From the NCBI GenBank assembly GCA_021790115.1, contig JAJYIM010000006.1, positions 1-59,849 on the forward strand: DNA of 59,849 bases, given 5' to 3'. This DNA is from Actinomycetes bacterium (GTDB lineage Bacteria > Actinomycetota > Thermoleophilia > BMS3ABIN01). The position numbers and the translations under genes were made by a program. How positions within the stretch are numbered: position 1 is the stretch's first letter; each line of letters opens with the position of its first letter. Shown one piece after another: positions 1 through 59,849 of the stretch. A model generated the notes under the pieces. That model saw only the letters and a list, made by a program, of their open reading frames with translations. It had not been told where the DNA came from and searched no databases.

Positions 1-123
1 CCAGAAAAAACGGCCGCTCGCTTCAGCGTAAAGAATACCTACTTCGTTCCTTCATCAATCACAGTCCTCTTTCTTTACGTCTTAGATAGGACTTTACTTA
101 TGCATGGATCAATAGTAGAATGC

Positions 124-405
124 CTAGACCGCATAATCAGCAGCCCGGGAAGGCTGTTCTTCCCGTTGACCCAGCTGCTGCTCTATCTCCGCCTCTTTTG
201 CGGCGGCTGCCTGTTTGCCGGCGTCAACCGCCAGCCTCAGTTTCTGCTGCCACTCACTCCCGGATTCCTTGAGCTCGGCAGGCAAATTCCCCAGCACATC
301 AACAACGTCCCTGCCGGTCTGCTGGCTCCGTTTTTGGGCGTAAATCACAGTTGCCGCCGTGGCGGCGGCCGCCAGCAGGCCCACGCTTGAGAAAAACTTT
401 CCCAT
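124..405 (-). CDS. YtxH-like small membrane-anchored protein
   Basis: A protein of about 93 residues. It has an N-terminal hydrophobic stretch (roughly residues 5-22, Ala/Val rich), then a charged helical tail rich in Ala, Glu, Gln and Lys. This layout matches YtxH/gas-vesicle-like stress proteins, which are anchored in the membrane with a cytoplasmic coiled tail. I start it at the internal ATG at 405 (MGKFFSSVG) because a GGGAGG-type ribosome site lies just upstream; an ATG 10 codons earlier would overlap the neighbouring gene. It follows the DUF948 gene by 2 bp, so the two are almost certainly co-transcribed. YtxH and DUF948 genes are commonly paired. Function is not established beyond family membership. 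Confidence 0.7.
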   Translation of the reverse strand: MGKFFSSVGLLAAAATAATVIYAQKRSQQTGRDVVDVLGNLPAELKESGSEWQQKLRLAVDAGKQAAAAKEAEIEQQLGQREEQPSRAADYAV

Positions 406-407
406 TT

Positions 408-776
408 TTACCGCCTCCCCCGCTGAGAGAGCCAAAGCGATGAAATCGCTCCCGAAACGCCGGCAGAGATCCCGGCAACTTTCTTGACCGGAGTTGTGAC
501 CGCAAGTTGCATTGCCCTGGTGGTAGATTCAACCCGGTCGGTGACATCGACAAGGGTTCCCATCATATCATCCGCTTTCCCCAACTGGCTGTTGACCTCA
601 TCCATCGTCACCTGCAGTCGTGACAGCAACGGAATTATTTCTTCGTCCAGTCTTTTTAAAAACGTGTTCATCCTGGCGAAAGTTCCGCCCACTTTTAAGA
701 GAACGTATGACAAGGCAAGGGCGGTGATAACGAGAAAAAAGCTCAGCGCCGCTTCCAGAATCGCTGTCCAGTCCAT
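408..776 (-). CDS. DUF948 family membrane protein
   Basis: A 122-residue protein. One transmembrane segment lies near the N-terminus (about residues 8-30), followed by a long amphipathic helical region with Asp/Glu and Leu heptads (about 35-95) and a short basic C-terminus ending SQRGRR. This is the usual architecture of DUF948 proteins, which resemble the membrane-anchored signalling part of chemotaxis receptors but lack the receptor tip. A GGGAGG ribosome site precedes the ATG at good spacing. It heads a two-gene unit with the YtxH-like gene. The biochemical role is unknown; an envelope-stress or scaffold role is only inferred. Confidence 0.75.
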   Translation of the reverse strand: MDWTAILEAALSFFLVITALALSYVLLKVGGTFARMNTFLKRLDEEIIPLLSRLQVTMDEVNSQLGKADDMMGTLVDVTDRVESTTRAMQLAVTTPVKKVAGISAGVSGAISSLWLSQRGRR

Positions 777-815
777 AAGGATGTTCCTCCCGCTTATTAA
801 AGGCGTAACGAACGT

Positions 816-824
816 ATCTTACCA
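816..824 (-). promoter_or_regulatory. Possible extended -10 promoter for the DUF948/YtxH pair
   Basis: Read on the minus strand, TGG-TAAGAT resembles an extended -10 element about 40 bp upstream of the DUF948 ATG. No good -35 is visible. Weak evidence; position and spacing are the main support. Confidence 0.25.
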
Positions 825-1081
825 CACTTAAAACGCCCTCTGGCACTTTCCCTCCGGCACAAACAACCGCCGGAACTCCTCTGGGTCTGGTGAAAATCAA
901 TATATACTTGATTTGCTATCAATGGAATAGGGAAAGCCGCTGGTTTGAACGTGGAAAAACCCTGATCATCTTGATAAGGCTTGCAAGAACCTTTATTGGG
1001 TTTTGACCAGAAGGCGCCGCCGGGCCGCGCCATGGAAAAGGGCGCAAACAGGATCGCAACGTTGCTGGAATTGACAGCAGC

Positions 1082-1126
1082 TTAGAGTCTATTTCGACAG
1101 GCAGTTCGTTGTCAGGCCGGCTGAGA
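1082..1126 (+). mobile_element. Half copy of the palindromic MITE-like repeat (subfamily B end)
   Basis: Starts TTAGAGTCTATTTCGACAGG and continues with GCAGTTCGTTGTCAGGCC. It matches the left arm of the full copy at 14932-15115 with several differences, and the matching right arm is missing. It lies about 25 bp beyond the mnmA stop codon, consistent with a decayed, one-ended element. Confidence 0.65.
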
Positions 1127-1149
1127 ATGTTTTGCCAGTGCGCCTGCGT

Positions 1150-2631
1150 TCAAGACAAAGTGGCGGATATGACCCCGCCGGCGACCACAACTTCACTTTT
1201 ATAGAACACGGCCGACTGTCCCGGGGCAACACCGTAGCCCGGCTTTTTAAGATCAGCCTTCCATATTCTGGCGCCTGGGCTCACGCGTGCCGGCTCCGCC
1301 GGTGAATTGTACCTCATCTGCAGCAACAGCTGCTGGCCTTCTTCAACAGCTGCAAATGAATTGACGTCGGAGATTTCAATGCTGCGCACGGCCAACTCGT
1401 CGCGGTGGCCCGCCACAACAAGGTTTTGCTCCGGCACCGTTTTTATCACATATAAAGCATCCCGGGCGCCGCCACCAAGGCCGCGCCTCTGGCCAACAGT
1501 ATAATCGTGATAACCTCCATGAGTACCGATCTTGTTCCCGTTTATGTCCACGATATCGCCCCGGCCCGGCAGTGCCGCCCGCCCCGCCTTGGCGCGCGAA
1601 CGGATAAAGCGTCGGTAATCTCCGTCCGGGATAAAACAAATATCCTGGCTCTCGGGACGGCCTGAGGCCGGCAGCCGCGCATTTCGGGCCAGTGCGCGGA
1701 CGCGGGGTTTTCTCATTTCTCCCAAAGGGAAGCTTAACTTCTTCAGATGTTCAGGCCCAATTCCCCAAAGCATGTAGGACTGGTCTTTGCCCGGATCTGC
1801 GCCCCGCGCCAGCAAGGGCCTTCCATCTTTTCTTACGATGCGGGCGTAGTGTCCCGTCGCCACCCGGGCGGCCCCGAGCCTGCCGGCCAGCTTCAGCAAG
1901 GCCGGGAAACGCAGGCGCCCATTGCAGCGAACGCACGGATTTGGCGTCCTGCCTTCAAGGTAATGACGGCTAAAGTCATCAACAACCTCCTTAAGAAACG
2001 CGTCAGAGAAATCAACAGTAAGATGAGGCAAACCGAGCCGGTGGCAGGTTTCGCGGGCGTCCAGAACAGCTTCTAAAGAGCAACAGCCACGTGCCGCGCC
2101 CGCGCCTTCGCCCGGCTCACTCCACAGCCTCATCGTGACGCCGATAACGTCGCCGCCGGCCTGCTTCTCCAGCAGGCAGGCAGCCGAGCTGTCAACACCG
2201 CCGCTCATGGCAACGAGCACGGCCTCCTCACGAATCCCGCCGGCAACAGGAAACGTTCCCTGCCTGATCGAGTCTCCCAGAGCTCTATGCAGCGCTTCTA
2301 TGGCAAAAGACGACGATACGTTTATGCTTTTAAGTAAAGTTCCGGAACGCGCCGGGCCCAGCCTCTCCATCAAGCTGGTCGCGGATAGGGCGGCCGCGCG
2401 CCGCCAGTGCCTACCTTTAATCATCTCCGTTAAAAGACTGCCGGCGGCTATAGCGGCGCTTGAGCCTGAAGCCAAAAATGTCGCCTCGCTGATGATTGGC
2501 CCTTCAAATTCAAGGAAAATGCTGATAAGGGCGCCGCAATTGTCGTCCCCGGCCTGCCCGCAGCCGTCAGCATGAGGCAGGCTGCCGGGGTTACGCGGAG
2601 ATCGAAGATGATCGAGCAGAGTCTTGTTCAC
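1150..2631 (-). CDS. mnmA: Fusion: IscU/NifU-like domain + tRNA 2-thiouridylase MnmA
   Basis: A 493-residue protein with two parts. Residues 1 to about 125 align with IscU/NifU Fe-S scaffolds (DHLRSPRNPG, AAIAAGSLLTEMIKG, IEALHRAL). Residues from about 135 are a complete MnmA, which makes the 2-thio group of s2U34 in tRNA. MnmA features are the PP-loop SGGVDSS, the catalytic NPCVRCN and the second cysteine in SQDICFIP. In the scaffold part only the first ligand cysteine (Cys32, NCGAL) remains; the positions of the second and third are Ser (SGSSAAIA; NVSSSFA). The domain therefore probably no longer builds clusters and may act as a sulfur-relay docking module. The start codon is GTG with a weak ribosome site. 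No cysteine desulfurase gene is adjacent. Confidence 0.9.
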   Translation of the reverse strand: MNKTLLDHLRSPRNPGSLPHADGCGQAGDDNCGALISIFLEFEGPIISEATFLASGSSAAIAAGSLLTEMIKGRHWRRAAALSATSLMERLGPARSGTLLKSINVSSSFAIEALHRALGDSIRQGTFPVAGGIREEAVLVAMSGGVDSSAACLLEKQAGGDVIGVTMRLWSEPGEGAGAARGCCSLEAVLDARETCHRLGLPHLTVDFSDAFLKEVVDDFSRHYLEGRTPNPCVRCNGRLRFPALLKLAGRLGAARVATGHYARIVRKDGRPLLARGADPGKDQSYMLWGIGPEHLKKLSFPLGEMRKPRVRALARNARLPASGRPESQDICFIPDGDYRRFIRSRAKAGRAALPGRGDIVDINGNKIGTHGGYHDYTVGQRRGLGGGARDALYVIKTVPEQNLVVAGHRDELAVRSIEISDVNSFAAVEEGQQLLLQMRYNSPAEPARVSPGARIWKADLKKPGYGVAPGQSAVFYKSEVVVAGGVISATLS

Positions 2632-2664
2632 GGTCGCTTGATTGAGAGGCTGTCCTTGACAAAC

Positions 2665-2789
2665 GGCAGGCTTTGACAGACGACAGGCTTTCCGGCAGAT
2701 GGCAGGCTTTTAACCTGTCTTTGGGAGGTTTCATCTGCGTACACCATCTGCGCACACGCCCGATCCCTGCACAGGCTAAAAGCCTGTGC
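2665..2789. repeat. CAGGCTTT direct repeats and a 9-bp hairpin
   Basis: CAGGCTTT occurs three times at 17-19 bp spacing (about 2667, 2684, 2703). The region closes with a 9-bp inverted repeat GCACAGGCT-AAA-AGCCTGTGC at 2769-2789, immediately beyond the stop codon of the thioredoxin-like gene. No T-run follows the hairpin on either strand, so it is not a classical terminator. It may be a small REP-like repeat that protects the mRNA 3' end. Confidence 0.5.
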
Positions 2790-3308
2790 CTACCTTAATA
2801 TTTCTGATATTCCCTGCTGCAATGATTTGTCATCCACATAGCCGGTCCATGCCCGTTGCACTTTGGCCTGCTTGTTTATCATGATCACGCTTGGCGTGGC
2901 GTTGACCTTAAGCAGCGTCATTAAATCGCCATATTTATTCCCGTCCGAAAAGAAATAATCATAAAAATCTGCCTGGCCCTGGTAGCGGCTTTCGATGGCG
3001 GACATTGACGAACGCACCTGGTCGTCATCTGCAGAACCAATCATGTAAAAAAATACAACCACCGGCCGCCGGTAGTTGAGGGACGCGCGAAAGTCCTGTG
3101 GCGACTGGTTTGTAGGAATAATAACCTGGCCAATAAGCTGCTCCGGCTTGGCCGACGCCGCGACGCCGACAGCCTGGACCGTGGTTGCCGCACCCATGGC
3201 GATGGCGGCTTGAGACCCGGCTTGCTGACCGCCTCCACAGGCGCTAAATAAAAAAGCCGTCAGCACCAGGAGCAGCACTGAGGCCGTAATCTTCAGGAGT
3301 TTGGTCAT
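2790..3308 (-). CDS. Thioredoxin-fold lipoprotein lacking the CxxC motif
   Basis: A 172-residue protein. It has a lipoprotein signal peptide with the lipobox LFSAC (Cys24), a low-complexity Ala/Gly linker, then a thioredoxin-like domain (about 75-170): RPVVVFFYMIGSADDDQ where the active site should be, the cis-Pro segment NATPSVIMIN, and a final helix. The CxxC is absent, so a thiol-disulfide role is unlikely; binding or chaperoning is an inference. GGAGG lies 10 nt before the ATG. The gene begins just after the 6S-like RNA and may share its transcription. A hairpin follows its stop codon. Confidence 0.75.
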   Translation of the reverse strand: MTKLLKITASVLLLVLTAFLFSACGGGQQAGSQAAIAMGAATTVQAVGVAASAKPEQLIGQVIIPTNQSPQDFRASLNYRRPVVVFFYMIGSADDDQVRSSMSAIESRYQGQADFYDYFFSDGNKYGDLMTLLKVNATPSVIMINKQAKVQRAWTGYVDDKSLQQGISEILR

Positions 3309-3331
3309 CTAAGCCATGCCTCCAAAATAAA

Positions 3332-3481
3332 GCTCCACCCTGCCGTGTCCGCCCATTTATTGAACCTGCTCCAGCAGGTGGGTGCCCGCTCCCCAGCTAC
3401 CCTCAGATAGCGGGGGAAGACTAAGCTCCCGTACACAATATGTTGGCTCAATAAAGTTACAGATCACGCACAAGGTCGAGC
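3332..3481 (-). ncRNA. ssrS: 6S-like RNA (ssrS candidate)
   Basis: A transcript of about 150 nt can be drawn on the minus strand, directly downstream of aspS, a location known for 6S RNA in several Gram-positive bacteria. A terminal stem pairs GCTCGACCTTGTGCGTG with CACGGCAGGGTGGAGC, with a few wobbles and mismatches. Inside it CTTTATTGAGCC pairs with GGTTCAATAAA. A small hairpin ACCTGCT-GG-AGCAGGT lies on the 3' side of the central bubble and an apical hairpin CCCCGCTA...TAGCTGGGG closes the rod. This closed-rod, central-bubble shape with a 3'-side hairpin is the 6S hallmark. TTTATTTT right after the closing stem gives an end signal. 6S RNA binds RNA polymerase holoenzyme and mimics an open promoter. 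Confidence 0.72.
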
Positions 3482-3487
3482 AAGACA

Positions 3488-3517
3488 ATACTATCACATG
3501 CCCTTATTCTTCGGCAA
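3488..3517 (-). promoter_or_regulatory. Promoter of the 6S-like RNA
   Basis: On the minus strand TTGCCG, 18 nt, then TAGTAT, followed 7 nt later by the G (3481) that begins the predicted closing stem. The agreement between promoter position and structure boundary supports both calls. Confidence 0.6.
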
Positions 3518-3613
3518 CAGGTAATTAATCCCTCCGAAAACATTTTTTCGTGCGCGTAAAGGTGGCGTCCTAAAGGCGAGCCTGTGCAAACACCGGCAGC
3601 ACCGGCAGCCATC

Positions 3614-5362
3614 TTACTGCTTCAGCCCGAGCTCTTTTAACTGCCCAGGGTCAATCCCGGCGGGCGCGCCCGTCAGCGGGCAGCCGCCGCTTTGAGTCTT
3701 GGGAAATGCTATCACGTCACGGATTGTTGCAAGCCCCGCCATCAGCATCACCAGCCGATCCAGGCCAAACGCAAGCCCGCCATGCGGCGGCGCCCCGTAC
3801 CTGAGCGCATCCAGCAAAAAACCAAAATCAGATTCCATCTTGTGACTCTCGTGGCCGAGCACTGACAAGACTTTACGTTGCAAGCCGGCTTGATGGATGC
3901 GCAGGCCTCCGCTGGCAATCTCCACGCCGTTTAGCACCAGGTCAAAGAGGCTGCCGCGCACCTTAAGCGGCTCTTTATCAATATAGTCAAGTGTATCCTC
4001 GGTTGGCAACGTGAAAGGATGATGCTCCGCGGCAATGTCGCCGGTCTCTTCATCCAGCTTGAACATCGGAAAACCGGTCACCCAAAGAAAGCTCCAGCCT
4101 TCGCCGGCAAGTTTCAGCTCACGCGCCAGACGGCTACGCAGTGCGCCCAGCACTAGCGCCACCACCAGAACCTGGTCGGCCACAAACAAGATGAGGTCGC
4201 CCTCCCGGGAGCCAGTCTCATCCAAAACACGTTCGCTTTCTTCAATTGAGAGAAACTTGGCAATCGGAGAAGTGACCTTCCCGCCTCCATGAACGTAAAG
4301 GTAGGCAAGGCCCCTGGCGCCTGATGAAATGGCAAAATCTGTCAGTTCATCAACCTGGCGCCGGGAAAAGGCTGCCCCTCCCGGCACCCTTAAGGCCCTG
4401 ATGGCGCCGCCGTTTTCCAAAGCCCTGGCAAAAACAGCAAATTTTGTGCCGGCAAATACACTGGAAATTTCGGTGATGGGAAGATCAAAGCGCAGGTCCG
4501 GCTTATCTGAGCCATATTTAAGCAAGGCTTCGTCGTACGTCAGCCGGGCGAATGGGCAGTTCAGGCCGGCGCCCAAGACAGAACCAAAAAGATCTGCCAA
4601 TAACTCCTCGATGAGGTCCATCATCTCGGCAACGGACATAAAGGACATTTCCATGTCAATCTGAGTGTGTTCCGGCTGGCGGTCCGCCCGCAGGTCTTCA
4701 TCGCGGAAAGCATGCGCAAACTGGTAATACCTGTCGAGGCCGGCGATCATGAGGAGTTGTTTGAACAGCTGCGGCGACTGAGGCAGGGCATAAAACTTTT
4801 TTTGCTTAAGACGTGCCGGCACCAGAAAATCGCGGGCGCCTTCCGGCGTGCTCTTGGTAAGCACCGGAGTTTCAACCTCGACAAACTCATGGCCGTCAAG
4901 AAAGCGGCGGACCCGCCGCTTAACCTGATGGCGGAGGAGGAGATTATCCAGCATCTCCCGGCGGCGCAGATCAAGATACCTGTATTTAAGCCTTAGCACT
5001 TCATCCACTTCCTCCGGCTCGTCAATGCTAAAAGGCGGAGTTTCAGCACGGTTGAGGATCGTTACCGCTGTAACATTCACCTCCACGTCTCCCGTAGGCA
5101 GGTCTGGGTTGACAGTCTCGGGCGAACGCCGCACGACGGCGCCGTTTATTTCGATGACGTCCTCGGGACGCAGCGAATGACCGGTCCGGTGCGCACCCCC
5201 TGAACGGCCGGGATCAAAAACAAGCTGCACCAGGCCGCTGACATCGCGAAGATCAATGAAAATGAGGCCGCCATGATCGCGCCGGCGGTGCACCCATCCA
5301 CAAAGAACGACCTGTTCGTCCTGGTCTTTCGTTGTCAATTTGCCACAGTAGTGTGTTCGCAT
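3614..5362 (-). CDS. aspS: Aspartyl-tRNA synthetase
   Basis: A 582-residue class II synthetase that charges tRNA with aspartate. The N-terminal OB-fold anticodon-binding domain is seen at about residues 1-105 (CGWVHRRRDHGGLIFIDLRD). The catalytic core contains FRDEDLRADRQPEHTQIDME, the bacterial GAD insertion lies in the middle, and motif 3 GLAFGLDRL plus FPKTQSGGCPLTGAP close the protein. Full length for the bacterial type. It lies downstream of hisS in the same direction; the 151-bp gap holds a short MITE and a heptad-like stretch. Whether it also charges tRNA-Asn cannot be decided here. Confidence 0.97.
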   Translation of the reverse strand: MRTHYCGKLTTKDQDEQVVLCGWVHRRRDHGGLIFIDLRDVSGLVQLVFDPGRSGGAHRTGHSLRPEDVIEINGAVVRRSPETVNPDLPTGDVEVNVTAVTILNRAETPPFSIDEPEEVDEVLRLKYRYLDLRRREMLDNLLLRHQVKRRVRRFLDGHEFVEVETPVLTKSTPEGARDFLVPARLKQKKFYALPQSPQLFKQLLMIAGLDRYYQFAHAFRDEDLRADRQPEHTQIDMEMSFMSVAEMMDLIEELLADLFGSVLGAGLNCPFARLTYDEALLKYGSDKPDLRFDLPITEISSVFAGTKFAVFARALENGGAIRALRVPGGAAFSRRQVDELTDFAISSGARGLAYLYVHGGGKVTSPIAKFLSIEESERVLDETGSREGDLILFVADQVLVVALVLGALRSRLARELKLAGEGWSFLWVTGFPMFKLDEETGDIAAEHHPFTLPTEDTLDYIDKEPLKVRGSLFDLVLNGVEIASGGLRIHQAGLQRKVLSVLGHESHKMESDFGFLLDALRYGAPPHGGLAFGLDRLVMLMAGLATIRDVIAFPKTQSGGCPLTGAPAGIDPGQLKELGLKQ

Positions 5363-5369
5363 GATCAGA

Positions 5370-5398
5370 AGTTAAAGTTTCGAGTTTCCGTTTGCCAG
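5370..5398. repeat. Short degenerate heptad stretch upstream of aspS
   Basis: TTTCGAG TTTCCGT follows the 7-bp pattern seen in other gaps of this window. Only about three poor units; it lies between the aspS start and the short MITE. Confidence 0.35.
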
Positions 5399-5406
5399 AT
5401 ATGCTT

Positions 5407-5477
5407 GGAATCTATCTCAAAAGGCCGTTCGTAGCGAGGCTGAGCGCAGCAGAATATGCCTTTTGAGATAGATTCTT
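5407..5477 (+). mobile_element. Short MITE-like palindromic repeat
   Basis: About 70 bp bounded by GAATCTATCTCAAAAGGC and its inverted partner GCCTTTTGAGATAGATTC. The interior keeps only GTTCGTAGCGAGGC and CGCAGCAGAATAT, so the central part of the full-length element has been deleted. It lies in the hisS-aspS gap and would be transcribed with them. Confidence 0.85.
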
Positions 5478-5513
5478 AGGATTACCCTGTATTTTACGCC
5501 CAGCCTGTATTAA

Positions 5514-6791
5514 TTATTGGCAATTCCGTGCCTCAATTCTTTCCAGCAGCCACGCCGGCAGCTCGGCAAACAATACAGCGTGCTGCTTGCCGCTGCCCAT
5601 ATCCCTCACGGTTGCCCGGCCGGCAGCGATCTCATTTTCACCGATAATAACAGCAAAACGGCTCCCCAGGCGATCCGCCTGCTTCATCTGCCCCTTTGCC
5701 TTACGGCCGGCATAATCAATGTCCACGGCGATATCCAGCCGGCGCAGGCGGCTGAGCTGCTTAACCGCCATTTCCCGCGCCTGGCTGCCGAGGCCAATGA
5801 TGAAAACGTCGATGACCGCTGCTTCCGGCGCCACATCGGCGGACTTTAACGCCAGCACAATCCTTTCCAGACCCGTGCCAAAACCGGCCGCCGGTGTGGC
5901 CGGCCCGCCTATCTCTGCAACCAGCCCATCATAGCGGCCGCCGCCGCCAATTCCTTTCTGGGCGCCCAAGCGGGCGCACTCAAACTCAAAGGTTGTGCGT
6001 GTGTAATAGTCGAAGCCGCGCACCAACGTTCCGTCAATGCGGTAGCCGGTCTGGAACAAGTCAAGCAGCCTTCTGACGCTGTCAAAATGCAGTTGGCATT
6101 CATGACATAGATTGTCAACAAGCAGGGGAGCGCCCTTAAGCAAAGCCAGGCAACTTTCATGCTTGCAGTCAAAAACGCGCAAAGGGTTGATGCTGACCCG
6201 TTCCTGGCAGTCCCGGCAGAGCCCGGGCAGAACCGAAGCCAGGAAACTGCTGAGCTTGCGCGCATATGCGGGCCGGCAGTTGCCATCGCCCATGCTGCTC
6301 AACCTTAGCTCCACCTCCGGCACGCCCAGGGCTTCGTACAAACTGGCAAACATCATGATCAATTCCACATCCAAAGCCGGGTCGTCGGAACCGATTGCTT
6401 CTGCGCCCAGCTGATAGTGCTCGCGGAACCGGCCCGCCTGCGGCCGTTCGAAGCGGAACATCCGCTCGTAGTACCAAAGCTTAACCGGCTGCGGCAGCTT
6501 GTGCATGCCGTGCTGAATGTACGCCCGAGCCACAGGGGCCGTGCCTTCCGGCTTCAGGGTGAGGCTTCTTCCCCCCTTGTCGGTGAAAGTGTACATCTCC
6601 TTGCGGACGATGTCCGAAGAGAGACCGACTCCTCTCTCAAACAATGAGGTGTCTTCAAAGGTTGGCGTGCAAATGCGCCCGTAACCGGCAGCCTGAAAAA
6701 TGCGCCGGGCCGCCGTAATTACCGCCTCCCGGAGCGGCTGGTCCGGGGGAAGCACGTCATATGTCCCCTTGGGGCCCTGCACCACTACCAA
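5514..6791 (-). CDS. hisS: Histidyl-tRNA synthetase
   Basis: A 425-residue class II synthetase. Motif 2 region MFRFERPQAGRFREHYQLG, histidine signature LVRGFDYYTRTTFEF and GGGGRYDGL are present, and the C-terminal anticodon-binding domain runs from about residue 325. Four cysteines in the insertion (CRDCQERV, CHECQ) could bind a metal. The frame overlaps the stop of the upstream metallo-hydrolase. The start is ambiguous among TTG and two GTG codons at the N-terminus (LVVVQGPKG), all in the overlap, implying translational coupling. The gloB-like/hisS/aspS order is common in Gram-positives. Confidence 0.97.
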   Translation of the reverse strand: MVVVQGPKGTYDVLPPDQPLREAVITAARRIFQAAGYGRICTPTFEDTSLFERGVGLSSDIVRKEMYTFTDKGGRSLTLKPEGTAPVARAYIQHGMHKLPQPVKLWYYERMFRFERPQAGRFREHYQLGAEAIGSDDPALDVELIMMFASLYEALGVPEVELRLSSMGDGNCRPAYARKLSSFLASVLPGLCRDCQERVSINPLRVFDCKHESCLALLKGAPLLVDNLCHECQLHFDSVRRLLDLFQTGYRIDGTLVRGFDYYTRTTFEFECARLGAQKGIGGGGRYDGLVAEIGGPATPAAGFGTGLERIVLALKSADVAPEAAVIDVFIIGLGSQAREMAVKQLSRLRRLDIAVDIDYAGRKAKGQMKQADRLGSRFAVIIGENEIAAGRATVRDMGSGKQHAVLFAELPAWLLERIEARNCQ

Positions 6792-7492
6792 TCCAGGTCG
6801 GCCAGGAAAATATTGTTCTCTTTTTCCTGTTTGAGTGTGGTAGCGTTGCCATGACCGGGATAAACCATGGTATCCGGAGGAAACATTGAAACCAGTTTTT
6901 TCACCGAGGCGGCCAGCTGCTCAAAAGAGCCGCCGGGAAGGTCGGTACGGCCCACCGACCCGTGAAAAAGAAGGTCGCCCGGGAAGAGGGCGCCGCCGGT
7001 AAAATAAGTTAGCGAACCAGGCGAGTGGCCCGGCGTCGCCACCACCGCCACGGTCAGGCCGGCAAAGCCGGCGCTGTCCCCGTCGCTCAAGATCCTGTCC
7101 ACCTTGGCCGGAGTCACTTTGGGCATGCCCGGGAACAAGGAATATATTTCCGGACTGACAAGCACTTCTCCTGCCTCGGCGCTGGCGCAGATCGGAGCAC
7201 CGGTGGCCGCCGCCAGCTCCGGCGCCGCCGCCAGGTGATCGGCATGGCCGTGTGTAATAAAAATAGCATTAATATCAACACCGGCGTCGCCGGCGATCTC
7301 CATGATAAGTTCCGGATCACCGCCGGGATCAATGACGATGCCGGCGCCGTCTTCATAGACCAGGTAAAAGTTTGCCTGCAGCGGGCCTGCCGGCCTTGTT
7401 TCAATTTTAACGCCGATAGAACGCCTCCAAACAATTGGTGTTAAAAAGCCAGCTAAAGCTAACAAATTCGCCACAGATGGACAAGAAACCAA
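6785..7492 (-). CDS. MBL-fold hydrolase (glyoxalase II-like)
   Basis: Metallo-beta-lactamase fold with the binuclear zinc motif THGHADH, a downstream His in TPGHSPGSL, the Asp in FPGDLLF and the last His in YPGHGNATTL. These suit the short hydroxyacylglutathione hydrolase-like family that precedes hisS in many Gram-positives; substrates are usually unknown. As drawn it has 235 residues, about 25 more than usual. Translation may begin later, near GGAGG at about 7425, but no ATG/GTG/TTG fits well there. It overlaps hisS at its 3' end. Confidence 0.88.
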   Translation of the reverse strand: MVSCPSVANLLALAGFLTPIVWRRSIGVKIETRPAGPLQANFYLVYEDGAGIVIDPGGDPELIMEIAGDAGVDINAIFITHGHADHLAAAPELAAATGAPICASAEAGEVLVSPEIYSLFPGMPKVTPAKVDRILSDGDSAGFAGLTVAVVATPGHSPGSLTYFTGGALFPGDLLFHGSVGRTDLPGGSFEQLAASVKKLVSMFPPDTMVYPGHGNATTLKQEKENNIFLADLDW

Positions 7493-7518
7493 AAAAGGCT
7501 TGATTTTGAAATTTGGTT

Positions 7519-7548
7519 TTATCCATTATCTGGAATCCGGCATCCGCT
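7519..7548. repeat. Heptad repeat stretch (ATCCGGC type)
   Basis: ATCCATT ATCTGGA then ATCCGGC ATCCGCT: four degenerate 7-bp units, ending where the short MITE at 7551 begins. Confidence 0.55.
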
Positions 7549-7550
7549 TC

Positions 7551-7629
7551 AGAATCTATCGCAAAAGACTGTTCGCAGCGAGGCCTTTGCAGCCGGCCGC
7601 AGCAGAATATACATTTTGAGATAGATTCT
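7551..7629 (+). mobile_element. Short MITE-like palindromic repeat beside the deoB stop
   Basis: About 79 bp, AGAATCTATCGCAAAAG to CATTTTGAGATAGATTCT. It retains GTTCGCAGCGAGGC and TTTGCAGCCGGCCGC but lacks the central hairpin. It ends 2 bp before the deoB stop codon. Confidence 0.85.
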
Positions 7630-7631
7630 TA

Positions 7632-8936
7632 TTACTTTGCCGCCACCAGGAAGGGCCGGCCTGGCATCGACAGTGAGCGAGCGTGATAAAATTTCATGCC
7701 GGTGAAAAAGCGGTAGACTGTCGCGCCTACGTCGGCGAACTCTCCCTGGTAAGGCTCATCGCGCGGCTGCCGCCGGGGCTTCAGCCGTTTGTCATGCTCC
7801 CGGGACGCCTCGAACAGCGATCCTCCGGGAGAAAAAACATCGCTCCCCAGACGGGCCAGCAAGGGAACATACTCACGCGTATGATCAGATCCGGGATAGA
7901 CAGGGTCACAGCCATGATCCGCGGTAATGATAAAAAGGTCCCCCGGCCGGCAGGAAGCTACCAGGTCAGGTATGGCTGCGTCTACTGCCATCAACCCGGA
8001 GGCAAATCCCTGCGGATCGTTGCGGTGCCCCCAGAGCATGTCAAAATCAACCAGATTGGTAAAAACCAGTCCCTCTTTTAAATCGCGCATTAGCGCCAGT
8101 GTTTGCCTCAGCCCATCCTCGTTTCCCAGGGTTTTGTATTCATACTTGACTCCCGAGCCGGCAAATATCTGGGAAATCTTGCCGACCCCGTGGACCGGCA
8201 CACCGATCTCTGTCAACAGGTTCAAGTATGTCTGTGGAGGCATAAGGGAGAAATCACGCCGCTCCGGCGTTCTTGTGAAACTGCCCGGACTTCCCGTAAA
8301 GGGCCGGGCGATCACCCGCGCCACCGCGTGCTCGCCCGCAAGCAGCTTGCGTGCAGCGCGGCAATACGCATACAGTTCCGCCGGCGGCACCAGATCAACA
8401 TGGGCCGCAACCTGGAAAACACTATCTGCAGATGTGTAAACGATCAGCTTCCCGGTCTTGAGATGGATTTCTCCCAGCTCCTGAATGATCTTTGTCCCGG
8501 AGGCAGGTTTATTCCCGATCGTGCCCCGGCCGGTCAGCTGCTCGAATCGCCTGATCAACTCAACCGGGAACCCGCCAGGGTAGACCGGAAACGGTTTTCT
8601 TGTAATCACGCCCATCAGCTCCCAGTGGCCCGCGGTTGTATCCTTGCCCCGGGAGCGCTCAGCCAGCCTGCCAAAAAGAGCCTGAGGGCGCGGCGCCGGC
8701 GGCACGCCCTCAAGCGGCAGAATATTGCCTAGGCCCAGGGCGCCCAGATTTGGCAGTTTCAGGCCGCCGGCGGCTACGTGACCCAGAGTGTTGGCGCCGC
8801 TATCCCCGAAATCGCCGGCGTCGGGCAAAGCTCCGGCGCCAACGCCATCGAGCGTGATCAGCAGGCAGCGGACCTTGTGGCGCCGCAGTCTGTGTCCGGC
8901 ATGCCCGATCATCCATAAGGGGTTTAATTTAGGCAA
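7632..8936 (-). CDS. deoB: Phosphopentomutase
   Basis: Interconverts ribose/deoxyribose 1-phosphate and 5-phosphate in nucleoside salvage; alkaline-phosphatase superfamily. Visible metal-site segments are LLITLDGVGAGALPDAGDFG, the phospho-acceptor region GKDTTAGHWELMG, NLVDFDMLWGHRNDP and ITADHGCDPVYPGSDHTRE. A stretch of about 30 charged residues (around SREHDKRLKPRRQP) near residue 385 looks like an insertion compared with the usual 390-residue enzyme. The open frame starts at a TTG (8936); an ATG at 8912 is equally possible. It follows xerD, a common neighbour, across a heptad array. Confidence 0.95.
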   Translation of the reverse strand: MPKLNPLWMIGHAGHRLRRHKVRCLLITLDGVGAGALPDAGDFGDSGANTLGHVAAGGLKLPNLGALGLGNILPLEGVPPAPRPQALFGRLAERSRGKDTTAGHWELMGVITRKPFPVYPGGFPVELIRRFEQLTGRGTIGNKPASGTKIIQELGEIHLKTGKLIVYTSADSVFQVAAHVDLVPPAELYAYCRAARKLLAGEHAVARVIARPFTGSPGSFTRTPERRDFSLMPPQTYLNLLTEIGVPVHGVGKISQIFAGSGVKYEYKTLGNEDGLRQTLALMRDLKEGLVFTNLVDFDMLWGHRNDPQGFASGLMAVDAAIPDLVASCRPGDLFIITADHGCDPVYPGSDHTREYVPLLARLGSDVFSPGGSLFEASREHDKRLKPRRQPRDEPYQGEFADVGATVYRFFTGMKFYHARSLSMPGRPFLVAAK

Positions 8937-8951
8937 AGGGCTCCAACTTTC

Positions 8952-8985
8952 TAAAGTTCCGAGTTTCGGGCTCCGAGTCCCGAGT
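8952..8985. repeat. Heptad array directly after the xerD stop
   Basis: Read from the xerD stop on the minus strand: TAA, then CTCGGGA CTCGGAG, then CCCGAAA, CTCGGAA and CTTTAGA, i.e. five degenerate 7-bp units with no spacer between stop codon and array. It fills the whole xerD-deoB gap. Confidence 0.7.
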
Positions 8986-10088
8986 TAAAAATCCCTGGCT
9001 CGACTTTCAACTTCAATCTTTTGTTTCGCTCTAGGGTGCGCGTTAAAGTAAATTTCGCGCAGTTTCTGGCGGCTTAAGTGCGTGTAGATTTCAGTTGTCG
9101 AAATATCGGCATGGCCAAGCATCTCCTGGACGCTGCGCAGATCGGCTCCCCCTGCCAGGAGATGCGTAGCAAAGCTGTGCCGTAGAGTATGAGGAGTAAC
9201 AGTTTTGGTCAAAGCCGCCCGGTGCGCTGACTCCGTCACCAGCTTGTGGATCGTCTGGCGGGAAAGCCGGCGGCCAAACCGGTTTAAGAAGAGGTGATCG
9301 TCTTTAATTTTAAGGCTAAATTGCTGCCGCTCCCGCTCAAGATAACGACGCACTGCCATTAACGCCGGTTCACCCACCGGTATGACGCGCTCCTTTGATC
9401 CCTTCCCCAGGCAGCGGACGTAACCCCCTTCCAGATCAATATCGCTTATGCGTAACCCTGTCAATTCAGAAACTCGCAGCCCGGCGCTATAAAGCAGCTC
9501 AACAATGGCTGTGTTCCTTAACCTCGACCGTCCGCCAACCACATGGGACAGCAACAACCTGGTTTCGCCAAGATTGAGTACAGTCGGAAGTTTGTGATTT
9601 CGCTTGACAGATAGCAGGTCCTCAGTTGGATTGTCCAAGGCAAGCCCTTCACGCGACAGGAACCTGTAAAAACTTTTCAGAACACTCAGCTTGCGGGCCA
9701 AACTGGCCATGGCCACTTTCCCGGCGCCATCTGCCAGTGGCTGCAAAAAAACACGGATTTGACTTAAATCAACTTCCTCTGCGTTGATTCCCTGCTGCTG
9801 GAGAAACCGCCCAAACTGCATCAGGTCACGGCGGTAAGACGCAATGGTGTTATCAGCCAAGCCGCGCTCAAATTGGAGATAAGACAGGAATTCCTGGAAA
9901 AGATGATTTTCAAGGCCCTGGTTCCGTTCTCCGGTTGACGGTCCCCGGTTTCGCGTTCCGGGTTTCAGGACCGTGGTTGCAGGGTTGACGACATTCTCAT
10001 CTGATATTGTTAGCCCGCTGGCCCTGGTTTTATGCCGTTCCATCATCAGCTGTTCATTCGCGCGAAGAGCGGCTGAATCCTTTAACAT
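8985..10088 (-). CDS. xerD: Tyrosine recombinase XerD
   Basis: Site-specific recombinase that resolves chromosome dimers. The SAM-like core-binding domain begins at about residue 62 (FQEFLSYLQFERGLADNTIASYRRDL). The catalytic domain carries the Arg in YSAGLRVSEL, the HTLRHSFATHLL box, the second His in LGHADISTTEIYTHL and the nucleophile Tyr of IYTHL. The protein ends soon after, as in the family. As drawn it has 367 residues, about 65 too many. Part of that extension is encoded by a degenerate heptad stretch at about 9916-9976 (VLKPGTRNRG), so the true start is uncertain: ATG at 10043 or 10088, or a rare codon nearer the core. Confidence 0.95.
   Translation of the reverse strand: MLKDSAALRANEQLMMERHKTRASGLTISDENVVNPATTVLKPGTRNRGPSTGERNQGLENHLFQEFLSYLQFERGLADNTIASYRRDLMQFGRFLQQQGINAEEVDLSQIRVFLQPLADGAGKVAMASLARKLSVLKSFYRFLSREGLALDNPTEDLLSVKRNHKLPTVLNLGETRLLLSHVVGGRSRLRNTAIVELLYSAGLRVSELTGLRISDIDLEGGYVRCLGKGSKERVIPVGEPALMAVRRYLERERQQFSLKIKDDHLFLNRFGRRLSRQTIHKLVTESAHRAALTKTVTPHTLRHSFATHLLAGGADLRSVQEMLGHADISTTEIYTHLSRQKLREIYFNAHPRAKQKIEVESRARDF
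9916..9976. repeat. Degenerate heptads inside the xerD 5' end
   Basis: Units such as TTCCGTT CTCCGGT, CCCCGGT and TCCGGGT follow a 7-bp period. They lie within the frame upstream of the conserved XerD core, so an intergenic-type repeat has either been absorbed into the coding sequence or the gene starts later than drawn. Confidence 0.5.
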
Positions 10089-10161
10089 GAAGACGCATTC
10101 AGCCAGCTAAGGAAGATATCTCAAAAAATTGCCAGCAACGCAAGATGCATTGCATTGATTT

Positions 10162-11325
10162 TTAATAGGCGGAACCAGGCATGCCAAATTCTGAGCCGGG
10201 ACTTAAGCGGAAGGGGATCACGCTGGAGAGGGGATAATAAGGCTGACCGACCGCCTCGGCGACAGCCCGGTTTGTAATTTTGCCCTCCATGACATTAACG
10301 CCGCGGGCCAGCGCCTGATTGTTGCTGACCGCCTGGTTGATGCCCACGTTGGCAATCTCTAGGATGTATGGCAGCGTCGCGTTGGTGAGCGCGAATGTCG
10401 AAGTGATGGGCACTGCCCCGGGGATGTTGCCCACGGCATAGTGGATGACATCGTGTACGACGTATGTCGGTTCGGTGTGTGTCGTCATGTGCGATGTCTC
10501 TGCGCAACCTCCCTGGTCAATGGAAACATCAACAATTACTGACTGCGGCACCATCTCCGCGATGATTTTTTCGCTGATCAGCTTCGGCGCCTTCGCGCCT
10601 GGAATCAGCACCGCGCCAATTACCAGGTCGGCAGTGGAAACGTGCTCCTCAATTGACAAGGCCGTCGACAACACTGTTGTTAACCTGCCCGATATGTAGC
10701 TATGCAGCGAGCGCAAGTGGTCCAGGTTCTTGTCCAGCACGACAACGTTGGCCAACATGCCGGCGGCAATCTTGGCGGCATTAGAGCCGACAATGCCAGC
10801 GCCCAGCACCACTACTTTCGCCGGCGGCACGCCAGCGACGCCGCCCAGGAGGATGCCGCGGCCACCAATCATTTTTTCCAGGAAATAAGCTCCGACTTGC
10901 GCCGCCATCCTGCCGGCGATCTCACTCATCGGCGCCAGCAGCGGCAGCCTGCCGTCGGCAAGCTCAACAGTTTCATAAGCGATGCAGCTGGCGCCGCTGG
11001 CCATCAACGACTTGGCCAGCTGCGGCTGCGGCGCCAAATGAAGAAAAGAAAAGATGATTTTCTGCTCCTGCAGCAAGGCCACCTCGTTGGCAGAAGGATC
11101 CTTGACCTTGACAATCAAGTCCGCCTTCTCGAACAGTTCTTCCATAGTATCAACAATGAGGCCGCCCTGGCCGGCATAGGCTTCATCGGGAAGCTTGCTG
11201 CCCTGGCCGGCGCCCTTCTGGATCAGTACGGTATGGCCGGCAGCAGCCAGCTCGCGCGTGCCGGCCGGCGTGATCGCCACGCGGTATTCATCAATCTCAA
11301 CTTCCGATGGAATGCCGATAATCAC
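10162..11325 (-). CDS. ald: Alanine dehydrogenase
   Basis: NAD-dependent interconversion of alanine and pyruvate plus ammonia. A 387-residue protein: N-terminal domain with MIIGIPSEVEIDEYRVAITP and the catalytic region HLAPQPQL, then the NAD Rossmann motif VVLGAGIVGSNAAKIAAGM at about residue 170. It starts with GTG behind a good GAGGTGA ribosome site. The C-terminus extends about 15 residues beyond common Ald (PFRLSPGSEFGMPG). It stands between xerD and the NUDIX gene without overlap, so it may be its own unit. It could link amino-acid use to pyruvate, which the carboxylase genes further right would convert to oxaloacetate. Confidence 0.95.
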   Translation of the reverse strand: MIIGIPSEVEIDEYRVAITPAGTRELAAAGHTVLIQKGAGQGSKLPDEAYAGQGGLIVDTMEELFEKADLIVKVKDPSANEVALLQEQKIIFSFLHLAPQPQLAKSLMASGASCIAYETVELADGRLPLLAPMSEIAGRMAAQVGAYFLEKMIGGRGILLGGVAGVPPAKVVVLGAGIVGSNAAKIAAGMLANVVVLDKNLDHLRSLHSYISGRLTTVLSTALSIEEHVSTADLVIGAVLIPGAKAPKLISEKIIAEMVPQSVIVDVSIDQGGCAETSHMTTHTEPTYVVHDVIHYAVGNIPGAVPITSTFALTNATLPYILEIANVGINQAVSNNQALARGVNVMEGKITNRAVAEAVGQPYYPLSSVIPFRLSPGSEFGMPGSAY

Positions 11326-11388
11326 ACTTTCACCTCACAAACAAAAAAAAACAACAAAGGCATGGGCTAATATCGGTCAATTTCAAAT

Positions 11389-11907
11389 TTATTTGATATC
11401 CATATCAAGCACTCTCAACGCCAGCTGTATGCCCGCCAGCGATTTGGCGTCCTGCAGTTCTCCCAGGAGCGCCCCGGCCGGACGCAGTGGCCGGATCACC
11501 GTCTCCAGGAACTCCTCCCGGTCGTGCTTTTTCTCCGCAGCGGATAATTCCTGCGCCAGATAACAATGCAGCATCTCATTGCAAAAGCCGGGCGTCGAAT
11601 AAAAAGAAGACAGGTGCTGCCAGCTGCCGGCCGTCAAACCCAGCTCTTCCAGGCATTCCCGCCGGGCGCCGGCCAACGGCTCTTCATCCGGTTTTAACTT
11701 GCCTGCCGGCAGCTCAAGCAAGTCCCGGCCGGCCGCATCCCGGTATTGCCTGACCAGATAAACCATGCCATTTTCATCCACGGGCACGATGACGCAGGCA
11801 CCCGGGTGCTCAACTATCTCGCGTGTGGCTTGCCTGCCATCCGGCAGCTCCACTTCGTCCACGCGCAGATTGATTATCCTGCCATGATAGATTTGCCGTG
11901 ATGACAA
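11389..11907 (-). CDS. NUDIX hydrolase, ADP-ribose pyrophosphatase type
   Basis: The Nudix box is complete: G at the start of GKLKPDEEPLAGARRE, then CLEELGL, and the fold before it (REIVEHPGACVIVPVDENG, VYLVRQYRDAAGRDLLELPAG) fits the ADP-ribose pyrophosphatase group (YqkG/NudF). I place the start at the TTG at 11907 (LSSRQIYHGRI), behind the AGGGG that overlaps the stop of the upstream peptidase gene. The longest frame, from 11964, would overlap that gene by 49 bp. This pyrG-NUDIX-xerD neighbourhood is typical of Actinomycetota. Confidence 0.9.
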   Translation of the reverse strand: MSSRQIYHGRIINLRVDEVELPDGRQATREIVEHPGACVIVPVDENGMVYLVRQYRDAAGRDLLELPAGKLKPDEEPLAGARRECLEELGLTAGSWQHLSSFYSTPGFCNEMLHCYLAQELSAAEKKHDREEFLETVIRPLRPAGALLGELQDAKSLAGIQLALRVLDMDIK

Positions 11908-11915
11908 ACGTTTGT

Positions 11916-13055
11916 TTATCCCCTGACCGCCTTTCTGATAATCGCCAAGAGCAACTGGTGACATTGATGCAGCGATTCCACCGAGATATATTCATCTGGC
12001 GTGTGCACCTGCTCCATGCCGGCAGAGAGGTTGACGCTGGGAACGCCTTTTAAGTTAAAGACATTGACATCGCTGCCGCCGCCGGTGCTGACGGGCTCAG
12101 GCCTGATGTCAATATCAGCAAACGCCTGCAGCGCCAGATCGTAGGCGAGGTGGCCGGGGCCAATGTTAAAACCCTGAAACTCATCAACAACAGCCACTTC
12201 GACGTCTACCCCCCCGGCAGCAGCGGCATAGCTGACCGCTTCCAGCATGCTGGTGACCTGCCGCTCCAGTTTTTCGTCAACATGGCTTCTGGCTTCGCCG
12301 GCGATGTGGCAGCGGCCGGGAACGACATTGACCGCCTCCCCTCCCCTGATAATACCAATGTTGGCGGTTGTGTCAGCATTGATCCGGCCCAGCTTCATTT
12401 CGGCGACGGCCTTTGCTGCCGCCACGATGGCGCTGCGGCCTTGCTCAGGCGCAACGCCGGCATGGGCCGGCTTGCCAATGAATGTCGCCCGGATCGTTTT
12501 TTGCGACGGGGAGCTTGCCACGATTCTTCCAACAGGCCCAGTACTGTCCATGCAAAAACCGCAACTGGCCGTCAATTGCGTCGGCGGGGCCGACTTGGCG
12601 CCGCGCAGTCCGCTCTCTTCCCCAACTGTCAACAGCAACTCGATGCCGGCGTGGGAAAGCTGTTCTTTAATTACTTGCTCCAAAGTGAGAACCATCGCCG
12701 CCACCGCCGCTTTATCATCAGCGCCAAGGACAGCCCTGCTGCCGCTGCTGATAATGCCATTCTCCAATACCGGCGAAGGCAGCGCGTCTTCCGCGGAGGC
12801 GACTGTGTCGACGTGCGCAGCAAACATGACGGCCTTCCCGGCGGCGTTTGCAGCCAGCCGGCAATACAGGTTGCCCGCGGCGGCCGGGTGCTCCTCGATG
12901 GGCTCAGACTCTTCCACTTCCAGGCCGACGCCGCGCAGGCGGGCCGTCAGATGATCCATAATTTCACGCTCGTGGCCGGAAGGGCTGGCGATGCGCGCCA
13001 GGTCTAAAAACAGGGAAACGAGGGGGTCAGCCGGCTCCTTGCCGCGCATATTCAT
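11916..13055 (-). CDS. M20-family metallopeptidase (PepT-like)
   Basis: A 379-residue dinuclear zinc peptidase. Metal and catalytic motifs in order: MFAAHVDTV, LGADDKAAVAAM, TVGEESGLRG, CMDSTGPVG and the late His in MEQVHTPDEYISVES. The dimerisation domain lies in between (KPAHAGVAPEQGRSA). It suits the tripeptidase-T/YqjE branch of M20, which cleaves short peptides; the precise substrate is not known. It lies 9 bp after pyrG on the opposite side of transcription flow and is probably co-transcribed with the NUDIX gene. Confidence 0.9.
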   Translation of the reverse strand: MNMRGKEPADPLVSLFLDLARIASPSGHEREIMDHLTARLRGVGLEVEESEPIEEHPAAAGNLYCRLAANAAGKAVMFAAHVDTVASAEDALPSPVLENGIISSGSRAVLGADDKAAVAAMVLTLEQVIKEQLSHAGIELLLTVGEESGLRGAKSAPPTQLTASCGFCMDSTGPVGRIVASSPSQKTIRATFIGKPAHAGVAPEQGRSAIVAAAKAVAEMKLGRINADTTANIGIIRGGEAVNVVPGRCHIAGEARSHVDEKLERQVTSMLEAVSYAAAAGGVDVEVAVVDEFQGFNIGPGHLAYDLALQAFADIDIRPEPVSTGGGSDVNVFNLKGVPSVNLSAGMEQVHTPDEYISVESLHQCHQLLLAIIRKAVRG

Positions 13056-13064
13056 GTCTGACTG

Positions 13065-14750
<1,686 letters not shown>

Positions 14751-14794
14751 TTAGATTCTAAGTGGTTGTGCTTTCCGGCTGATTGGGAGGCACG

Positions 14795-14820
14795 AAAAAA
14801 CCGGAGGCGCCGCTCCGGCC
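14795..14820 (-). terminator. Intrinsic terminator/attenuator in the pyrG leader
   Basis: On the minus strand CCGGAG-CGGCGC-CTCCGG is followed at once by six Ts. It lies between the predicted pyrG promoter and the start codon, about 90 nt into the leader and 66 bp before pyrG. It would therefore control readthrough into pyrG rather than end the upstream operon. Confidence 0.75.
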
Positions 14821-14895
14821 TGAGAAAGAAAATTAATTTTTTTTGCCCTGTTAGCCAACCGCTCCTCTAAAAAGCAAGCCTAACCCTCGCTGTTA

Positions 14896-14923
14896 ATTAT
14901 ATCAGCTGCAGAAAACTTGGCAA
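14896..14923 (-). promoter_or_regulatory. Promoter of pyrG
   Basis: TTGCCA, 16 nt, TATAAT on the minus strand: a perfect -10 and a good -35. The expected start is near 14889. The leader then runs about 160 nt to the pyrG ATG, through a possible GTTAG/CTAAC stem and the terminator. Confidence 0.7.
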
Positions 14924-14931
14924 CCTCAATT

Positions 14932-15115
14932 TAAGAGCCTATTTCGATAGGTAATTCGTTGCGAGGTCGAGCGAAAAGGCGATGGGCAAGGACGCAGGAG
15001 AAAAAAGCCCGCAGTCGTACCTGTACGGTACGTCGAGGACTTTTTGCTCCGAGGACGCAGCCCATGGTCTTTGCAGCCGGCCGCAGCAGAATACGCCTAT
15101 CGAAATAGACTCTAA
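14932..15115 (+). mobile_element. Full-length MITE-like palindromic repeat, subfamily B
   Basis: About 184 bp. Ends: AAGAGCCTATTTCGATAGG and CCTATCGAAATAGACTCT. The interior carries the common core (GGCGATGGGCAAGGACGCAG ... GGACTTTTTGCTCCGAGGAC) with its central hairpin CGTACC-loop-GGTACG. The ends differ from the other subfamily while the core is the same. It occupies the gap between pyrG's promoter and the ferredoxin stop. Confidence 0.9.
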
Positions 15116-15130
15116 GCCTGCCTCAATCCA

Positions 15131-15346
15131 CTATTTTTCTTCTTCTTCCCCTTCCTCCTCCTCATAAGAGATTGCATCTTCCGGGCAGTTCTCAACTGCA
15201 GCTTCAATGCATGACTCCAGGCCGCTGAAATCGCCCGTAATCACATGAGATTTATCATCGTCGCCAATCTCGAACACCTCCGGGCAGATTGCTTCGCAAT
15301 TGCCGCAGGCGGCGCATTTTCCAATGTCAATTTTAGGAATTTTCAA
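15131..15346 (-). CDS. Small 4Fe-4S ferredoxin with acidic tail
   Basis: A protein of 71 residues if begun at the TTG at 15346 (LKIPKIDIGKC). It has one cluster motif CAACGNCEAICP, with the distal Cys in ENCPED as fourth ligand; an extra Cys (ESCIEAA) pairs as in monocluster ferredoxins. The C-terminus is a run of Glu (EEEEGEEEEK), strongly acidic. Its start overlaps the stop of the DUF362 gene, where GGAGG is located, so the two are translationally coupled. The long upstream frame up to 15505 is Cys/Pro-rich only because it overlaps DUF362. Likely an electron carrier for the DUF362 protein or a partner enzyme. Confidence 0.85.
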   Translation of the reverse strand: MKIPKIDIGKCAACGNCEAICPEVFEIGDDDKSHVITGDFSGLESCIEAAVENCPEDAISYEEEEGEEEEK

Positions 15347-15351
15347 CGGAA

Positions 15352-16539
15352 TTACCGATCCTCCGCCATCCGGACAACACGGGCAAGAGCCCCCAAGCCC
15401 AACAGGCCGGCTGCCGCCAGCGCCGCCACCAGCGACCCGCGGCTCCTTCCCTGTTTCTCCAGCGCGGCAACGGGGGGAAGATATGATTGCATGAGCTGGC
15501 CCCATTTTGTCTCGGCCATGGCGTCAACGCGCCGGCGGCCAATAAACGGGTACCAGTATGAATTCAGCACGAGCCTTGCCAGAGGCTCAGGCCAAGTCTG
15601 CCAGCCCATCAAAAGCGGCTTGGTCCGGCAACCGGCGCCGGCCATGCCTTCCGCGCCTAGTTTCCCGGGCCCGCAAAAATGGAAGTTAACTTCGGAAATA
15701 TCTTCCCCTATGACTTCGATGTCATCGTAAAGGCCGCAGCCGAGGCCGCGCTCATGGGCCAGGCGGATGTACTTAATCTTCATTGGGTCAAATCCCATCA
15801 TGTGGGCTGCAACCGCATCTATTGCCACCAGGTCGGCGCCGGCAAGGAGATAGCCTTTTTCATATGGAACCAGCGCCCTGGGCCCGGGACCGTCGCCGCA
15901 AAAGGTGCCGTCCATGACCGCAAAAATGCCGCTGTGGATTTCTTTCTGAATGGCCAACAGATCAACCATGGCCTCATGGACGGCATCACCCGCCGGCCGG
16001 CCTCGCGGCGCCAGGCCGTCGAGGGCGCTCTCGACTGCTCCGGCAAACCCAGTCAGCAGATGAGTTTTTACGGTTGGCAAGTAGATGATGTTTGCCCCTT
16101 GAAAGAAGTCGGGGATGTAAAACCCTTCTTCAGCAATCATTTTACCCAGAACCAGCATCTCTGCCTGCGGCTGATAATTTATCCATTTGACAGGCGGCTC
16201 ATACGTATGTGTAAACCGGAGGCCCAAACGCTCGGCGACTGTCAAATGGCCGTTGTTGAGCTCCCCGGTCACGCTGTCGGCAGAGGCTCTACTCTGAACC
16301 AGCACCAGCGATTCTTTCCGGTAGCCGTCCGCCAGCAGCGCCCTGATTACCCCTTCCAGTTGCCATGGGGTCGTGGAAGCGGCCGGATACCAGACGTCCC
16401 AGCAGATACTGATATCAAGGCTGGTGACCCTCTCCCTTGCCAGCGTTTCCTCATAGGCCGCCATCCGCAGCAGCCTGCCGCAATCAGCGATAACTGTCTC
16501 CGGAGATGTTTTGATGACGGCGACCGTGGACTTCATCAA
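15352..16539 (-). CDS. DUF362 family protein with C-terminal membrane helix
   Basis: A 395-residue protein with the DUF362 core: IIYLPTVKTHLLTGFAGAVE, VMDGTFCGDGPGPRALVPY and DLVAIDAVAAHMMGFDP. DUF362 proteins often carry or pair with ferredoxin domains and are of unknown reaction; here the ferredoxin is a separate overlapping gene. A hydrophobic segment near residues 370-388 (LVAALAAAGLLGLGALA) suggests C-terminal membrane attachment. It overlaps recN by 4 bp (ATGA type), so it belongs to the recN-nadK-tlyA transcription unit. Function unknown. Confidence 0.85.
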   Translation of the reverse strand: MMKSTVAVIKTSPETVIADCGRLLRMAAYEETLARERVTSLDISICWDVWYPAASTTPWQLEGVIRALLADGYRKESLVLVQSRASADSVTGELNNGHLTVAERLGLRFTHTYEPPVKWINYQPQAEMLVLGKMIAEEGFYIPDFFQGANIIYLPTVKTHLLTGFAGAVESALDGLAPRGRPAGDAVHEAMVDLLAIQKEIHSGIFAVMDGTFCGDGPGPRALVPYEKGYLLAGADLVAIDAVAAHMMGFDPMKIKYIRLAHERGLGCGLYDDIEVIGEDISEVNFHFCGPGKLGAEGMAGAGCRTKPLLMGWQTWPEPLARLVLNSYWYPFIGRRRVDAMAETKWGQLMQSYLPPVAALEKQGRSRGSLVAALAAAGLLGLGALARVVRMAEDR

Positions 16540-18233
16540 TTTTCAGCCGCTTTTCTTGCCAGCTCAGCTGCGTGAGCACGCGCTTTTTTGTTTGACGGCT
16601 GTGACCCCATCATGCGGCACAGCTCGTCGATGACTTCATCCTCGGGCAGACGGGCAACCTCAGTGACTGTCTTAAAACCAGTCGTTGTCTTGCTGACGAC
16701 AAAATGGGCTTCGGCAAAACAGGCAATCTGGGGCAGATGCGTAATACAGACAATTTGCGAGGAGCGCGCCAATTTCTTTAGTTGGGCCCCCACAGCCAAC
16801 CCTGTCTTGCCGCCAATGCCGGCATCGATCTCGTCAAATACGATGGTGCCGGCCTCGGCCACCGGAGCCGCGCTCTTGATCGCCAGCATAATCCGGGAAA
16901 GCTCGCCGCCGGAAGCTGCTTTCCTGATTGGCGCCGGCGGCATGCCTGGATTGATATCAGCAAAAAACTCCGCTTTCTCAGCGCCTGCCGACGACAGGAC
17001 TGCGGGCGTCAATTTGCCGCCGCCTTCAAGGAAAGAAAACTCCACCTTCAGCCTGGATTTGGGAAAGTCCAGTTCGCGAAGATGGTTGGTTGCTTCCCGC
17101 TCAAGCCGGGCGGCGGCTGCCTGCCGCAGCCGTCTGAGCTTTAGCGCCAGCGTCACCGCCTCTTTCCCGGTTTCCCGCAAATCCTGCTCAAGCGAAGAGT
17201 GATCTGCTTGCAAGGCCGAGATCCGGGAAAGCCGCTCGCGGCAACCGGCGGCGTAAGCAAGCACTTTCTCGATGGCGCCGCCATATTTGCGTTTTAATCC
17301 CGCCAGCACTTCCAGCCTTTCTTCAACGGCTGACAAAGCGGCAGGGTCAAGCTCGACTGACTCGGCGTAATGGCGGGCGTCGCGCCCTGTCTCCTCCAGT
17401 TCGAAAAAACCAGCCCTCAGCCTGGCCAGCAAATTGTCAAGCTCCGCATCGACGCCGGCGGCGGCTTCAAGGCGCGCCATCGCCCCGGCCAGCGCTTCCA
17501 TCACACCGGTTTCTTCCGGGGCTGCCCCCAGAATGCCCGCCAGCTGGTTCGCCGCCTCTTCCAACTCCCTGGCCTTGACCAGCCGCCGCCGCTTGGCCTC
17601 AAGCGATTCGTCCTCGCCGGGCACGGGAGCAGCAGCCTCTATCTCGATTAACTGAAATTTAATCAGCTCCGCCTCCTGGGCAGCGGCATCGGCGTCTTTG
17701 GCAAAATTATCCAGGCCGGAAGCAAGCTCAACCCGCCGCTGGAAAAGCAGCCGGAATTCCTCCCGCAGATCGATGAGCTCCTGCCCACCAAACCTGTCAA
17801 GCATATCAAGCTGATTGGAAGCCAGCATCAAGCGGCGCTGCTCATGCTGGCCGGAAAATCTGAGGCAGCGGCCGGTCAACTGGCCGAGGACTCCCGAATT
17901 AACGGCGTGACCGCCGGCGTAGGAACGGCTGGGCCCGTCCGGGGAAAGGCGGCGGCGGACAATCAACTGCCCGTCTTCCGGCACATCAATGCTGTCCGCC
18001 ACTGTGGAAAAAAAACCGGGCGGCATTGAGAAGACGGCTTCCACGGATGCTTCGGCGGCCCCGGGACGAATGAGGCCGTTATCAACCCGCGTTCCCAGGA
18101 GCAGTGTAATCGCATGAGCCAAAATTGTCTTGCCGGCGCCGGTTTCACCGGTGATGACATTTAATCCAGGAACAAGCTCAAGCCGGGCGCTGCCGATAAC
18201 AGCCAGGTTCTCAATGCTGAGCTCAGTCAGCAA
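16536..18233 (-). CDS. recN: DNA repair ATPase RecN
   Basis: An SMC-like protein of 565 residues acting in double-strand break repair. Walker A GETGAGKTILAHAI is near residue 30, long coiled-coil arms span the middle (Glu/Ala/Leu rich, about 150-375), the ABC signature is ASGGELSRIMLAIK and Walker B is TIVFDEIDAGIGG. Full family length. It overlaps nadK by 11 bp and DUF362 by 4 bp. Proximity to tlyA and nadK is a strongly conserved arrangement in Gram-positives. Confidence 0.95.
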   Translation of the reverse strand: MLTELSIENLAVIGSARLELVPGLNVITGETGAGKTILAHAITLLLGTRVDNGLIRPGAAEASVEAVFSMPPGFFSTVADSIDVPEDGQLIVRRRLSPDGPSRSYAGGHAVNSGVLGQLTGRCLRFSGQHEQRRLMLASNQLDMLDRFGGQELIDLREEFRLLFQRRVELASGLDNFAKDADAAAQEAELIKFQLIEIEAAAPVPGEDESLEAKRRRLVKARELEEAANQLAGILGAAPEETGVMEALAGAMARLEAAAGVDAELDNLLARLRAGFFELEETGRDARHYAESVELDPAALSAVEERLEVLAGLKRKYGGAIEKVLAYAAGCRERLSRISALQADHSSLEQDLRETGKEAVTLALKLRRLRQAAAARLEREATNHLRELDFPKSRLKVEFSFLEGGGKLTPAVLSSAGAEKAEFFADINPGMPPAPIRKAASGGELSRIMLAIKSAAPVAEAGTIVFDEIDAGIGGKTGLAVGAQLKKLARSSQIVCITHLPQIACFAEAHFVVSKTTTGFKTVTEVARLPEDEVIDELCRMMGSQPSNKKARAHAAELARKAAEN

Positions 18234-19104
18234 CTTTAGAATTTCCCCGTGCGGGAAGGCGGATGAACTTGTCCCTCAGCGTGCGGTGAAAATCCGAACC
18301 GGGGACCTTCACCAGCCGCGCCTTGCGCCGTGAGACGGTAACGCCCAGGCTCTCCCCTGCTGGCAGATGCGAGCACTCCCGGCCGTCCACGCAAATATCC
18401 ACTTCGGCGCTAAGCGAACGATTTGTAATCCAAAGCTCCTGGCCAGGATCCATCACCAGCGGCCTGAACCTGAGCGTGTGGGGAGCAATTGCGGAAAGAA
18501 TGAACGCATCAAGCCCCAACGACATCAACGGCCCGCCATTTGAGAGATTGTAGGCAGTCGATCCGACGGGCGTGGAGATGACCATGCCGTCACAGGAAAC
18601 AGTATCCATTTCCACGTCCCCAACCGCATAACCAAGACGCACCACGGACCCGGCAACGGGCTTGTGCAAGACAACATCGTTGACGGCAAGGCTGCAGGAA
18701 CCGCCTTGCATAAGCTCGAGCAGCGTCAAGTCCATCAGGCTGTAATCTCCCTCCAGAACCTGCCTCAACCGCGAGGGAATATCTTCCGGAGACAACGCCG
18801 ACAGAAACCCCATCCGTCCAAAGTTGACGCCAAGCACAGGCGTACTCATTTGCGCGAAGCGGCTGAAAGCGCGCAGAATAGTGCCGTCTCCGCCGAGCGC
18901 AACACAGAAGTCAACATCAGCTTCCATCAGCGAGGAGACGACGACCGCCAGCTCCGAGCCCGCCGGAATCGCAGACTTGCCGGCCTCCCGCTCGGGAATC
19001 ACCGCCTCGATGGAAAGCTCGCGGCACAGTTTCAGGATTTGTTTCAATGCCGTGTTTGTGGCTTCAGACCGGCGGTGGGTGATAACTGCGATTCTCTTGA
19101 CCAA
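18223..19104 (-). CDS. nadK: NAD kinase
   Basis: Phosphorylates NAD to NADP. A 293-residue protein with the family motifs FCVALGGDGTILRAF, VLGVNFGRMGFLSAL, LAVNDVVLHK, and the catalytic stretch ISTPVGSTAYNLSNGGPL. It lies 16 bp after tlyA and overlaps recN. The C-terminus (SRRKARLVKVPGSDFHRTLR) has the usual form. No odd features. Confidence 0.96.
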   Translation of the reverse strand: MVKRIAVITHRRSEATNTALKQILKLCRELSIEAVIPEREAGKSAIPAGSELAVVVSSLMEADVDFCVALGGDGTILRAFSRFAQMSTPVLGVNFGRMGFLSALSPEDIPSRLRQVLEGDYSLMDLTLLELMQGGSCSLAVNDVVLHKPVAGSVVRLGYAVGDVEMDTVSCDGMVISTPVGSTAYNLSNGGPLMSLGLDAFILSAIAPHTLRFRPLVMDPGQELWITNRSLSAEVDICVDGRECSHLPAGESLGVTVSRRKARLVKVPGSDFHRTLRDKFIRLPARGNSKVAD

Positions 19105-19120
19105 CTGTATCTCCTTGAAA

Positions 19121-20107
19121 TCAGAGAGGGCAATTGCGTCCAGTCAACCGCTCAACGGGAGCCGGGCCCGGCAAGGGCGCCTGCTTCAAATCGTCTCCCT
19201 GCCAAAAAAAATAGCCGCCGTGCGCTGCCAGGGCCCGGCTGATGACCTCACCAATCACCTGCTCCTTGCCAACTCCAGGCGCAGCCCGGGCCTCGTTGAG
19301 AACCTCAGGGCCGGCCCCGTCGATGAGATACATCAGATACTCGATGTTTCCCTTCGCCCCTCTCACCGGCGATTCAACCAAGCCACCCACTACTAGTCCG
19401 GACCGCTCGGCAAACTGCCAAATACTCAAAAGAACTTCCCTGTGGACACCGGCGTCGCGCACGACGCCACCTTTGCCAACCTTTCCCCGGCCGGCCTCAA
19501 ACTGGGGCTTGACGAGCATGACTACCTTAAAGCCTGGCGAAAGACATTTTATCACAGCCGGAAGAGCTTTCTTCAGGGAGATAAAAGAGAGGTCCAGCGT
19601 TGCCAGCTCCGGCGGCGCCGGCAAATCCTTGCAATCAAGGTAACGGATATTGTAGCGCTCGATGACCGTCACGCGCTGGTCCTGCCGCAGTTTCCAGCTG
19701 AACTGGCCGTAGCCGACATCCACGGCAATCACCAGTGCGGCGCCATTTTGAAGCAGGCAATCAGTAAAACCGCCTGTAGAGGCGCCGGCGTCCAGCGCCA
19801 CCTTGCCGGCAGCGTCCAGATCAAAGGCGTCAAAAGCCCGCTGCAGCTTGAAGCCTCCACGCGACACATAAACCGGATCCTCAACAACTTCAACCATGAC
19901 GTCCGGGGCCACCCGCCGGCCCGCATTGCGCTCAGAGCTTCCCTCCACCAGCACATGGCCGGCGAGCAGGGCGGCGCTTGCCCGCGAACGCGTGTCAAAA
20001 AAACCGCGCTCGACAAGGACTTTGTCAAGACGATGCCTGGACTGCTTTACAGGATGCCTAGGCGGCGTTGCGCGGCCAGGTTTTGCCGGTTTCTTTTTCA
20101 AGCACAA
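19121..20107 (-). CDS. tlyA: TlyA-family rRNA methyltransferase
   Basis: A 328-residue protein. The N-terminal S4 RNA-binding domain (RLDKVLVERGFFDTRSRA) is followed by an FtsJ-like SAM methyltransferase domain with VALDAGASTGGFTDCLLQ and DLSFISLKKALP. The catalytic KDKE-type residues are in KPQFEAGRGKVGKGGVVRD. The family 2'-O-methylates rRNA cytidines. Compared with the usual 270 residues it has a basic N-terminal leader (about 20 residues) and a C-terminal tail of about 40 (FFWQGDDLKQAPLPGPAP). Start may be slightly internal. Confidence 0.92.
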   Translation of the reverse strand: MCLKKKPAKPGRATPPRHPVKQSRHRLDKVLVERGFFDTRSRASAALLAGHVLVEGSSERNAGRRVAPDVMVEVVEDPVYVSRGGFKLQRAFDAFDLDAAGKVALDAGASTGGFTDCLLQNGAALVIAVDVGYGQFSWKLRQDQRVTVIERYNIRYLDCKDLPAPPELATLDLSFISLKKALPAVIKCLSPGFKVVMLVKPQFEAGRGKVGKGGVVRDAGVHREVLLSIWQFAERSGLVVGGLVESPVRGAKGNIEYLMYLIDGAGPEVLNEARAAPGVGKEQVIGEVISRALAAHGGYFFWQGDDLKQAPLPGPAPVERLTGRNCPL

Positions 20108-20145
20108 TCACCGTGGAAGCCGCAATTCCTGCTTTGCCGGTGCGC

Positions 20146-22086
20146 CTATTCTTCGCCGGAAGCCTTGCGCCTGGCCGCCGTTACGATCTTTCTCTCAACT
20201 AGCCGGCCGGCCACATAATCAGCAACCGCCTCCGGCGACAGGCCGGCTTCCTTAAGCAGACGGCTGCGGCTGCCGTGCGGGATAAACCTGTCCGGGAGGG
20301 CAAACCTGCGCACAGGCACCGCGTCTTCCGCAAAAAGCTCAGCGACGGCGGAGCCGAAACCGCCGTTGATCGCGCCTTCTTCAACTGTGACGACCAGCTC
20401 GTGATCGGCAGCCAGCTCGCGAATCAACTGCTTGTCAAGCGGTTTCAGGAAACGGGCGTTGACAACAGTTGGCCTGAGCCCGTGCCGCTCCACCAGCATG
20501 CGGGAAGCTCGCCGGCAAATGCCAACCCCGGTTCCCAGGCCGAGCAGCAGCGCCCCCTCGCCGCGGTCAAGCAGCTCTGCCTTTCCCACCGGCAGCCTCC
20601 GGAAGACTGACGGCATCGCAACTCCGCCCCCCGGGCCACGGGGATAGCGAATTGCGGCCGGCGCCTCCAGATGAAGCGCTGTAAAAAGCATGTGCTGCAG
20701 CTCTGCCTCATCCATTGGCGCCATAATGTTCATCCCCGGAACCGGGCGCAGATAGGCAAGATCAAAACAGCCATGATGAGTTGGCCCGTCATCCCCCACC
20801 AGCCCGGCGCGGTCAATGGCAAATACAACCGGCAACTCCTGCAGGCCAATGTCCTGCACAAGCTGATCGAATGCCCGTTGCAAGAAAGTGGAGTAAATTG
20901 CGACAACCGGCTTCAGGCCGCCCAGCGCCAGCCCCGCCGCAAAAGTGACCGCGTGCCCTTCGGCGATGCCGACATCGTAAAACCTTTCCGGAAACTGCCG
21001 CTCAAAATAATTCAGCCCGGTGCCGTTAGACATGGCGGCGGTAACCGCTACAATCCTGGCGTCGTCTGCCGCCATGCGGGCAAGGCCGCGGCCAAAGGCC
21101 TCCGTGTAGGTTATCGGGCCCGGCTGCTCGATTGTTTTGCCCGTGCTGATATGAAAGGGGGCGATGCCGTGAAAGGTATCGGGCCGCGCCTCGGCCGGCT
21201 CGTAACCCTTGCCTTTGGTCGTCTTAATGTGGATAAGAACAGGCCGCTCGATCTCCATGGCCGCCCTGATGCTTTTCCTGAGCGCCTTGATGTCATGGCC
21301 ATCAACAATGCCAACATAAGCAAAGCCCAGCTCCTCGAAAAGCATCCCCGGCACCAGGAAGGCCTTCATGCCCTCTTTCAGCGAGCGCATGCCGCCGCGG
21401 ATGCCGGGAATGCGGTCAATGCCATGCGCGACATCCTCGCGCAGCTTGTATAAAGTTGGATCGAGCCGCAGCCTGTTCAGATACTGGGAAATAGCGCCGA
21501 CATTTGACTTAATTGACATCTCATTATCATTGAGAATGACCATCAGCGGCGTGCGCAGGTGTCCGGCCTGATTAAGCGCCTCATAGGCAATCCCGCCAGT
21601 GAGCGCCCCGTCGCCAATGACGCAGGCGACACAGGGCCGGCGGCGGCCTTCTTCACCACCCGCCCCCTGCTCTTCTTCGTCACGACCGGCCAGCCGGGTT
21701 GCCTCCATCAGGCCGGCGCCATAACTGATTGACGTGGAACTGTGACCGGTGCCAACAATGTCATGCACCGATTCAGCAGCGCTGGGAAATCCCGAGAGGC
21801 CGCCCTGCTGGCGAATTGTGTGAAATCCCTGCCGCCGGCCGGTGATTATCTTGTGGGCGTAACATTGGTGCCCGACATCCCAGATGATCTTGTCGGCAGG
21901 GCTTTCCAGGACGCTATGCAACGCAATCGCCAGCTCAACAACGCCCAGGTTGGGCGCCAGGTGCCCGCCCACCTTTGAGACGGCGCCGATCATAAATGAG
22001 CGGATTTCGTCCGCAAGCACCTGCAGCTCGCGGTCATTGAAACGCCTCAAATCGGAAGGGGAATTGATCTGGTCAAGAAGAGACAC
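20146..22086 (-). CDS. dxs: 1-deoxy-D-xylulose-5-phosphate synthase
   Basis: First enzyme of the MEP isoprenoid pathway, using thiamine diphosphate to join pyruvate and glyceraldehyde 3-phosphate. A 646-residue protein with DVGHQCYAHKIITGR, the ThDP motif CVIGDGALTGGIAYEALNQAG, SIKSNVGAISQYL, the transketolase pyrimidine domain (VDGHDIKALRKS; AEGHAVTFAAGLA) and TRAGLVGDDGPTHHG-like IDRAGLVGDDGPTHHGCFDL. A short acidic/Gly insertion (EEEQGAGGEEG) precedes the ThDP motif. GTG start. It lies 2 bp after ispA, so prenyl-precursor genes are coupled. Confidence 0.97.
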   Translation of the reverse strand: MSLLDQINSPSDLRRFNDRELQVLADEIRSFMIGAVSKVGGHLAPNLGVVELAIALHSVLESPADKIIWDVGHQCYAHKIITGRRQGFHTIRQQGGLSGFPSAAESVHDIVGTGHSSTSISYGAGLMEATRLAGRDEEEQGAGGEEGRRRPCVACVIGDGALTGGIAYEALNQAGHLRTPLMVILNDNEMSIKSNVGAISQYLNRLRLDPTLYKLREDVAHGIDRIPGIRGGMRSLKEGMKAFLVPGMLFEELGFAYVGIVDGHDIKALRKSIRAAMEIERPVLIHIKTTKGKGYEPAEARPDTFHGIAPFHISTGKTIEQPGPITYTEAFGRGLARMAADDARIVAVTAAMSNGTGLNYFERQFPERFYDVGIAEGHAVTFAAGLALGGLKPVVAIYSTFLQRAFDQLVQDIGLQELPVVFAIDRAGLVGDDGPTHHGCFDLAYLRPVPGMNIMAPMDEAELQHMLFTALHLEAPAAIRYPRGPGGGVAMPSVFRRLPVGKAELLDRGEGALLLGLGTGVGICRRASRMLVERHGLRPTVVNARFLKPLDKQLIRELAADHELVVTVEEGAINGGFGSAVAELFAEDAVPVRRFALPDRFIPHGSRSRLLKEAGLSPEAVADYVAGRLVERKIVTAARRKASGEE

Positions 22087-22088
22087 AT

Positions 22089-22955
22089 TTACCTTTGACG
22101 TTCGTAAATATAATTTGTAATGCCGGCCAGGGTTCCCATCCTCCCCTGGATGCCATCGAGTGCGGCCAGAGCCCGGGAAAGCGAGCGCCGCGCCAGCTCC
22201 TGCGCCGTCTTAAGCCCGTAGACGCTGACGTATGTGCTTCGCTTGAGCCGGGCATCGGCGCCGGCCTGCTTGCCTAGCACTTCTGTATCACCAACAACAT
22301 CCAAAATATCGTCTTTAATCTGAAATAGCAAACCCAGCTCGGCGGCAAAGCCGGCTAAAACTTCCAGCTCGGAGGCGCTTACGCCTGCGAGCAAGCCGCC
22401 GGAATTGACGCAGGCCGCAATCAGCCTGCCGGTCTTCAGGCGGTGCAGAAGCTTCAACTGCGCCTCTCCGGTGACCAAACCTGACACATCCAGATACTGG
22501 CCGCCAACCATCCCTTTAACGCCGGTAGCTTCCGAAATCTCCTGCACTACCGCCAGCGTTACAGCAGGCTCGGCCTCCTGCCTCTCACAGATCAGGCGGA
22601 AAGCTTCGGCAAACAATGCATCCCCTGCAAGAATTGCGACAGCTTCACCAAATTTAACATGACAGGTTGGTTGGCCACGCCTAAGGACATCATCATCAAA
22701 TGCCGGCAGGTCGTCATGGATAAGTGAATAAGTGTGAATCATCTCCAGCGCCGCCGCTGTTGGCAACGCCGCCGCGGGATCGACGCCGTAAGCCTGGGCA
22801 GCCGCCAAAAGAAGCACTGGGCGGATTCTTTTTCCCCCTCCCAAAAGGGAGTAACGCATCGCTTCCAGAAGCGGGCTTACGGATGGCGCCTCTCCGAACC
22901 GCAGCTCTTCCAGAAAGCCATCCACCAGCTCGACCAGATCATCGGGGTAAGCCAA
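22089..22955 (-). CDS. ispA: Farnesyl/geranylgeranyl diphosphate synthase
   Basis: Trans-prenyl chain-elongating enzyme of 288 residues. First Asp-rich motif SLIHDDLPAFDDDVLRRG, second motif FQIKDDILDVVGD, plus GGGKRIRPVLLLAAA and GGQYLDV. The two residues inserted in the first motif (DDLPAFDDD) are typical of bacterial short-chain synthases. It is between xseB (5 bp) and dxs (2 bp). Product length (C15 or C20) cannot be fixed by eye. Confidence 0.94.
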   Translation of the reverse strand: MAYPDDLVELVDGFLEELRFGEAPSVSPLLEAMRYSLLGGGKRIRPVLLLAAAQAYGVDPAAALPTAAALEMIHTYSLIHDDLPAFDDDVLRRGQPTCHVKFGEAVAILAGDALFAEAFRLICERQEAEPAVTLAVVQEISEATGVKGMVGGQYLDVSGLVTGEAQLKLLHRLKTGRLIAACVNSGGLLAGVSASELEVLAGFAAELGLLFQIKDDILDVVGDTEVLGKQAGADARLKRSTYVSVYGLKTAQELARRSLSRALAALDGIQGRMGTLAGITNYIYERQR

Positions 22956-22960
22956 ACCGG

Positions 22961-23218
22961 CTAGCCTTCCTCATCCTTTTCCGGGGCCGGTTCCACCTCG
23001 CTTGCTTCAGGGGGGCCGTAAATGACGTCCTGGACAGCCTGCTCCAGCTTCTGACTGCTGCTTAGAGCAAGTTCATTGGCTTCGCTAAGCAGCCTGATTG
23101 ATTCATCCCAGTCCGTCTCCCCCCCTTCCAGTTGCTTGACAATCTTCTCCATCCGCTCAATAGTCTCCGAGAGATTGCTGAGAGTGCCGGCAAGAGCATC
23201 GGTTAAATCGTCACCCAT
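22961..23218 (-). CDS. xseB: Exonuclease VII small subunit
   Basis: An 85-residue protein with the family signature LSETIERMEKIVKQLEGGE and ESIRLLSEANELALSSSQKLEQA, predicted as a helical hairpin, then an acidic tail. It forms exonuclease VII with XseA. The xseA gene, normally directly upstream, is not in this window. It overlaps nusB by 8 bp and precedes ispA. Confidence 0.92.
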   Translation of the reverse strand: MGDDLTDALAGTLSNLSETIERMEKIVKQLEGGETDWDESIRLLSEANELALSSSQKLEQAVQDVIYGPPEASEVEPAPEKDEEG

Positions 23219-23666
23219 TTTTACTTGCCTCCCGGACTATTTTGCCAAGAATTCCATTTATCAGAGAGCCTGCTTCCTGGGAGCAAAAACGTTTCGCCAG
23301 TATGACGGCCTCACTTGCGCTTACCTCAGCAGGAATATCAGCGCGGTCAAGAATCTCGTAAACCGCCATCCGGAGAATGCTTCTTTCCAGGGCTCCCAGC
23401 CGGTGAGCAGGCCAGCCCTGTGAAGCCGCATCAATGACATGGTCCAGGTCGCTTTGGGAAGCAAGCACTCCCGCCACTTCCTGGCGGGTAAATTCATCAG
23501 GCTCGTGACCGGCCTCGCGCTTAAGCCCAGCGAACAGTTCATCAACGCTGCTCGCGGAAATATCCTTCTGATAAAGAATGACCATGGCGTCCCGGCGGGC
23601 ACGCCGGCGGGAAAGCCCAGCAGGCCCGCGTTGATCTGTTTCCGGTTCTGCATCAAGATTGTTCAC
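23211..23666 (-). CDS. nusB: Transcription antitermination factor NusB
   Basis: A 151-residue all-helical RNA-binding factor of the rRNA antitermination complex. RRRARRDAMVILYQKD is the N-terminal helix, and LERSILRMAVYEIL with VSASEAVILAKRFC are the signature segments. It starts with GTG, preceded by AAGG. The full-length MITE at 23680-23859 sits 14 bp upstream, so its hairpin would be in the nusB 5' leader if transcribed from accC. Confidence 0.95.
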   Translation of the reverse strand: MNNLDAEPETDQRGPAGLSRRRARRDAMVILYQKDISASSVDELFAGLKREAGHEPDEFTRQEVAGVLASQSDLDHVIDAASQGWPAHRLGALERSILRMAVYEILDRADIPAEVSASEAVILAKRFCSQEAGSLINGILGKIVREASKNG

Positions 23667-23679
23667 TGAAAGCCTTCTA

Positions 23680-23859
23680 AGAATCTATCTCAAAAGGCTC
23701 TTCGTAGCGAGGCCGAGCGAAAAGGCGATGGGCAAGGACGCAGGAGTAAAAAGCCCGCAGTCGTACCCCTGCGGTACGTCGAGGACTTTTTGCTCCGAGG
23801 ACGCCGCCCATCGCCTTTGCAGCCGGCCGCAGCAGAATATGCCTTTTGAGATAGATTCT
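23680..23859 (+). mobile_element. Full-length MITE-like palindromic repeat, subfamily A
   Basis: 180 bp, AGAATCTATCTCAAAAGGC to GCCTTTTGAGATAGATTCT. The whole unit folds on itself: GGCGATGGGC pairs with GCCCATCGCC, TAAAAAGCCC with GGACTTTTTG, and CGTACC with GGTACG around a 5-nt loop. This copy has the best pairing of the outer core. It sits in the nusB-accC gap. Confidence 0.92.
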
Positions 23860-23905
23860 AATGATATATTCCTTAATTTGCACCAATTTCAGACATTAGT
23901 AACCA

Positions 23906-24006
23906 TCCGAGTTCCGAGTTCAGAAGAATTATAACGATTATTTCTATTTGTCAACTCAGGTTTTTGGGTTGGGTTTAATCCAGCATCCAAGGTCCAGCAT
24001 CCGCTT
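23906..24006. repeat. Compound heptad array after the accC stop
   Basis: Two heptad blocks flank an AT-rich spacer. On the plus strand the first is GAGTTCC GAGTTCA; the second runs ATCCAGC ATCCAAG, GTCCAGC and ATCCGCT, ending 5 bp from the accC stop codon. A very similar compound arrangement, with the same AT-rich spacer flavour, is at 45915-46047. Confidence 0.65.
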
Positions 24007-24011
24007 AATAA

Positions 24012-25364
24012 TCATTTTATTCCCAGCTGCTGCTTGTTCTCATCAATAAAAGCTGTCGTGTAAACGCCATTGACGAAATCAGGTGAACGAAGGATGGCAG
24101 CGCAAAGATCCTTATTTGTGATAATGCCCTCAATGACATATTCATCCAGGGCCCGCAAGGCCCGCGTGATCGCCGCGGGCCGGCTGGCGTCCCAGGCAAT
24201 CAGCTTCGCCAGCAGCGAATCGTAAAAAACCGGCACTTCATAGCCTTCATAAAGATGCGAGTCGACGCGGACTCCAGGACCGCCCGGGGAAACATAACGG
24301 GTAATCCGGCCCGTATTTGGCCTAAAGCCATCACTTGGGTCCTCGGCAATGATGCGCAGCTCAATGGCATGGCCGCGGGTCTGAATTGAGCCCGTTTGCG
24401 GCAGCAGATCACCCTTGGCAATCCGGATCTGCTCCTTGACTATATCAACGCCCGTCGTCACTTCTGAGACCGGGTGCTCCACCTGCACGCGCGTATTCAT
24501 CTCCATGAAATAAAAGTTCTTGTCCCCGTCAACCAGGAACTCGATAGTACCCGCATTTTCATAGCCACAGGCGCGGCAGGCAGCGATAGCAGCGGACGCC
24601 ATTTTTCGCCTCGTCTCCGGATCGAGCAGCGGCGAAGGCGATTCCTCAATCAGTTTCTGGTGGCGCCGCTGGACTGAACAGTCCCGTTCCCCGAGCGTCA
24701 ACACCGAACCGGCTTTGTCCGCCAGCACCTGCACCTCCACATGATGCGGGCTCGTTACCGCCTTCTCGAGATAAAGGGCTCCGTCACCAAATGCCTTGTC
24801 TGCCTCGCTGCGCGCCAGCAGGAACTGGCTTTCCATCTCACCGGGGGCGTTGACCAGGCGCATGCCCCTGCCGCCACCCCCAAAGGCCGCTTTCAGCATA
24901 ATCGGGTAGCCAAGCTCGCCGGCCAGCGATGCAGCTTCCTGCACGTTTGGGACCTCCCTCTCAGAGCCGGGAATCACAGGAATGCGCGCCTTCTTCATTT
25001 CCTGCTTGGCAAGCGCCTTGTCGCCCATGCGCCGCATTACCGCCGCGCTGGGGCCGATGAAAACGAGGCCATTGTCAACACAAGTCTCGACAAAGGCGGC
25101 ATTTTCAGCCAGCAGCCCATAACCGGGATGAACAGCGTCGCAACCCTTGATCTCGGCCGCCCCGATCACCGCCGGCACGCTCAAGTAGCTGTCCGCCACT
25201 GGGCCGGGGCCGATGCAAACAGCTTCATCGGCCTCGCGCACGTGCAGGCAGCCGGCATCAGCCTCTGAGTAAACAGCGACGCAGGGGATTTCCAGCTCCC
25301 GGCATGCCCGGATTATCCTTAGGGCCACCTCGCCGCGGTTGGCTATTAAAATCTTGGACAGCAT
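24012..25364 (-). CDS. accC: Biotin carboxylase
   Basis: A 450-residue ATP-grasp enzyme that carboxylates biotin on its carrier. Start MLSKILIANRGEVALRIIRA, carbamoyl-phosphate-type ATP site FGGGGRGMRLV, ERDCSVQRRHQKLIEESPSP and FMEMNTRVQVEHPVSE. It is transcribed after the carboxyltransferase/BCCP fusion gene, from which a short MITE separates it. It could serve a pyruvate carboxylase with that fusion protein, acetyl-CoA carboxylase, or both; accA/accD are not in the window. Confidence 0.95.
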   Translation of the reverse strand: MLSKILIANRGEVALRIIRACRELEIPCVAVYSEADAGCLHVREADEAVCIGPGPVADSYLSVPAVIGAAEIKGCDAVHPGYGLLAENAAFVETCVDNGLVFIGPSAAVMRRMGDKALAKQEMKKARIPVIPGSEREVPNVQEAASLAGELGYPIMLKAAFGGGGRGMRLVNAPGEMESQFLLARSEADKAFGDGALYLEKAVTSPHHVEVQVLADKAGSVLTLGERDCSVQRRHQKLIEESPSPLLDPETRRKMASAAIAACRACGYENAGTIEFLVDGDKNFYFMEMNTRVQVEHPVSEVTTGVDIVKEQIRIAKGDLLPQTGSIQTRGHAIELRIIAEDPSDGFRPNTGRITRYVSPGGPGVRVDSHLYEGYEVPVFYDSLLAKLIAWDASRPAAITRALRALDEYVIEGIITNKDLCAAILRSPDFVNGVYTTAFIDENKQQLGIK

Positions 25365-25417
25365 TACATTCGTCTAACGTTTAATGATTCACGAAAACAA
25401 ACTTTGACCACACGTTA

Positions 25418-25487
25418 AGAATCTATCTCAAAAGGCTGTTCGTAGCGAGGCCGACCGCAGCAGAATATGCTTTTTGAGATAGATTCT
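25418..25487 (+). mobile_element. Short MITE-like palindromic repeat
   Basis: 70 bp, AGAATCTATCTCAAAAGGC to GCTTTTTGAGATAGATTCT, with only GTTCGTAGCGAGGCCGACCG and CAGCAGAATAT inside. It lies in the 148-bp gap between the carboxyltransferase fusion gene and accC, 54 bp before the accC start. Confidence 0.85.
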
Positions 25488-25512
25488 AAGCGTGAAAATT
25501 TGGCCCTCAAAA

Positions 25513-27360
25513 TCAGCCCTCGACCTCAGTCACCTCGAAAACCTCAACCTCCAGCGGCTCGATGTAAAGCAGCGGCGTTCCGTATTCCACCGGTTTGGCA
25601 TTTTCAACCAGGATGCGGCGAACGGTGCCGTTTACTTCAGAGGCAACCTCGTTCATTAGCTTCATAGCCTCAAGAATGCAAAGCGTCTGGCCCACGGTTA
25701 CTTCGTCTCCCTCCTCCACGAAGGGATCACTGGTGGGAGACGGCGCCCGGTAAAAAGTCCCCACCATCGGCGATTTGACAATGAAGTAGTTGCTTGGTGC
25801 TTCCCCCGGTGGGGATACCCCTGCTTCCGTGGCCATTCCGGCTTCTGGCTCTCCGCTCTTGCGGATCGTGATCCTGGTATCGCCTTCCTCAATAGTGACT
25901 TCCGCTATCGATGACTGCTCAACAGCGGCAATTATTTCCTTGATCTGGCTTAAGTCCATTGCGTCTTTGTTTCCCTCCTCCCCGTCTTGCTCTTCAGTCA
26001 GGAAGACATCATCTTCCACGCCGTGACGCCTTTGCTCCAGGAATTTCCTGGCCGTAGCCGGAAAGAGGGCGTACGTAATGACGTCTTCTTCATCGCGGGC
26101 CAGTTCCCCGATCTCTCCTGCCAGCTGTGACAGCGATTCCTCGATCAGTTCAGCCGGCCTTCGGGTAATCGGTTTCTCATCGCCCAGAACTTTAGCCATA
26201 ACCTCAGCGTTAATTGGCCCTGGAGCGTGGCCATACTTGCCGCGCAGGTACGATTTCATCTCATCGGGGACAACCTGCCAGCGCTTGCCAGAAAGCACAT
26301 TGAGCACCGCCTGGGTGCCCACAATCTGGCTCATTGGCGTCACCAGCGGCGGAAAACCAACCTCAGCCCGCACAACGGGAATCTCCTTCAGCACCTCAGG
26401 CAAACGGTCCGAGGCATTTTGCTCAGCCAACTGGCTCTCCAGGTTAGAGATCATGCCACCGGGAACCTGATGCGAATATACCTGCATGTGCGTAATCGAG
26501 GTTACCCCGCGCGAATACCCTCCCCTTTGCCTGACGCCTTCAAAGTACTTGGCGATTTCAAACAGGCTGTCCAGGTCCAGCTCGGTGTCGTAAGGCGTGC
26601 CGGCAAGTGCAGTCACCACCATCTCCGTAGCCGGATTGGAAGAGCCGAACGCAAGCGGCACTGTGGCCGTATCGATGATGTCGGCGCCCGCTTCGATTGC
26701 TTTCAAGTAAGTCATCGGGGCCAGGCCGCCGATGTAATGGCAGTGCACCTCAAGCGGCAGATCAATCTCCGCTTTCAGCCGGTTGACAAGCTGCTGACAA
26801 TGAAATGGCGAAAGCAGGGCAGCCATGTCCTTGATGCAAATGGAGTCGGCTCCCATTTCCACGAACTTGTGGGCTACCTCTAAATAGTGGTCAAGCGTGT
26901 GCACCGGGCTGATTGTATACGAAACAGCCCCCTGGAAATGCTTGCCCGCCTCCCTCACAGCTTCGGCCGCCACCTCGATGTTGCGGGGGTCGTTCAGCGC
27001 ATCGAAAATGCGAAAGATATCAATGCCGTTATCCGCCGCGCGCAAGACAAACTTGCGCACGACCTCGTCGCTGTAATGCCGGTATCCGACCAGATTCTGT
27101 CCCCGGAGCAGCATTTGCAGCGGAGTTTTTGGACAATGCTGCTTGATCGTGCGCAGCCGTTCCCACGGATTCTCATTCAGGAACCGCAGGCAGCTGTCGA
27201 AAGTGGCGCCGCCCCAGACCTCCAGGGAATAAAAGCCAATCTCATCCATTTGCCCGAGAATGGGCAGCATCTCGCTGGTGCGCATGCGCGTAGCCCACAG
27301 CGATTGATGCCCATCCCTGAGAGTAGTGTCCGTGATCAGGACTCGGCGGGCTTTCACCAT
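25513..27360 (-). CDS. Pyruvate carboxylase-type carboxyltransferase fused to an AccB-type biotin carrier
   Basis: A 615-residue protein. Residues 1 to about 455 are the OadA/PycB carboxyltransferase: ITDTTLRDGHQSLWATRMRT, WGGATFDSCLRFL, CIKDMAALLSP with the metal-binding VHCHYIGG. From about residue 468 a full AccB follows: its own N-terminal region MDLSQIKEIIAAVEQSSIAE, a Pro/Gly linker, then the biotinyl domain with ILEAMKLMNE (biotinyl-Lys near 567). It would transfer CO2 from carboxybiotin to pyruvate. The internal ATG at 25959 begins exactly where free AccB begins and has GGAGGG about 13 nt before it, so separate AccB may also be made. It lies 2 bp after efp. Confidence 0.92.
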   Translation of the reverse strand: MVKARRVLITDTTLRDGHQSLWATRMRTSEMLPILGQMDEIGFYSLEVWGGATFDSCLRFLNENPWERLRTIKQHCPKTPLQMLLRGQNLVGYRHYSDEVVRKFVLRAADNGIDIFRIFDALNDPRNIEVAAEAVREAGKHFQGAVSYTISPVHTLDHYLEVAHKFVEMGADSICIKDMAALLSPFHCQQLVNRLKAEIDLPLEVHCHYIGGLAPMTYLKAIEAGADIIDTATVPLAFGSSNPATEMVVTALAGTPYDTELDLDSLFEIAKYFEGVRQRGGYSRGVTSITHMQVYSHQVPGGMISNLESQLAEQNASDRLPEVLKEIPVVRAEVGFPPLVTPMSQIVGTQAVLNVLSGKRWQVVPDEMKSYLRGKYGHAPGPINAEVMAKVLGDEKPITRRPAELIEESLSQLAGEIGELARDEEDVITYALFPATARKFLEQRRHGVEDDVFLTEEQDGEEGNKDAMDLSQIKEIIAAVEQSSIAEVTIEEGDTRITIRKSGEPEAGMATEAGVSPPGEAPSNYFIVKSPMVGTFYRAPSPTSDPFVEEGDEVTVGQTLCILEAMKLMNEVASEVNGTVRRILVENAKPVEYGTPLLYIEPLEVEVFEVTEVEG

Positions 27361-27362
27361 GG

Positions 27363-27926
27363 TTAGCTGCTGACCCTTTCCACATATTCGCCGCTGCGAG
27401 TGTCAATCTTGATGACATCACCGGCTTTTAAAAATAGCGGCACGCTCACGGACGCGCCGGTCTCGAGAGTCGCCGGCTTGGACCCGCCGCTGACCGTGTC
27501 GCCCTTGACGCCCGGCTGTGTATCAGTAATCGCGAGCTCCACGAAAATGGGAGGAGTGATGGCGGCAGGCGCGCCATCGATTGTAAGCAGCTCCACATCA
27601 ATGTTATCTTTCACAAACTTGAGCGAATCGCCAACAACAGTCAGGGAAAGTGATAGCTGCTCGTAAGTTTCATTATCCATCAGCACCACTTCATCAGGGG
27701 TTGAGTAAAGATATAGCATTTTCTTGCTCTCCACCCGCAGCCGCCGGAATTTCTCACCGGCGCGGAATGTTTTTTCCAGCACGGCGCCCGTGTTTAAGTT
27801 CTTGAGTTTAGTGCGGACAAAGGCGCCGCCCTTGCCCGGCTTGACATGCTGAAACTCGACAATGGTAAACGGCTGGCCGTCCACTTCCACTGCCATGCCG
27901 TTTTTGAAATCATTTGTTGAAACCAA
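27363..27926 (-). CDS. efp: Elongation factor P
   Basis: A 187-residue translation factor relieving stalls at proline runs. KOW-like domain I (MVSTNDFKNGMAVEVDGQPF; KPGKGGAFVRTKLKN, the Lys of PGKGG at the modifiable tip), then two OB domains (VVGDSLKFVKDN; TGASVSVPLFLKAGDVIKIDTRSGEYVERV). The tip residue is Lys, as in lysylated or unmodified EF-P. The divergent acyltransferase begins about 205 bp upstream. pepQ-efp adjacency, usual in this operon, is broken by that insertion. Confidence 0.97.
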   Translation of the reverse strand: MVSTNDFKNGMAVEVDGQPFTIVEFQHVKPGKGGAFVRTKLKNLNTGAVLEKTFRAGEKFRRLRVESKKMLYLYSTPDEVVLMDNETYEQLSLSLTVVGDSLKFVKDNIDVELLTIDGAPAAITPPIFVELAITDTQPGVKGDTVSGGSKPATLETGASVSVPLFLKAGDVIKIDTRSGEYVERVSS

Positions 27927-28131
27927 GATTCCTCCGAAGGGTCAAGGGCCGGCTGAACAGGAGTAAGAATGAATTTTACACTAAAACAGCTTGCCGAGGA
28001 ACGAAGCCCTTCAGGCAAAGCTTTTTACAACCTCCCGCACGGCCCGGAGCGGGGCCTCCAGCGAAACAGGCATTGCTAAATTTGTCTCCGGAAAGTACCA
28101 TTTTGATAAGACTCTCCGGGGACAGGTTGAA

Positions 28132-29247
28132 GTGAGCAGGAAAACCACAGCCTACATCAAAGGAGCGGCGGTCGCCGCTATTTTATTTGTACACTACGTG
28201 CAGTATTACTTTACCGGCATATACGAATGGGAGCAGGGATTCGCATTTGCTCTCGTTTCCCTCTTTTTTGTATTTAGCGGCTTGGGGAATTTTTTCTCAT
28301 TGGAAAGGCGGCTGGAAAGAGGGTCATCAGCCGTCAGGGCAATTGTCCGTTTTTATCTGGACAGGGCGGCGGCAATTTATCCCTTCTTCTGGATCGCCGC
28401 TTTCTTTATGCCCTTTTTCTACCGCGAATACGGGGTGCTGCATGAGACCGGTTTTTCTACGGCGGCGATTTACCTCGGACTTCCGTTTGTCCAGCCGCCC
28501 GGCATCTTCTGGTTCGTTGTCGCCATCCTGCAATGCTACCTGGCTGCGCCGCTGATTTACCTGGTCCTTATCAGAGTGCGGCCGGCTGCATTTCTTCGGG
28601 TCATTTTCTTTCTGGTCAACCTTGTTTTACTGATCACGGTTTTCGTATTATTTTTGGACCGGGCGGGCCTGGCCGCCAACCCGATTAAAACACTATTTAC
28701 TTTCCGGGGCGCTTTTACTTATCGTTACTTTTTTCTCAGTAATATCGCCCTTTTTTCGCTGGGCATGGTCGTTCCCCCATTGATAAGGCTGTACAAGGAA
28801 CAATTGTCGCGGCCCGTTTTCTTCTATGCCTCGGCGGCATTATTTTTGCTGTCGGCTTACCTGACGCGCAATCCGGACGAACTCTTCCCACTTTCCGGCT
28901 GGTATCTCACGCCGCTGCTGGTAATTAGCATTTTCTGCTTGTGCCTGTTTGCAGTAGCCGCGCCGCTTCGCCTGCCAGTACAAAAGTTCTTTTCGCACGT
29001 AGGGGGACATGTTTATCCCTTCTATCTTTTTCATATGCTGTTTTTCGCGCTGCTGGCAACTGCCGGAATTGTGAAAGACAACAGCCTCGTTTCATTTTTG
29101 TTGATGGTGCTGCTACTGCCGGCTTTCTACCTGTTCTGCCTGCTGATGGACAAGGGGCAGAAAACCCTTGTTGGCGGGCTAATGGCCAACAGTAACCGGG
29201 AAAAAATTCACCGTTTGGAATCTCTTACTTCGGAACTTCCGGATTGA
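28132..29247 (+). CDS. Acyltransferase family 3 membrane protein
   Basis: About 371 residues with around ten transmembrane segments, matching the OafA/YrhL acyltransferase-3 fold: the N-terminal helix has ILFVHYVQYY in place of the usual catalytic-His helix, an arginine follows in VRFYLDRAAAIYPFFW, and the C-terminus HVYPFYLFHMLFFALL is typical. These enzymes O-acylate surface sugars. I choose the GTG at 28132 (VSRKTTAYIKG) because residues before it lack family character; the longer frame starts at 27991. It is on the opposite strand to its neighbours, AT-richer and Phe-rich, and interrupts pepQ-efp, so recent acquisition is likely. Confidence 0.82.
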   Translation: MSRKTTAYIKGAAVAAILFVHYVQYYFTGIYEWEQGFAFALVSLFFVFSGLGNFFSLERRLERGSSAVRAIVRFYLDRAAAIYPFFWIAAFFMPFFYREYGVLHETGFSTAAIYLGLPFVQPPGIFWFVVAILQCYLAAPLIYLVLIRVRPAAFLRVIFFLVNLVLLITVFVLFLDRAGLAANPIKTLFTFRGAFTYRYFFLSNIALFSLGMVVPPLIRLYKEQLSRPVFFYASAALFLLSAYLTRNPDELFPLSGWYLTPLLVISIFCLCLFAVAAPLRLPVQKFFSHVGGHVYPFYLFHMLFFALLATAGIVKDNSLVSFLLMVLLLPAFYLFCLLMDKGQKTLVGGLMANSNREKIHRLESLTSELPD

Positions 29248-29263
29248 CGCCTGACCAAAAGAT

Positions 29264-30328
29264 TTATCGCAGCTGAATCAGCCTGCGCGGAAAACTGGTA
29301 AGCAGGACCGGGCCGTGGCTTCCCACCAGCACCGTGTCCTCGATTCTGACCCCGCCACTTCCTTCCAGGTATATGCCCGGCTCGACTGTGACTACCATGC
29401 CGGCTTCCAGGCGGTCGGCGGAGCTTGCCGCCAGCGATGGGCCTTCATGCGGCTCCAGCCCTACTCCGTGGCCAAGCGAGTGGCCAAACTCCCGGCCGTA
29501 ACCGGCGCCCTTGATATGATCCCGGGCCAACCTGTCAGGCTCCGAACCCGGCAGCCCCGGCACGACCCGTCCCAGAGCCAGCTGCTGGGCCTCGCGGACG
29601 ATCTGATAAATTTGATCGAGGCGCCCCGGCAGCGGCCCGGTAGCAAAGGTCCGGGTAATATCGCTGCAGTAGCCGTTTACCGAGGCGCCCATATCGATGA
29701 CTAGCAGCTCCCCCTCCTTGATAATCCGCTTGGTGGCGGCTCCGTGAGGCATTGCCGATCTTGGGCCTGACGCAACAATTATCTCAAACGGGAGCCGCCC
29801 TGAGCCCGCCTTCCGCATCTCTGACTCCAGAAACCAGGCCGTCTCTTTTTCGCTCGTCCCGATAGTGCGCCGCCGCCGCAGCCTGGCCAAAGCCGCATCT
29901 GCGATCCGGCAAGCGCGCCGAATATTCATCTGCTCTGAGCGCGACTTAACCAGCCTCAGCTTTTCTACAGATCCACCCGCGTCTTTCAACTTCACGCCTT
30001 TAAGGATCCGCCTGAGCAGCAGGAACTGCTGATGAGTCACGCGTCCCGCTTCATAGCCCAGCACCCCCAGCTTTAGCCGCCGGGAGACAGCGTAGCGCGC
30101 ACAACCTTCCAGCGGAGCGCCAGGAACGATCCTGATCTGGCAGCCCTTTACCTGGCTTTTTGCCTGTAGGCGGTAGCGGGAATCAGTAAAAAAAAACTTC
30201 TGCCGCCTGGTGATGAGCGCAATTCCTGAAGAGCCGCTAAAACCGGTAAGGTAGCGCACGTTGGGAGGATGAGTGATCAGAAGCGAATCACATCCGTCAC
30301 AGGCAGGAACTTGAACCCGGCGCTCCAG
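29264..30328 (-). CDS. pepQ: Xaa-Pro dipeptidase/aminopeptidase with probable CTG start
   Basis: M24 metallopeptidase with a creatinase-like N-domain. Metal ligands: VIDMGASVNGYCSDITRTF (two Asp), GHSLGHGVGLEPHEGP (His), VVTVEPGIYLEG (Glu) and RIEDTVLV (Glu). Homology continues upstream of the first GTG (30259): the frame reads DSLLITHPPNVRYLTGF, a family signature, back to the aroQ stop codon with no ATG, GTG or TTG. The first codon after that stop is CTG (30326-30328), 6 nt after AAAGG. Starting there gives 354 residues, the normal length. It is coupled to aroQ. Confidence 0.88.
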   Translation of the reverse strand: MERRVQVPACDGCDSLLITHPPNVRYLTGFSGSSGIALITRRQKFFFTDSRYRLQAKSQVKGCQIRIVPGAPLEGCARYAVSRRLKLGVLGYEAGRVTHQQFLLLRRILKGVKLKDAGGSVEKLRLVKSRSEQMNIRRACRIADAALARLRRRRTIGTSEKETAWFLESEMRKAGSGRLPFEIIVASGPRSAMPHGAATKRIIKEGELLVIDMGASVNGYCSDITRTFATGPLPGRLDQIYQIVREAQQLALGRVVPGLPGSEPDRLARDHIKGAGYGREFGHSLGHGVGLEPHEGPSLAASSADRLEAGMVVTVEPGIYLEGSGGVRIEDTVLVGSHGPVLLTSFPRRLIQLR

Positions 30329-30772
30329 TTATAGCCTTTCCGCCAGCCAGCCAATGGCTTCCAGATATCCTGCAGGGCCCTTGCCCGAGATTGTCCTGGC
30401 GCACACATCGCTAATCACAGAACGGCGGCGCCACTCTTCCTTTCGCTTGGCGATATCGGAGAGGTGCACCTCAATCACCGGGGCCGCCACCAGCTCCAGA
30501 GCGTCGTGAATGGCAAAGCTGTAATGGGTCCAGGCGCCCGGATTAATAATCATGCCGTCCACGCTTTGGCTGAGCTGCTGGATCTTCTCCACCATGGCGC
30601 CCTCATGATTGGTCTGAAAACAGGTGCAGGCAGCAAAGCCTAGGGCCGCCGCCCTGCCCGTAACCAGGTCATCAAGCTCGGCGAGAGTGATGGTTCCATA
30701 ATGCTCATGGTTTCGCTGGCCCAGCATGTTCAGATTGCACCCGTTCAGAACCGCGACCGCCGGCCGAAGCAT
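30329..30772 (-). CDS. aroQ: 3-dehydroquinate dehydratase, type II
   Basis: Third step of the shikimate pathway. A 147-residue protein starting at the ATG at 30772 (MLRPAVAVLNG), one base beyond the aroB stop. Motifs: VLNGCNLNMLGQRNHEHYG (the usual GPN is GCN here), FQTNHEGAMVEKI, NPGAWTHYSFAIHDAL with the catalytic His, and EVHLSDI. A longer frame from a GTG at 30832 would overlap aroB and is unlikely. Part of aroC-aroK-aroB-aroQ-pepQ. Confidence 0.95.
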   Translation of the reverse strand: MLRPAVAVLNGCNLNMLGQRNHEHYGTITLAELDDLVTGRAAALGFAACTCFQTNHEGAMVEKIQQLSQSVDGMIINPGAWTHYSFAIHDALELVAAPVIEVHLSDIAKRKEEWRRRSVISDVCARTISGKGPAGYLEAIGWLAERL

Positions 30773-30773
30773 G

Positions 30774-31865
30774 CTAATCTCCCCGCACCAGCCGCTCAAC
30801 CTGGCTCCTGAGCAGGCCGGCGTCAACGTCACAATTGATTACCGGATCTCCCAGACTCTTTAAGAGAACCATATTTGCGGACAGATCGTCTGCTTTCTTG
30901 TCCCTGGCCACGGCCGTCAGCACGTCATCCGGGCTGACCCCTTCCAGCTTTACCGGCAGCCCCAGCAGCCCAAGCAAGCTCCACAGCCGCTCGCCGTACT
31001 CGGCCGGCAACATAAATACCTGCTCAGACAGGCGAACTGCCGCCAGCAGGCCCAAGGCCAGTGCTTGGCCATGTGAATAAGCTTGATAAGCCCCGGCCGC
31101 CTCAATCCCGTGGCCGACGGTGTGGCCCAGGTTGAGAACAGCCCGGCGGCCAAAGTCCCGCTCGTCTTCGGAAACCACCCTCAACTTATACTCGATGCAG
31201 CGGCGCACCACCGGCTCTACATACGCCATGTTCAGGGAGAGAAACTCCTGATAGCTGAATTCAAAGTTTGAGAAAAAATCGTCCCCGGAAAGCAGGCAGT
31301 ACTTGACAACCTCGGCCAATCCCTCAACCAGCTCCCGCCGTGGCAACGTCTCAAGCAGGGCGGGATCAGTGATTACCATGTGTGGCTGGTAGAATGCGCC
31401 AACATAATTTTTTGCCTGGGGAATGTTAACGCCCACCTTGCCGCCAATACTGCTGTCTACCTGTGAAAGCAGGCTGGTGGGAACCTGGATTAGCTTGACG
31501 CCGCGCATGTATGTGCTGGCCACAAACCCGGCCAGGTCGCCGATTACGCCGCCGCCCAATGCGCAGACGGCGTCATGGCGGCGTGTCTTTAAGTCAAACA
31601 GGCCCGAGTAAAGCGCAGTTGCTTTTCCTAGGCTCTTGGCCTCCTCGCCGGGCTGGACCTTCACCGCATTTACGATGAAGCCGGTCGCCGCCAGCGATTC
31701 TTCCAGTCCGGGAAGATGCAGGGCGGCAACATTGTCATCAGTGATAATGACAACCTTGCCGCGGTTTCCCAAAGAACGCCACAACTTCCCGGTCTCCTCG
31801 AGGGCGCCTTCACTGAGAAAAACAGGATATTCCCTGCTCCTGGTGTTTGCCACAAGCTGGATCAC
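30774..31865 (-). CDS. aroB: 3-dehydroquinate synthase
   Basis: A 363-residue NAD- and metal-dependent enzyme of the shikimate pathway. CALGGGVIGDLAGFVASTYMRG, VPTSLLSQVDSSIGGKVGVN, EVVKYCLLS and the metal-binding GHTVGHGIEA are all present. It overlaps aroK by 4 bp. Nothing unusual. Confidence 0.97.
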   Translation of the reverse strand: MIQLVANTRSREYPVFLSEGALEETGKLWRSLGNRGKVVIITDDNVAALHLPGLEESLAATGFIVNAVKVQPGEEAKSLGKATALYSGLFDLKTRRHDAVCALGGGVIGDLAGFVASTYMRGVKLIQVPTSLLSQVDSSIGGKVGVNIPQAKNYVGAFYQPHMVITDPALLETLPRRELVEGLAEVVKYCLLSGDDFFSNFEFSYQEFLSLNMAYVEPVVRRCIEYKLRVVSEDERDFGRRAVLNLGHTVGHGIEAAGAYQAYSHGQALALGLLAAVRLSEQVFMLPAEYGERLWSLLGLLGLPVKLEGVSPDDVLTAVARDKKADDLSANMVLLKSLGDPVINCDVDAGLLRSQVERLVRGD

Positions 31866-32389
31866 GCTAGTCCCGCCCCGCGGCTCCTGCCGATGACCTC
31901 AATAATCTCGCCGGCGACAACCTTGATACCTTTTCCCCGCGTATCAACAATAAACTTCGCATGCCCCGTGTAAGCCTGCTGCCTCGCCGCCAGCAGGCGG
32001 CTGAAGCCGGCCCTGTCCTGCACCAGCGGGCGTGTACCGGTGCGGGAGCGCCGGAACGCCGTTTCCACATCAATGTCAAGCAAAAAAACAAGCGGCTCCT
32101 TATCAAGGCGGCTGGCCACCTTATCGCTGGTGACAGCTCCGCCGCCAAGCGACACAACTCTGCCCCGCCCAGAGACGCCGCCGAGGCTGTCTATCACCAC
32201 CCGCTCTTCCAGTTCGCGGAAGGCTTCCTCACCTTCGGACTCAAATAACTCAGCAATTGTTTTACCGGCCTGTTTTTCCACCAGCAGATCGGTGTCAATA
32301 AATTCCCAGCCCAGCTCGCGGGCCAAATAGCCCCCGACAGCAGTCTTGCCGCTGCCCATAACCCCGACCAGAATCACAGTGGGGGCCAA
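31862..32389 (-). CDS. aroK: Shikimate kinase
   Basis: A 175-residue P-loop kinase. Walker A GVMGSGKTAVGGYLARE, shikimate-binding EFIDTDLLVEKQ and SLGGGAVTS, and the lid RSRTGTRPLVQD. It overlaps aroC by 16 bp and aroB by 4 bp, so the four aro genes are translationally coupled. Confidence 0.96.
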   Translation of the reverse strand: MAPTVILVGVMGSGKTAVGGYLARELGWEFIDTDLLVEKQAGKTIAELFESEGEEAFRELEERVVIDSLGGVSGRGRVVSLGGGAVTSDKVASRLDKEPLVFLLDIDVETAFRRSRTGTRPLVQDRAGFSRLLAARQQAYTGHAKFIVDTRGKGIKVVAGEIIEVIGRSRGAGLA

Positions 32390-33546
32390 CTGTCTCTCAG
32401 CCTCTTAAGATAAACCCGGTACGACGCCCGCAAGTCGTCCAGGCAGTCGCCGCCGAACTTTGCCAGCATCGCCCGGGCCAGCTCTATTGCCACCACCGCC
32501 TCGCCCACCACCGCCGCCGCCGGCACGGCGCAAATATCGCCGCGCTCCTTAAACGCGGGCGCCGCGACCCCGCTGCGGATATCAACAGATTTAAGAGGAG
32601 AGGTCAAGGTTGGAATCGGCTTCATGCATGCACGGGCGACAACCGGCTCGCCGTTGGTGATGCCGCCCTCCAGGCCGCCGGCATGATTCGTCTTCCGGTA
32701 ATAACCGTGGCCCTCCTTAAAATAAATCTCGTCATGAAAAGCGGACCCGGGCCGGGAAGCTGCAGCAAAGCCGTCGCCGATTTCGACGCCCTTAATCGCC
32801 GGGATGCTCATCAGCGCGCCGCCAATCCTGCCGCCCAGGCGCTCACACCCGGAAGCATAAGAGCCCAGCCCCGGCGGCAGCCCAAAAACGCGCACTTCAA
32901 AAATACCGCCCAGCGATTCCCCTGCCTTGCGGGCGCTGTCGATCTCGGCCTTCATGGCCAGCGACGCCCGTTTATCAATAGCACGAACAATAGATTTATC
33001 AACATAGCGAAAATCTTCGGGCTGAATTTTGCTCCTGCCATCCCGGGCTTTGCCAATCTGCATAACACGGCTGTAAATCGCCACGTCAAATTCGTCCAGC
33101 AGGCGCCTGGCGATGGCGCGAGGGGCGACCCGGGCGGCAGTTTCCCGGGCGCTTGCCCTCTCCAGCACATTGCGAATATCACTGAAGCCAAACTTTTGCA
33201 AGCCGGCAAGGTCAGCATGTCCCGGCCTGGGAACAGAGAGCTTTTTCCCCTTCTTCCCCGCCGGTTTGCCCGGTGACATAATCTCTTTCCAGTTCTGCCA
33301 GTCCGCGTTCCTGATTCTGAAGCCAATCGGCGTTCCCAGCGTCAGGCCCTGCCGCACGCCGCTGGTAATTACAACCCTGTCAGTCTCAATTCGCATGCGG
33401 CCGCCACGGCCGTAGCCCAACTGCCGTCGGGCCAAATCAGTATTTATATCAGCGGCTTGCAAACGCAGGCCGGATGGCACCCCCTCCACAATCGCCATCA
33501 GCTCGCGGCCATGAGATTCACCTGCTGTAGTGTAGCGAAGGCTCAT
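32374..33546 (-). CDS. aroC: Chorismate synthase
   Basis: A 390-residue FMN-dependent last enzyme of the shikimate pathway. Starts MSLRYTTAGESHGRELMAIV; RRQLGYGRGGRMRIETD, SVPRPGHADLAG, ERASARETAARVA and HAGGLEGGITNGEP are family signatures. It lies 73 bp downstream of the pilus gene block, so pil and aro genes may share a transcript. Chorismate made here feeds the trp genes at 37810-42011. Confidence 0.97.
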   Translation of the reverse strand: MSLRYTTAGESHGRELMAIVEGVPSGLRLQAADINTDLARRQLGYGRGGRMRIETDRVVITSGVRQGLTLGTPIGFRIRNADWQNWKEIMSPGKPAGKKGKKLSVPRPGHADLAGLQKFGFSDIRNVLERASARETAARVAPRAIARRLLDEFDVAIYSRVMQIGKARDGRSKIQPEDFRYVDKSIVRAIDKRASLAMKAEIDSARKAGESLGGIFEVRVFGLPPGLGSYASGCERLGGRIGGALMSIPAIKGVEIGDGFAAASRPGSAFHDEIYFKEGHGYYRKTNHAGGLEGGITNGEPVVARACMKPIPTLTSPLKSVDIRSGVAAPAFKERGDICAVPAAAVVGEAVVAIELARAMLAKFGGDCLDDLRASYRVYLKRLRDSWPPL

Positions 33547-33619
33547 TTTGCCTCAGTCCCAAGCCTTAGAGAAAATATGCGCCTCTGCACGTCTGCCGGT
33601 GGCAGACCGGATCCGGGCG

Positions 33620-34174
33620 CTATTTACCAAGTGTAGGAGGTGTGGTCCCAGGAGTTGTACCGCCGGTGGCGCCTGTGCTCGGCGCGCCTCCTGTGCCTCC
33701 AGCTGTGGTGCCGGTGACGGTTGGGCTGCTGGTGCCGGTTGCGCTTGAGATCCCTGCGCCTGTGGTTCCGCTAACACCACCAGTGGAAGGAAAAGTTGGC
33801 GCTGTAGAAGCCGTAGTAGACGTCCCGTCGGCGCCGGCGGCAGGACCCGAGACGACCTGTTGAATCCAGGGATCTTTGCGGGTAAAAACGCTGGACCAGG
33901 AGGTGGTAGAATTTTCCAGCAATGATGATGACGAAGACGATGATGAAGATGCAGAAGGCAAACCGCCCAAAAACGACCCGCCATTTGTTGAGGTCCCGGC
34001 GCCGGATTGAGGCAATGTAACCATCTGCGCAACCTGCTGCGCCGGCGCTTGGGACTGCCAGCCCAACAGCAAGGCCAGCGTTACCGCCGCCGCCAGCAGC
34101 AAGGCGGAGCCCGCGGCCGCAATCAGCGGCGGACGGTTAGCACCACGCTGTTTTCTCGAAATATTACCCTTCAT
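33620..34174 (-). CDS. Ser/Thr/Gly-rich single-pass membrane protein of the pilus operon
   Basis: About 184 residues. A short basic start (KGNISRKQRGANRPP), one transmembrane helix (IAAAGSALLLAAAVTLALLLG), then a low-complexity region: a run of nine Ser, and Gly/Thr/Ala repeats to the end. A small conserved-looking stretch (FTRKDPWIQQVV) lies mid-way. It is 20 bp after pilO, the place where pilP lies in diderm clusters. The DPW segment recalls the PilP/GspC linker, but no PilP beta-domain is seen. I do not recognise a family; a pilus-assembly accessory role is inferred from position. Confidence 0.7.
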   Translation of the reverse strand: MKGNISRKQRGANRPPLIAAAGSALLLAAAVTLALLLGWQSQAPAQQVAQMVTLPQSGAGTSTNGGSFLGGLPSASSSSSSSSSLLENSTTSWSSVFTRKDPWIQQVVSGPAAGADGTSTTASTAPTFPSTGGVSGTTGAGISSATGTSSPTVTGTTAGGTGGAPSTGATGGTTPGTTPPTLGK

Positions 34175-34205
34175 CGTCTGCCTCAAGCCTCAAGTCCTTT
34201 CAGCT

Positions 34206-34952
34206 CTAGCCATTGCCCGCGGCCGCGGTCGAGGTTGTGGTTCCACTACCGGCGCTCCCTGTCGTGCTGGCGCCGGAGGAAGTATTTGCAGGCGCTGCCG
34301 CGCCGCCAGCCGCCGCGCCCCCTCCAGCGCTTGTTTTCGACGGCGGTGGGCTCGTCATGAAAACATTTATATCCACAGTTAATAAAATATGACCGTCTGA
34401 TACCCCGCCCGAGCTGGACCTGACGGGAAATTTGTAACCGGTAACATCAGGCTGCCCTATTTTAAACGATACCACGTTAACAAGTCGGCCGGAAACATTA
34501 ATGTCTCCACTGTCCAGCCTGGCATAGTTCTCGACACGGTAGAGGAAATCGTTAACATCAAAGAAAGTTCCCTCTATCTTAAGTTCAAACGGAACAATGG
34601 TAAGGCTGCCGCCGCCGGACGTCGGCGCGCCCGCCTTGATGTTCAAAAATTGCACTCCGGCATCGGCAGCGCTTTTCTGCAAGTCGGTTATCAAGGACGG
34701 CACCTGGCTGTCGGCCGGCGCCAGCTTGTCAAGCTTAAGAAGGTCACTTTCCGTTTGCTGCGCCGCATTCCTTTCCTGATCAAGATGGCTCAGCTTGTTC
34801 TGGTTGTCCTGGAATTTTGTATTTTCGTTCTGGACCTTGCTGTTTAAATCTGACAGATCACTACGCTTCGGACTAATGATCAAAAAATACCAAGCCGCCA
34901 GAAACACCACCACCGCCAGGCCAATGAGAATGCCAATATCTCTTTTTCTCAC
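34206..34952 (-). CDS. pilO: Type IV pilus assembly protein PilO
   Basis: A 248-residue inner-membrane protein: transmembrane helix at 7-28 (IGILIGLAVVVFLAAWYFL), a coiled-coil (SDLNSKVQNENTKFQDNQNK), and a PilO-type ferredoxin-like domain (LPFE-like IVPFELKIEGTFFDVNDFLYRVENY). The C-terminus is Gly/Ala/Thr/Ser-rich low complexity of about 40 residues, similar in style to the PilN tail. It overlaps pilN by 4 bp. With PilM and PilN it forms the cytoplasmic/inner-membrane alignment platform. Confidence 0.88.
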   Translation of the reverse strand: MRKRDIGILIGLAVVVFLAAWYFLIISPKRSDLSDLNSKVQNENTKFQDNQNKLSHLDQERNAAQQTESDLLKLDKLAPADSQVPSLITDLQKSAADAGVQFLNIKAGAPTSGGGSLTIVPFELKIEGTFFDVNDFLYRVENYARLDSGDINVSGRLVNVVSFKIGQPDVTGYKFPVRSSSGGVSDGHILLTVDINVFMTSPPPSKTSAGGGAAAGGAAAPANTSSGASTTGSAGSGTTTSTAAAGNG

Positions 34953-35743
34953 GGCGTTGCCCCTGTCGCACTTGGTGCCGTCTGGCCGGTGGCAGTAGTT
35001 GCAGTGGTTGCAGTGCCGGTGCCGGTGGCGGCTCCTGTCGTCGCGCCGGTTGTAGTGCGCCCGGCGCTGGGAACCACCGGCGACGGACCCTGCTCACCGG
35101 TCGCGGGTGAAGGCGCATTTTCCTGAACCTGAGCCGGACTCTTTAAGGTAACTCCAATTTTAAAATGGATCACCAGGTCGTTGCCGATCTTTTCAGTCGC
35201 GGCGCTGATCAGGTTCACATCGGCAAGCGACGGCAGCAGCCCCAGACGCACCAGAAAAGTCGCCACGACGGGCATCTCATTTTCGTGAGTGTAGCCCTCT
35301 ATCAAGACATCAGGCTGAAACTGAGTGCAATCGCCAGACGGCTTGGCACTGCCGGAGCAGGCAGTTACCGGCGTACCCGTAACAGATGCCTGCATAGAAG
35401 TCAACCAAATGTCACTGGGAATAACGAAGGAAAGATCATCCAAAATGCGCGACCAGCGCACCCGCTGGTTATAAACCGCCTGGACGCTGCTTAGCTTGGC
35501 GTCTTTTTGAGTCTTGAGCTGCTGGTAATTCTTTAGCTCGGCAAGCTGTTTTGAAAGCGCTGCGTTTTTTGCCTGAATGTTGCCCAGATCCTGCTGGGCG
35601 TTATCAACGCTGGTGCTGTAATAAAAATAGCTTCCGCCAAGAAGGGCGACCAGCACCACGGCGCCGGCAACCGGGACAAGGCCGGCGCGGCGCCTTAACT
35701 CGCGCGCTCTCTCTTCACGAGGGACCAGGTTTACCCGTGGCAT
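34949..35743 (-). CDS. pilN: Type IV pilus assembly protein PilN
   Basis: A 264-residue protein. The N-terminus PRVNLVPREERARELRRR is the cytoplasmic segment that binds PilM (INLLP-type motif). It is followed by a transmembrane helix (VPVAGAVVLVALLGGSYFYY), coiled coil, and a fimbrial-assembly domain (RVRWSRILDDLSFVIPSDIW). The last 60 residues are Pro/Ala/Thr/Gly-rich repeats. Three bp after pilM. Confidence 0.9.
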   Translation of the reverse strand: MPRVNLVPREERARELRRRAGLVPVAGAVVLVALLGGSYFYYSTSVDNAQQDLGNIQAKNAALSKQLAELKNYQQLKTQKDAKLSSVQAVYNQRVRWSRILDDLSFVIPSDIWLTSMQASVTGTPVTACSGSAKPSGDCTQFQPDVLIEGYTHENEMPVVATFLVRLGLLPSLADVNLISAATEKIGNDLVIHFKIGVTLKSPAQVQENAPSPATGEQGPSPVVPSAGRTTTGATTGAATGTGTATTATTATGQTAPSATGATP

Positions 35744-35746
35744 CAG

Positions 35747-37558
35747 CTAATCCTCGTCCTCAAGCGCAAGCCCAATCGCAATCGCCAGCCGCGGCGCCAG
35801 CAGCGACAACTCATCGTCGCCCAGGCCTGACTTGTTTTGCGTGATTCTCTTGAGCGGATTACCTGTAACCACCTGGAAAGGAAAGACTTGGGACAGGCGC
35901 GCATCCAGGTTTGGCAACATGGCGCCGCCGCCGCCTAAAAGAAGCCGGCCGACAGGCACAGAATTTTTCTGCGACATGTAATAATCCAGAGAGCGGCGGA
36001 TATCATCAGCAAGCGCGTCTGCCGTTATCTCCAGGGCCCGCCGCACGACAGCCTCTTTTTCAGCCGGAGACGATTCGGCGCTGTCCCAAAGCCCCTCCCC
36101 GTGATCCCCTTTATCGGGCAATTCGTTGCCATCCGCCCTCCGCTGCTGTTGCCGTCCTTCCTCTCCTTCACCGGAAGGGATCAAGCCACTGGGCCCAAAA
36201 GGCCCTCCTGGCTCCGCAGCTTCGTTACCGCCTTCGGAAGCGCCGCCCGACCCAGCTTCATTATCAGAGGGAGGAATAACCTGTGTCTCTGCATCGGCCG
36301 GGGGCTTCCTTTCCGGCGCCGGCCCTTGCTCAGGGGCAGAGCCTTCCCGCTCTTCCTTGCCGACAGGCGCCAGTCCGATTTGGGCCTTTAGCACTTCAGC
36401 CTCGGCAAAGGACACGCCGGCTTGCTCTTGAACGCTTCTGGTAAAATCATCGCCGCCAAAAGCAATGATGCGGGTAAATTGCGGCTCTCCGGCAACATCG
36501 ACCACCAGATTTGTCACATCGGAAGCAACGTTTGCGACAGCAACCGCTGCCCCGGCAGGCGCGCCTTCATCAAGGAAGCTTCGTGTTATCTGTGACCGCA
36601 AAAGCGCAAACGCCTGCAGGTCAATGCCGGCCACCTGAAGCCTAGCCTTCTTCATGGCATCAATAAACTGAAACACCATCTGTTTTTGCGCCGCAACAAC
36701 CAGAACTTTCTGCTTTTCAACACCCTCATCAGCCTTGAACCGGCCGAGGATATGATAATCAAAAACAGCTTCTTCAATAGGAATTGGTATATAATCCTGC
36801 GCCTGAAATTCAATCGCCGAGCGCAGCTCCTTCTCGTCAAGAATTGGAAAGTCAAGTGACCGCACAACAATTTTCTGGTTGGCAAGCCCCAACGCAACTT
36901 TCTTGCCCTTGATCTTGTATGTTTTCCAAAATGAGCGAATGGCGGCGGCAAGACCGTCAACGTCGCGGACCTCCCCTTCCTGAATCAAACCTTCGGGCAG
37001 CGCATCCACCGCCGCCTGCAACAAAACAGAGCCGGCAGTCTGGTGCCGCAGCCGAACTGCCGTAATCGATGACCGCCCCAGGTCAAGACCGACCGGGCTC
37101 ACTTTTGAGCCCAGCGCGCCGCCCTTGCCTCTGCGAAGTTTCGCGGGTTTGGTTTCGCCAGCAGGTTTGGCGGCTTTACCTTTTCGAACCCTGGGTGGCC
37201 TGCGCGGCTTTTTTTCTTTTGGCGTTTTTTCCTTTGGCGCCTGCCTCTGTTTCCGGGCAGCCTTTCTGGCCGCAATCTTCTCTTCCCTGGCCGCTTTTCT
37301 GGCCGCAGCTTTCTGCGCCCTTATTGATTTTTTATCTGCAGCCTGGTTGACAGGTTTCGAAGGGCCTTCGTTATTTGCCATGCCACCTTTTTGTGATGTC
37401 CATGGCTGAGGCGGTTTTTCCTTAGCCTTCTTTTTGAAAAAAGGTTTTTTTGGGGCCGGCTGCATGGATGCTTGCGAACCTCCGGGCGCCGCCCTTGCAG
37501 GCGCAGCCCCCTCCGGCCCGGCTCCTTTTTTTTGCTTCTTTTTAAAGAATCCCGCCAT
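35747..37558 (-). CDS. pilM: Type IV pilus ATPase-like protein PilM with large disordered regions
   Basis: A 603-residue actin-like (FtsA-fold) protein that binds PilN and links the pilus machine to the cytoplasm. The first 155 residues are a Lys/Ala/Arg/Pro-rich disordered stretch (KKKQKKGAGPEG, ARKAAREEKIAARKAARKQR). The PilM core begins VGLDLGRSSITAVRLRHQ and continues DFPILDEKELRSAIEFQAQDYIPIP. A disordered acidic insertion of about 100 residues (around 400-500) splits the core before RRALEITADALADDIRRSLDYY and LLLGGGGAMLPNLDARLS. Usual PilM is about 350 residues. A short MITE lies 27 bp upstream of the start. Confidence 0.9.
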   Translation of the reverse strand: MAGFFKKKQKKGAGPEGAAPARAAPGGSQASMQPAPKKPFFKKKAKEKPPQPWTSQKGGMANNEGPSKPVNQAADKKSIRAQKAAARKAAREEKIAARKAARKQRQAPKEKTPKEKKPRRPPRVRKGKAAKPAGETKPAKLRRGKGGALGSKVSPVGLDLGRSSITAVRLRHQTAGSVLLQAAVDALPEGLIQEGEVRDVDGLAAAIRSFWKTYKIKGKKVALGLANQKIVVRSLDFPILDEKELRSAIEFQAQDYIPIPIEEAVFDYHILGRFKADEGVEKQKVLVVAAQKQMVFQFIDAMKKARLQVAGIDLQAFALLRSQITRSFLDEGAPAGAAVAVANVASDVTNLVVDVAGEPQFTRIIAFGGDDFTRSVQEQAGVSFAEAEVLKAQIGLAPVGKEEREGSAPEQGPAPERKPPADAETQVIPPSDNEAGSGGASEGGNEAAEPGGPFGPSGLIPSGEGEEGRQQQRRADGNELPDKGDHGEGLWDSAESSPAEKEAVVRRALEITADALADDIRRSLDYYMSQKNSVPVGRLLLGGGGAMLPNLDARLSQVFPFQVVTGNPLKRITQNKSGLGDDELSLLAPRLAIAIGLALEDED

Positions 37559-37584
37559 CAGGCAATCTGGTCAAATCCTGTCAC

Positions 37585-37658
37585 TTAGAATCTATCTCAA
37601 AATGTATATTCTGCTGCGGCCGGCCTCGCTGCGAACAGCCTTTTGAGATAGATTCTAA
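37585..37658 (-). mobile_element. Short MITE-like palindromic repeat, reverse orientation
   Basis: 74 bp, TTAGAATCTATCTCAAAA to TTTTGAGATAGATTCTAA. The interior reads in reverse order (ATTCTGCTGCGGCCGG, then CCTCGCTGCGAAC) compared with most copies. Central hairpin deleted. It lies just upstream of pilM. Confidence 0.85.
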
Positions 37659-37675
37659 TATTGAATTAGCTGCTG

Positions 37676-37813
37676 TTACTTCGACGGTGCGCGCTGCATA
37701 TCCTTTTTAAAAAGAGGCGCGCCCAAACGCTCTAAGGCTGCAAAACGGCATCTGCAATCGATGTCGGGATCATAACGACAGAACCGGTCAAGAACATAAG
37801 GCAAAACCGTCAA
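37676..37813 (-). CDS. Possible 45-residue HEAT-like protein coupled to trpC
   Basis: A frame beginning at TTG (37813), sharing TTGA with the trpC stop, runs 45 codons: VLPYVLDRFCRYDPDIDCRC, then FAALERLGAPLFKKDMQRAP. The DPD...C/R..AAL..LG pattern resembles one HEAT-like repeat. Composition looks coding, and the TTGA overlap with trpC suggests translational coupling. It could also be the remnant of a longer gene. I do not recognise a family. Confidence 0.35.
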   Translation of the reverse strand: MTVLPYVLDRFCRYDPDIDCRCRFAALERLGAPLFKKDMQRAPSK

Positions 37814-38616
37814 TTCCCGTTTGCATCGAGGGTCGCGCCGCCCAGCAGCTCCTTTAATTTCGCTTCCGGAGCGCGGCTGCGCGACAGGGCCTCTCCAACA
37901 AGAACCGCGTCAACGCCCGCCGCCGCCAGCCGCTTGACATCCCCGCGGTTGCTTATGCCGCTTTCACTGACAACGGCCACCTTGCCGGGAACATGCCCTA
38001 TGAGATTCTCCGTAGTTTCCAAGCTTACCTTAAAAGTTTTCAGGTCGCGGTTGTTGATGCCCACCAGGTCAGCGCCTGCTTTAAGAGCCATATTTAGCTC
38101 AGCCATGTCGTGCACCTCAACCAGGCACTCCAGCCCGGCTTGCGAGGCTTCGCCATACAGTTGATGCAGTTTGCCGGCATTAAGTGCGGCGGCGATCAGC
38201 AGGATTGCGTTGGCGCCCCAGGCCGCCGCTTCCCAAACCTGGTAAGAGTCAATCACAAAATCTTTTCTGAGGATTGGCAATCCGCAAGCGCTGCGGGCCG
38301 CTTTAAGGTCGGCAAGCCCACCCTTAAAAAAGTGCTCTTCTGTCAAAACCGAGACCGCCCGGGCCCCGGCCCGCTCATACGCAGCAACCGTTGCAGCAAT
38401 GTCAAGGTCAGGCCGGATATCACCGCGTGACGGTGAAGCGCGCTTCACCTCGGCGATTACCGTCATGCCCGGCTGGCGCACAGCGCTAATCAGGGAACCG
38501 CCGCCGGACCACCTTGCGCAAGCTTCGCTTTTCAACTTTTCCAGCGGCCGTTCCAGTTTTCGCGCCGCAATATCCTGCCGCGTCATGGCCAGTATCCTGC
38601 TTAAAAATTCCGCCAA
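37810..38616 (-). CDS. trpC: Indole-3-glycerol phosphate synthase
   Basis: A 268-residue TIM-barrel enzyme of tryptophan synthesis. VIAEVKRASPSRGDI (catalytic Lys), SVLTEEHFFKGGLADL, LRKDFVIDSYQVWEA, ECLVEVHDMAEL, GINNRDLKTFKV and VSESGISNRGDVKRL are in the expected order. It ends the local trp block; trpF, trpB and trpA are not found here. It lies 12 bp after trpD. Confidence 0.97.
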   Translation of the reverse strand: MAEFLSRILAMTRQDIAARKLERPLEKLKSEACARWSGGGSLISAVRQPGMTVIAEVKRASPSRGDIRPDLDIAATVAAYERAGARAVSVLTEEHFFKGGLADLKAARSACGLPILRKDFVIDSYQVWEAAAWGANAILLIAAALNAGKLHQLYGEASQAGLECLVEVHDMAELNMALKAGADLVGINNRDLKTFKVSLETTENLIGHVPGKVAVVSESGISNRGDVKRLAAAGVDAVLVGEALSRSRAPEAKLKELLGGATLDANGN

Positions 38617-38628
38617 GTTGCCTGTCCC

Positions 38629-39666
38629 TTATCTGGCGGCCCGCGTCGCCTTGATATATGCCGCCAGCTTTCTGCCGGCAGAGCCATCGTCGATGCTTTT
38701 TGCCGCCAACCTGACGCCGGCGCCAATGCTGCGGGCGCGGCCAGCCGCGTAAAGGGCGGCGCCTGCATTAAGAAGCACGATCTCGCGCCGCGGGCCGGCC
38801 TTACCATGAAGGACGTCCATGAGGATGCTCGCGTTTGTGGAGGCATCGCCGCCTTGAAACTGTTTGCCGGCAGATGTGCTCTTAAGACCAAAATCTTCAG
38901 GCCTGATCAAAAAGCGCTTGAACTTGCGCGGCCCGATTTCAATTACGTCAGTCGGCCCGGCAATTGTAATTTCATCGAGGCCGTCGCTGCCATGCACCAC
39001 CAGGCCATGCCGGCAGCCCAGCACCTTGAGCGACCTGGCGATAATTTCAAGGTACTTGCGGTCGGAGACGCCAACCAACTGGCAGGCGGCGCCGGCCGGA
39101 TTGGTGAGCGGGCCCAGGAAGTTAAAAATCGTGCGCACCCCCAAGGCCAGCCGCACCGGCACTACATGTTTCATTGCCTGATGATGCAGCGGCGCAAACA
39201 TGAAACCGATGCCAACCTGCCTGATAATGCGGCCGACTTTCGCTGGTGGCACATCCAGGTTCGCGCCCAGCGTTTCGAGCACATCGGCGCTGCCGCACTG
39301 GCTGGTGGCGCTGCGGTTGCCATGTTTGGCAACACGCGCCTGGGCGCCCGCGACGACAAAGGCGGCCGTCGTGGAAATATTAAAGCTCTGGGACATATCA
39401 CCACCTGTACCGCAGGTATCAACGACATCGGCGCCGCCAACGTTGACTTTTTTAGAAAATCTGCGCATCGTCTTTGCCAAGCCGACAATCTCCTCAACCT
39501 GCTCTCCTTTTGTGCGCAGCGCCACAAGAAAACCGGCAGTCTGAACATCGCTCGACTTGCCAGACATGATTTGTTCCAGCACGGATGCCGCCTCCGCTTC
39601 CTTGAGATCGAACCCAGATGCAAGGCGGTCAATGGCATTTGTGAGGATATCGTTAGGCGTAATCAT
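38629..39666 (-). CDS. trpD: Anthranilate phosphoribosyltransferase
   Basis: A 345-residue protein. The phosphoribosyl-binding loop is VDTCGTGGDMSQSFNISTT, with KHGNRSATSQCGSADVLE, the metal-binding VVHGSDGLDEIT and FNFLGPLTNPA. The ATG at 39666 is preferred to the TTG before it. A heptad stretch lies immediately upstream of the start and another follows the trpG stop, together filling most of the trpG-trpD gap. Confidence 0.96.
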   Translation of the reverse strand: MITPNDILTNAIDRLASGFDLKEAEAASVLEQIMSGKSSDVQTAGFLVALRTKGEQVEEIVGLAKTMRRFSKKVNVGGADVVDTCGTGGDMSQSFNISTTAAFVVAGAQARVAKHGNRSATSQCGSADVLETLGANLDVPPAKVGRIIRQVGIGFMFAPLHHQAMKHVVPVRLALGVRTIFNFLGPLTNPAGAACQLVGVSDRKYLEIIARSLKVLGCRHGLVVHGSDGLDEITIAGPTDVIEIGPRKFKRFLIRPEDFGLKSTSAGKQFQGGDASTNASILMDVLHGKAGPRREIVLLNAGAALYAAGRARSIGAGVRLAAKSIDDGSAGRKLAAYIKATRAAR

Positions 39667-39669
39667 CAA

Positions 39670-39700
39670 TCAGTTTTGAGTTTTGAGTTCCGAGTTCAAA
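39670..39700. repeat. Heptad stretch upstream of trpD
   Basis: On the minus strand GAACTCG GAACTCA, then AAACTCA and AAACTGA, ending three bases before the trpD ATG. It occupies the position where a ribosome site would be expected. Confidence 0.55.
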
Positions 39701-39794
39701 ACTAATAAGCAAGCATCATTCAAAAAAGTGCAAGTGCGAAATTGACACTGGCAAATTTTATCAATTGAAAGCCTTTCACGAAAAAGCGACCTTG

Positions 39795-39817
39795 ATCTTG
39801 GAGCCTGGAGTCTGGAA
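39795..39817. repeat. Heptad stretch immediately after the trpG stop
   Basis: On the minus strand the trpG TAG is followed at once by TTCCAGA CTCCAGG and then CTCCAAG: three degenerate units with no spacer. Confidence 0.55.
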
Positions 39818-40396
39818 CTATATTTTCATCTTCAGGAAGTTCCCGAGGATTTCCTTTCCCGGCGCCGTGAGGATGCTTTCCGGATGGAACTGCACTCCTT
39901 CCAGGGCCGGCAGCTGCCGGTGACGGCATCCCATCACCACATTGTTTTCGGTCCAGGCTGACATCTCAAGACTCCCCGGCAGCGGGTTTTTCACAATTAG
40001 CGAGTGATACCTGGTAGCACTAAAAGGGTTAGCCACATTAGCGAAAATTGTCTTGCTATCATGCAATATTTCTGAAGTCTTGCCGTGCACGGGCGCCTCG
40101 CCCCTGACAATGCTTGCGCCAAATACCTGGCCGATGGCCTGGTGCCCCAGGCAGACTCCCAACAACGGGATTTTGCCGCCAAACGCCTCCACTACCTCCA
40201 TGGAAACACCTGCCTCATTCGGGGTGCAGGGGCCGGGTGAAATCACAATGTGCGTCGGCGCCTTTTCCTTGATTTGGGCGCATGTGATCTTGTCATTTCG
40301 AAAAACCTCGATCACAGCGCCCAGCTCGCCCAGGAACTGCACCAGATTATATGTAAAGGAATCGTAGTTATCTATGATCAGTACGCTTGGCTGCAT
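39818..40396 (-). CDS. trpG: Anthranilate synthase glutaminase component
   Basis: A 192-residue class I glutamine amidotransferase. Starts MQPSVLIIDNYDSFTYNLVQ; ISPGPCTPNEAG, the nucleophile GVCLGHQAIGQVFG and the His/Glu pair EGVQFHPESIL are present. A longer frame to 40576 would add 60 residues, of which about 24 are translated heptad repeat and the rest trpE overlap, so I reject it. No clear ribosome site precedes the chosen ATG; the repeat array occupies that region. Confidence 0.95.
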   Translation of the reverse strand: MQPSVLIIDNYDSFTYNLVQFLGELGAVIEVFRNDKITCAQIKEKAPTHIVISPGPCTPNEAGVSMEVVEAFGGKIPLLGVCLGHQAIGQVFGASIVRGEAPVHGKTSEILHDSKTIFANVANPFSATRYHSLIVKNPLPGSLEMSAWTENNVVMGCRHRQLPALEGVQFHPESILTAPGKEILGNFLKMKI

Positions 40397-40405
40397 GCTT
40401 ACACA

Positions 40406-40475
40406 GGGTTTCGGGTTTCGGGTTTCGGGTTTCGGGTTTCGGGTTTCGGGTTTCGGGTTTCGGGTTTCGGGTTTA
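40406..40475 (+). repeat. Perfect heptad array (GGGTTTC)9-GGGTTTA between trpE and trpG
   Basis: Nine identical units and a tenth ending in A, without interruption. The plus strand, template for trp transcription, has ten GGG runs separated by four bases, fitting a G-quadruplex pattern. It starts about 20 bp beyond the trpE stop and ends 10 bp before the trpG ATG. Confidence 0.95.
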
Positions 40476-40493
40476 GCTACCATCAACATCTGT

Positions 40494-42011
40494 TTACTGC
40501 CAATCCTCCTGCCTCTGGGCAAGATCAATTGCCGAAAAAAGCGCTTTGGCCTTGTTGCAGGATTCTTCATATTCACTGGCCGGCACCGAGTCGGCGACCA
40601 CGCCGCCGCCGGCCTGCACGTAAGCCTTTCCGTTCTTGACCACGATAGTGCGAATGCAAATACAGGTGTCCAGCTCGCCGCTAAAACTCAGGTATCCGAT
40701 GGCGCCAGCATAAGAGCCCCGCTTCACCGGCTCCAGCTCATTGATTATCTCCATCGCCCGAATCTTGGGAGCCCCCGAGACAGTCCCCGCGGGAAAGGCG
40801 GCCTTGAGGGCGTCGGCCGCCTGCAGCCCCTCTCTTAATTTTCCGACCACCACTGAGACAATATGCATCACATGGGAATAATATTCAATCCGCATCAGAT
40901 CAATAACCTCAACTGTCCCAGGAACGCAAACCCGGCCCAGATCGTTGCGGCCCAGGTCCACCAGCATAATGTGCTCCGCCAGCTCCTTGCCGTCACTGAG
41001 CAAATCGGCCGCCAGTTGTTTGTCCTGCTCGGGCGTGACTCCCCGGGGCCGGGTGCCGGCAATCGGCCGCGTCTCCACCCAGCCACGGCTAACCTTGATC
41101 AGCGGCTCCGGCGAGGAACCAACCAGGGCAAAATCCCGAAATTTAATATAATACATATATGGCGATGGGTTAACGACCCTGAGGCCCCGGTAGATGCCAA
41201 ACGCCGACCTTTGCGTTTCTACCTCAAAACGCTGCGACGGCACAACCTGGAAGACATCGCCGGCGTAAATGTAATTTTTTATCCTGTCCACCGCAGCCTC
41301 AAAATCACTGCGGCGGAAATTGGAAACAGGCTGGGCCAGCGGCGTGCGGCTGTGATGTTTTGCCGGCGGCAATGGTTTTGACAAGATCTGTTTCAGGCCG
41401 GCCACGCGTTGGCAGGCCCTGTCATAAGATTCTTTAATATCAACGCCATTTTCCACCAGCACGTTTGCCAGCAGAAAAACGGTATGTTTCAAATGATCAA
41501 AAATAATGATTGAATCCGTAACCAGAAACGCCATGTCCGGCAGCCGCAGCGCATCTTCGGCCGGCGGCGGCAACTCTTCAATCCAGCGCACCAGGTCATA
41601 GCCGAACAGGCCGACGGCGCCGCCGATAAAGGGCGGCAAGTTATCCAGTTTGGGCGCGCGGTAGCGCAACAGGTACTCTTCAATAAAGCCGAAGGGATCA
41701 TCACAAAAAAGAGCGGTCCTGGCCCCGTTCTCCTCAATCGTCAGCTCGCCCTCCTGAAAAGTAATTACTGCCCTGGGGTCAAACCCAAGGAAAGAATAGC
41801 GGCCGATGCGCTCACCCTGCTCAGCGCTTTCCAGGAGGAAGGAATTATCGCGCTCGCCCAGTTTCAGGAATGCCGACACGGGCGTCTCCAGATCAGAGAC
41901 AAAGCTGTGATAGACAGGAATAAGGTTAAAGCTGCCGCCGAGCGAGCGCACCTCGTCCAGCGAAGGACTGATTTTGAGACCCGGTCCGGCCGCGGTCCCT
42001 GTTATTTCCAT
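40494..42011 (-). CDS. trpE: Anthranilate synthase component I
   Basis: A 505-residue chorismate-using enzyme, committing chorismate to tryptophan. The N-domain carries the feedback site region [19 protein letters not shown] (Trp-binding LES). The catalytic domain has [60 protein letters not shown] and [20 protein letters not shown]. Its ATG overlaps the hisIE stop by 10 bp, so expression of a histidine and a tryptophan gene is coupled. No leader peptide or T-box is visible upstream. Confidence 0.97.
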
Positions 42012-42631
42012 CGTTGCAGCAGCTCCTTGAGGACATCCTCCAAAGCAACATCATTATCGGCCAGGAGCACGCCCAAGTGATAGAACATGTCGGCGGCCTC
42101 GTAAATGATTTCATCACGGTCCCCATCTTTGGCGGCGGCAATCAGCTCTGCGGCCTCCTCGCCAACCTTACCGAGGATGGCGACGGTTCCTTTCTCAAAC
42201 AGGCTGGCCGTGTAAGATCCGGGCGGCATCAGCCGCTTCCTCTCCTCAATCAGGCTGTACAGGCGGGTGAGCGTTTCGTAAACAGAAGGAGACAGCGGCG
42301 AGCCATCCAGCGACCGGTGAAAACAGGTGTGCTGTCCCGTGTGGCAGGCAAAGCCGCGCTGTTCGGCCAGGATCAGCAAAGTATCCAAGTCGCAATCGTA
42401 ACGGATTGATTTCACAAACTGAAAGTGGCCGCTGGTCTCCCCTTTGTTCCAAAGTTTTTGCCGCGAGCGGCTCCAGAACCAGGTGCGCCCAGTCTCAATT
42501 GTTTTTGCCAGGGATTCTTTATTCATGTAGGCCTGCATCAACACTTCGCCGGTAAGCCAATCCTGCACGATCGCAGGAATCAGCCCCCGCTCGTCAAACG
42601 TAAGGTCGCTTATGGAGATGGGCTCGGGCAC
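42002..42631 (-). CDS. hisIE: Bifunctional phosphoribosyl-AMP cyclohydrolase / phosphoribosyl-ATP pyrophosphatase
   Basis: A 209-residue fusion performing steps 2 and 3 of histidine synthesis. HisI part: [49 protein letters not shown] and the zinc cysteines in [16 protein letters not shown]. HisE part from about residue 115: [36 protein letters not shown] and [19 protein letters not shown] start. No other his genes here. Confidence 0.96.
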
Positions 42632-42715
42632 GAACCGATTCTACCAAAAACAGAGGAAAGAATTGCGAAGAGACGCCAATTTAAACACAACACACTGAAC
42701 ATGAAACGCTTTGCA

Positions 42716-43015
42716 TCACTCACTATGCAGCAATGGATTCTCCATTCGTTGGTAGCCGGCCTCCGCGGCATCGGAGCGGCAGTGTTGACAAACCACTATG
42801 GCCATGCTATTATCGCTGCCCCTGAACAAATCGGTTTTTTCACCCGTCAGAATTGTGCGGCCGCAAAGTCCGCAAATGTCCTGCTGCAAGCGCGGCCTGA
42901 TCTCGCGGCTGCCGGCGTCATGGCTTTGCCCGCGCTCAAAGCTGTCTGGAATAGGATCACTGCCGGGATCATAATTTGAAATATTTTTCTTAAATAGTGT
43001 TCCGAGTCCAATCAT
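42716..43015 (-). CDS. Small zinc-ribbon protein of unknown function
   Basis: 99 residues from the ATG at 43015, which has AGGGG upstream. The C-terminal half has two Cys pairs, CGLCGRTILTGE and VVCQHCRSDA, with spacing suited to a single zinc site. The N-terminal half is poorly ordered and has no hallmark. It lies between hisIE and the deoC terminator. I do not recognise a named family. Confidence 0.6.
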   Translation of the reverse strand: MIGLGTLFKKNISNYDPGSDPIPDSFERGQSHDAGSREIRPRLQQDICGLCGRTILTGEKTDLFRGSDNSMAIVVCQHCRSDAAEAGYQRMENPLLHSE

Positions 43016-43100
43016 ATCAGCCGCCCCTAAACTCACTTGGCATTTCACTGAATGATCCCCGGTCCAGGAGAAAAATAACGCAAGCAGGAAGAAATATGAT

Positions 43101-43128
43101 AAAAAAAGACGCGCCGCAGGCGCGCCTT
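43101..43128 (-). terminator. Intrinsic terminator of deoC
   Basis: On the minus strand AGGCGCGCC-TGC-GGCGCGTCT followed by six further Ts: a 9-bp stem, 3-nt loop and U-run, 44 bp past the deoC stop. Confidence 0.85.
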
Positions 43129-43171
43129 TGGGCTGATAAACCCGGCTGTTGCCTAAAGCAGCGGGACTTTT

Positions 43172-43873
43172 TTACTCCTTGGGCTCGGAAAATCCTTCCA
43201 TAATCTCAACAGCGTGACTTGTCCCCAGTCGCGCCGCTCCAGCGTTGATCATGGTCTCCGCGTCCTCGGCGGTAACAATCCCGCCGGCTGCTTTAACTCC
43301 CAGATTCTCGGAAAGCTCATCCCGGAGCAGCTCAACGTCAGGCACAGTCGCCCCCTCCGGCCCGTAGCCCGTTGACGTTTTGACGAAGTCTGCGGCGCCG
43401 TCCTCTATCATTCGGCAGGCCAATTTTTTCAGCTTTTTGTCAAAGTAAGAAGTCTCCATGATTACCTTGACCAACACCAGCCCTTTGCCCACGTTAACGC
43501 TCTTCATTCTCACGGCACGCACCACGGCGGCAATTTCATCCCTGACCCAGCGGAAATTCCCCGAAAGCATCGCACCGATGTTTATCACAAATTCAACCTC
43601 ATCAGCCCCCGCACCAACCGCATTTTCCGCCGCCCGCACCTTGGTGATCGTGGTGTCACCCCCAAAAGGAAATGAGACCACCGTGCAAACCTTGACATCA
43701 TGGCTTTTTAGCAAGGTCGACGCCAGCGGCACATAACAGGGGAAAACAACGACCGTGGCAAAGTGAAACTGGCGCGCTTCCTCACAAAGCTGTTCGATCT
43801 CAGTGCGGGTAGCATTAGCGCGAAGAAGTGTGTGGTCTATTGTTTTTGCCAGCTCTTCTGCTCTTAAGGCCAT
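43172..43873 (-). CDS. deoC: Deoxyribose-phosphate aldolase
   Basis: A 233-residue TIM-barrel aldolase of deoxynucleoside breakdown, splitting deoxyribose 5-phosphate. IDHTLLRANATRTEIEQLCE, VCTVVSFPFGGDTTITK, DEVEFVINIGAML, VLVKVIMETSYF (Schiff-base Lys), DFVKTSTGYGPEGAT and VKAAGGIVTAEDAE are all present. Works with DeoB (7632-8936) in the same salvage route though the genes are far apart. A TATAAT lies about 50 bp upstream on the minus strand, and a terminator follows, so it is probably monocistronic. Confidence 0.96.
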   Translation of the reverse strand: MALRAEELAKTIDHTLLRANATRTEIEQLCEEARQFHFATVVVFPCYVPLASTLLKSHDVKVCTVVSFPFGGDTTITKVRAAENAVGAGADEVEFVINIGAMLSGNFRWVRDEIAAVVRAVRMKSVNVGKGLVLVKVIMETSYFDKKLKKLACRMIEDGAADFVKTSTGYGPEGATVPDVELLRDELSENLGVKAAGGIVTAEDAETMINAGAARLGTSHAVEIMEGFSEPKE

Positions 43874-44036
43874 GGGTATGCCTCCCCATCGGTTTCATCC
43901 ATCAACTCCGCTTCCAAAAGCGCAATTATATCACAGCGAAAAAGTCCTTTTTCTGTCAGCAATCGGCTTGGGCTTGTTTGAGCCGGTCCCGGGAGGCTCA
44001 TACTACTGCGGCCGGGCGAAAGTGATCGGCCTGTCT

Positions 44037-44528
44037 TTATCTTTTCCGGCTCAGCGGAGCCGCGATCAAAAGGCGATGGCAACCCTTTCCATAGTAATCA
44101 GGAAGATTATCAACAACCTCGAAACCGGCGGTGGCGTAAAGCCTGACGCCGGCGCCGTTATTAGGATCCATTGTCGCCAGCAGGCGCATGAATCCCAACT
44201 GCCCCAGCTGTTTCTTTAACAGAAACAGGAATTTCTTGCCGCAGCCAACCCGGCGGTAACCAGGCTGGATGTAAAAAGCATCCATGTAGAGATCGCCTGC
44301 CTCCATGCACCGCATGATCTGAGCCGAACCGATTATTTTGTTATCCACACTGGCCACGTATAGCAAGCCCCAGGAGGCAATCACCGGAAGCATCCACCGG
44401 TTGGGCGCTGATTCACCCAGCGATTCCATGCCGCAGCGCTCCATTTCCTGAAGCAACTCCGGCGGCAAGCAGGTGAGGCGTCTGACTGTCAGTAATGGAC
44501 TTGCCATCATTGACAAAATTGGTATCAA
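44037..44528 (-). CDS. GNAT-family N-acetyltransferase
   Basis: A 163-residue protein (fewer if the ATG at 44510 or 44507 is used). Acetyl-CoA binding motif A: DAFYIQPGYRRVGCGKKFLF, followed by LLATMDPNNGAGVRLYATAGF, a standard C-terminal pattern. The acceptor cannot be predicted. Its first possible start (TTG) shares TTGA with the stop of the Mth938-like gene, so the pair is translationally coupled. Confidence 0.82.
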   Translation of the reverse strand: MIPILSMMASPLLTVRRLTCLPPELLQEMERCGMESLGESAPNRWMLPVIASWGLLYVASVDNKIIGSAQIMRCMEAGDLYMDAFYIQPGYRRVGCGKKFLFLLKKQLGQLGFMRLLATMDPNNGAGVRLYATAGFEVVDNLPDYYGKGCHRLLIAAPLSRKR

Positions 44529-44866
44529 CAGGTGAGATGCAGCGCTGCAACAATCCGCCGCTGCCCGGCGGCTTGATTGAAAACCTCAACTGCTTTTTCC
44601 GTCTTGACCACCAGCACCTCGATTTCTTGCGCCTTTAAAAAAGCAAGCGTCGCGTCAGGGACCTGCATTGCGCCTGAATAACCGGTGCCAATGATGATGA
44701 CAGCGGGATCCGCCTGCAACCCCGTCGTTAGGTCCTCCGGCGCCAGTACGTGGCCGTGCCGGCGCCGCCAGGGGGATTCAACCCTGCCGGGCAAGATGAT
44801 AACGTCGCGCGAATACTCCTCCCCGTCGATGACTATGCGGCCGAATGAGTAATGCGTTATCGCCAT
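44525..44866 (-). CDS. Mth938-like domain protein
   Basis: A 113-residue protein of the Mth938/NDUFAF3 family: HYSFGRIVIDGEEYSRDVII at the start, then VIIIGTGYSGAMQVPDATL and a Lys-rich end TEKAVEVFNQ. Function in bacteria is unknown; the eukaryotic relatives assist complex I assembly. It lies directly upstream of the GNAT gene. The region before its start carries a degenerate half MITE and then a full copy. Confidence 0.85.
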   Translation of the reverse strand: MAITHYSFGRIVIDGEEYSRDVIILPGRVESPWRRRHGHVLAPEDLTTGLQADPAVIIIGTGYSGAMQVPDATLAFLKAQEIEVLVVKTEKAVEVFNQAAGQRRIVAALHLTC

Positions 44867-44904
44867 CTTTCAATTCCTAATTAATTCCTCGTCAGGAATT
44901 TGCG

Positions 44905-44958
44905 TGCCATCGGCTCTGCAGCCGGCCGCAGCAGAATATGCTTTTTGAGATAGATTAT
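44905..44958 (+). mobile_element. Half copy (right arm) of the MITE-like repeat
   Basis: CTCTGCAGCCGGCCGCAGCA through GCTTTTTGAGATAGATTA matches only the right arm of the full element. It abuts the complete copy at 44960, as if one element inserted at or recombined with the end of another. Confidence 0.75.
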
Positions 44959-44959
44959 T

Positions 44960-45140
44960 AGAATCTATCTCAAAAGGCTGTTCGTAGCGAGGCCGAGCGA
45001 AAAGGCGATGGGCAAGGACGCAGGATTAAAAAGCCCGCAGTCGTACCCGCTGCGGTACGTCGAGGACTTTTTGCTCCGAGGACGCCGCCCATGGTCTTTG
45101 CAGCCGGCCGCAGCAGAATATGCTTTTTGAGATAGATTCT
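44960..45140 (+). mobile_element. Full-length MITE-like repeat overlapping the dgkA-PAP2 stop
   Basis: 181 bp, AGAATCTATCTCAAAAGGC to GCTTTTTGAGATAGATTCT, central hairpin CGTACC-CGCTGC-GGTACG. Its last two bases (CT on this strand, AG on the other) form the last two letters of the TAG stop of the adjacent gene. Confidence 0.92.
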
Positions 45141-45855
45141 AGTACCAAAACTGGAACAGCGCCGTAGTGACAAGTATTCCCAAAACCGCTCCCATAAATG
45201 CTTCATAAACTGTGTGGATTCCTGACTCTACGCGGCTTTGCGCCACCAGAAACGCCATTAAAAAAGCCAGCAGGGAGATAAGCAGCCCGTGAGCCAGTTC
45301 CAGCTGGGCGGAAACGTACGTGATTGCAGTCCAGCAAGCGAAAGCGGCAGCGCTGTGGCCGGAAGGCATGCCGCCGGAGAAAGGGGAGCCACGGTGGAAA
45401 AACGCCTTCACCAGGATGACCACCAACATGACTAACACCAGCGCAATGACGGTTAGGTGCGCCGGAGACTGCCGGACGACATGAATCAGATTTTTTGACG
45501 GCTGCTGCAGCTTGTCATAAAAAATAAGGTAAGCAACGACGAGAGCATTCAAGGCTGCGATCAGGACTGCGCCCGCGGCAACATCCTTGGCGATCTTCGC
45601 CGCCGGGTCAAAGGCGGTGCCAAACGTGTCAATCGCCGCTTCCACCGCTGTGTTTATCATCTCGGCAATCAGCACGAAGCTGATAGTTATCAACAACACT
45701 CCCAGCTCTATCCGGGAAAGGTTGAAAAACAGGCTGGCGACGATAACGCCAAAAGCGACGGCGAAATGAATCTTCATGTTGCGCTGCGTGCGCAGCACGT
45801 AAACAATGCCTTCAAAGGCCCAGGTGAAGCTTTTTAGCGTGCTGCGCCGGTACAT
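45139..45855 (-). CDS. dgkA: Undecaprenol/diacylglycerol kinase fused to PAP2 phosphatase
   Basis: A 238-residue membrane protein. The DgkA part (1 to about 115) has FEGIVYVLRTQRNMKIH, ISFVLIAEMINTAVEAAID and DPAAKIAKDVAAGAVL, the catalytic pattern of the Gram-positive undecaprenol kinase. The C-terminal half is a membrane PAP2 phosphatase: KAFFHRGSPF, GGMPSGHSAAAF and a SRVESGIHTVYEA third motif. Kinase and phosphatase in one chain could cycle undecaprenol and its phosphate in wall synthesis. The stop codon is formed with the border of a MITE, so the C-terminus may have been trimmed or altered by insertion. Confidence 0.92.
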   Translation of the reverse strand: MYRRSTLKSFTWAFEGIVYVLRTQRNMKIHFAVAFGVIVASLFFNLSRIELGVLLITISFVLIAEMINTAVEAAIDTFGTAFDPAAKIAKDVAAGAVLIAALNALVVAYLIFYDKLQQPSKNLIHVVRQSPAHLTVIALVLVMLVVILVKAFFHRGSPFSGGMPSGHSAAAFACWTAITYVSAQLELAHGLLISLLAFLMAFLVAQSRVESGIHTVYEAFMGAVLGILVTTALFQFWY

Positions 45856-45914
45856 CTTGCGATTTCCTGCGTTTGACTTTTAAGTATGATGGAGAGTCTG
45901 GACCCGAATTCCGA

Positions 45915-46047
45915 AAAATCATCGTAATTATTTAGATTTGACAATTTAGATCTTCTTTTTGAATTCGTCTGGCTTCCAGTTTTGGGTTTTAGGTTATGGG
46001 TTCCGGGTTTAATCTAGTATCCAGAATCCGGCATCCAGTGTCCGCTT
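45915..46047. repeat. Compound heptad array after the ybeY stop
   Basis: Plus strand: an AT-rich spacer, then GGGTTCC GGGTTTA, ATCTAGT ATCCAGA, ATCCGGC ATCCAGT and GTCCGCT, running directly into the TCA that is ybeY's stop on the minus strand. It has the same parts in the same order as the array at 23906-24006. Confidence 0.65.
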
Positions 46048-46511
46048 CATCTGCAAATCTGCGCCACCAGCTCCGTCTGCCTGGCCTCCATCTGGCCACT
46101 GTCAGTCTCGTGGTCAAAACCGGCAATATGCAAAATGCCGTGAATCAGGAGCAGGCACATTTCTTCAGCCAGGCTTGCGCCCAAGGCTCTCGCCTGCTGC
46201 TCGGCAGCCTGCGGACAAATTACCACGTCTCCCAGCAGCACAGGCACAGCCCCCGCACCAATTCTGGTCCCGGCGCTGTTTTTATCACCGGCATCCAAAG
46301 GAAAGGCGAGCACGTCAGTAATCCCCTTCCTGCCCATGTGCTTAAGGTTAAGGCCTGCCATTTCTGCCGGCGTTACAAAGACAAGGCTAATTTCTCCCGG
46401 ACCCGCGTCCAGCTGCGCCAAAACCTCCGCTGCAGTTTTGGAAACTGACTCGAGGTCAACAATATAACCGGAACGGTTGTCAACGGTTACATTGATCTGA
46501 CCGAATTCCAT
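46047..46511 (-). CDS. ybeY: Endoribonuclease YbeY
   Basis: A zinc-dependent RNase used in 16S rRNA maturation and ribosome quality control. 154 residues from the ATG at 46511 (MEFGQINVTVDNRSG), immediately after the HDIG gene stop. LSLVF-like EISLVFVTPAEMAGLN, TDVLAFPLD, GDVVICPQ and the metal motif HGILHIAGFDHETD are visible. A longer frame to 46616 lies inside the HDIG gene and is rejected. Confidence 0.95.
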   Translation of the reverse strand: MEFGQINVTVDNRSGYIVDLESVSKTAAEVLAQLDAGPGEISLVFVTPAEMAGLNLKHMGRKGITDVLAFPLDAGDKNSAGTRIGAGAVPVLLGDVVICPQAAEQQARALGASLAEEMCLLLIHGILHIAGFDHETDSGQMEARQTELVAQICR

Positions 46512-46512
46512 G

Positions 46513-48723
46513 TCAGACGTGTTTGCCACCGCCGTCGACCCTCGGCTCTTGCGACCGCAGCCGCCTGGCCGACGCTCCCGCCTTGACCTTTTCACCGGGC
46601 GCCGCCACACGCTCATCTCTGCGGCTCGGGTAGGCTATCCGGGTTGCGCCAAAGCCACGCAGGCTTTTTTCAAACACCTGCCTCACTTTGTCAAGATCGC
46701 CAAAGGTCAGCTCACTTTCGCTCAACTGGCCATCATGGAGACGCTGATTGAAAATCTCCCGGATTACGGCCTTGATATTCTTCATTGTCGGATTTTTCAG
46801 AGAGCGCACAGCTGCCTCCACAGAATCAGCCAACATAATGATGGCTGCTTCGCGCGAAGCAGGCTTCTGCCCCCCGTAGCGATAAGTCTCTTCATCAACC
46901 TGTCCGCCGGAGTTTTTCTGGGCTTTATGGTAGAAGTATGATAACACTGTTGTGCCATGATGCTCCTTAATGATATCCAGAATCTCCGGCGGCAGCCCCT
47001 CGTCTCTGGCCAACCGCACCCCGTCGCGGACGTGCGCTGTGATTGCCAATTTTGACAGGCCCGGCGTCAAACGGTCGTGCGGATTTTTGATATGAAACTG
47101 ATTCTCGATAAAGTAGTCGGGCCGGTTAAGCTTGCCGATATCGTGATAGTACGCCCCCGCCCGCGCCAGCAGCGGATTGGCGCCAATGGCTTCAGCTGCG
47201 GTCTCGGCGATATTGCCCATAATGATGCTGTGGTTGTATGTGCCCGGCGCCTTCATCATCAGCTCCTTAAGCAAAGGCTGTGTGGGATCGGACAGTTCCA
47301 GCAGCTTCAGCGGAGTGGGAAGGTTAAAAAACATTTCGTAGATGGTAATCAGGCCGCTCGCCGCCACCATGGAGAGGAACCCGTTACCCGCGCCCCAGGC
47401 AATCCCGGCGCCGGCCCGGAACCAAGCGGTCTCGCCGATCTGGCTGGCGCCGGCAGCCGCAGCTACGACAACCAAGGCGGCAAGCATGCCGGCCCTCATC
47501 AAATCACGGCGGCGGCTAACATTGGTAACCAGGAAGGTTCCCGAGAGCCCTCCCAAGAGGCCAACCATTACGTACTGCGGATCGGAGCCTCCCACTACAG
47601 CCAGGTTTACGCTGGAGATGACAACCAGCAGCGCCGAAAGCCGCGTTTGCAGCATCAGCGTTGCCAGCATGCCCAGGGCGGCCATCGGCACAATTAGCGG
47701 TGAAAGCGGCTCAATTACCGACACCCTGGCGATAATCGCAAACAGTATCAGCAATGATGACCCGATAAACAAAAGCGAGCGCGAGCCTCGCACCCGCCGC
47801 TCAAACTTTTTGACGTACACGGTTAGCATTGTAATTTCCAGCAGCGCCAGCAGGCCGACGCCGGCCAGAGTGCCATACTTGCTGCCAAACTGGGTCAGGC
47901 CCAAGGCTTCCAGCTTGCTTTCGATGTCCGGCGTCACCACCTGTCCCGGCGAAACAATTGTCTCTCCCTTTTGCACGGTGATCACCGCCGGCTGCACCTG
48001 GGCAGCCGCCTGGTCCTTGGCCTGCTGGGTCTTCTGCTGATTAAATATGTAATTGGGCTGAAGAAAGGCGCCTCCGACCTCGCCGGCGGCGTCAAGCTCC
48101 GGCCCCGCGAGCGGGCGCGTTCCCAAGACTTCCTTCAGCCGGCTCTTGTCAGTTGGCAGGGAATCGCCGGTGACATTCCCTTCCAGGATGAGCTGCTCAC
48201 TGTCAACTACCGCCGTTCGCACCTGCGCCAGCCTGTCAGTTCCCAGCTCCGCCAGCGTTGTCAGCGACGCAGGGGTTATCGTCGGCAGGCCCGGCAGAGC
48301 CTGAATGCGCTTGACTGCCTTGCTGGCGTCGTATGCCTGCCCCGCAGCCTGAGCCGCAGTTCTCTCCTGTGTGACAATTAAGGAAACGTTGTCAAAAAAA
48401 CCGCCGATGTTCTTTTCCACATTGGCCAGCACGCTTGGGTCAAACGTGTAAACCTTTGCCACCTGGCTTTCGGCCTGCTGCTGCAGTTTTGCGGTCTGCG
48501 CCTTGTCCTCGAAAGTCAAAGTGCGCGGTGAACGGATCAGATCCTGGGCGACATCACCGGCTTTAAGATTGTACTGCGACGGAAAAAAAACGCTACCCAT
48601 CAACCCCCACAGCAAGAGAAACGTGACGGCAGCCAGAAAGGCGCCGAAGACGCTGACGTCAATTGCATTAAAGAGGCGGCGTAAAGCAAGAATTATGCGG
48701 CCCGGAAGAGTTGTTGAATTCAT
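46513..48723 (-). CDS. 7TM-HD (HDIG) family phosphohydrolase, PgpH type
   Basis: A 736-residue membrane protein. An N-terminal transmembrane helix is followed by a large extracellular 7TMR-HDED domain (about 60-270, with LVIDSEQL-like VVDSEQLILEGN), seven transmembrane helices (about 285-475) and a cytoplasmic HD domain: APGTYNHSIIMGNIAETAAE, AGAYYHDIGKLNRPDYF, KEHHGTTVLSYFYHKA. PgpH proteins hydrolyse cyclic di-AMP, so this cell probably uses that messenger. It lies between phoH and ybeY, the usual place. Confidence 0.93.
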   Translation of the reverse strand: MNSTTLPGRIILALRRLFNAIDVSVFGAFLAAVTFLLLWGLMGSVFFPSQYNLKAGDVAQDLIRSPRTLTFEDKAQTAKLQQQAESQVAKVYTFDPSVLANVEKNIGGFFDNVSLIVTQERTAAQAAGQAYDASKAVKRIQALPGLPTITPASLTTLAELGTDRLAQVRTAVVDSEQLILEGNVTGDSLPTDKSRLKEVLGTRPLAGPELDAAGEVGGAFLQPNYIFNQQKTQQAKDQAAAQVQPAVITVQKGETIVSPGQVVTPDIESKLEALGLTQFGSKYGTLAGVGLLALLEITMLTVYVKKFERRVRGSRSLLFIGSSLLILFAIIARVSVIEPLSPLIVPMAALGMLATLMLQTRLSALLVVISSVNLAVVGGSDPQYVMVGLLGGLSGTFLVTNVSRRRDLMRAGMLAALVVVAAAAGASQIGETAWFRAGAGIAWGAGNGFLSMVAASGLITIYEMFFNLPTPLKLLELSDPTQPLLKELMMKAPGTYNHSIIMGNIAETAAEAIGANPLLARAGAYYHDIGKLNRPDYFIENQFHIKNPHDRLTPGLSKLAITAHVRDGVRLARDEGLPPEILDIIKEHHGTTVLSYFYHKAQKNSGGQVDEETYRYGGQKPASREAAIIMLADSVEAAVRSLKNPTMKNIKAVIREIFNQRLHDGQLSESELTFGDLDKVRQVFEKSLRGFGATRIAYPSRRDERVAAPGEKVKAGASARRLRSQEPRVDGGGKHV

Positions 48724-48739
48724 GGCGGTTTACGGCTCG

Positions 48740-49696
48740 CTATTGCTGCAGCGCCGAATAGTGTTTGTATGCGGCCACGATCTTTTGCACGAGCTTGTGG
48801 CGGACAACGTCCTGACTGGCAAAATTGATAAAGGCAATATCAGGTATTTTGCCCAGAATGTCAACGACCGTGGCCAAGCCGGAAAAACGGATATCGGGCA
48901 GATCTACCTGGGTAATGTCGCCTGTGACAACCATGCGGGACGCGAATCCGAGCCGGGTAAGAAACATCTTCATCTGCTCGGGACTGGTATTTTGCGCTTC
49001 GTCCAGGATGATAAAGGAGTCATTCAGGGTGCGGCCGCGCATAAAAGCCAGCGGCGCCACTTCGATGGCCCCCTTTTCCATCAGCGTCGTCAGCCGGTCA
49101 GGCTCCAACATATCATACAAAGCGTCAAAAAGGGGTCTCAGATATGGATCGACTTTCTCCAGCATCGTGCCCGGCAGGAAGCCGATCTTCTCCCCCGCCT
49201 CCACCGCCGGCCGCGTCAAAATTATGCGGTTCACTTTCTTGGCCAACAGCTCGCTGACAGCCAGCGCCAGGGCCAGGTAAGTCTTGCCTGTGCCCGCCGG
49301 TCCGATGGCAAACGTGATGCTGTGATTGCGGATGGCGTCTACGTACTTCTTCTGATTGATGGTTTTGGGAACAATCTTGCGACCGCGATGCTCCCAAACG
49401 ATATCACCGTAGATTTCGGCAGCGTAGCCGGCCCGGCCGCCGCCGGCAGCCATCATCGATCCCACGGATTCCACCGTTTCAGCGTTAACTTCGTGACCCG
49501 CCTCAATCAGATCCACCAGCTCCGCGACGAGCGCCCGGCCCCGCTCTACTTCAGTATCACCGCCTTCGAGAAAAACCACATTGCCCCTGATGCCGATCTC
49601 GCACTCAAGTTGCTCTTCCAGTTTTTTTAAGTTAGAGTCGTGCTCGCCCGCCAGCTCGGCAACAACGGCATTGTCATATTCAAGGCTTGTTCTCAT
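48740..49696 (-). CDS. phoH: PhoH-family ATPase
   Basis: A 318-residue RNA-associated ATPase. Walker A FAIGPAGTGKTYLALALAV, RPAVEAGEKIGFLPG, Walker B SFIILDEAQNTSPEQMKMFL and the sensor FASRMVVTGDITQVDLP. An N-terminal region of about 120 residues suits the PhoH-like group next to YbeY. It stands 16 bp upstream of the HDIG gene in one operon. Confidence 0.95.
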   Translation of the reverse strand: MRTSLEYDNAVVAELAGEHDSNLKKLEEQLECEIGIRGNVVFLEGGDTEVERGRALVAELVDLIEAGHEVNAETVESVGSMMAAGGGRAGYAAEIYGDIVWEHRGRKIVPKTINQKKYVDAIRNHSITFAIGPAGTGKTYLALALAVSELLAKKVNRIILTRPAVEAGEKIGFLPGTMLEKVDPYLRPLFDALYDMLEPDRLTTLMEKGAIEVAPLAFMRGRTLNDSFIILDEAQNTSPEQMKMFLTRLGFASRMVVTGDITQVDLPDIRFSGLATVVDILGKIPDIAFINFASQDVVRHKLVQKIVAAYKHYSALQQ

Positions 49697-49726
49697 AAAG
49701 CTCTCGCATATTTCCCGGCTCTGAAG

Positions 49727-50185
49727 TCACTGCAGCCTGCCCTTAACCATGCCGCTCACCTTTTTCCCATCCGCCCTGCCGGCCGTGCGCTTCATAACCG
49801 CCGACATAACTTTACCCATATCCTTGACGCCGGATGCGCCCGTAGCGGCAATTGCCTCGTCGACGATGCCCTCAAGATCACTTTCGCCAAGCTCTTGAGG
49901 CAGGTAAACATCAATGATCGCCGCCTCCGCTTCCTCGCCGGCGGCACGGTCCTCGCGGCCGCCGCTGCGGAACGAAGCCGCCGCCTGCTGGCGCCGTTTC
50001 TTCTCCCTCCTAAGAACGGCTATTTCCTCCGCCTTGCCAAAACCTGGCCGGGCCTCTTTGCCGGCCAGCTTTAATTCGCTCAGGATCATGCGCAGCGCCT
50101 GAACCCGCTCCTTGTCACGCGCTTTCATGGCGTCAACCATGTCCTTTTGCACCTGCGCCGTAATGCTTTGGCTCTCTTCCGGCAT
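49727..50185 (-). CDS. yqeY: GatB/YqeY domain protein
   Basis: A 152-residue helical protein: KDMVDAMKARDKERVQALRM at the start, and VDEAIAATGASGVKDMGKVM then GRADGKKVSGMVKGRLQ at the end, as in the tRNA-binding tail domain of GatB. Its function when free-standing is not settled. The region usually holding rpsU next to it is empty here. It lies 9 bp after the HIT gene. Confidence 0.92.
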   Translation of the reverse strand: MPEESQSITAQVQKDMVDAMKARDKERVQALRMILSELKLAGKEARPGFGKAEEIAVLRREKKRRQQAAASFRSGGREDRAAGEEAEAAIIDVYLPQELGESDLEGIVDEAIAATGASGVKDMGKVMSAVMKRTAGRADGKKVSGMVKGRLQ

Positions 50186-50194
50186 TTGCGTTTC

Positions 50195-50545
50195 CTATCC
50201 CACCTGGCCAAAACCCAGGGATTTACCAGCAATCAAATGCCAGTGCAGATGAAAAATAATCTGGCCGCCGCCGCGGCCGACGTTTGTAATCACGCGGTAG
50301 CCAGGCTCAACCACATCCAGTTTTTCGGCGACCTGGACAATAAACTCGAGCATGTTCAGGCAAAACCCATTATCAACCTGGCCAATCTCGTTAAGCGACC
50401 TGATGTGCCGTTTTGGCATCACCAGAATATGAACCGGCGCTTTTGGATGAGCATCCTTGATTGCCAGAAAGTCATCATTTTCCAAAACCTTTTCTGAGGC
50501 CAGCGATCCTGCAATAATTTGACAAAAGATACAATTATCTGTCAA
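50195..50545 (-). CDS. HIT-family hydrolase (HinT-like)
   Basis: A 116-residue nucleotide-binding hydrolase. N-terminal CIFCQIIAGSLASEKVLEND with the zinc-type CxxC, APVHILVMPKRHIRSL, and the histidine triad HLHWHLIAG. Likely acts on purine nucleoside phosphoramidates. It overlaps mtaB by 4 bp. Confidence 0.94.
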   Translation of the reverse strand: MTDNCIFCQIIAGSLASEKVLENDDFLAIKDAHPKAPVHILVMPKRHIRSLNEIGQVDNGFCLNMLEFIVQVAEKLDVVEPGYRVITNVGRGGGQIIFHLHWHLIAGKSLGFGQVG

Positions 50546-51792
50546 AAGGCTCTCCCTCTTTGATTGACCATCTTTCCCAAAACAGCCTCGCCGCTGACAG
50601 CCTCGGCGCGGACATTGGCCAGACCCGCCCCGTCCGCGTGCGAAACCAGGAAACGGGTATAATCTGCGCTGTAACCGCCAAAAACCCCCGGCTTAACCGC
50701 AGACTCCAACAGAACTTCGCTTAAGCCGCCAACTTTCCTTTGCCGGTGCCGGCGTCCCAGGCGCCGGGAAAGCGCCAGCAGTTGTTGGCTGCGGCGCTTC
50801 TTTTCCGCCGCCGGCACGGAATCATGGAGTTTGATTGCCCTCGTCCCTGGCCGCGGCGAGTAAGAGAACCCGTGCACTTTGGAAAATCCCTCCGCGGCAA
50901 TGAAATCAAGCGTGTTTTTAAAAGCGCGCCCATCCTCGCCGGGGAAACCAACGATAACATCAGTTGTCAAATTAACCCCGGGCAGCGCCCGCCGCGCAGC
51001 AGCCAGCCTGCCAGAAAACTCCCCGCAATCGTAGCGGCGCCCCATTGTTTCCAGCACGCGGTCATCGCCGCTTTGCAGGGGGACGTGCAAATGAGGACAG
51101 ATCACCTTGCCGGCCACCATTGTTTCGAGCAGTTCCGGGCTTAAATGGACCACCTCCACAGAGCTGAGGCGTAGTCGCGCCAGCCCATCAATGCGGGCAA
51201 GCCGTGTGAGCAAATCCGCCAATTTGTGATTGCCGTCGCGCCAGGCGCCAACGTCAACGCCGCAGACAACAATCTCCGGGCAGCCTTTCTCGACAACGGC
51301 GCGGGCCAGCGCCAGCAACTGCACCATGGGCAGGCTGACCGGCCTGCCTCTCACCAGCGGCACCACGCAGTATGCGCACATGTTGGCGCAGCCGTCCTGA
51401 ATTTTGAGGAAAAAGCGGGTGCGGCCGGCCAAGGTCTTCATTTCATTATGAAATCGTTCCCCGGGCAAGCTTGCCGTTTGGCTCTTGCAAATCACGAGTG
51501 GTTTTTTACCGGCGGGGCCGGGCAAAACCGTCACATTCTTGCCAATAGCCTCGAACGGCCCCGCCGCCAGCCGCGCAGCGCAACCGGTCACAAAAACGCG
51601 GCCCTCCGGCCCAACCCTTCTGAGGGCGCGACGCACCTCCTTGCGTGACTGCTTCTCCGCCGCGCCTGTAACACAGCAAGTCCCAACCACTTCCACCGGC
51701 GGACCGGTTTCGAAAACAATCCTTGCCGCGGCGGCCTGGGTATCAGAAAAATTGACTTTACAGCCTAATGATTTAACGTTAGTTAATTTCAT
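50542..51792 (-). CDS. mtaB: tRNA methylthiotransferase MtaB
   Basis: A 416-residue radical-SAM enzyme that adds a methylthio group to t6A37 in tRNA. The N-terminal cluster domain has Cys in SLGCKVNFSDTQA, GTCCVTGAAEKQSRKEVRRA and VFVTGCAARL. The radical-SAM motif is DGCANMCAYCVVP. Then RLSSVEVVHLSPEL, HLHVPLQSGDDRVLETMGRR and a C-terminal TRAM-like part. Overlaps the HIT gene. Family assignment to MtaB rather than MiaB rests on the neighbourhood and the short N-terminus. Confidence 0.93.
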   Translation of the reverse strand: MKLTNVKSLGCKVNFSDTQAAAARIVFETGPPVEVVGTCCVTGAAEKQSRKEVRRALRRVGPEGRVFVTGCAARLAAGPFEAIGKNVTVLPGPAGKKPLVICKSQTASLPGERFHNEMKTLAGRTRFFLKIQDGCANMCAYCVVPLVRGRPVSLPMVQLLALARAVVEKGCPEIVVCGVDVGAWRDGNHKLADLLTRLARIDGLARLRLSSVEVVHLSPELLETMVAGKVICPHLHVPLQSGDDRVLETMGRRYDCGEFSGRLAAARRALPGVNLTTDVIVGFPGEDGRAFKNTLDFIAAEGFSKVHGFSYSPRPGTRAIKLHDSVPAAEKKRRSQQLLALSRRLGRRHRQRKVGGLSEVLLESAVKPGVFGGYSADYTRFLVSHADGAGLANVRAEAVSGEAVLGKMVNQRGRAF

Positions 51793-51844
51793 CTCTTATC
51801 TCAAAAAAAGAAAGGCGCAGTTAAAAATCGCATCGTGTATTTCC

Positions 51845-51868
51845 AGTATCCACCATCCACCGTCCGGT
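51845..51868. repeat. Heptad stretch running into the rsmE stop
   Basis: Plus strand ATCCACC ATCCACC after CCAGT, then GTCCGGT, merging with the TTA that is rsmE's stop on the minus strand. About four degenerate 7-bp units. Confidence 0.55.
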
Positions 51869-52596
51869 TATCCCAGCTTCCCCAGCCGGTGCAAGGCTAT
51901 CGAGGCAGCCACGAGCGCTGCCGTCTCAGTCCTTAAAACTTTTGCCCCTAAACTGGCAAAGCAGGCTCCGGCATCCTTGAGCAGAATTATTTCTGCATCT
52001 GAAAATCCGGCCTCCGGCCCCACCAGCAGAGCCAGCGGCGGTTTTACGCCGGCAACCGCCTCGCCCAACGGGAAGCCCGCAGTTTCTGTCGCCAGCGCGA
52101 TCACGGGCCCGGTAAAGACAGCCAGCCAGCTGCCGATGTCAACAGGTTCATCGACGTCCATGACAGACGGCCGGCGGGATTGTTGCGCCGCCGACCTGGC
52201 GATCCTGCGCCAACGTTCCAATTTTCTTGTGGCGCCGTCTATCCGCGGGATTACCGATTTTTCAGTGTATAGCGGAACCAGCCGCGCGGCGCCGATCTCG
52301 CTCAGCTTTTCCACAACCATCTCCAGCTTGCGGCCTTGGGGCAAGGCCTGCGCTACCACCAGCTCAGCCCCATCGGCATTGCCGGTTATCTCGTTGACCA
52401 CAGTTGCCTGCACAAGATCTTCAACTCCGCAAACTTCAGCGAAAAAAACGCGGCCGTCACTTCCTGCCAGCTCGAGCCTGTCCCCGGCCTTCAGCCTCAG
52501 CACCCGGGCGGCGTGGAAAGAATCCTCCTTTCCCAGGCAGACTCGTTGGCCGGCGGCGACGGGGCGGGAGACAAAAAAACGATGGACGTGCTTCAT
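51868..52596 (-). CDS. rsmE: 16S rRNA (uracil-1498-N3)-methyltransferase
   Basis: A 242-residue SPOUT methyltransferase. N-terminal PUA-like domain (KHVHRFFVSRPVAAGQRVCL), EMVVEKLSEIGAARLVPLYT, ARSAAQQSRRPSVMDVD and the knotted SAM site LALLVGPEAGFSDAE with LGAKVLRTETAALVA. Length and order are typical. It follows dnaJ with a 55-bp gap; prmA, often between them, is absent. Confidence 0.95.
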   Translation of the reverse strand: MKHVHRFFVSRPVAAGQRVCLGKEDSFHAARVLRLKAGDRLELAGSDGRVFFAEVCGVEDLVQATVVNEITGNADGAELVVAQALPQGRKLEMVVEKLSEIGAARLVPLYTEKSVIPRIDGATRKLERWRRIARSAAQQSRRPSVMDVDEPVDIGSWLAVFTGPVIALATETAGFPLGEAVAGVKPPLALLVGPEAGFSDAEIILLKDAGACFASLGAKVLRTETAALVAASIALHRLGKLG

Positions 52597-52651
52597 CTTG
52601 GTTTCCAGTCAAAACCGAAGGCGGAATTCTGGTAATGCCAAAATTCAACCG

Positions 52652-53770
52652 TTACTTAAAAGCCGCCTTCAGTTTTTCAAACAGCCCCTCATCACGGGCG
52701 TAATTTTTTTCGGTTGTCACGCCGTCAAACTGCTTGAGCAGCTTTTTCTGCTCCGCATTCAGATACTGGGGAATCATCACATCCATGATGACTTTCAGGT
52801 CTCCCCGGCCACGGCCGCGCAGAAACGGCATGCCCTTCCCTTTGACAACCTTTAGCTCACCTGGCTGCGTGCCTGCTTTGACCACAATTTTTTCTTCGCC
52901 ATCAAGAGCAGGCACACTTAGCGATGTCCCCACGGCGGCATCAACCATCGTTAACGGCAGATGATAAATAAGGTCGTTGCCATCCCGGATGAGCTGCTCG
53001 TGCGGCTCAACCTCCACCTGGACATATAAATCCCCGGGCCTGCCTCCCTTTTCCCCGGCGCTCCCTTTCTCCAGCAGGCGGATGCTCTGCCCATCGGCGA
53101 TGCCCGCCGGTATTTCAACTTTCAGCCGCTTGTGGACCGCGGCCAGCCCCCGGCCGCGGCAGTCAGGGCATGGTTTTTCGACTGTGCTGCCCGTGCCGCC
53201 GCAGCGCAGGCAGGCGCCCCTTTGAACAAACTGGCCGAAGGGAGTCCTGTGCACGCTCTGAACCTGCCCGGAGCCGCCACAGGCGCTGCATGTCCGCCGC
53301 GATGTCCCGGCCGCGGCGCCCGATCCATTACACGCTTCGCAGAAATCAACCGCCTCGTACTCAACCTCCCGGCGAACCCCCTGGGCCGCCTCACTTAGAG
53401 ATAGCTTGACGGCGACGGCCGCATCCTGCCCCTTGACCGGCCCTCCACGCGAAAAACCAAATAAATCTTCGCCAAACAGGGAGTCGCCAAAGAAAGAGCG
53501 AATGACATCCTCAAAAGAAAACTGGGAAAAATCCTGGAAGCCACCCCGTTTCAAGCCGTCGTGGCCATAACGGTCATAGGTCGCCCTGGTTTCCGGATTA
53601 CTGAGGACCTCGTATGCTTCAGCCGCCGCCTTGAATTTTGCCTCGGCCTCCGGGTCATTTTTATTGACGTCCGGGTGGATCTGCCTGGCCAGCGCTCTGA
53701 ATGCTTTCTTAATGTCCTTTGGCCCGGACGTGCGAGGAACACCAAGAATCTCGTAATAATCACGTTTCAT
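52652..53770 (-). CDS. dnaJ: Chaperone DnaJ
   Basis: About 372 residues. J domain [20 protein letters not shown] with the HPD of [10 protein letters not shown], a Gly/Phe linker ([22 protein letters not shown]), four zinc-binding CxxCxGxG repeats ([32 protein letters not shown]) and the C-terminal substrate domains. I use the ATG at 53770 (MKRDYYEIL), because the ribosome site AGGA is too close to the ATG three codons earlier. grpE and dnaK, normally between hrcA and dnaJ, are missing here. Confidence 0.96.
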
Positions 53771-53850
53771 TTCATTCATATTCCTGTATCAAATACTGCT
53801 AAAAGTATGCATCCTGTCAAAAAGAAAAATCTGACGACTATTTTTATCCA

Positions 53851-53888
53851 GCTATCCAGCGTCCAGAACAGGGATCTGGCATCCACTT
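53851..53888. repeat. Heptad stretch at the hrcA stop
   Basis: Plus strand ATCCAGC, TATCCAGC, GTCCAGA, ATCTGGC and ATCCACT, ending in the TTA that is the hrcA stop on the minus strand. The units are degenerate and one spacer base is inserted. An AT-rich tract lies upstream as in other copies. Confidence 0.55.
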
Positions 53889-54909
53889 AATTATAAATCT
53901 CTTCCACATAGTGACTCAGGGAGCGGGCTGTGCGTTCGACGTTAACAATGGCGCTCTCATAATTCATGCGTGTCGGTCCCAGAACGCCGACCGTGCCCAG
54001 ATTACGATGGCCAAGCCCGTAGTTGGCCGCCACCAGGCTGAGATTGCGCATCGCCGCCGTCGGCATTTCGCTGCCAATCAGTAAATAAACGTGCTGCTTG
54101 ACAAGCGCTGAGCGCAGCAGCCTGAGAATCTCTTCTTGCCTGTCCAGCAATCTCATCAGGCCTCCCAGCCGGCCGTTGCCATCCTCCTCCATACGGGAAA
54201 AGAATGCGGAAACCCCATCAAGATAGAGGCTGCCCATGCCGCCGTCAGGCAAATCAATAAATGCGGGGGAGATCGCCTTTAAGAACTCGGTTTCCACCCC
54301 GGAGGCTCCCTCATGCAGACGCAGTTTGAGCCTGCGGCTGCCCAGGTCAAAATCACAAACTGCCTCGTTCAGATAACCGCACGCCCAATCAACCAGTCCC
54401 GGATCTACCGGCGCTTCAAACATGAACAATCTCTTGGCGACGTTGCCTGAGGCAGTAATAATAACCACCATGATCAAATCCGGGTGCAGCCTGAGCACTT
54501 CTACGTGTTTGATAGAACCGCTGCCATGTGATGGCGCCGACACCAGCGCCAGCAGCCCCGTCGATTCAGCCAGCATGCCGGCTGACCGTTTCAGGGCATC
54601 TTCTATTTGAGCCCCCAGCTCACCCGGCTCAACCGTCCTGGCCAGACGCGGGCGCCACCGTTCCTGGAAAAAGACGTCAACGTAAAAACGGTATCCCTTG
54701 TCGGTCGGCACCCTGCCGGCGGAAGTATGCGGATGATCAAGATACCCCATCTCTTCCAGACGGGCCAGCTCGCCGCGGACGGTAGAGGGGGAAATTCCAA
54801 AATCCCCAGTCTGGCAAAGATATTTGGAGCCCGTGGGCCTGCCCGTGGTGATGTGGTGCTCAACCACGGCAATCAGCAATTTTTCCAGTCTCGATGTAAT
54901 GCCGTCCAT
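53887..54909 (-). CDS. hrcA: Heat-inducible transcription repressor HrcA
   Basis: A 340-residue repressor. N-terminal winged helix: LIAVVEHHITTGRPTGSKYL and ISPSTVRGELARLEEMGYLDH with HTSAGRVPTDKGYRFYVD. The GAF-like and dimerisation domains end in GVLGPTRMNYESAIVNVERT. It normally represses at CIRCE inverted repeats together with GroE; I see no CIRCE upstream of this gene or of dnaJ. Its upstream gap is filled by a full MITE, so it depends on readthrough from hemW or on a promoter within the repeat. Confidence 0.96.
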   Translation of the reverse strand: MDGITSRLEKLLIAVVEHHITTGRPTGSKYLCQTGDFGISPSTVRGELARLEEMGYLDHPHTSAGRVPTDKGYRFYVDVFFQERWRPRLARTVEPGELGAQIEDALKRSAGMLAESTGLLALVSAPSHGSGSIKHVEVLRLHPDLIMVVIITASGNVAKRLFMFEAPVDPGLVDWACGYLNEAVCDFDLGSRRLKLRLHEGASGVETEFLKAISPAFIDLPDGGMGSLYLDGVSAFFSRMEEDGNGRLGGLMRLLDRQEEILRLLRSALVKQHVYLLIGSEMPTAAMRNLSLVAANYGLGHRNLGTVGVLGPTRMNYESAIVNVERTARSLSHYVEEIYN

Positions 54910-54932
54910 GAAAATTGCAGCTCAGGCGCCTG

Positions 54933-55115
54933 AGAGCCTATATCGGTTAGGCGTATTCTGCTGCGGCCGGCTGCAAAGACCATGGGCTGCGTCCTCGGAG
55001 CAAAAAGTCCAGGGCGTACCGCAGCAGGTACGACTGCGGGCTTTTTACTCCTCGTCCTTGCCCATCGCCTTTTCGCTCGGCCTCGCAACGAATTACCTAT
55101 CGAAATAAGCTCTTA
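54933..55115 (-). mobile_element. Full-length MITE-like repeat, subfamily B, overlapping the hemW stop
   Basis: 183 bp in reverse orientation. Ends GAGAGCCTATATCGGTTAGG and CCTATCGAAATAAGCTCTTA. The core reads GGTCTTTGCAGCC in reverse with the central GTACC...GGTAC hairpin. Its outer TTA is the TAA stop codon of hemW. Confidence 0.9.
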
Positions 55116-56231
55116 ACCGCCGGCGCCGGTTTCCTCCCAGTTTTGCAAAAGACGCGCACAGACTTCATTGGCGGCAAAACGCCCGGCGCGCGTCAAATAT
55201 ATTTTACCACCCACAGTCTGCAGGAATCCATTTCGCAGCAGGAGATTTAACTGAACGTAGTCAAACATCCCCTCATAACCGGCCATTGATATCCCCTGCT
55301 TAAGGCGCAACCCCAGCAGCAGCCGCTCGGCAGCTTTTTGCGGGGGGGCAAGCTCTTCCCAATGCCTCTCCCGCATAAATCCGCCGCCGACATAGCGGTC
55401 GATGTCCTCCGGGTTGCGCCAGCGTTTCAAGCCGACTGTGCTCCAGGCCCCCGCCCCCAGACCCAGATAATCGGCGCCGCGCCAGTAGGCCAGATTGTGG
55501 CGGCACTCCCATCCGGGCAACGCAAAATTGCTGGTCTCATACCATTTATATCCAGCATCTTCCAAGATGTCAACAACCGTTTCATAGTAAAGCAGGCTGA
55601 CGGCTGATTGCTGCTTAAGCTCCTCTTCCCAGCGCCGCTGAAAAGCACTGCCCTCCGCAACAGAAAGTTCGTAGCAGGAAACATGTTTTGGCTTAAGCGC
55701 CACTGCCCGGCGCACATCGTCCTTAAGATCAGATGCCGACTGGCCAGGAACGGCGAAGATCAAGTCCAGGCCCAGATTAACGATCCCGGCCCCAAACAGC
55801 ACATTGACTGCAGGCTCTACAGCAGCCGCGCTTCCCGCGCGGCCCAGATTCGCCAGCAGCCGCACATTGAAACTCTGCACTCCCAGTGAAACCCGGTTCA
55901 CACCTGCAGCCGCCAGCTCGCCGGCCAGCCGGGGCGTAACTGTAGCGGGATTCGCCTCCACGGTCACTTCGGCGCCGGCAGTCAATCTCTCTGTGAGCGC
56001 CGCCAGCAGCCTTCCCAGCAAATCTCCCCCGAGCAAAGTTGGCGTGCCCCCGCCCAGATACACCGTCTCCAGAGCGCCAAACAAGGGAGCCGCCTCTTGA
56101 AGCTCGCAAAGCAGCGCCTCAACGTACGCCGGCGCCAGCGCCAGTGAGCCGGCGGTGGAATAAAAATCACAATAACCGCAGCGCCTGGCGCAGAAGGGCA
56201 GGTGAATGTATAAATGGTTAACCTTCACCAT
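55113..56231 (-). CDS. hemW: Heme chaperone HemW (coproporphyrinogen oxidase-like)
   Basis: A 372-residue radical-SAM protein. Starts VKVNHLYIHLPFCARRCGYC with the cluster motif CARRCGYCDF, then YLGGGTPTLLGG, EANPATVTPR, RVSLGVQSFN and ISCYELS-like VSCYELSVAEGS. The C-terminal HemN-like winged domain has YLTRAGRFAANEVCARLL. Family members bind heme and hand it to respiratory enzymes. The extra Cys of true HemN is absent (CDFYSTAG). ATG at 56231 is preferred to that at 56246. The stop codon lies within the MITE border. Confidence 0.93.
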   Translation of the reverse strand: MVKVNHLYIHLPFCARRCGYCDFYSTAGSLALAPAYVEALLCELQEAAPLFGALETVYLGGGTPTLLGGDLLGRLLAALTERLTAGAEVTVEANPATVTPRLAGELAAAGVNRVSLGVQSFNVRLLANLGRAGSAAAVEPAVNVLFGAGIVNLGLDLIFAVPGQSASDLKDDVRRAVALKPKHVSCYELSVAEGSAFQRRWEEELKQQSAVSLLYYETVVDILEDAGYKWYETSNFALPGWECRHNLAYWRGADYLGLGAGAWSTVGLKRWRNPEDIDRYVGGGFMRERHWEELAPPQKAAERLLLGLRLKQGISMAGYEGMFDYVQLNLLLRNGFLQTVGGKIYLTRAGRFAANEVCARLLQNWEETGAGG

Positions 56232-56316
56232 GGCCGAAAACTGCACAAACCTGGTCCGGGATTTAACTTCTATGTTATCATTGCACTTGATATGTCATTT
56301 ACTCCAATGGAGTTTT

Positions 56317-56497
56317 AGAATCTACCTCAAAAGGATGTTCGTAGCGAGGCCGAGCGAAAAGGCGATGGGCAAGGACGCAGGAGTAAAAAGCCCGCAGTCG
56401 TACCCGCTGCGGTACGCCCTGGACTTTTTGCTCCGAGGACGCAGCCCATGGTCTTTGCAGCCGGCCGCAGCAGAATATGCCTTTTGAGATAGATTCT
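56317..56497 (+). mobile_element. Full-length MITE-like repeat upstream of the kinase-PqqD-B2 operon
   Basis: 181 bp, AGAATCTACCTCAAAAGG to GCCTTTTGAGATAGATTCT, with the central CGTACC-CGCTGC-GGTACG hairpin. It fills the space between hemW and the divergent operon, ending 13 bp before the first ATG, so that operon's promoter must be inside or beyond it. Confidence 0.92.
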
Positions 56498-56510
56498 AAG
56501 TCCCCAGCGC

Positions 56511-57611
56511 ATGACATCGATCATTGATTTTAATCAGATGGGCGATCCACTTTCCGCAGGTGACCTGGCACGGCTGAAAATGCAGTCTTTTCCGGATGAA
56601 CTGATTGTTGGTTCATTTGACGTCCACGGAATCAAGACCCGGCTGGTTACCGACTCGCCCGCGATAGCCGGCGCCGTTGGCCAGATGCTCAGCGCGTTTA
56701 AGCTTGATGACAATAACGGCAGCTCCGCGCCTGACATTGAGGTGCTGCTGTTTACAGTAGACGCCCTCGACGAAAAAACAGCATTCGTGCCGGCAGATAC
56801 GCCGATGTTGTATGATTGGGACGCGATCAAGATTTATTATTCGGAAAACCGCAGATACCTGCAGATGGGCTCACAGGCATGGGTATGCGCCGATATCAAG
56901 GAGCGCCTGGCGGCGGGATTTGTCCAGCGCGGCATCGTGGAATCCGGCTGGCTTATTGCGCATCAAGTCTTTTTCCCGCTCTGGGGGCAGCTGCTGAAGG
57001 AGTGCGGAATTTACCCGTTCCATGCCGCCGGGCTGGTCAAAAATGGCAAGGCCTTGCTTTTCCCCGGGCGCAGCGGCAGCGGCAAATCCACCTTGACGCT
57101 CCGCCTGGTTAAAAGCGGCTACCGGCTGCTGGGCGACGACATGGTTTTTTTACGCCAAGTCAACGGCAAAGTGGAGGCGCTCTCGTTCCCGGAAGACATT
57201 AACGTTACCGGTAAAACCCTGGACTTGTTTCCTGATCTGGCAAAAGTTAAAAATTTTACCGAAAATAAGCTGAGGCAGAAGTCCTCTTTCTCCATCGAGG
57301 AGCTGTACCCTAGCTGCGTGACGGATAGTGAAGTGCCGTCGCTGCTGGTATTTCCCGAAATCACTGGCTCGAGGAATACGGTATTATTGCCGATGAGCAG
57401 GACCGAGGCGCTGGCTTTTTGCATGCGGTTCGGGTTATTTTTTATAGACCCGTCAACGACCGGCAAAAACTTTGAGCTGCTTTCGCAACTGGTCCGGCAG
57501 GCCGGTTGCCACCGGATGCGCTCCGGAACGGATCAGGAGCCCCTTGAGCGCGCCGTTGACGGTTTGCTCAAACAGGAACCCAACCAGTCAGCTGGCGAGA
57601 GGGAAGAATGA
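56511..57611 (+). CDS. HPr-kinase-like protein, first gene of a RiPP-type operon
   Basis: A 366-residue protein. The N-terminal 165 residues have no motif I can name. A P-loop domain follows: GKALLFPGRSGSGKSTLTLR (about 181-200), then GYRLLGDDMVFLR, the acidic pair typical of HPr kinase/phosphorylase-like proteins, and EALSFPEDINVTG. Such kinases are linked to lasso-peptide clusters (in paeninodin one phosphorylates the C-terminal Ser) and to PqqD/B2 genes in polysaccharide clusters. The start is uncertain: the ATG at 56511 lacks a ribosome site. Its stop overlaps the PqqD gene start (ATGA). Substrate unknown. Confidence 0.82.
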   Translation: MTSIIDFNQMGDPLSAGDLARLKMQSFPDELIVGSFDVHGIKTRLVTDSPAIAGAVGQMLSAFKLDDNNGSSAPDIEVLLFTVDALDEKTAFVPADTPMLYDWDAIKIYYSENRRYLQMGSQAWVCADIKERLAAGFVQRGIVESGWLIAHQVFFPLWGQLLKECGIYPFHAAGLVKNGKALLFPGRSGSGKSTLTLRLVKSGYRLLGDDMVFLRQVNGKVEALSFPEDINVTGKTLDLFPDLAKVKNFTENKLRQKSSFSIEELYPSCVTDSEVPSLLVFPEITGSRNTVLLPMSRTEALAFCMRFGLFFIDPSTTGKNFELLSQLVRQAGCHRMRSGTDQEPLERAVDGLLKQEPNQSAGEREE

Positions 57612-57910
57612 TAAATAAAGAAAATTACCTGATCAAGGATACCGAAGTTTTGTTTACCTCCATGGGAGAAGACGCCGTGCTGCTGCATGTTCAGCGCGGT
57701 GACTATTACAGCTTAAACCGGGTCGGCGCCCGCGTATGGGTGCTGTCCGACGGCAGTAAAACTATCCAGGATCTCGCCATGACAATTACCGAGGAATTTG
57801 ACATATCGCTGGAGCAGGCGGAAAAAGATATTGCCGAGCTGGCCGAACAGCTGCAAAAAGAGGGCCTGGTGACAGTAAGTGAAGCTCCTCAGGATTCTCA
57901 GCCGGCTTAA
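57608..57910 (+). CDS. PqqD-like RiPP recognition element protein (lasso B1-like)
   Basis: A 100-residue protein of the PqqD fold: HVQRGDYYSLNRVGARVWVL, DGSKTIQDLAMTITEEFDIS and DIAELAEQLQKEGLV, a full winged helix. PqqD-like proteins bind leader peptides and present them to maturation enzymes; as a separate gene beside a B2 protease it corresponds to lasso B1. A short tail EAPQDSQPA follows. Its start overlaps the kinase stop (ATGA) and its end overlaps the B2 gene by 32 bp, so the three proteins are tightly coupled. Confidence 0.88.
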   Translation: MINKENYLIKDTEVLFTSMGEDAVLLHVQRGDYYSLNRVGARVWVLSDGSKTIQDLAMTITEEFDISLEQAEKDIAELAEQLQKEGLVTVSEAPQDSQPA

Positions 57911-58367
57911 AGACCCGCGCGACCTCTGGCTCTTCCTCCGGGTCTTGACAATGTTGGTAATTCTTCCCCGCAAGATCGATCGTCTCAGCCTGCCCACTCT
58001 GCTTAATGATATTGACCCGGAGGTCAGCAGTGTTCCCCAGGACAATGTGAAACTCGAAAAAACGGTAGGGTTTGTGGATTCGCTGCTTAAGTACCGCATC
58101 TTCCAACGCTACGGAAAATGCCTGCTGCGCTCGCTGGTCCTCTTCCGTTTGCTGCGCCTGCAGGGTTGGCCTGTGTCAATTTATTTTGGCGTGCGCAAGA
58201 CGACAGGCGCTGTTGCCGAGCCGGCAAGCAGCATCAGCCTAACCCGCAATTTCGACATCACCGGCCACAGCTGGCTGGTTCTGGACGGACAGCCCTTCCT
58301 GGAATCAGACCAGGAGAAATTTGCCACCACGTTCATTTTCCCAGAACACAAAGTCGCGGCATCGTAG
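57879..58367 (+). CDS. Transglutaminase-like leader protease (lasso B2-like)
   Basis: A 162-residue protein from a GTG start. Residues 1-75 are helical and hydrophobic (DLWLFLRVLTMLVILPRK). The protease core has YGKCLLRSLVLFRLLRLQGW with nucleophile Cys81, YFGVRKTTGA, then the catalytic His130 and Asp136 in TGHSWLVLDGQPFLE. This is the Cys-His-Asp pattern of lasso B2 proteases, which cut the leader from the precursor. All three residues are intact. The next gene is convergent, so the operon ends here without a cyclase (asparagine-synthetase-like) gene. Confidence 0.88.
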   Translation: MKLLRILSRLKDPRDLWLFLRVLTMLVILPRKIDRLSLPTLLNDIDPEVSSVPQDNVKLEKTVGFVDSLLKYRIFQRYGKCLLRSLVLFRLLRLQGWPVSIYFGVRKTTGAVAEPASSISLTRNFDITGHSWLVLDGQPFLESDQEKFATTFIFPEHKVAAS

Positions 58368-58463
58368 CCAGAACAAGCAACGTCCGCATTAGGCTGGAAA
58401 CTCTCCAGGCGACGGCTTCATTTTTGCCAATTTGATATGAAGTCCGTTTTTGGTGAGATAAAA

Positions 58464-59849
58464 CTAGCCCGGGTACTTCAACAACTGGCCACTGGCTCCG
58501 ACACCCGTGGCGGAGACATTTGTAACAAACTCAACAACGCCAGACGGTATCTTGTAAACGACAGTGAATGTCTTCGAATCTCCAGCTGCGAGATCACCAA
58601 TCATAAGCGGCAGGCTGTTGGTTGCCTTTACTCCCATTGAAGCGGTTACAGAATCAATGCTCACCGAGCTGGCCTGGCTACTTCCCTGATTCTGCATTAT
58701 AAATTCGACTGTCAATTGTCCGCTTAAGTAATCTTCGTAACTTTTCCAGTAAGCCGCTTGCTGATTTAAGGCCAGATTCGGCGATGCCACACCAGGCAGG
58801 ACCAACTGGTAGTCGCTGCTTACGGATAAGTTGCCGTTGGCGTCCCGGCTCTTTACCTGGAACGTATATGTGCTTCCCGGCTGCAAGCCCGTCACCTGAA
58901 TCGAATGCTGTTTGGCCAGGGCTGCCGCCGAGCCGACTTCATTCCAGTCTCCGCTCGGGCTGTTTGGATCCCAGGGCCCGTTGGGATTAAGAATATCAAC
59001 CTCTGAGTCTGAATCGGTATCAGTAGTCCACGTGATCTGGGCATCTCCGCCGCCAGATGTAGTTGTTGCTGTAACAGCAGAGATGTCAGGGCCGCCACCG
59101 GGAGAACCATGAAAGAGGTCAATGCGGTAGCTATCGCTCCATGTGGTTCCAGCAGAGAGCCACTTGTACCTAGAGCCAGTTGGCGGATTCCCGCCCCACC
59201 AAGCCATCCAGTTCATATCCTGAGCGCCCGTAACGCCACCCAATTCTGAACATTGTTCTTCCATCGGATCAGCCCCCGTCCCCCAAACCTGTACTCCCAG
59301 TTGATAAGAACCGCTGCCCCGGAAGCCCAGCCCGTTGTTGTCGGCAGTCATCTTCACTGTCGGCGCCACTGCTGATCCCGTTAACGCCGCCCAATCAGGC
59401 TGAAAACGATTTAGATTATCCCAAGACGCAACGATTTCATTTTCAATGTGATCGTGGCCCAAGACGTACGTGTCTGAATTTGGCGCCAGCCAGTTCCGTC
59501 CATATTTACTGAAACGATCCCAACCGGCATAGTAACTCCAACCCGACCGATCCGCCATTTCCGAGAAGTAACCAGACGCCAGCAGTTTCCAATTAACGCT
59601 CTCATGTATGGCGCCGCTCGGTTCCACCGTCCAGGTCTTGGTTACGCTGTACCAGTCCTTGCCGGTTGACTGGTTATGAATATTATAGACAAATGTCAGA
59701 ACTGCATTTCCTTGACTGTCTATAATGGCTGAATGTGATATCAACGTCCCACTGGCATTATTGTCAGAAATCACATCCGTGAAAGAATTAGTCCCGGAAG
59801 GACCAGGTGGCGTATCAGTTGCGTACATGTCGGTCCCGCCCACACCGCC
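58464..59849 (-). CDS. Large secreted FN3/CARDB-like protein, 3' part (cut by the window edge)
   Basis: About 461 residues are in the window; the frame is open to the edge, so the start lies outside. The N-terminal part is a beta-rich region (VLTFVYNIHNQSTGKDWYSV, SGWSYYAGWDRFSKYGRNW). A fibronectin type III domain follows (DISAVTATTTSGGGDAQITW; VTGLQPGSTYTFQVKSRDAN). The last 100 residues look like a CARDB-type domain (VEFIMQNQGSSQASSVSIDS; GDSKTFTVVYKIPSG). No anchor or sorting signal is seen at the C-terminus. Likely extracellular, binding or enzymatic role unknown. It converges on the kinase-PqqD-B2 operon. Confidence 0.75.
   Translation of the reverse strand, partial: GGVGGTDMYATDTPPGPSGTNSFTDVISDNNASGTLISHSAIIDSQGNAVLTFVYNIHNQSTGKDWYSVTKTWTVEPSGAIHESVNWKLLASGYFSEMADRSGWSYYAGWDRFSKYGRNWLAPNSDTYVLGHDHIENEIVASWDNLNRFQPDWAALTGSAVAPTVKMTADNNGLGFRGSGSYQLGVQVWGTGADPMEEQCSELGGVTGAQDMNWMAWWGGNPPTGSRYKWLSAGTTWSDSYRIDLFHGSPGGGPDISAVTATTTSGGGDAQITWTTDTDSDSEVDILNPNGPWDPNSPSGDWNEVGSAAALAKQHSIQVTGLQPGSTYTFQVKSRDANGNLSVSSDYQLVLPGVASPNLALNQQAAYWKSYEDYLSGQLTVEFIMQNQGSSQASSVSIDSVTASMGVKATNSLPLMIGDLAAGDSKTFTVVYKIPSGVVEFVTNVSATGVGASGQLLKYPG

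Follow-up and report, generated by a model that had tools for sequence, protein, structure and literature searches.

What would a lasso-type kinase, peptide-recognition protein and peptidase act on when no cyclase and no precursor is encoded beside them? This question is raised by an operon near the end of the window, that is, the whole stretch of 59,849 nucleotides analyzed, which is an entire contig (C58) of a 1.81-Mb genome in 63 contigs that is 97.6% complete. An earlier note on this DNA had described three overlapping genes, with hemW divergent upstream and a secreted FN3 gene convergent downstream, and had proposed a cyclase-independent pathway whose substrate is encoded elsewhere. On rechecking, the three open reading frames, their coordinates and both overlaps proved exact, the coordinates and strands of the two flanking genes confirmed their arrangement, and neither a cyclase nor a precursor was present in the window. 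The features discussed here are the following:

53887-54909, minus strand: hrcA; the operon has kept its place next to hrcA and hemW across the family
55113-56246, minus strand: hemW, the divergent neighbor (domain search, family locus comparison)
56309-56506, no strand assigned: copy of a dispersed palindromic repeat in the hemW-kinase spacer, outside the pathway (repeat comparison)
56511-57611, plus strand: HprK-like kinase, 366 aa (domain searches, ortholog alignment, AF2 model)
57608-57910, plus strand: PqqD-like RiPP recognition element (RRE), 100 aa (PF05402, RRE chain matches)
57879-58367, plus strand: B2-type transglutaminase-like cysteine peptidase, 162 aa (PF13471, NF033537, ortholog alignment)
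58464-59843, minus strand: secreted FN3 protein gene, convergent, running off the contig end (domain search)

The kinase and PqqD genes overlap by the ATGA at 57608-57611, and the PqqD and B2 genes by 32 bp (57879-57910). The kinase matches the HPr kinase C-terminal domain and TIGR04352 (HprK_rel_A, 59.7 bits), in both cases under the cut-off. It contains the P-loop GRSGSGKST at residue 186, His171 and the pair Asp209-Asp210; the P-loop is invariant in the alignment of family orthologs, and an AF2 model built from the family alignment (pLDDT 83) has a clear PEPCK/HprK-type fold (Foldseek E 5e-11). The PqqD protein scores 67 bits with PF05402 (cut-off 23.4), falls under the cut-offs of the lasso-specific PqqD models and matches the TbiB1, PbaB1, TfuB1 and LppB chains.

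The B2 protein exceeds the cut-offs of both PF13471 (46 bits, cut-off 26) and NF033537, lasso_biosyn_B2 (38.9 bits, cut-off 33). It had been described as a Cys-His-Asp protease, and Cys81 and His130 are indeed present and invariant in an alignment of 17 orthologs. The Asp, however, is not conserved: position 136 varies (D/N/E/S/A), as it also does in the lasso B2s of the class, and the invariant acid is Glu142, so that Asp136 is unlikely to be the third catalytic residue. The AF2 model of B2, again from the family alignment, has a pLDDT of 83 and a weak structural similarity to transglutaminase-like proteins; a PDB sequence search with B2 returned no match.

The distribution of the operon was analyzed in 299 genomes of the class, comprising 19 of the window's family (as grouped by the genome collection used for the sample) and 280 others. 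It should be noted that MAG contigs are short, so some gene absences may be assembly gaps. Eight contigs, all from MAGs of uncultured Actinomycetota (titles include Actinomycetes bacterium, Thermoleophilia bacterium and BMS3Abin01), carried close relatives of B2, and the same search gave one weak match in a Halomonas contig. In the sample, B2 is encoded by 16/19 family genomes versus 23/280 others, and the operon PqqD by 17/19 family genomes, the two without it being 69% and 78% complete. When the unit was compared across relatives, as the earlier note had advised, hrcA-hemW emerged as its constant neighbors and the order was kinase, PqqD and B2. The three-gene description holds for this genome, but in most relatives B2 is immediately followed by DUF2079 as a fourth gene. 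Exceptions are one genome (G030) in which B2-DUF2079 is displaced ~20 kb from kinase-PqqD, and another (G048, 92% complete) in which B2 was not found despite the presence of the kinase, PqqD and precursors.

The match of the three parts to lasso B1, B2 and kinase, with the cyclase and precursor not adjacent, could mean that a lasso cluster has shed both and is decaying toward disappearance, and the kinase gene of one relative is indeed split (L014/L072). A cyclase and precursor beside the operons of close relatives had been named as the sign of such a loss; none of the family loci showed an asparagine-synthetase-like gene or a precursor next to the operon (available flanks, up to ~10 kb). Outside the family, nearly all of the 20 B2 loci read carry an asparagine-synthetase-like gene within the same flanks. 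In the tree, a branch supported at 99/98 separates the family B2s, which sit on a long stem, from the others. Moreover, seven genera carry the cyclase-free unit at one and the same place in the chromosome, its active-site residues are invariant, and the dN/dS values of the kinase, PqqD and B2 genes range from 0.09 to 0.27 (NG86; window versus three congeners), with similar values for hemW and hrcA. Decay is contradicted by this family comparison and is extremely improbable. Given its conserved site and order, its family-wide presence and a dN/dS well below 1, the operon is a maintained, cyclase-free unit and not a broken lasso cluster.

Where, then, are its substrates? Within ~10 kb of the operon, no conserved small ORF carrying a YxxP motif could be detected; the sole conserved motif matches there were methyltransferase-like ORFs. 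The candidate precursors were reached via a second kinase locus. A kinase-profile search of genomes sampled across the phylum detected a second kinase paralog in 7/7 sampled family genomes (here at C32:23579-24583, 327 bits), and one to three small precursor genes lie beside it in 6/6 genomes read. The precursor gene beside the C32 kinase encodes MAVKKSDHREPYAKPELVKHDNLKDLTFECANWSCSVTVPSAPQ and has homologs in relatives. A profile built from the small genes at this locus matched 19/19 family genomes, with E-values down to 2e-29, and 0/280 others of the class, an occurrence that coincides exactly with the family. The consensus is REPYAKPELVKHxNLKxxTFECxxWxCSVxVPxxP. Family genomes contain 4 to 12 matches each; the 12 of this genome are all outside the window, on contigs C2, C8, C12, C16, C22 (two), C30, C32, C38 (two), C39 and C52. 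Both the peptide encoded elsewhere and the short ORFs with a Thr close to the end of the leader that the earlier note had envisaged are thus present, in all family genomes and, within the class sample, specifically in that family. No description of the operon or of the peptide family was found in the literature searched.

All 43 distinct precursors have the RRE motif YxxPx[L/V/I], followed by a Thr at position 16 counting from the Tyr (15 after it) in 42/43; the remaining one has the same pattern but was matched from an extra upstream Tyr. This YxxP leader and Thr are those of a lasso-type precursor, although the '-2' numbering of the Thr assumes the predicted cleavage site, and one of the peptides exceeds the cut-off of the NF033521 lasso-leader model. 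A few cores are truncated, short or divergent. The dipeptide CS is found in 40/43, and the Ser of CSV is the only invariant core Ser in the aligned set. Since their ribosome-binding sites are good and their median dN/dS is 0.19 (115 pairs), the precursors behave as real genes. Their core, ECxxWxCSVxVP, is conserved as strongly as the leader, which is unusual for a RiPP.

The leader also corresponds to the pocket of the operon PqqD. The leader is bound in LppB as follows (PMC13381572): D70 forms a bond with its Tyr, the kink at its Pro is held by N33 and V35, and F74 contributes to the walls of both pockets. In an ungapped alignment, N37, V39, D74 and L78 of the operon PqqD fall on the LppB positions N33, V35, D70 and F74, respectively, and all four are invariant in 16 family proteins. 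PbaB1, a paeninodin-type, Trp-taking RRE, has Gln in place of this Asp. As the RRE Asp pairs with Tyr-type leaders, the Tyr-type leader of the dispersed peptides fits the operon PqqD pocket. From this motif fit and the family-wide co-occurrence, we strongly infer a link between the operon and the peptides, keeping in mind that the operon has no adjacent precursor and that shared ancestry alone could yield both co-occurrence and motif fit. Judging from these comparisons, the three genes probably form the core maturation operon, acting in trans on dispersed precursors, of a RiPP system without a cyclase. The cyclase-independent pathway put forward in the earlier note is supported in that no cyclase lies in the available family flanks, the B2 Cys/His and the kinase P-loop are invariant, and precursors exist.

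We also considered whether this could be a lasso pathway whose cyclase acts in trans, an AsnB-like paralog closing a ring on the dispersed peptides. The earlier note had proposed to look for a cyclase in the rest of the genome, and two asparagine-synthetase-type proteins are indeed encoded there. The second AsnB-type protein of the family genomes sampled starts with MSG rather than MCG (Cys2->Ser; on C20 here) and is therefore without the glutaminase Cys. Lasso cyclases are likewise not known to carry it. This MSG protein is nevertheless close to true AsnB, its E-value against a profile built from the genome's two AsnB proteins being below 1e-250, versus mostly 1e-8 to 1e-59 for the lasso cyclases of the class, and its gene sits among glycosyltransferase and radical-SAM genes. 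The Asp/Glu at core positions 7-9 used by the lasso ring was found in 0/43 precursors, whether they are cut after the Thr or one residue later. A trans-acting cyclase is therefore very unlikely. With no macrolactam cyclase in the cluster and no ring-forming core acid, this is not a lasso pathway, despite the presence of a B1-type RRE and a B2. Loci for the Cys2->Ser protein (C20:1-1597, L021; L096-L105) are mostly near true AsnB, SPASM proteins and glycosyltransferases.

The fourth gene of the relatives points in another direction. DUF2079 is GT-C-like, its ortholog is present in 15/19 family genomes, and in most relatives it overlaps or nearly overlaps the end of B2 and precedes glycosyltransferase and polysaccharide genes. 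In this genome, contig C45 begins with a fragment of the ortholog, after which come glycosyltransferases of the same kinds as in the relatives. The operon might then serve surface-glycan assembly together with DUF2079 and these glycosyltransferases, on a protein or another substrate and not on the dispersed peptides. Against such a role stand the retention of an RRE pocket for a YxxP leader and the co-occurrence of exactly such a leader family, and clusters for LPP (linear polyphosphorylated peptides) and paeninodin also occur in capsular polysaccharide loci (PMC13381572). We consider this explanation unlikely, if less so than a cyclase in trans, and return to the maturation of dispersed precursors.

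Among known systems, the closest comparison is LPP (Popov et al. 2026), a tested pathway with an RRE and an HprK-like kinase whose phosphopeptide product is linear because there is no cyclase; LppK phosphorylates a core Ser and LppS cuts after the Thr (PMC13381572). The system described here likewise combines a discrete RRE with an HprK-like kinase, lacks a cyclase, is expected to yield a linear product and is associated with glycan loci. For NTP_transf_5, also a gene of LPP clusters, the picture is mixed: it lies near many members here, the domain being over the cut-off in 11/19 family genomes and on the operon's contig in 9/11, but is absent from this genome. Furthermore, the Tyr, Pro, His and Thr of the LPP leader, YxxPxVLxHQxIxFETxxS, and of the leader here, YAKPELVKHxNLKxxTFEC, are identically spaced. 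There are also differences. In place of the SpI-like LppS there is a B2 cysteine peptidase, with no SpI/SipW-like gene in the operon; no counterpart of the MsbA-like transporter was seen; the precursors lie outside the cluster and are dispersed, multi-copy and conserved in their core; and relatives have DUF2079 as a fourth gene. LPP is patchy in Bacillota, whereas the present system is vertically inherited in one actinobacterial family. Lacking an SpI-like leader peptidase, it is not a strict LPP cluster, and it seems best read as operating in the manner of an LPP pathway in which the lasso peptidase has been retained.

The phosphorylated lasso pathway of the paeninodin type has the same types of B1, B2 and HprK-like kinase, a YxxPxL leader and a Thr before the core. 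It differs in having a macrolactam cyclase, an acidic residue at core positions 7-9 and a Trp-type Gln in its RRE, where the operon protein has the Tyr-type Asp. In prochlorosin biosynthesis, a single maturation enzyme set (ProcM) acts in trans on many scattered precursors. The arrangement proposed here is similar in this respect, but the enzymes and chemistry are different, the core is conserved as well as the leader, and the precursors are paired with secreted proteins.

In the proposed pathway, PqqD would bind the YxKPx[L/V/I] leader of precursors encoded elsewhere in the genome, at as many as a dozen or so sites. The HprK-like kinase would phosphorylate the core, most likely at the conserved Ser of CSV, as would the second family-wide kinase paralog beside its one to three precursor genes. 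It should be noted that the core carries Cys, not Ser, at the LPP phosphosite position. The B2 peptidase would remove the leader at the conserved Thr, cutting either one residue beyond it (Thr-x, the lasso pattern) or directly behind it (the LPP pattern). The linear peptide set free in this way, which contains Cys, would probably be exported, although no transporter was identified for the pathway, and would act with the secreted protein whose gene lies immediately upstream. DUF2079, and the NTP_transf_5 protein of many relatives, would add a glycosyl or nucleotidyl group. The order and sites of phosphorylation and cleavage, the export and the final function are predictions of this scheme.

A pairing with secreted proteins was observed at 40/48 distinct precursor sites (9/12 in this genome; hand count, duplicate loci removed), where the precursor gene lies 24-123 bp behind a secreted-protein gene on the same strand. 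These partners end in one common C-terminal domain of ~105 aa and otherwise differ, being multiheme cytochrome-like, rhodanese-like, Ig-like or unassigned. The FN3 protein of the window (58464-59843) carries the same C-terminal domain, with no precursor beside it. This domain often ends in YP or YPGPxP (window FN3; L156-L172) and may be a sorting or anchoring domain. Because most peptides pair with a secreted protein that has the shared domain, a role at the cell surface rather than as an antibiotic is suggested. More speculatively, the pairing suggests that the mature peptide acts with, or attached to, the proteins encoded upstream.

Whether these elements define a new RiPP class, in which a cyclase-free kinase-RRE-B2 hub matures conserved, dispersed linear peptides, each serving as partner or tag to a secreted protein with the shared C-terminal domain, is in our view an evenly balanced question. 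If true, this class would be a peptide-assisted surface-protein system and part of the core biology of an uncultured actinobacterial family. The orphan operon becomes a testable pathway with named substrates, and the case suggests that B1/B2 machinery of the lasso type can be retained to serve non-lasso peptides that are inherited vertically. With RRE-Finder, almost 8,000 best matches to the discrete-lasso-RRE model were obtained, of which only ~4,000 co-occur with a peptidase and a cyclase (PMC7470986); the operon illustrates in detail one possible function of such 'orphan' RREs.

Two further PqqD proteins are encoded in this genome, on C39 and C57, each beside its own, differently built precursor. 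The C57 locus (C57:1-2200, L023) is a second cyclase-free set, cut by the contig edge, that consists of a 35-aa peptide, MEGKTKEAYESPVIEEIDLEESFSFGMPPVASPFI, with the leader motif YESPVI, an HprK-like kinase, a PqqD and a GT2. This peptide was rejected as a substrate of the operon, as it is unique to this genome and has its own kinase and PqqD. The C39 locus (L024; relatives L123, L124 and L125) is a radical SAM system with a PqqD, a SPASM radical SAM protein and a Cys-rich precursor (YRAPAVERVPLVAEEAVLFNCKC...) of its own, which in L024 contains ...RPYRAPAVERVPLVAEEAVLFNCKCQ.... The relatives' loci of this type add an HprK-like kinase and an S24/S26-type peptidase gene, and for this reason they are possibly LPP-radical SAM hybrids.

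An Rfam search of positions 50000-59849 gave no match. The hemW-kinase spacer is filled by one copy (56309-56506) of a partly palindromic repeat of ~190 bp, which is also found in the window at 54949-55092, 44958-45141, 23680-23861 and 14955-15116, and in L160 and L161. The copies are 91-97% identical and occur in both orientations, and the repeat looks like a MITE or REP-type element.
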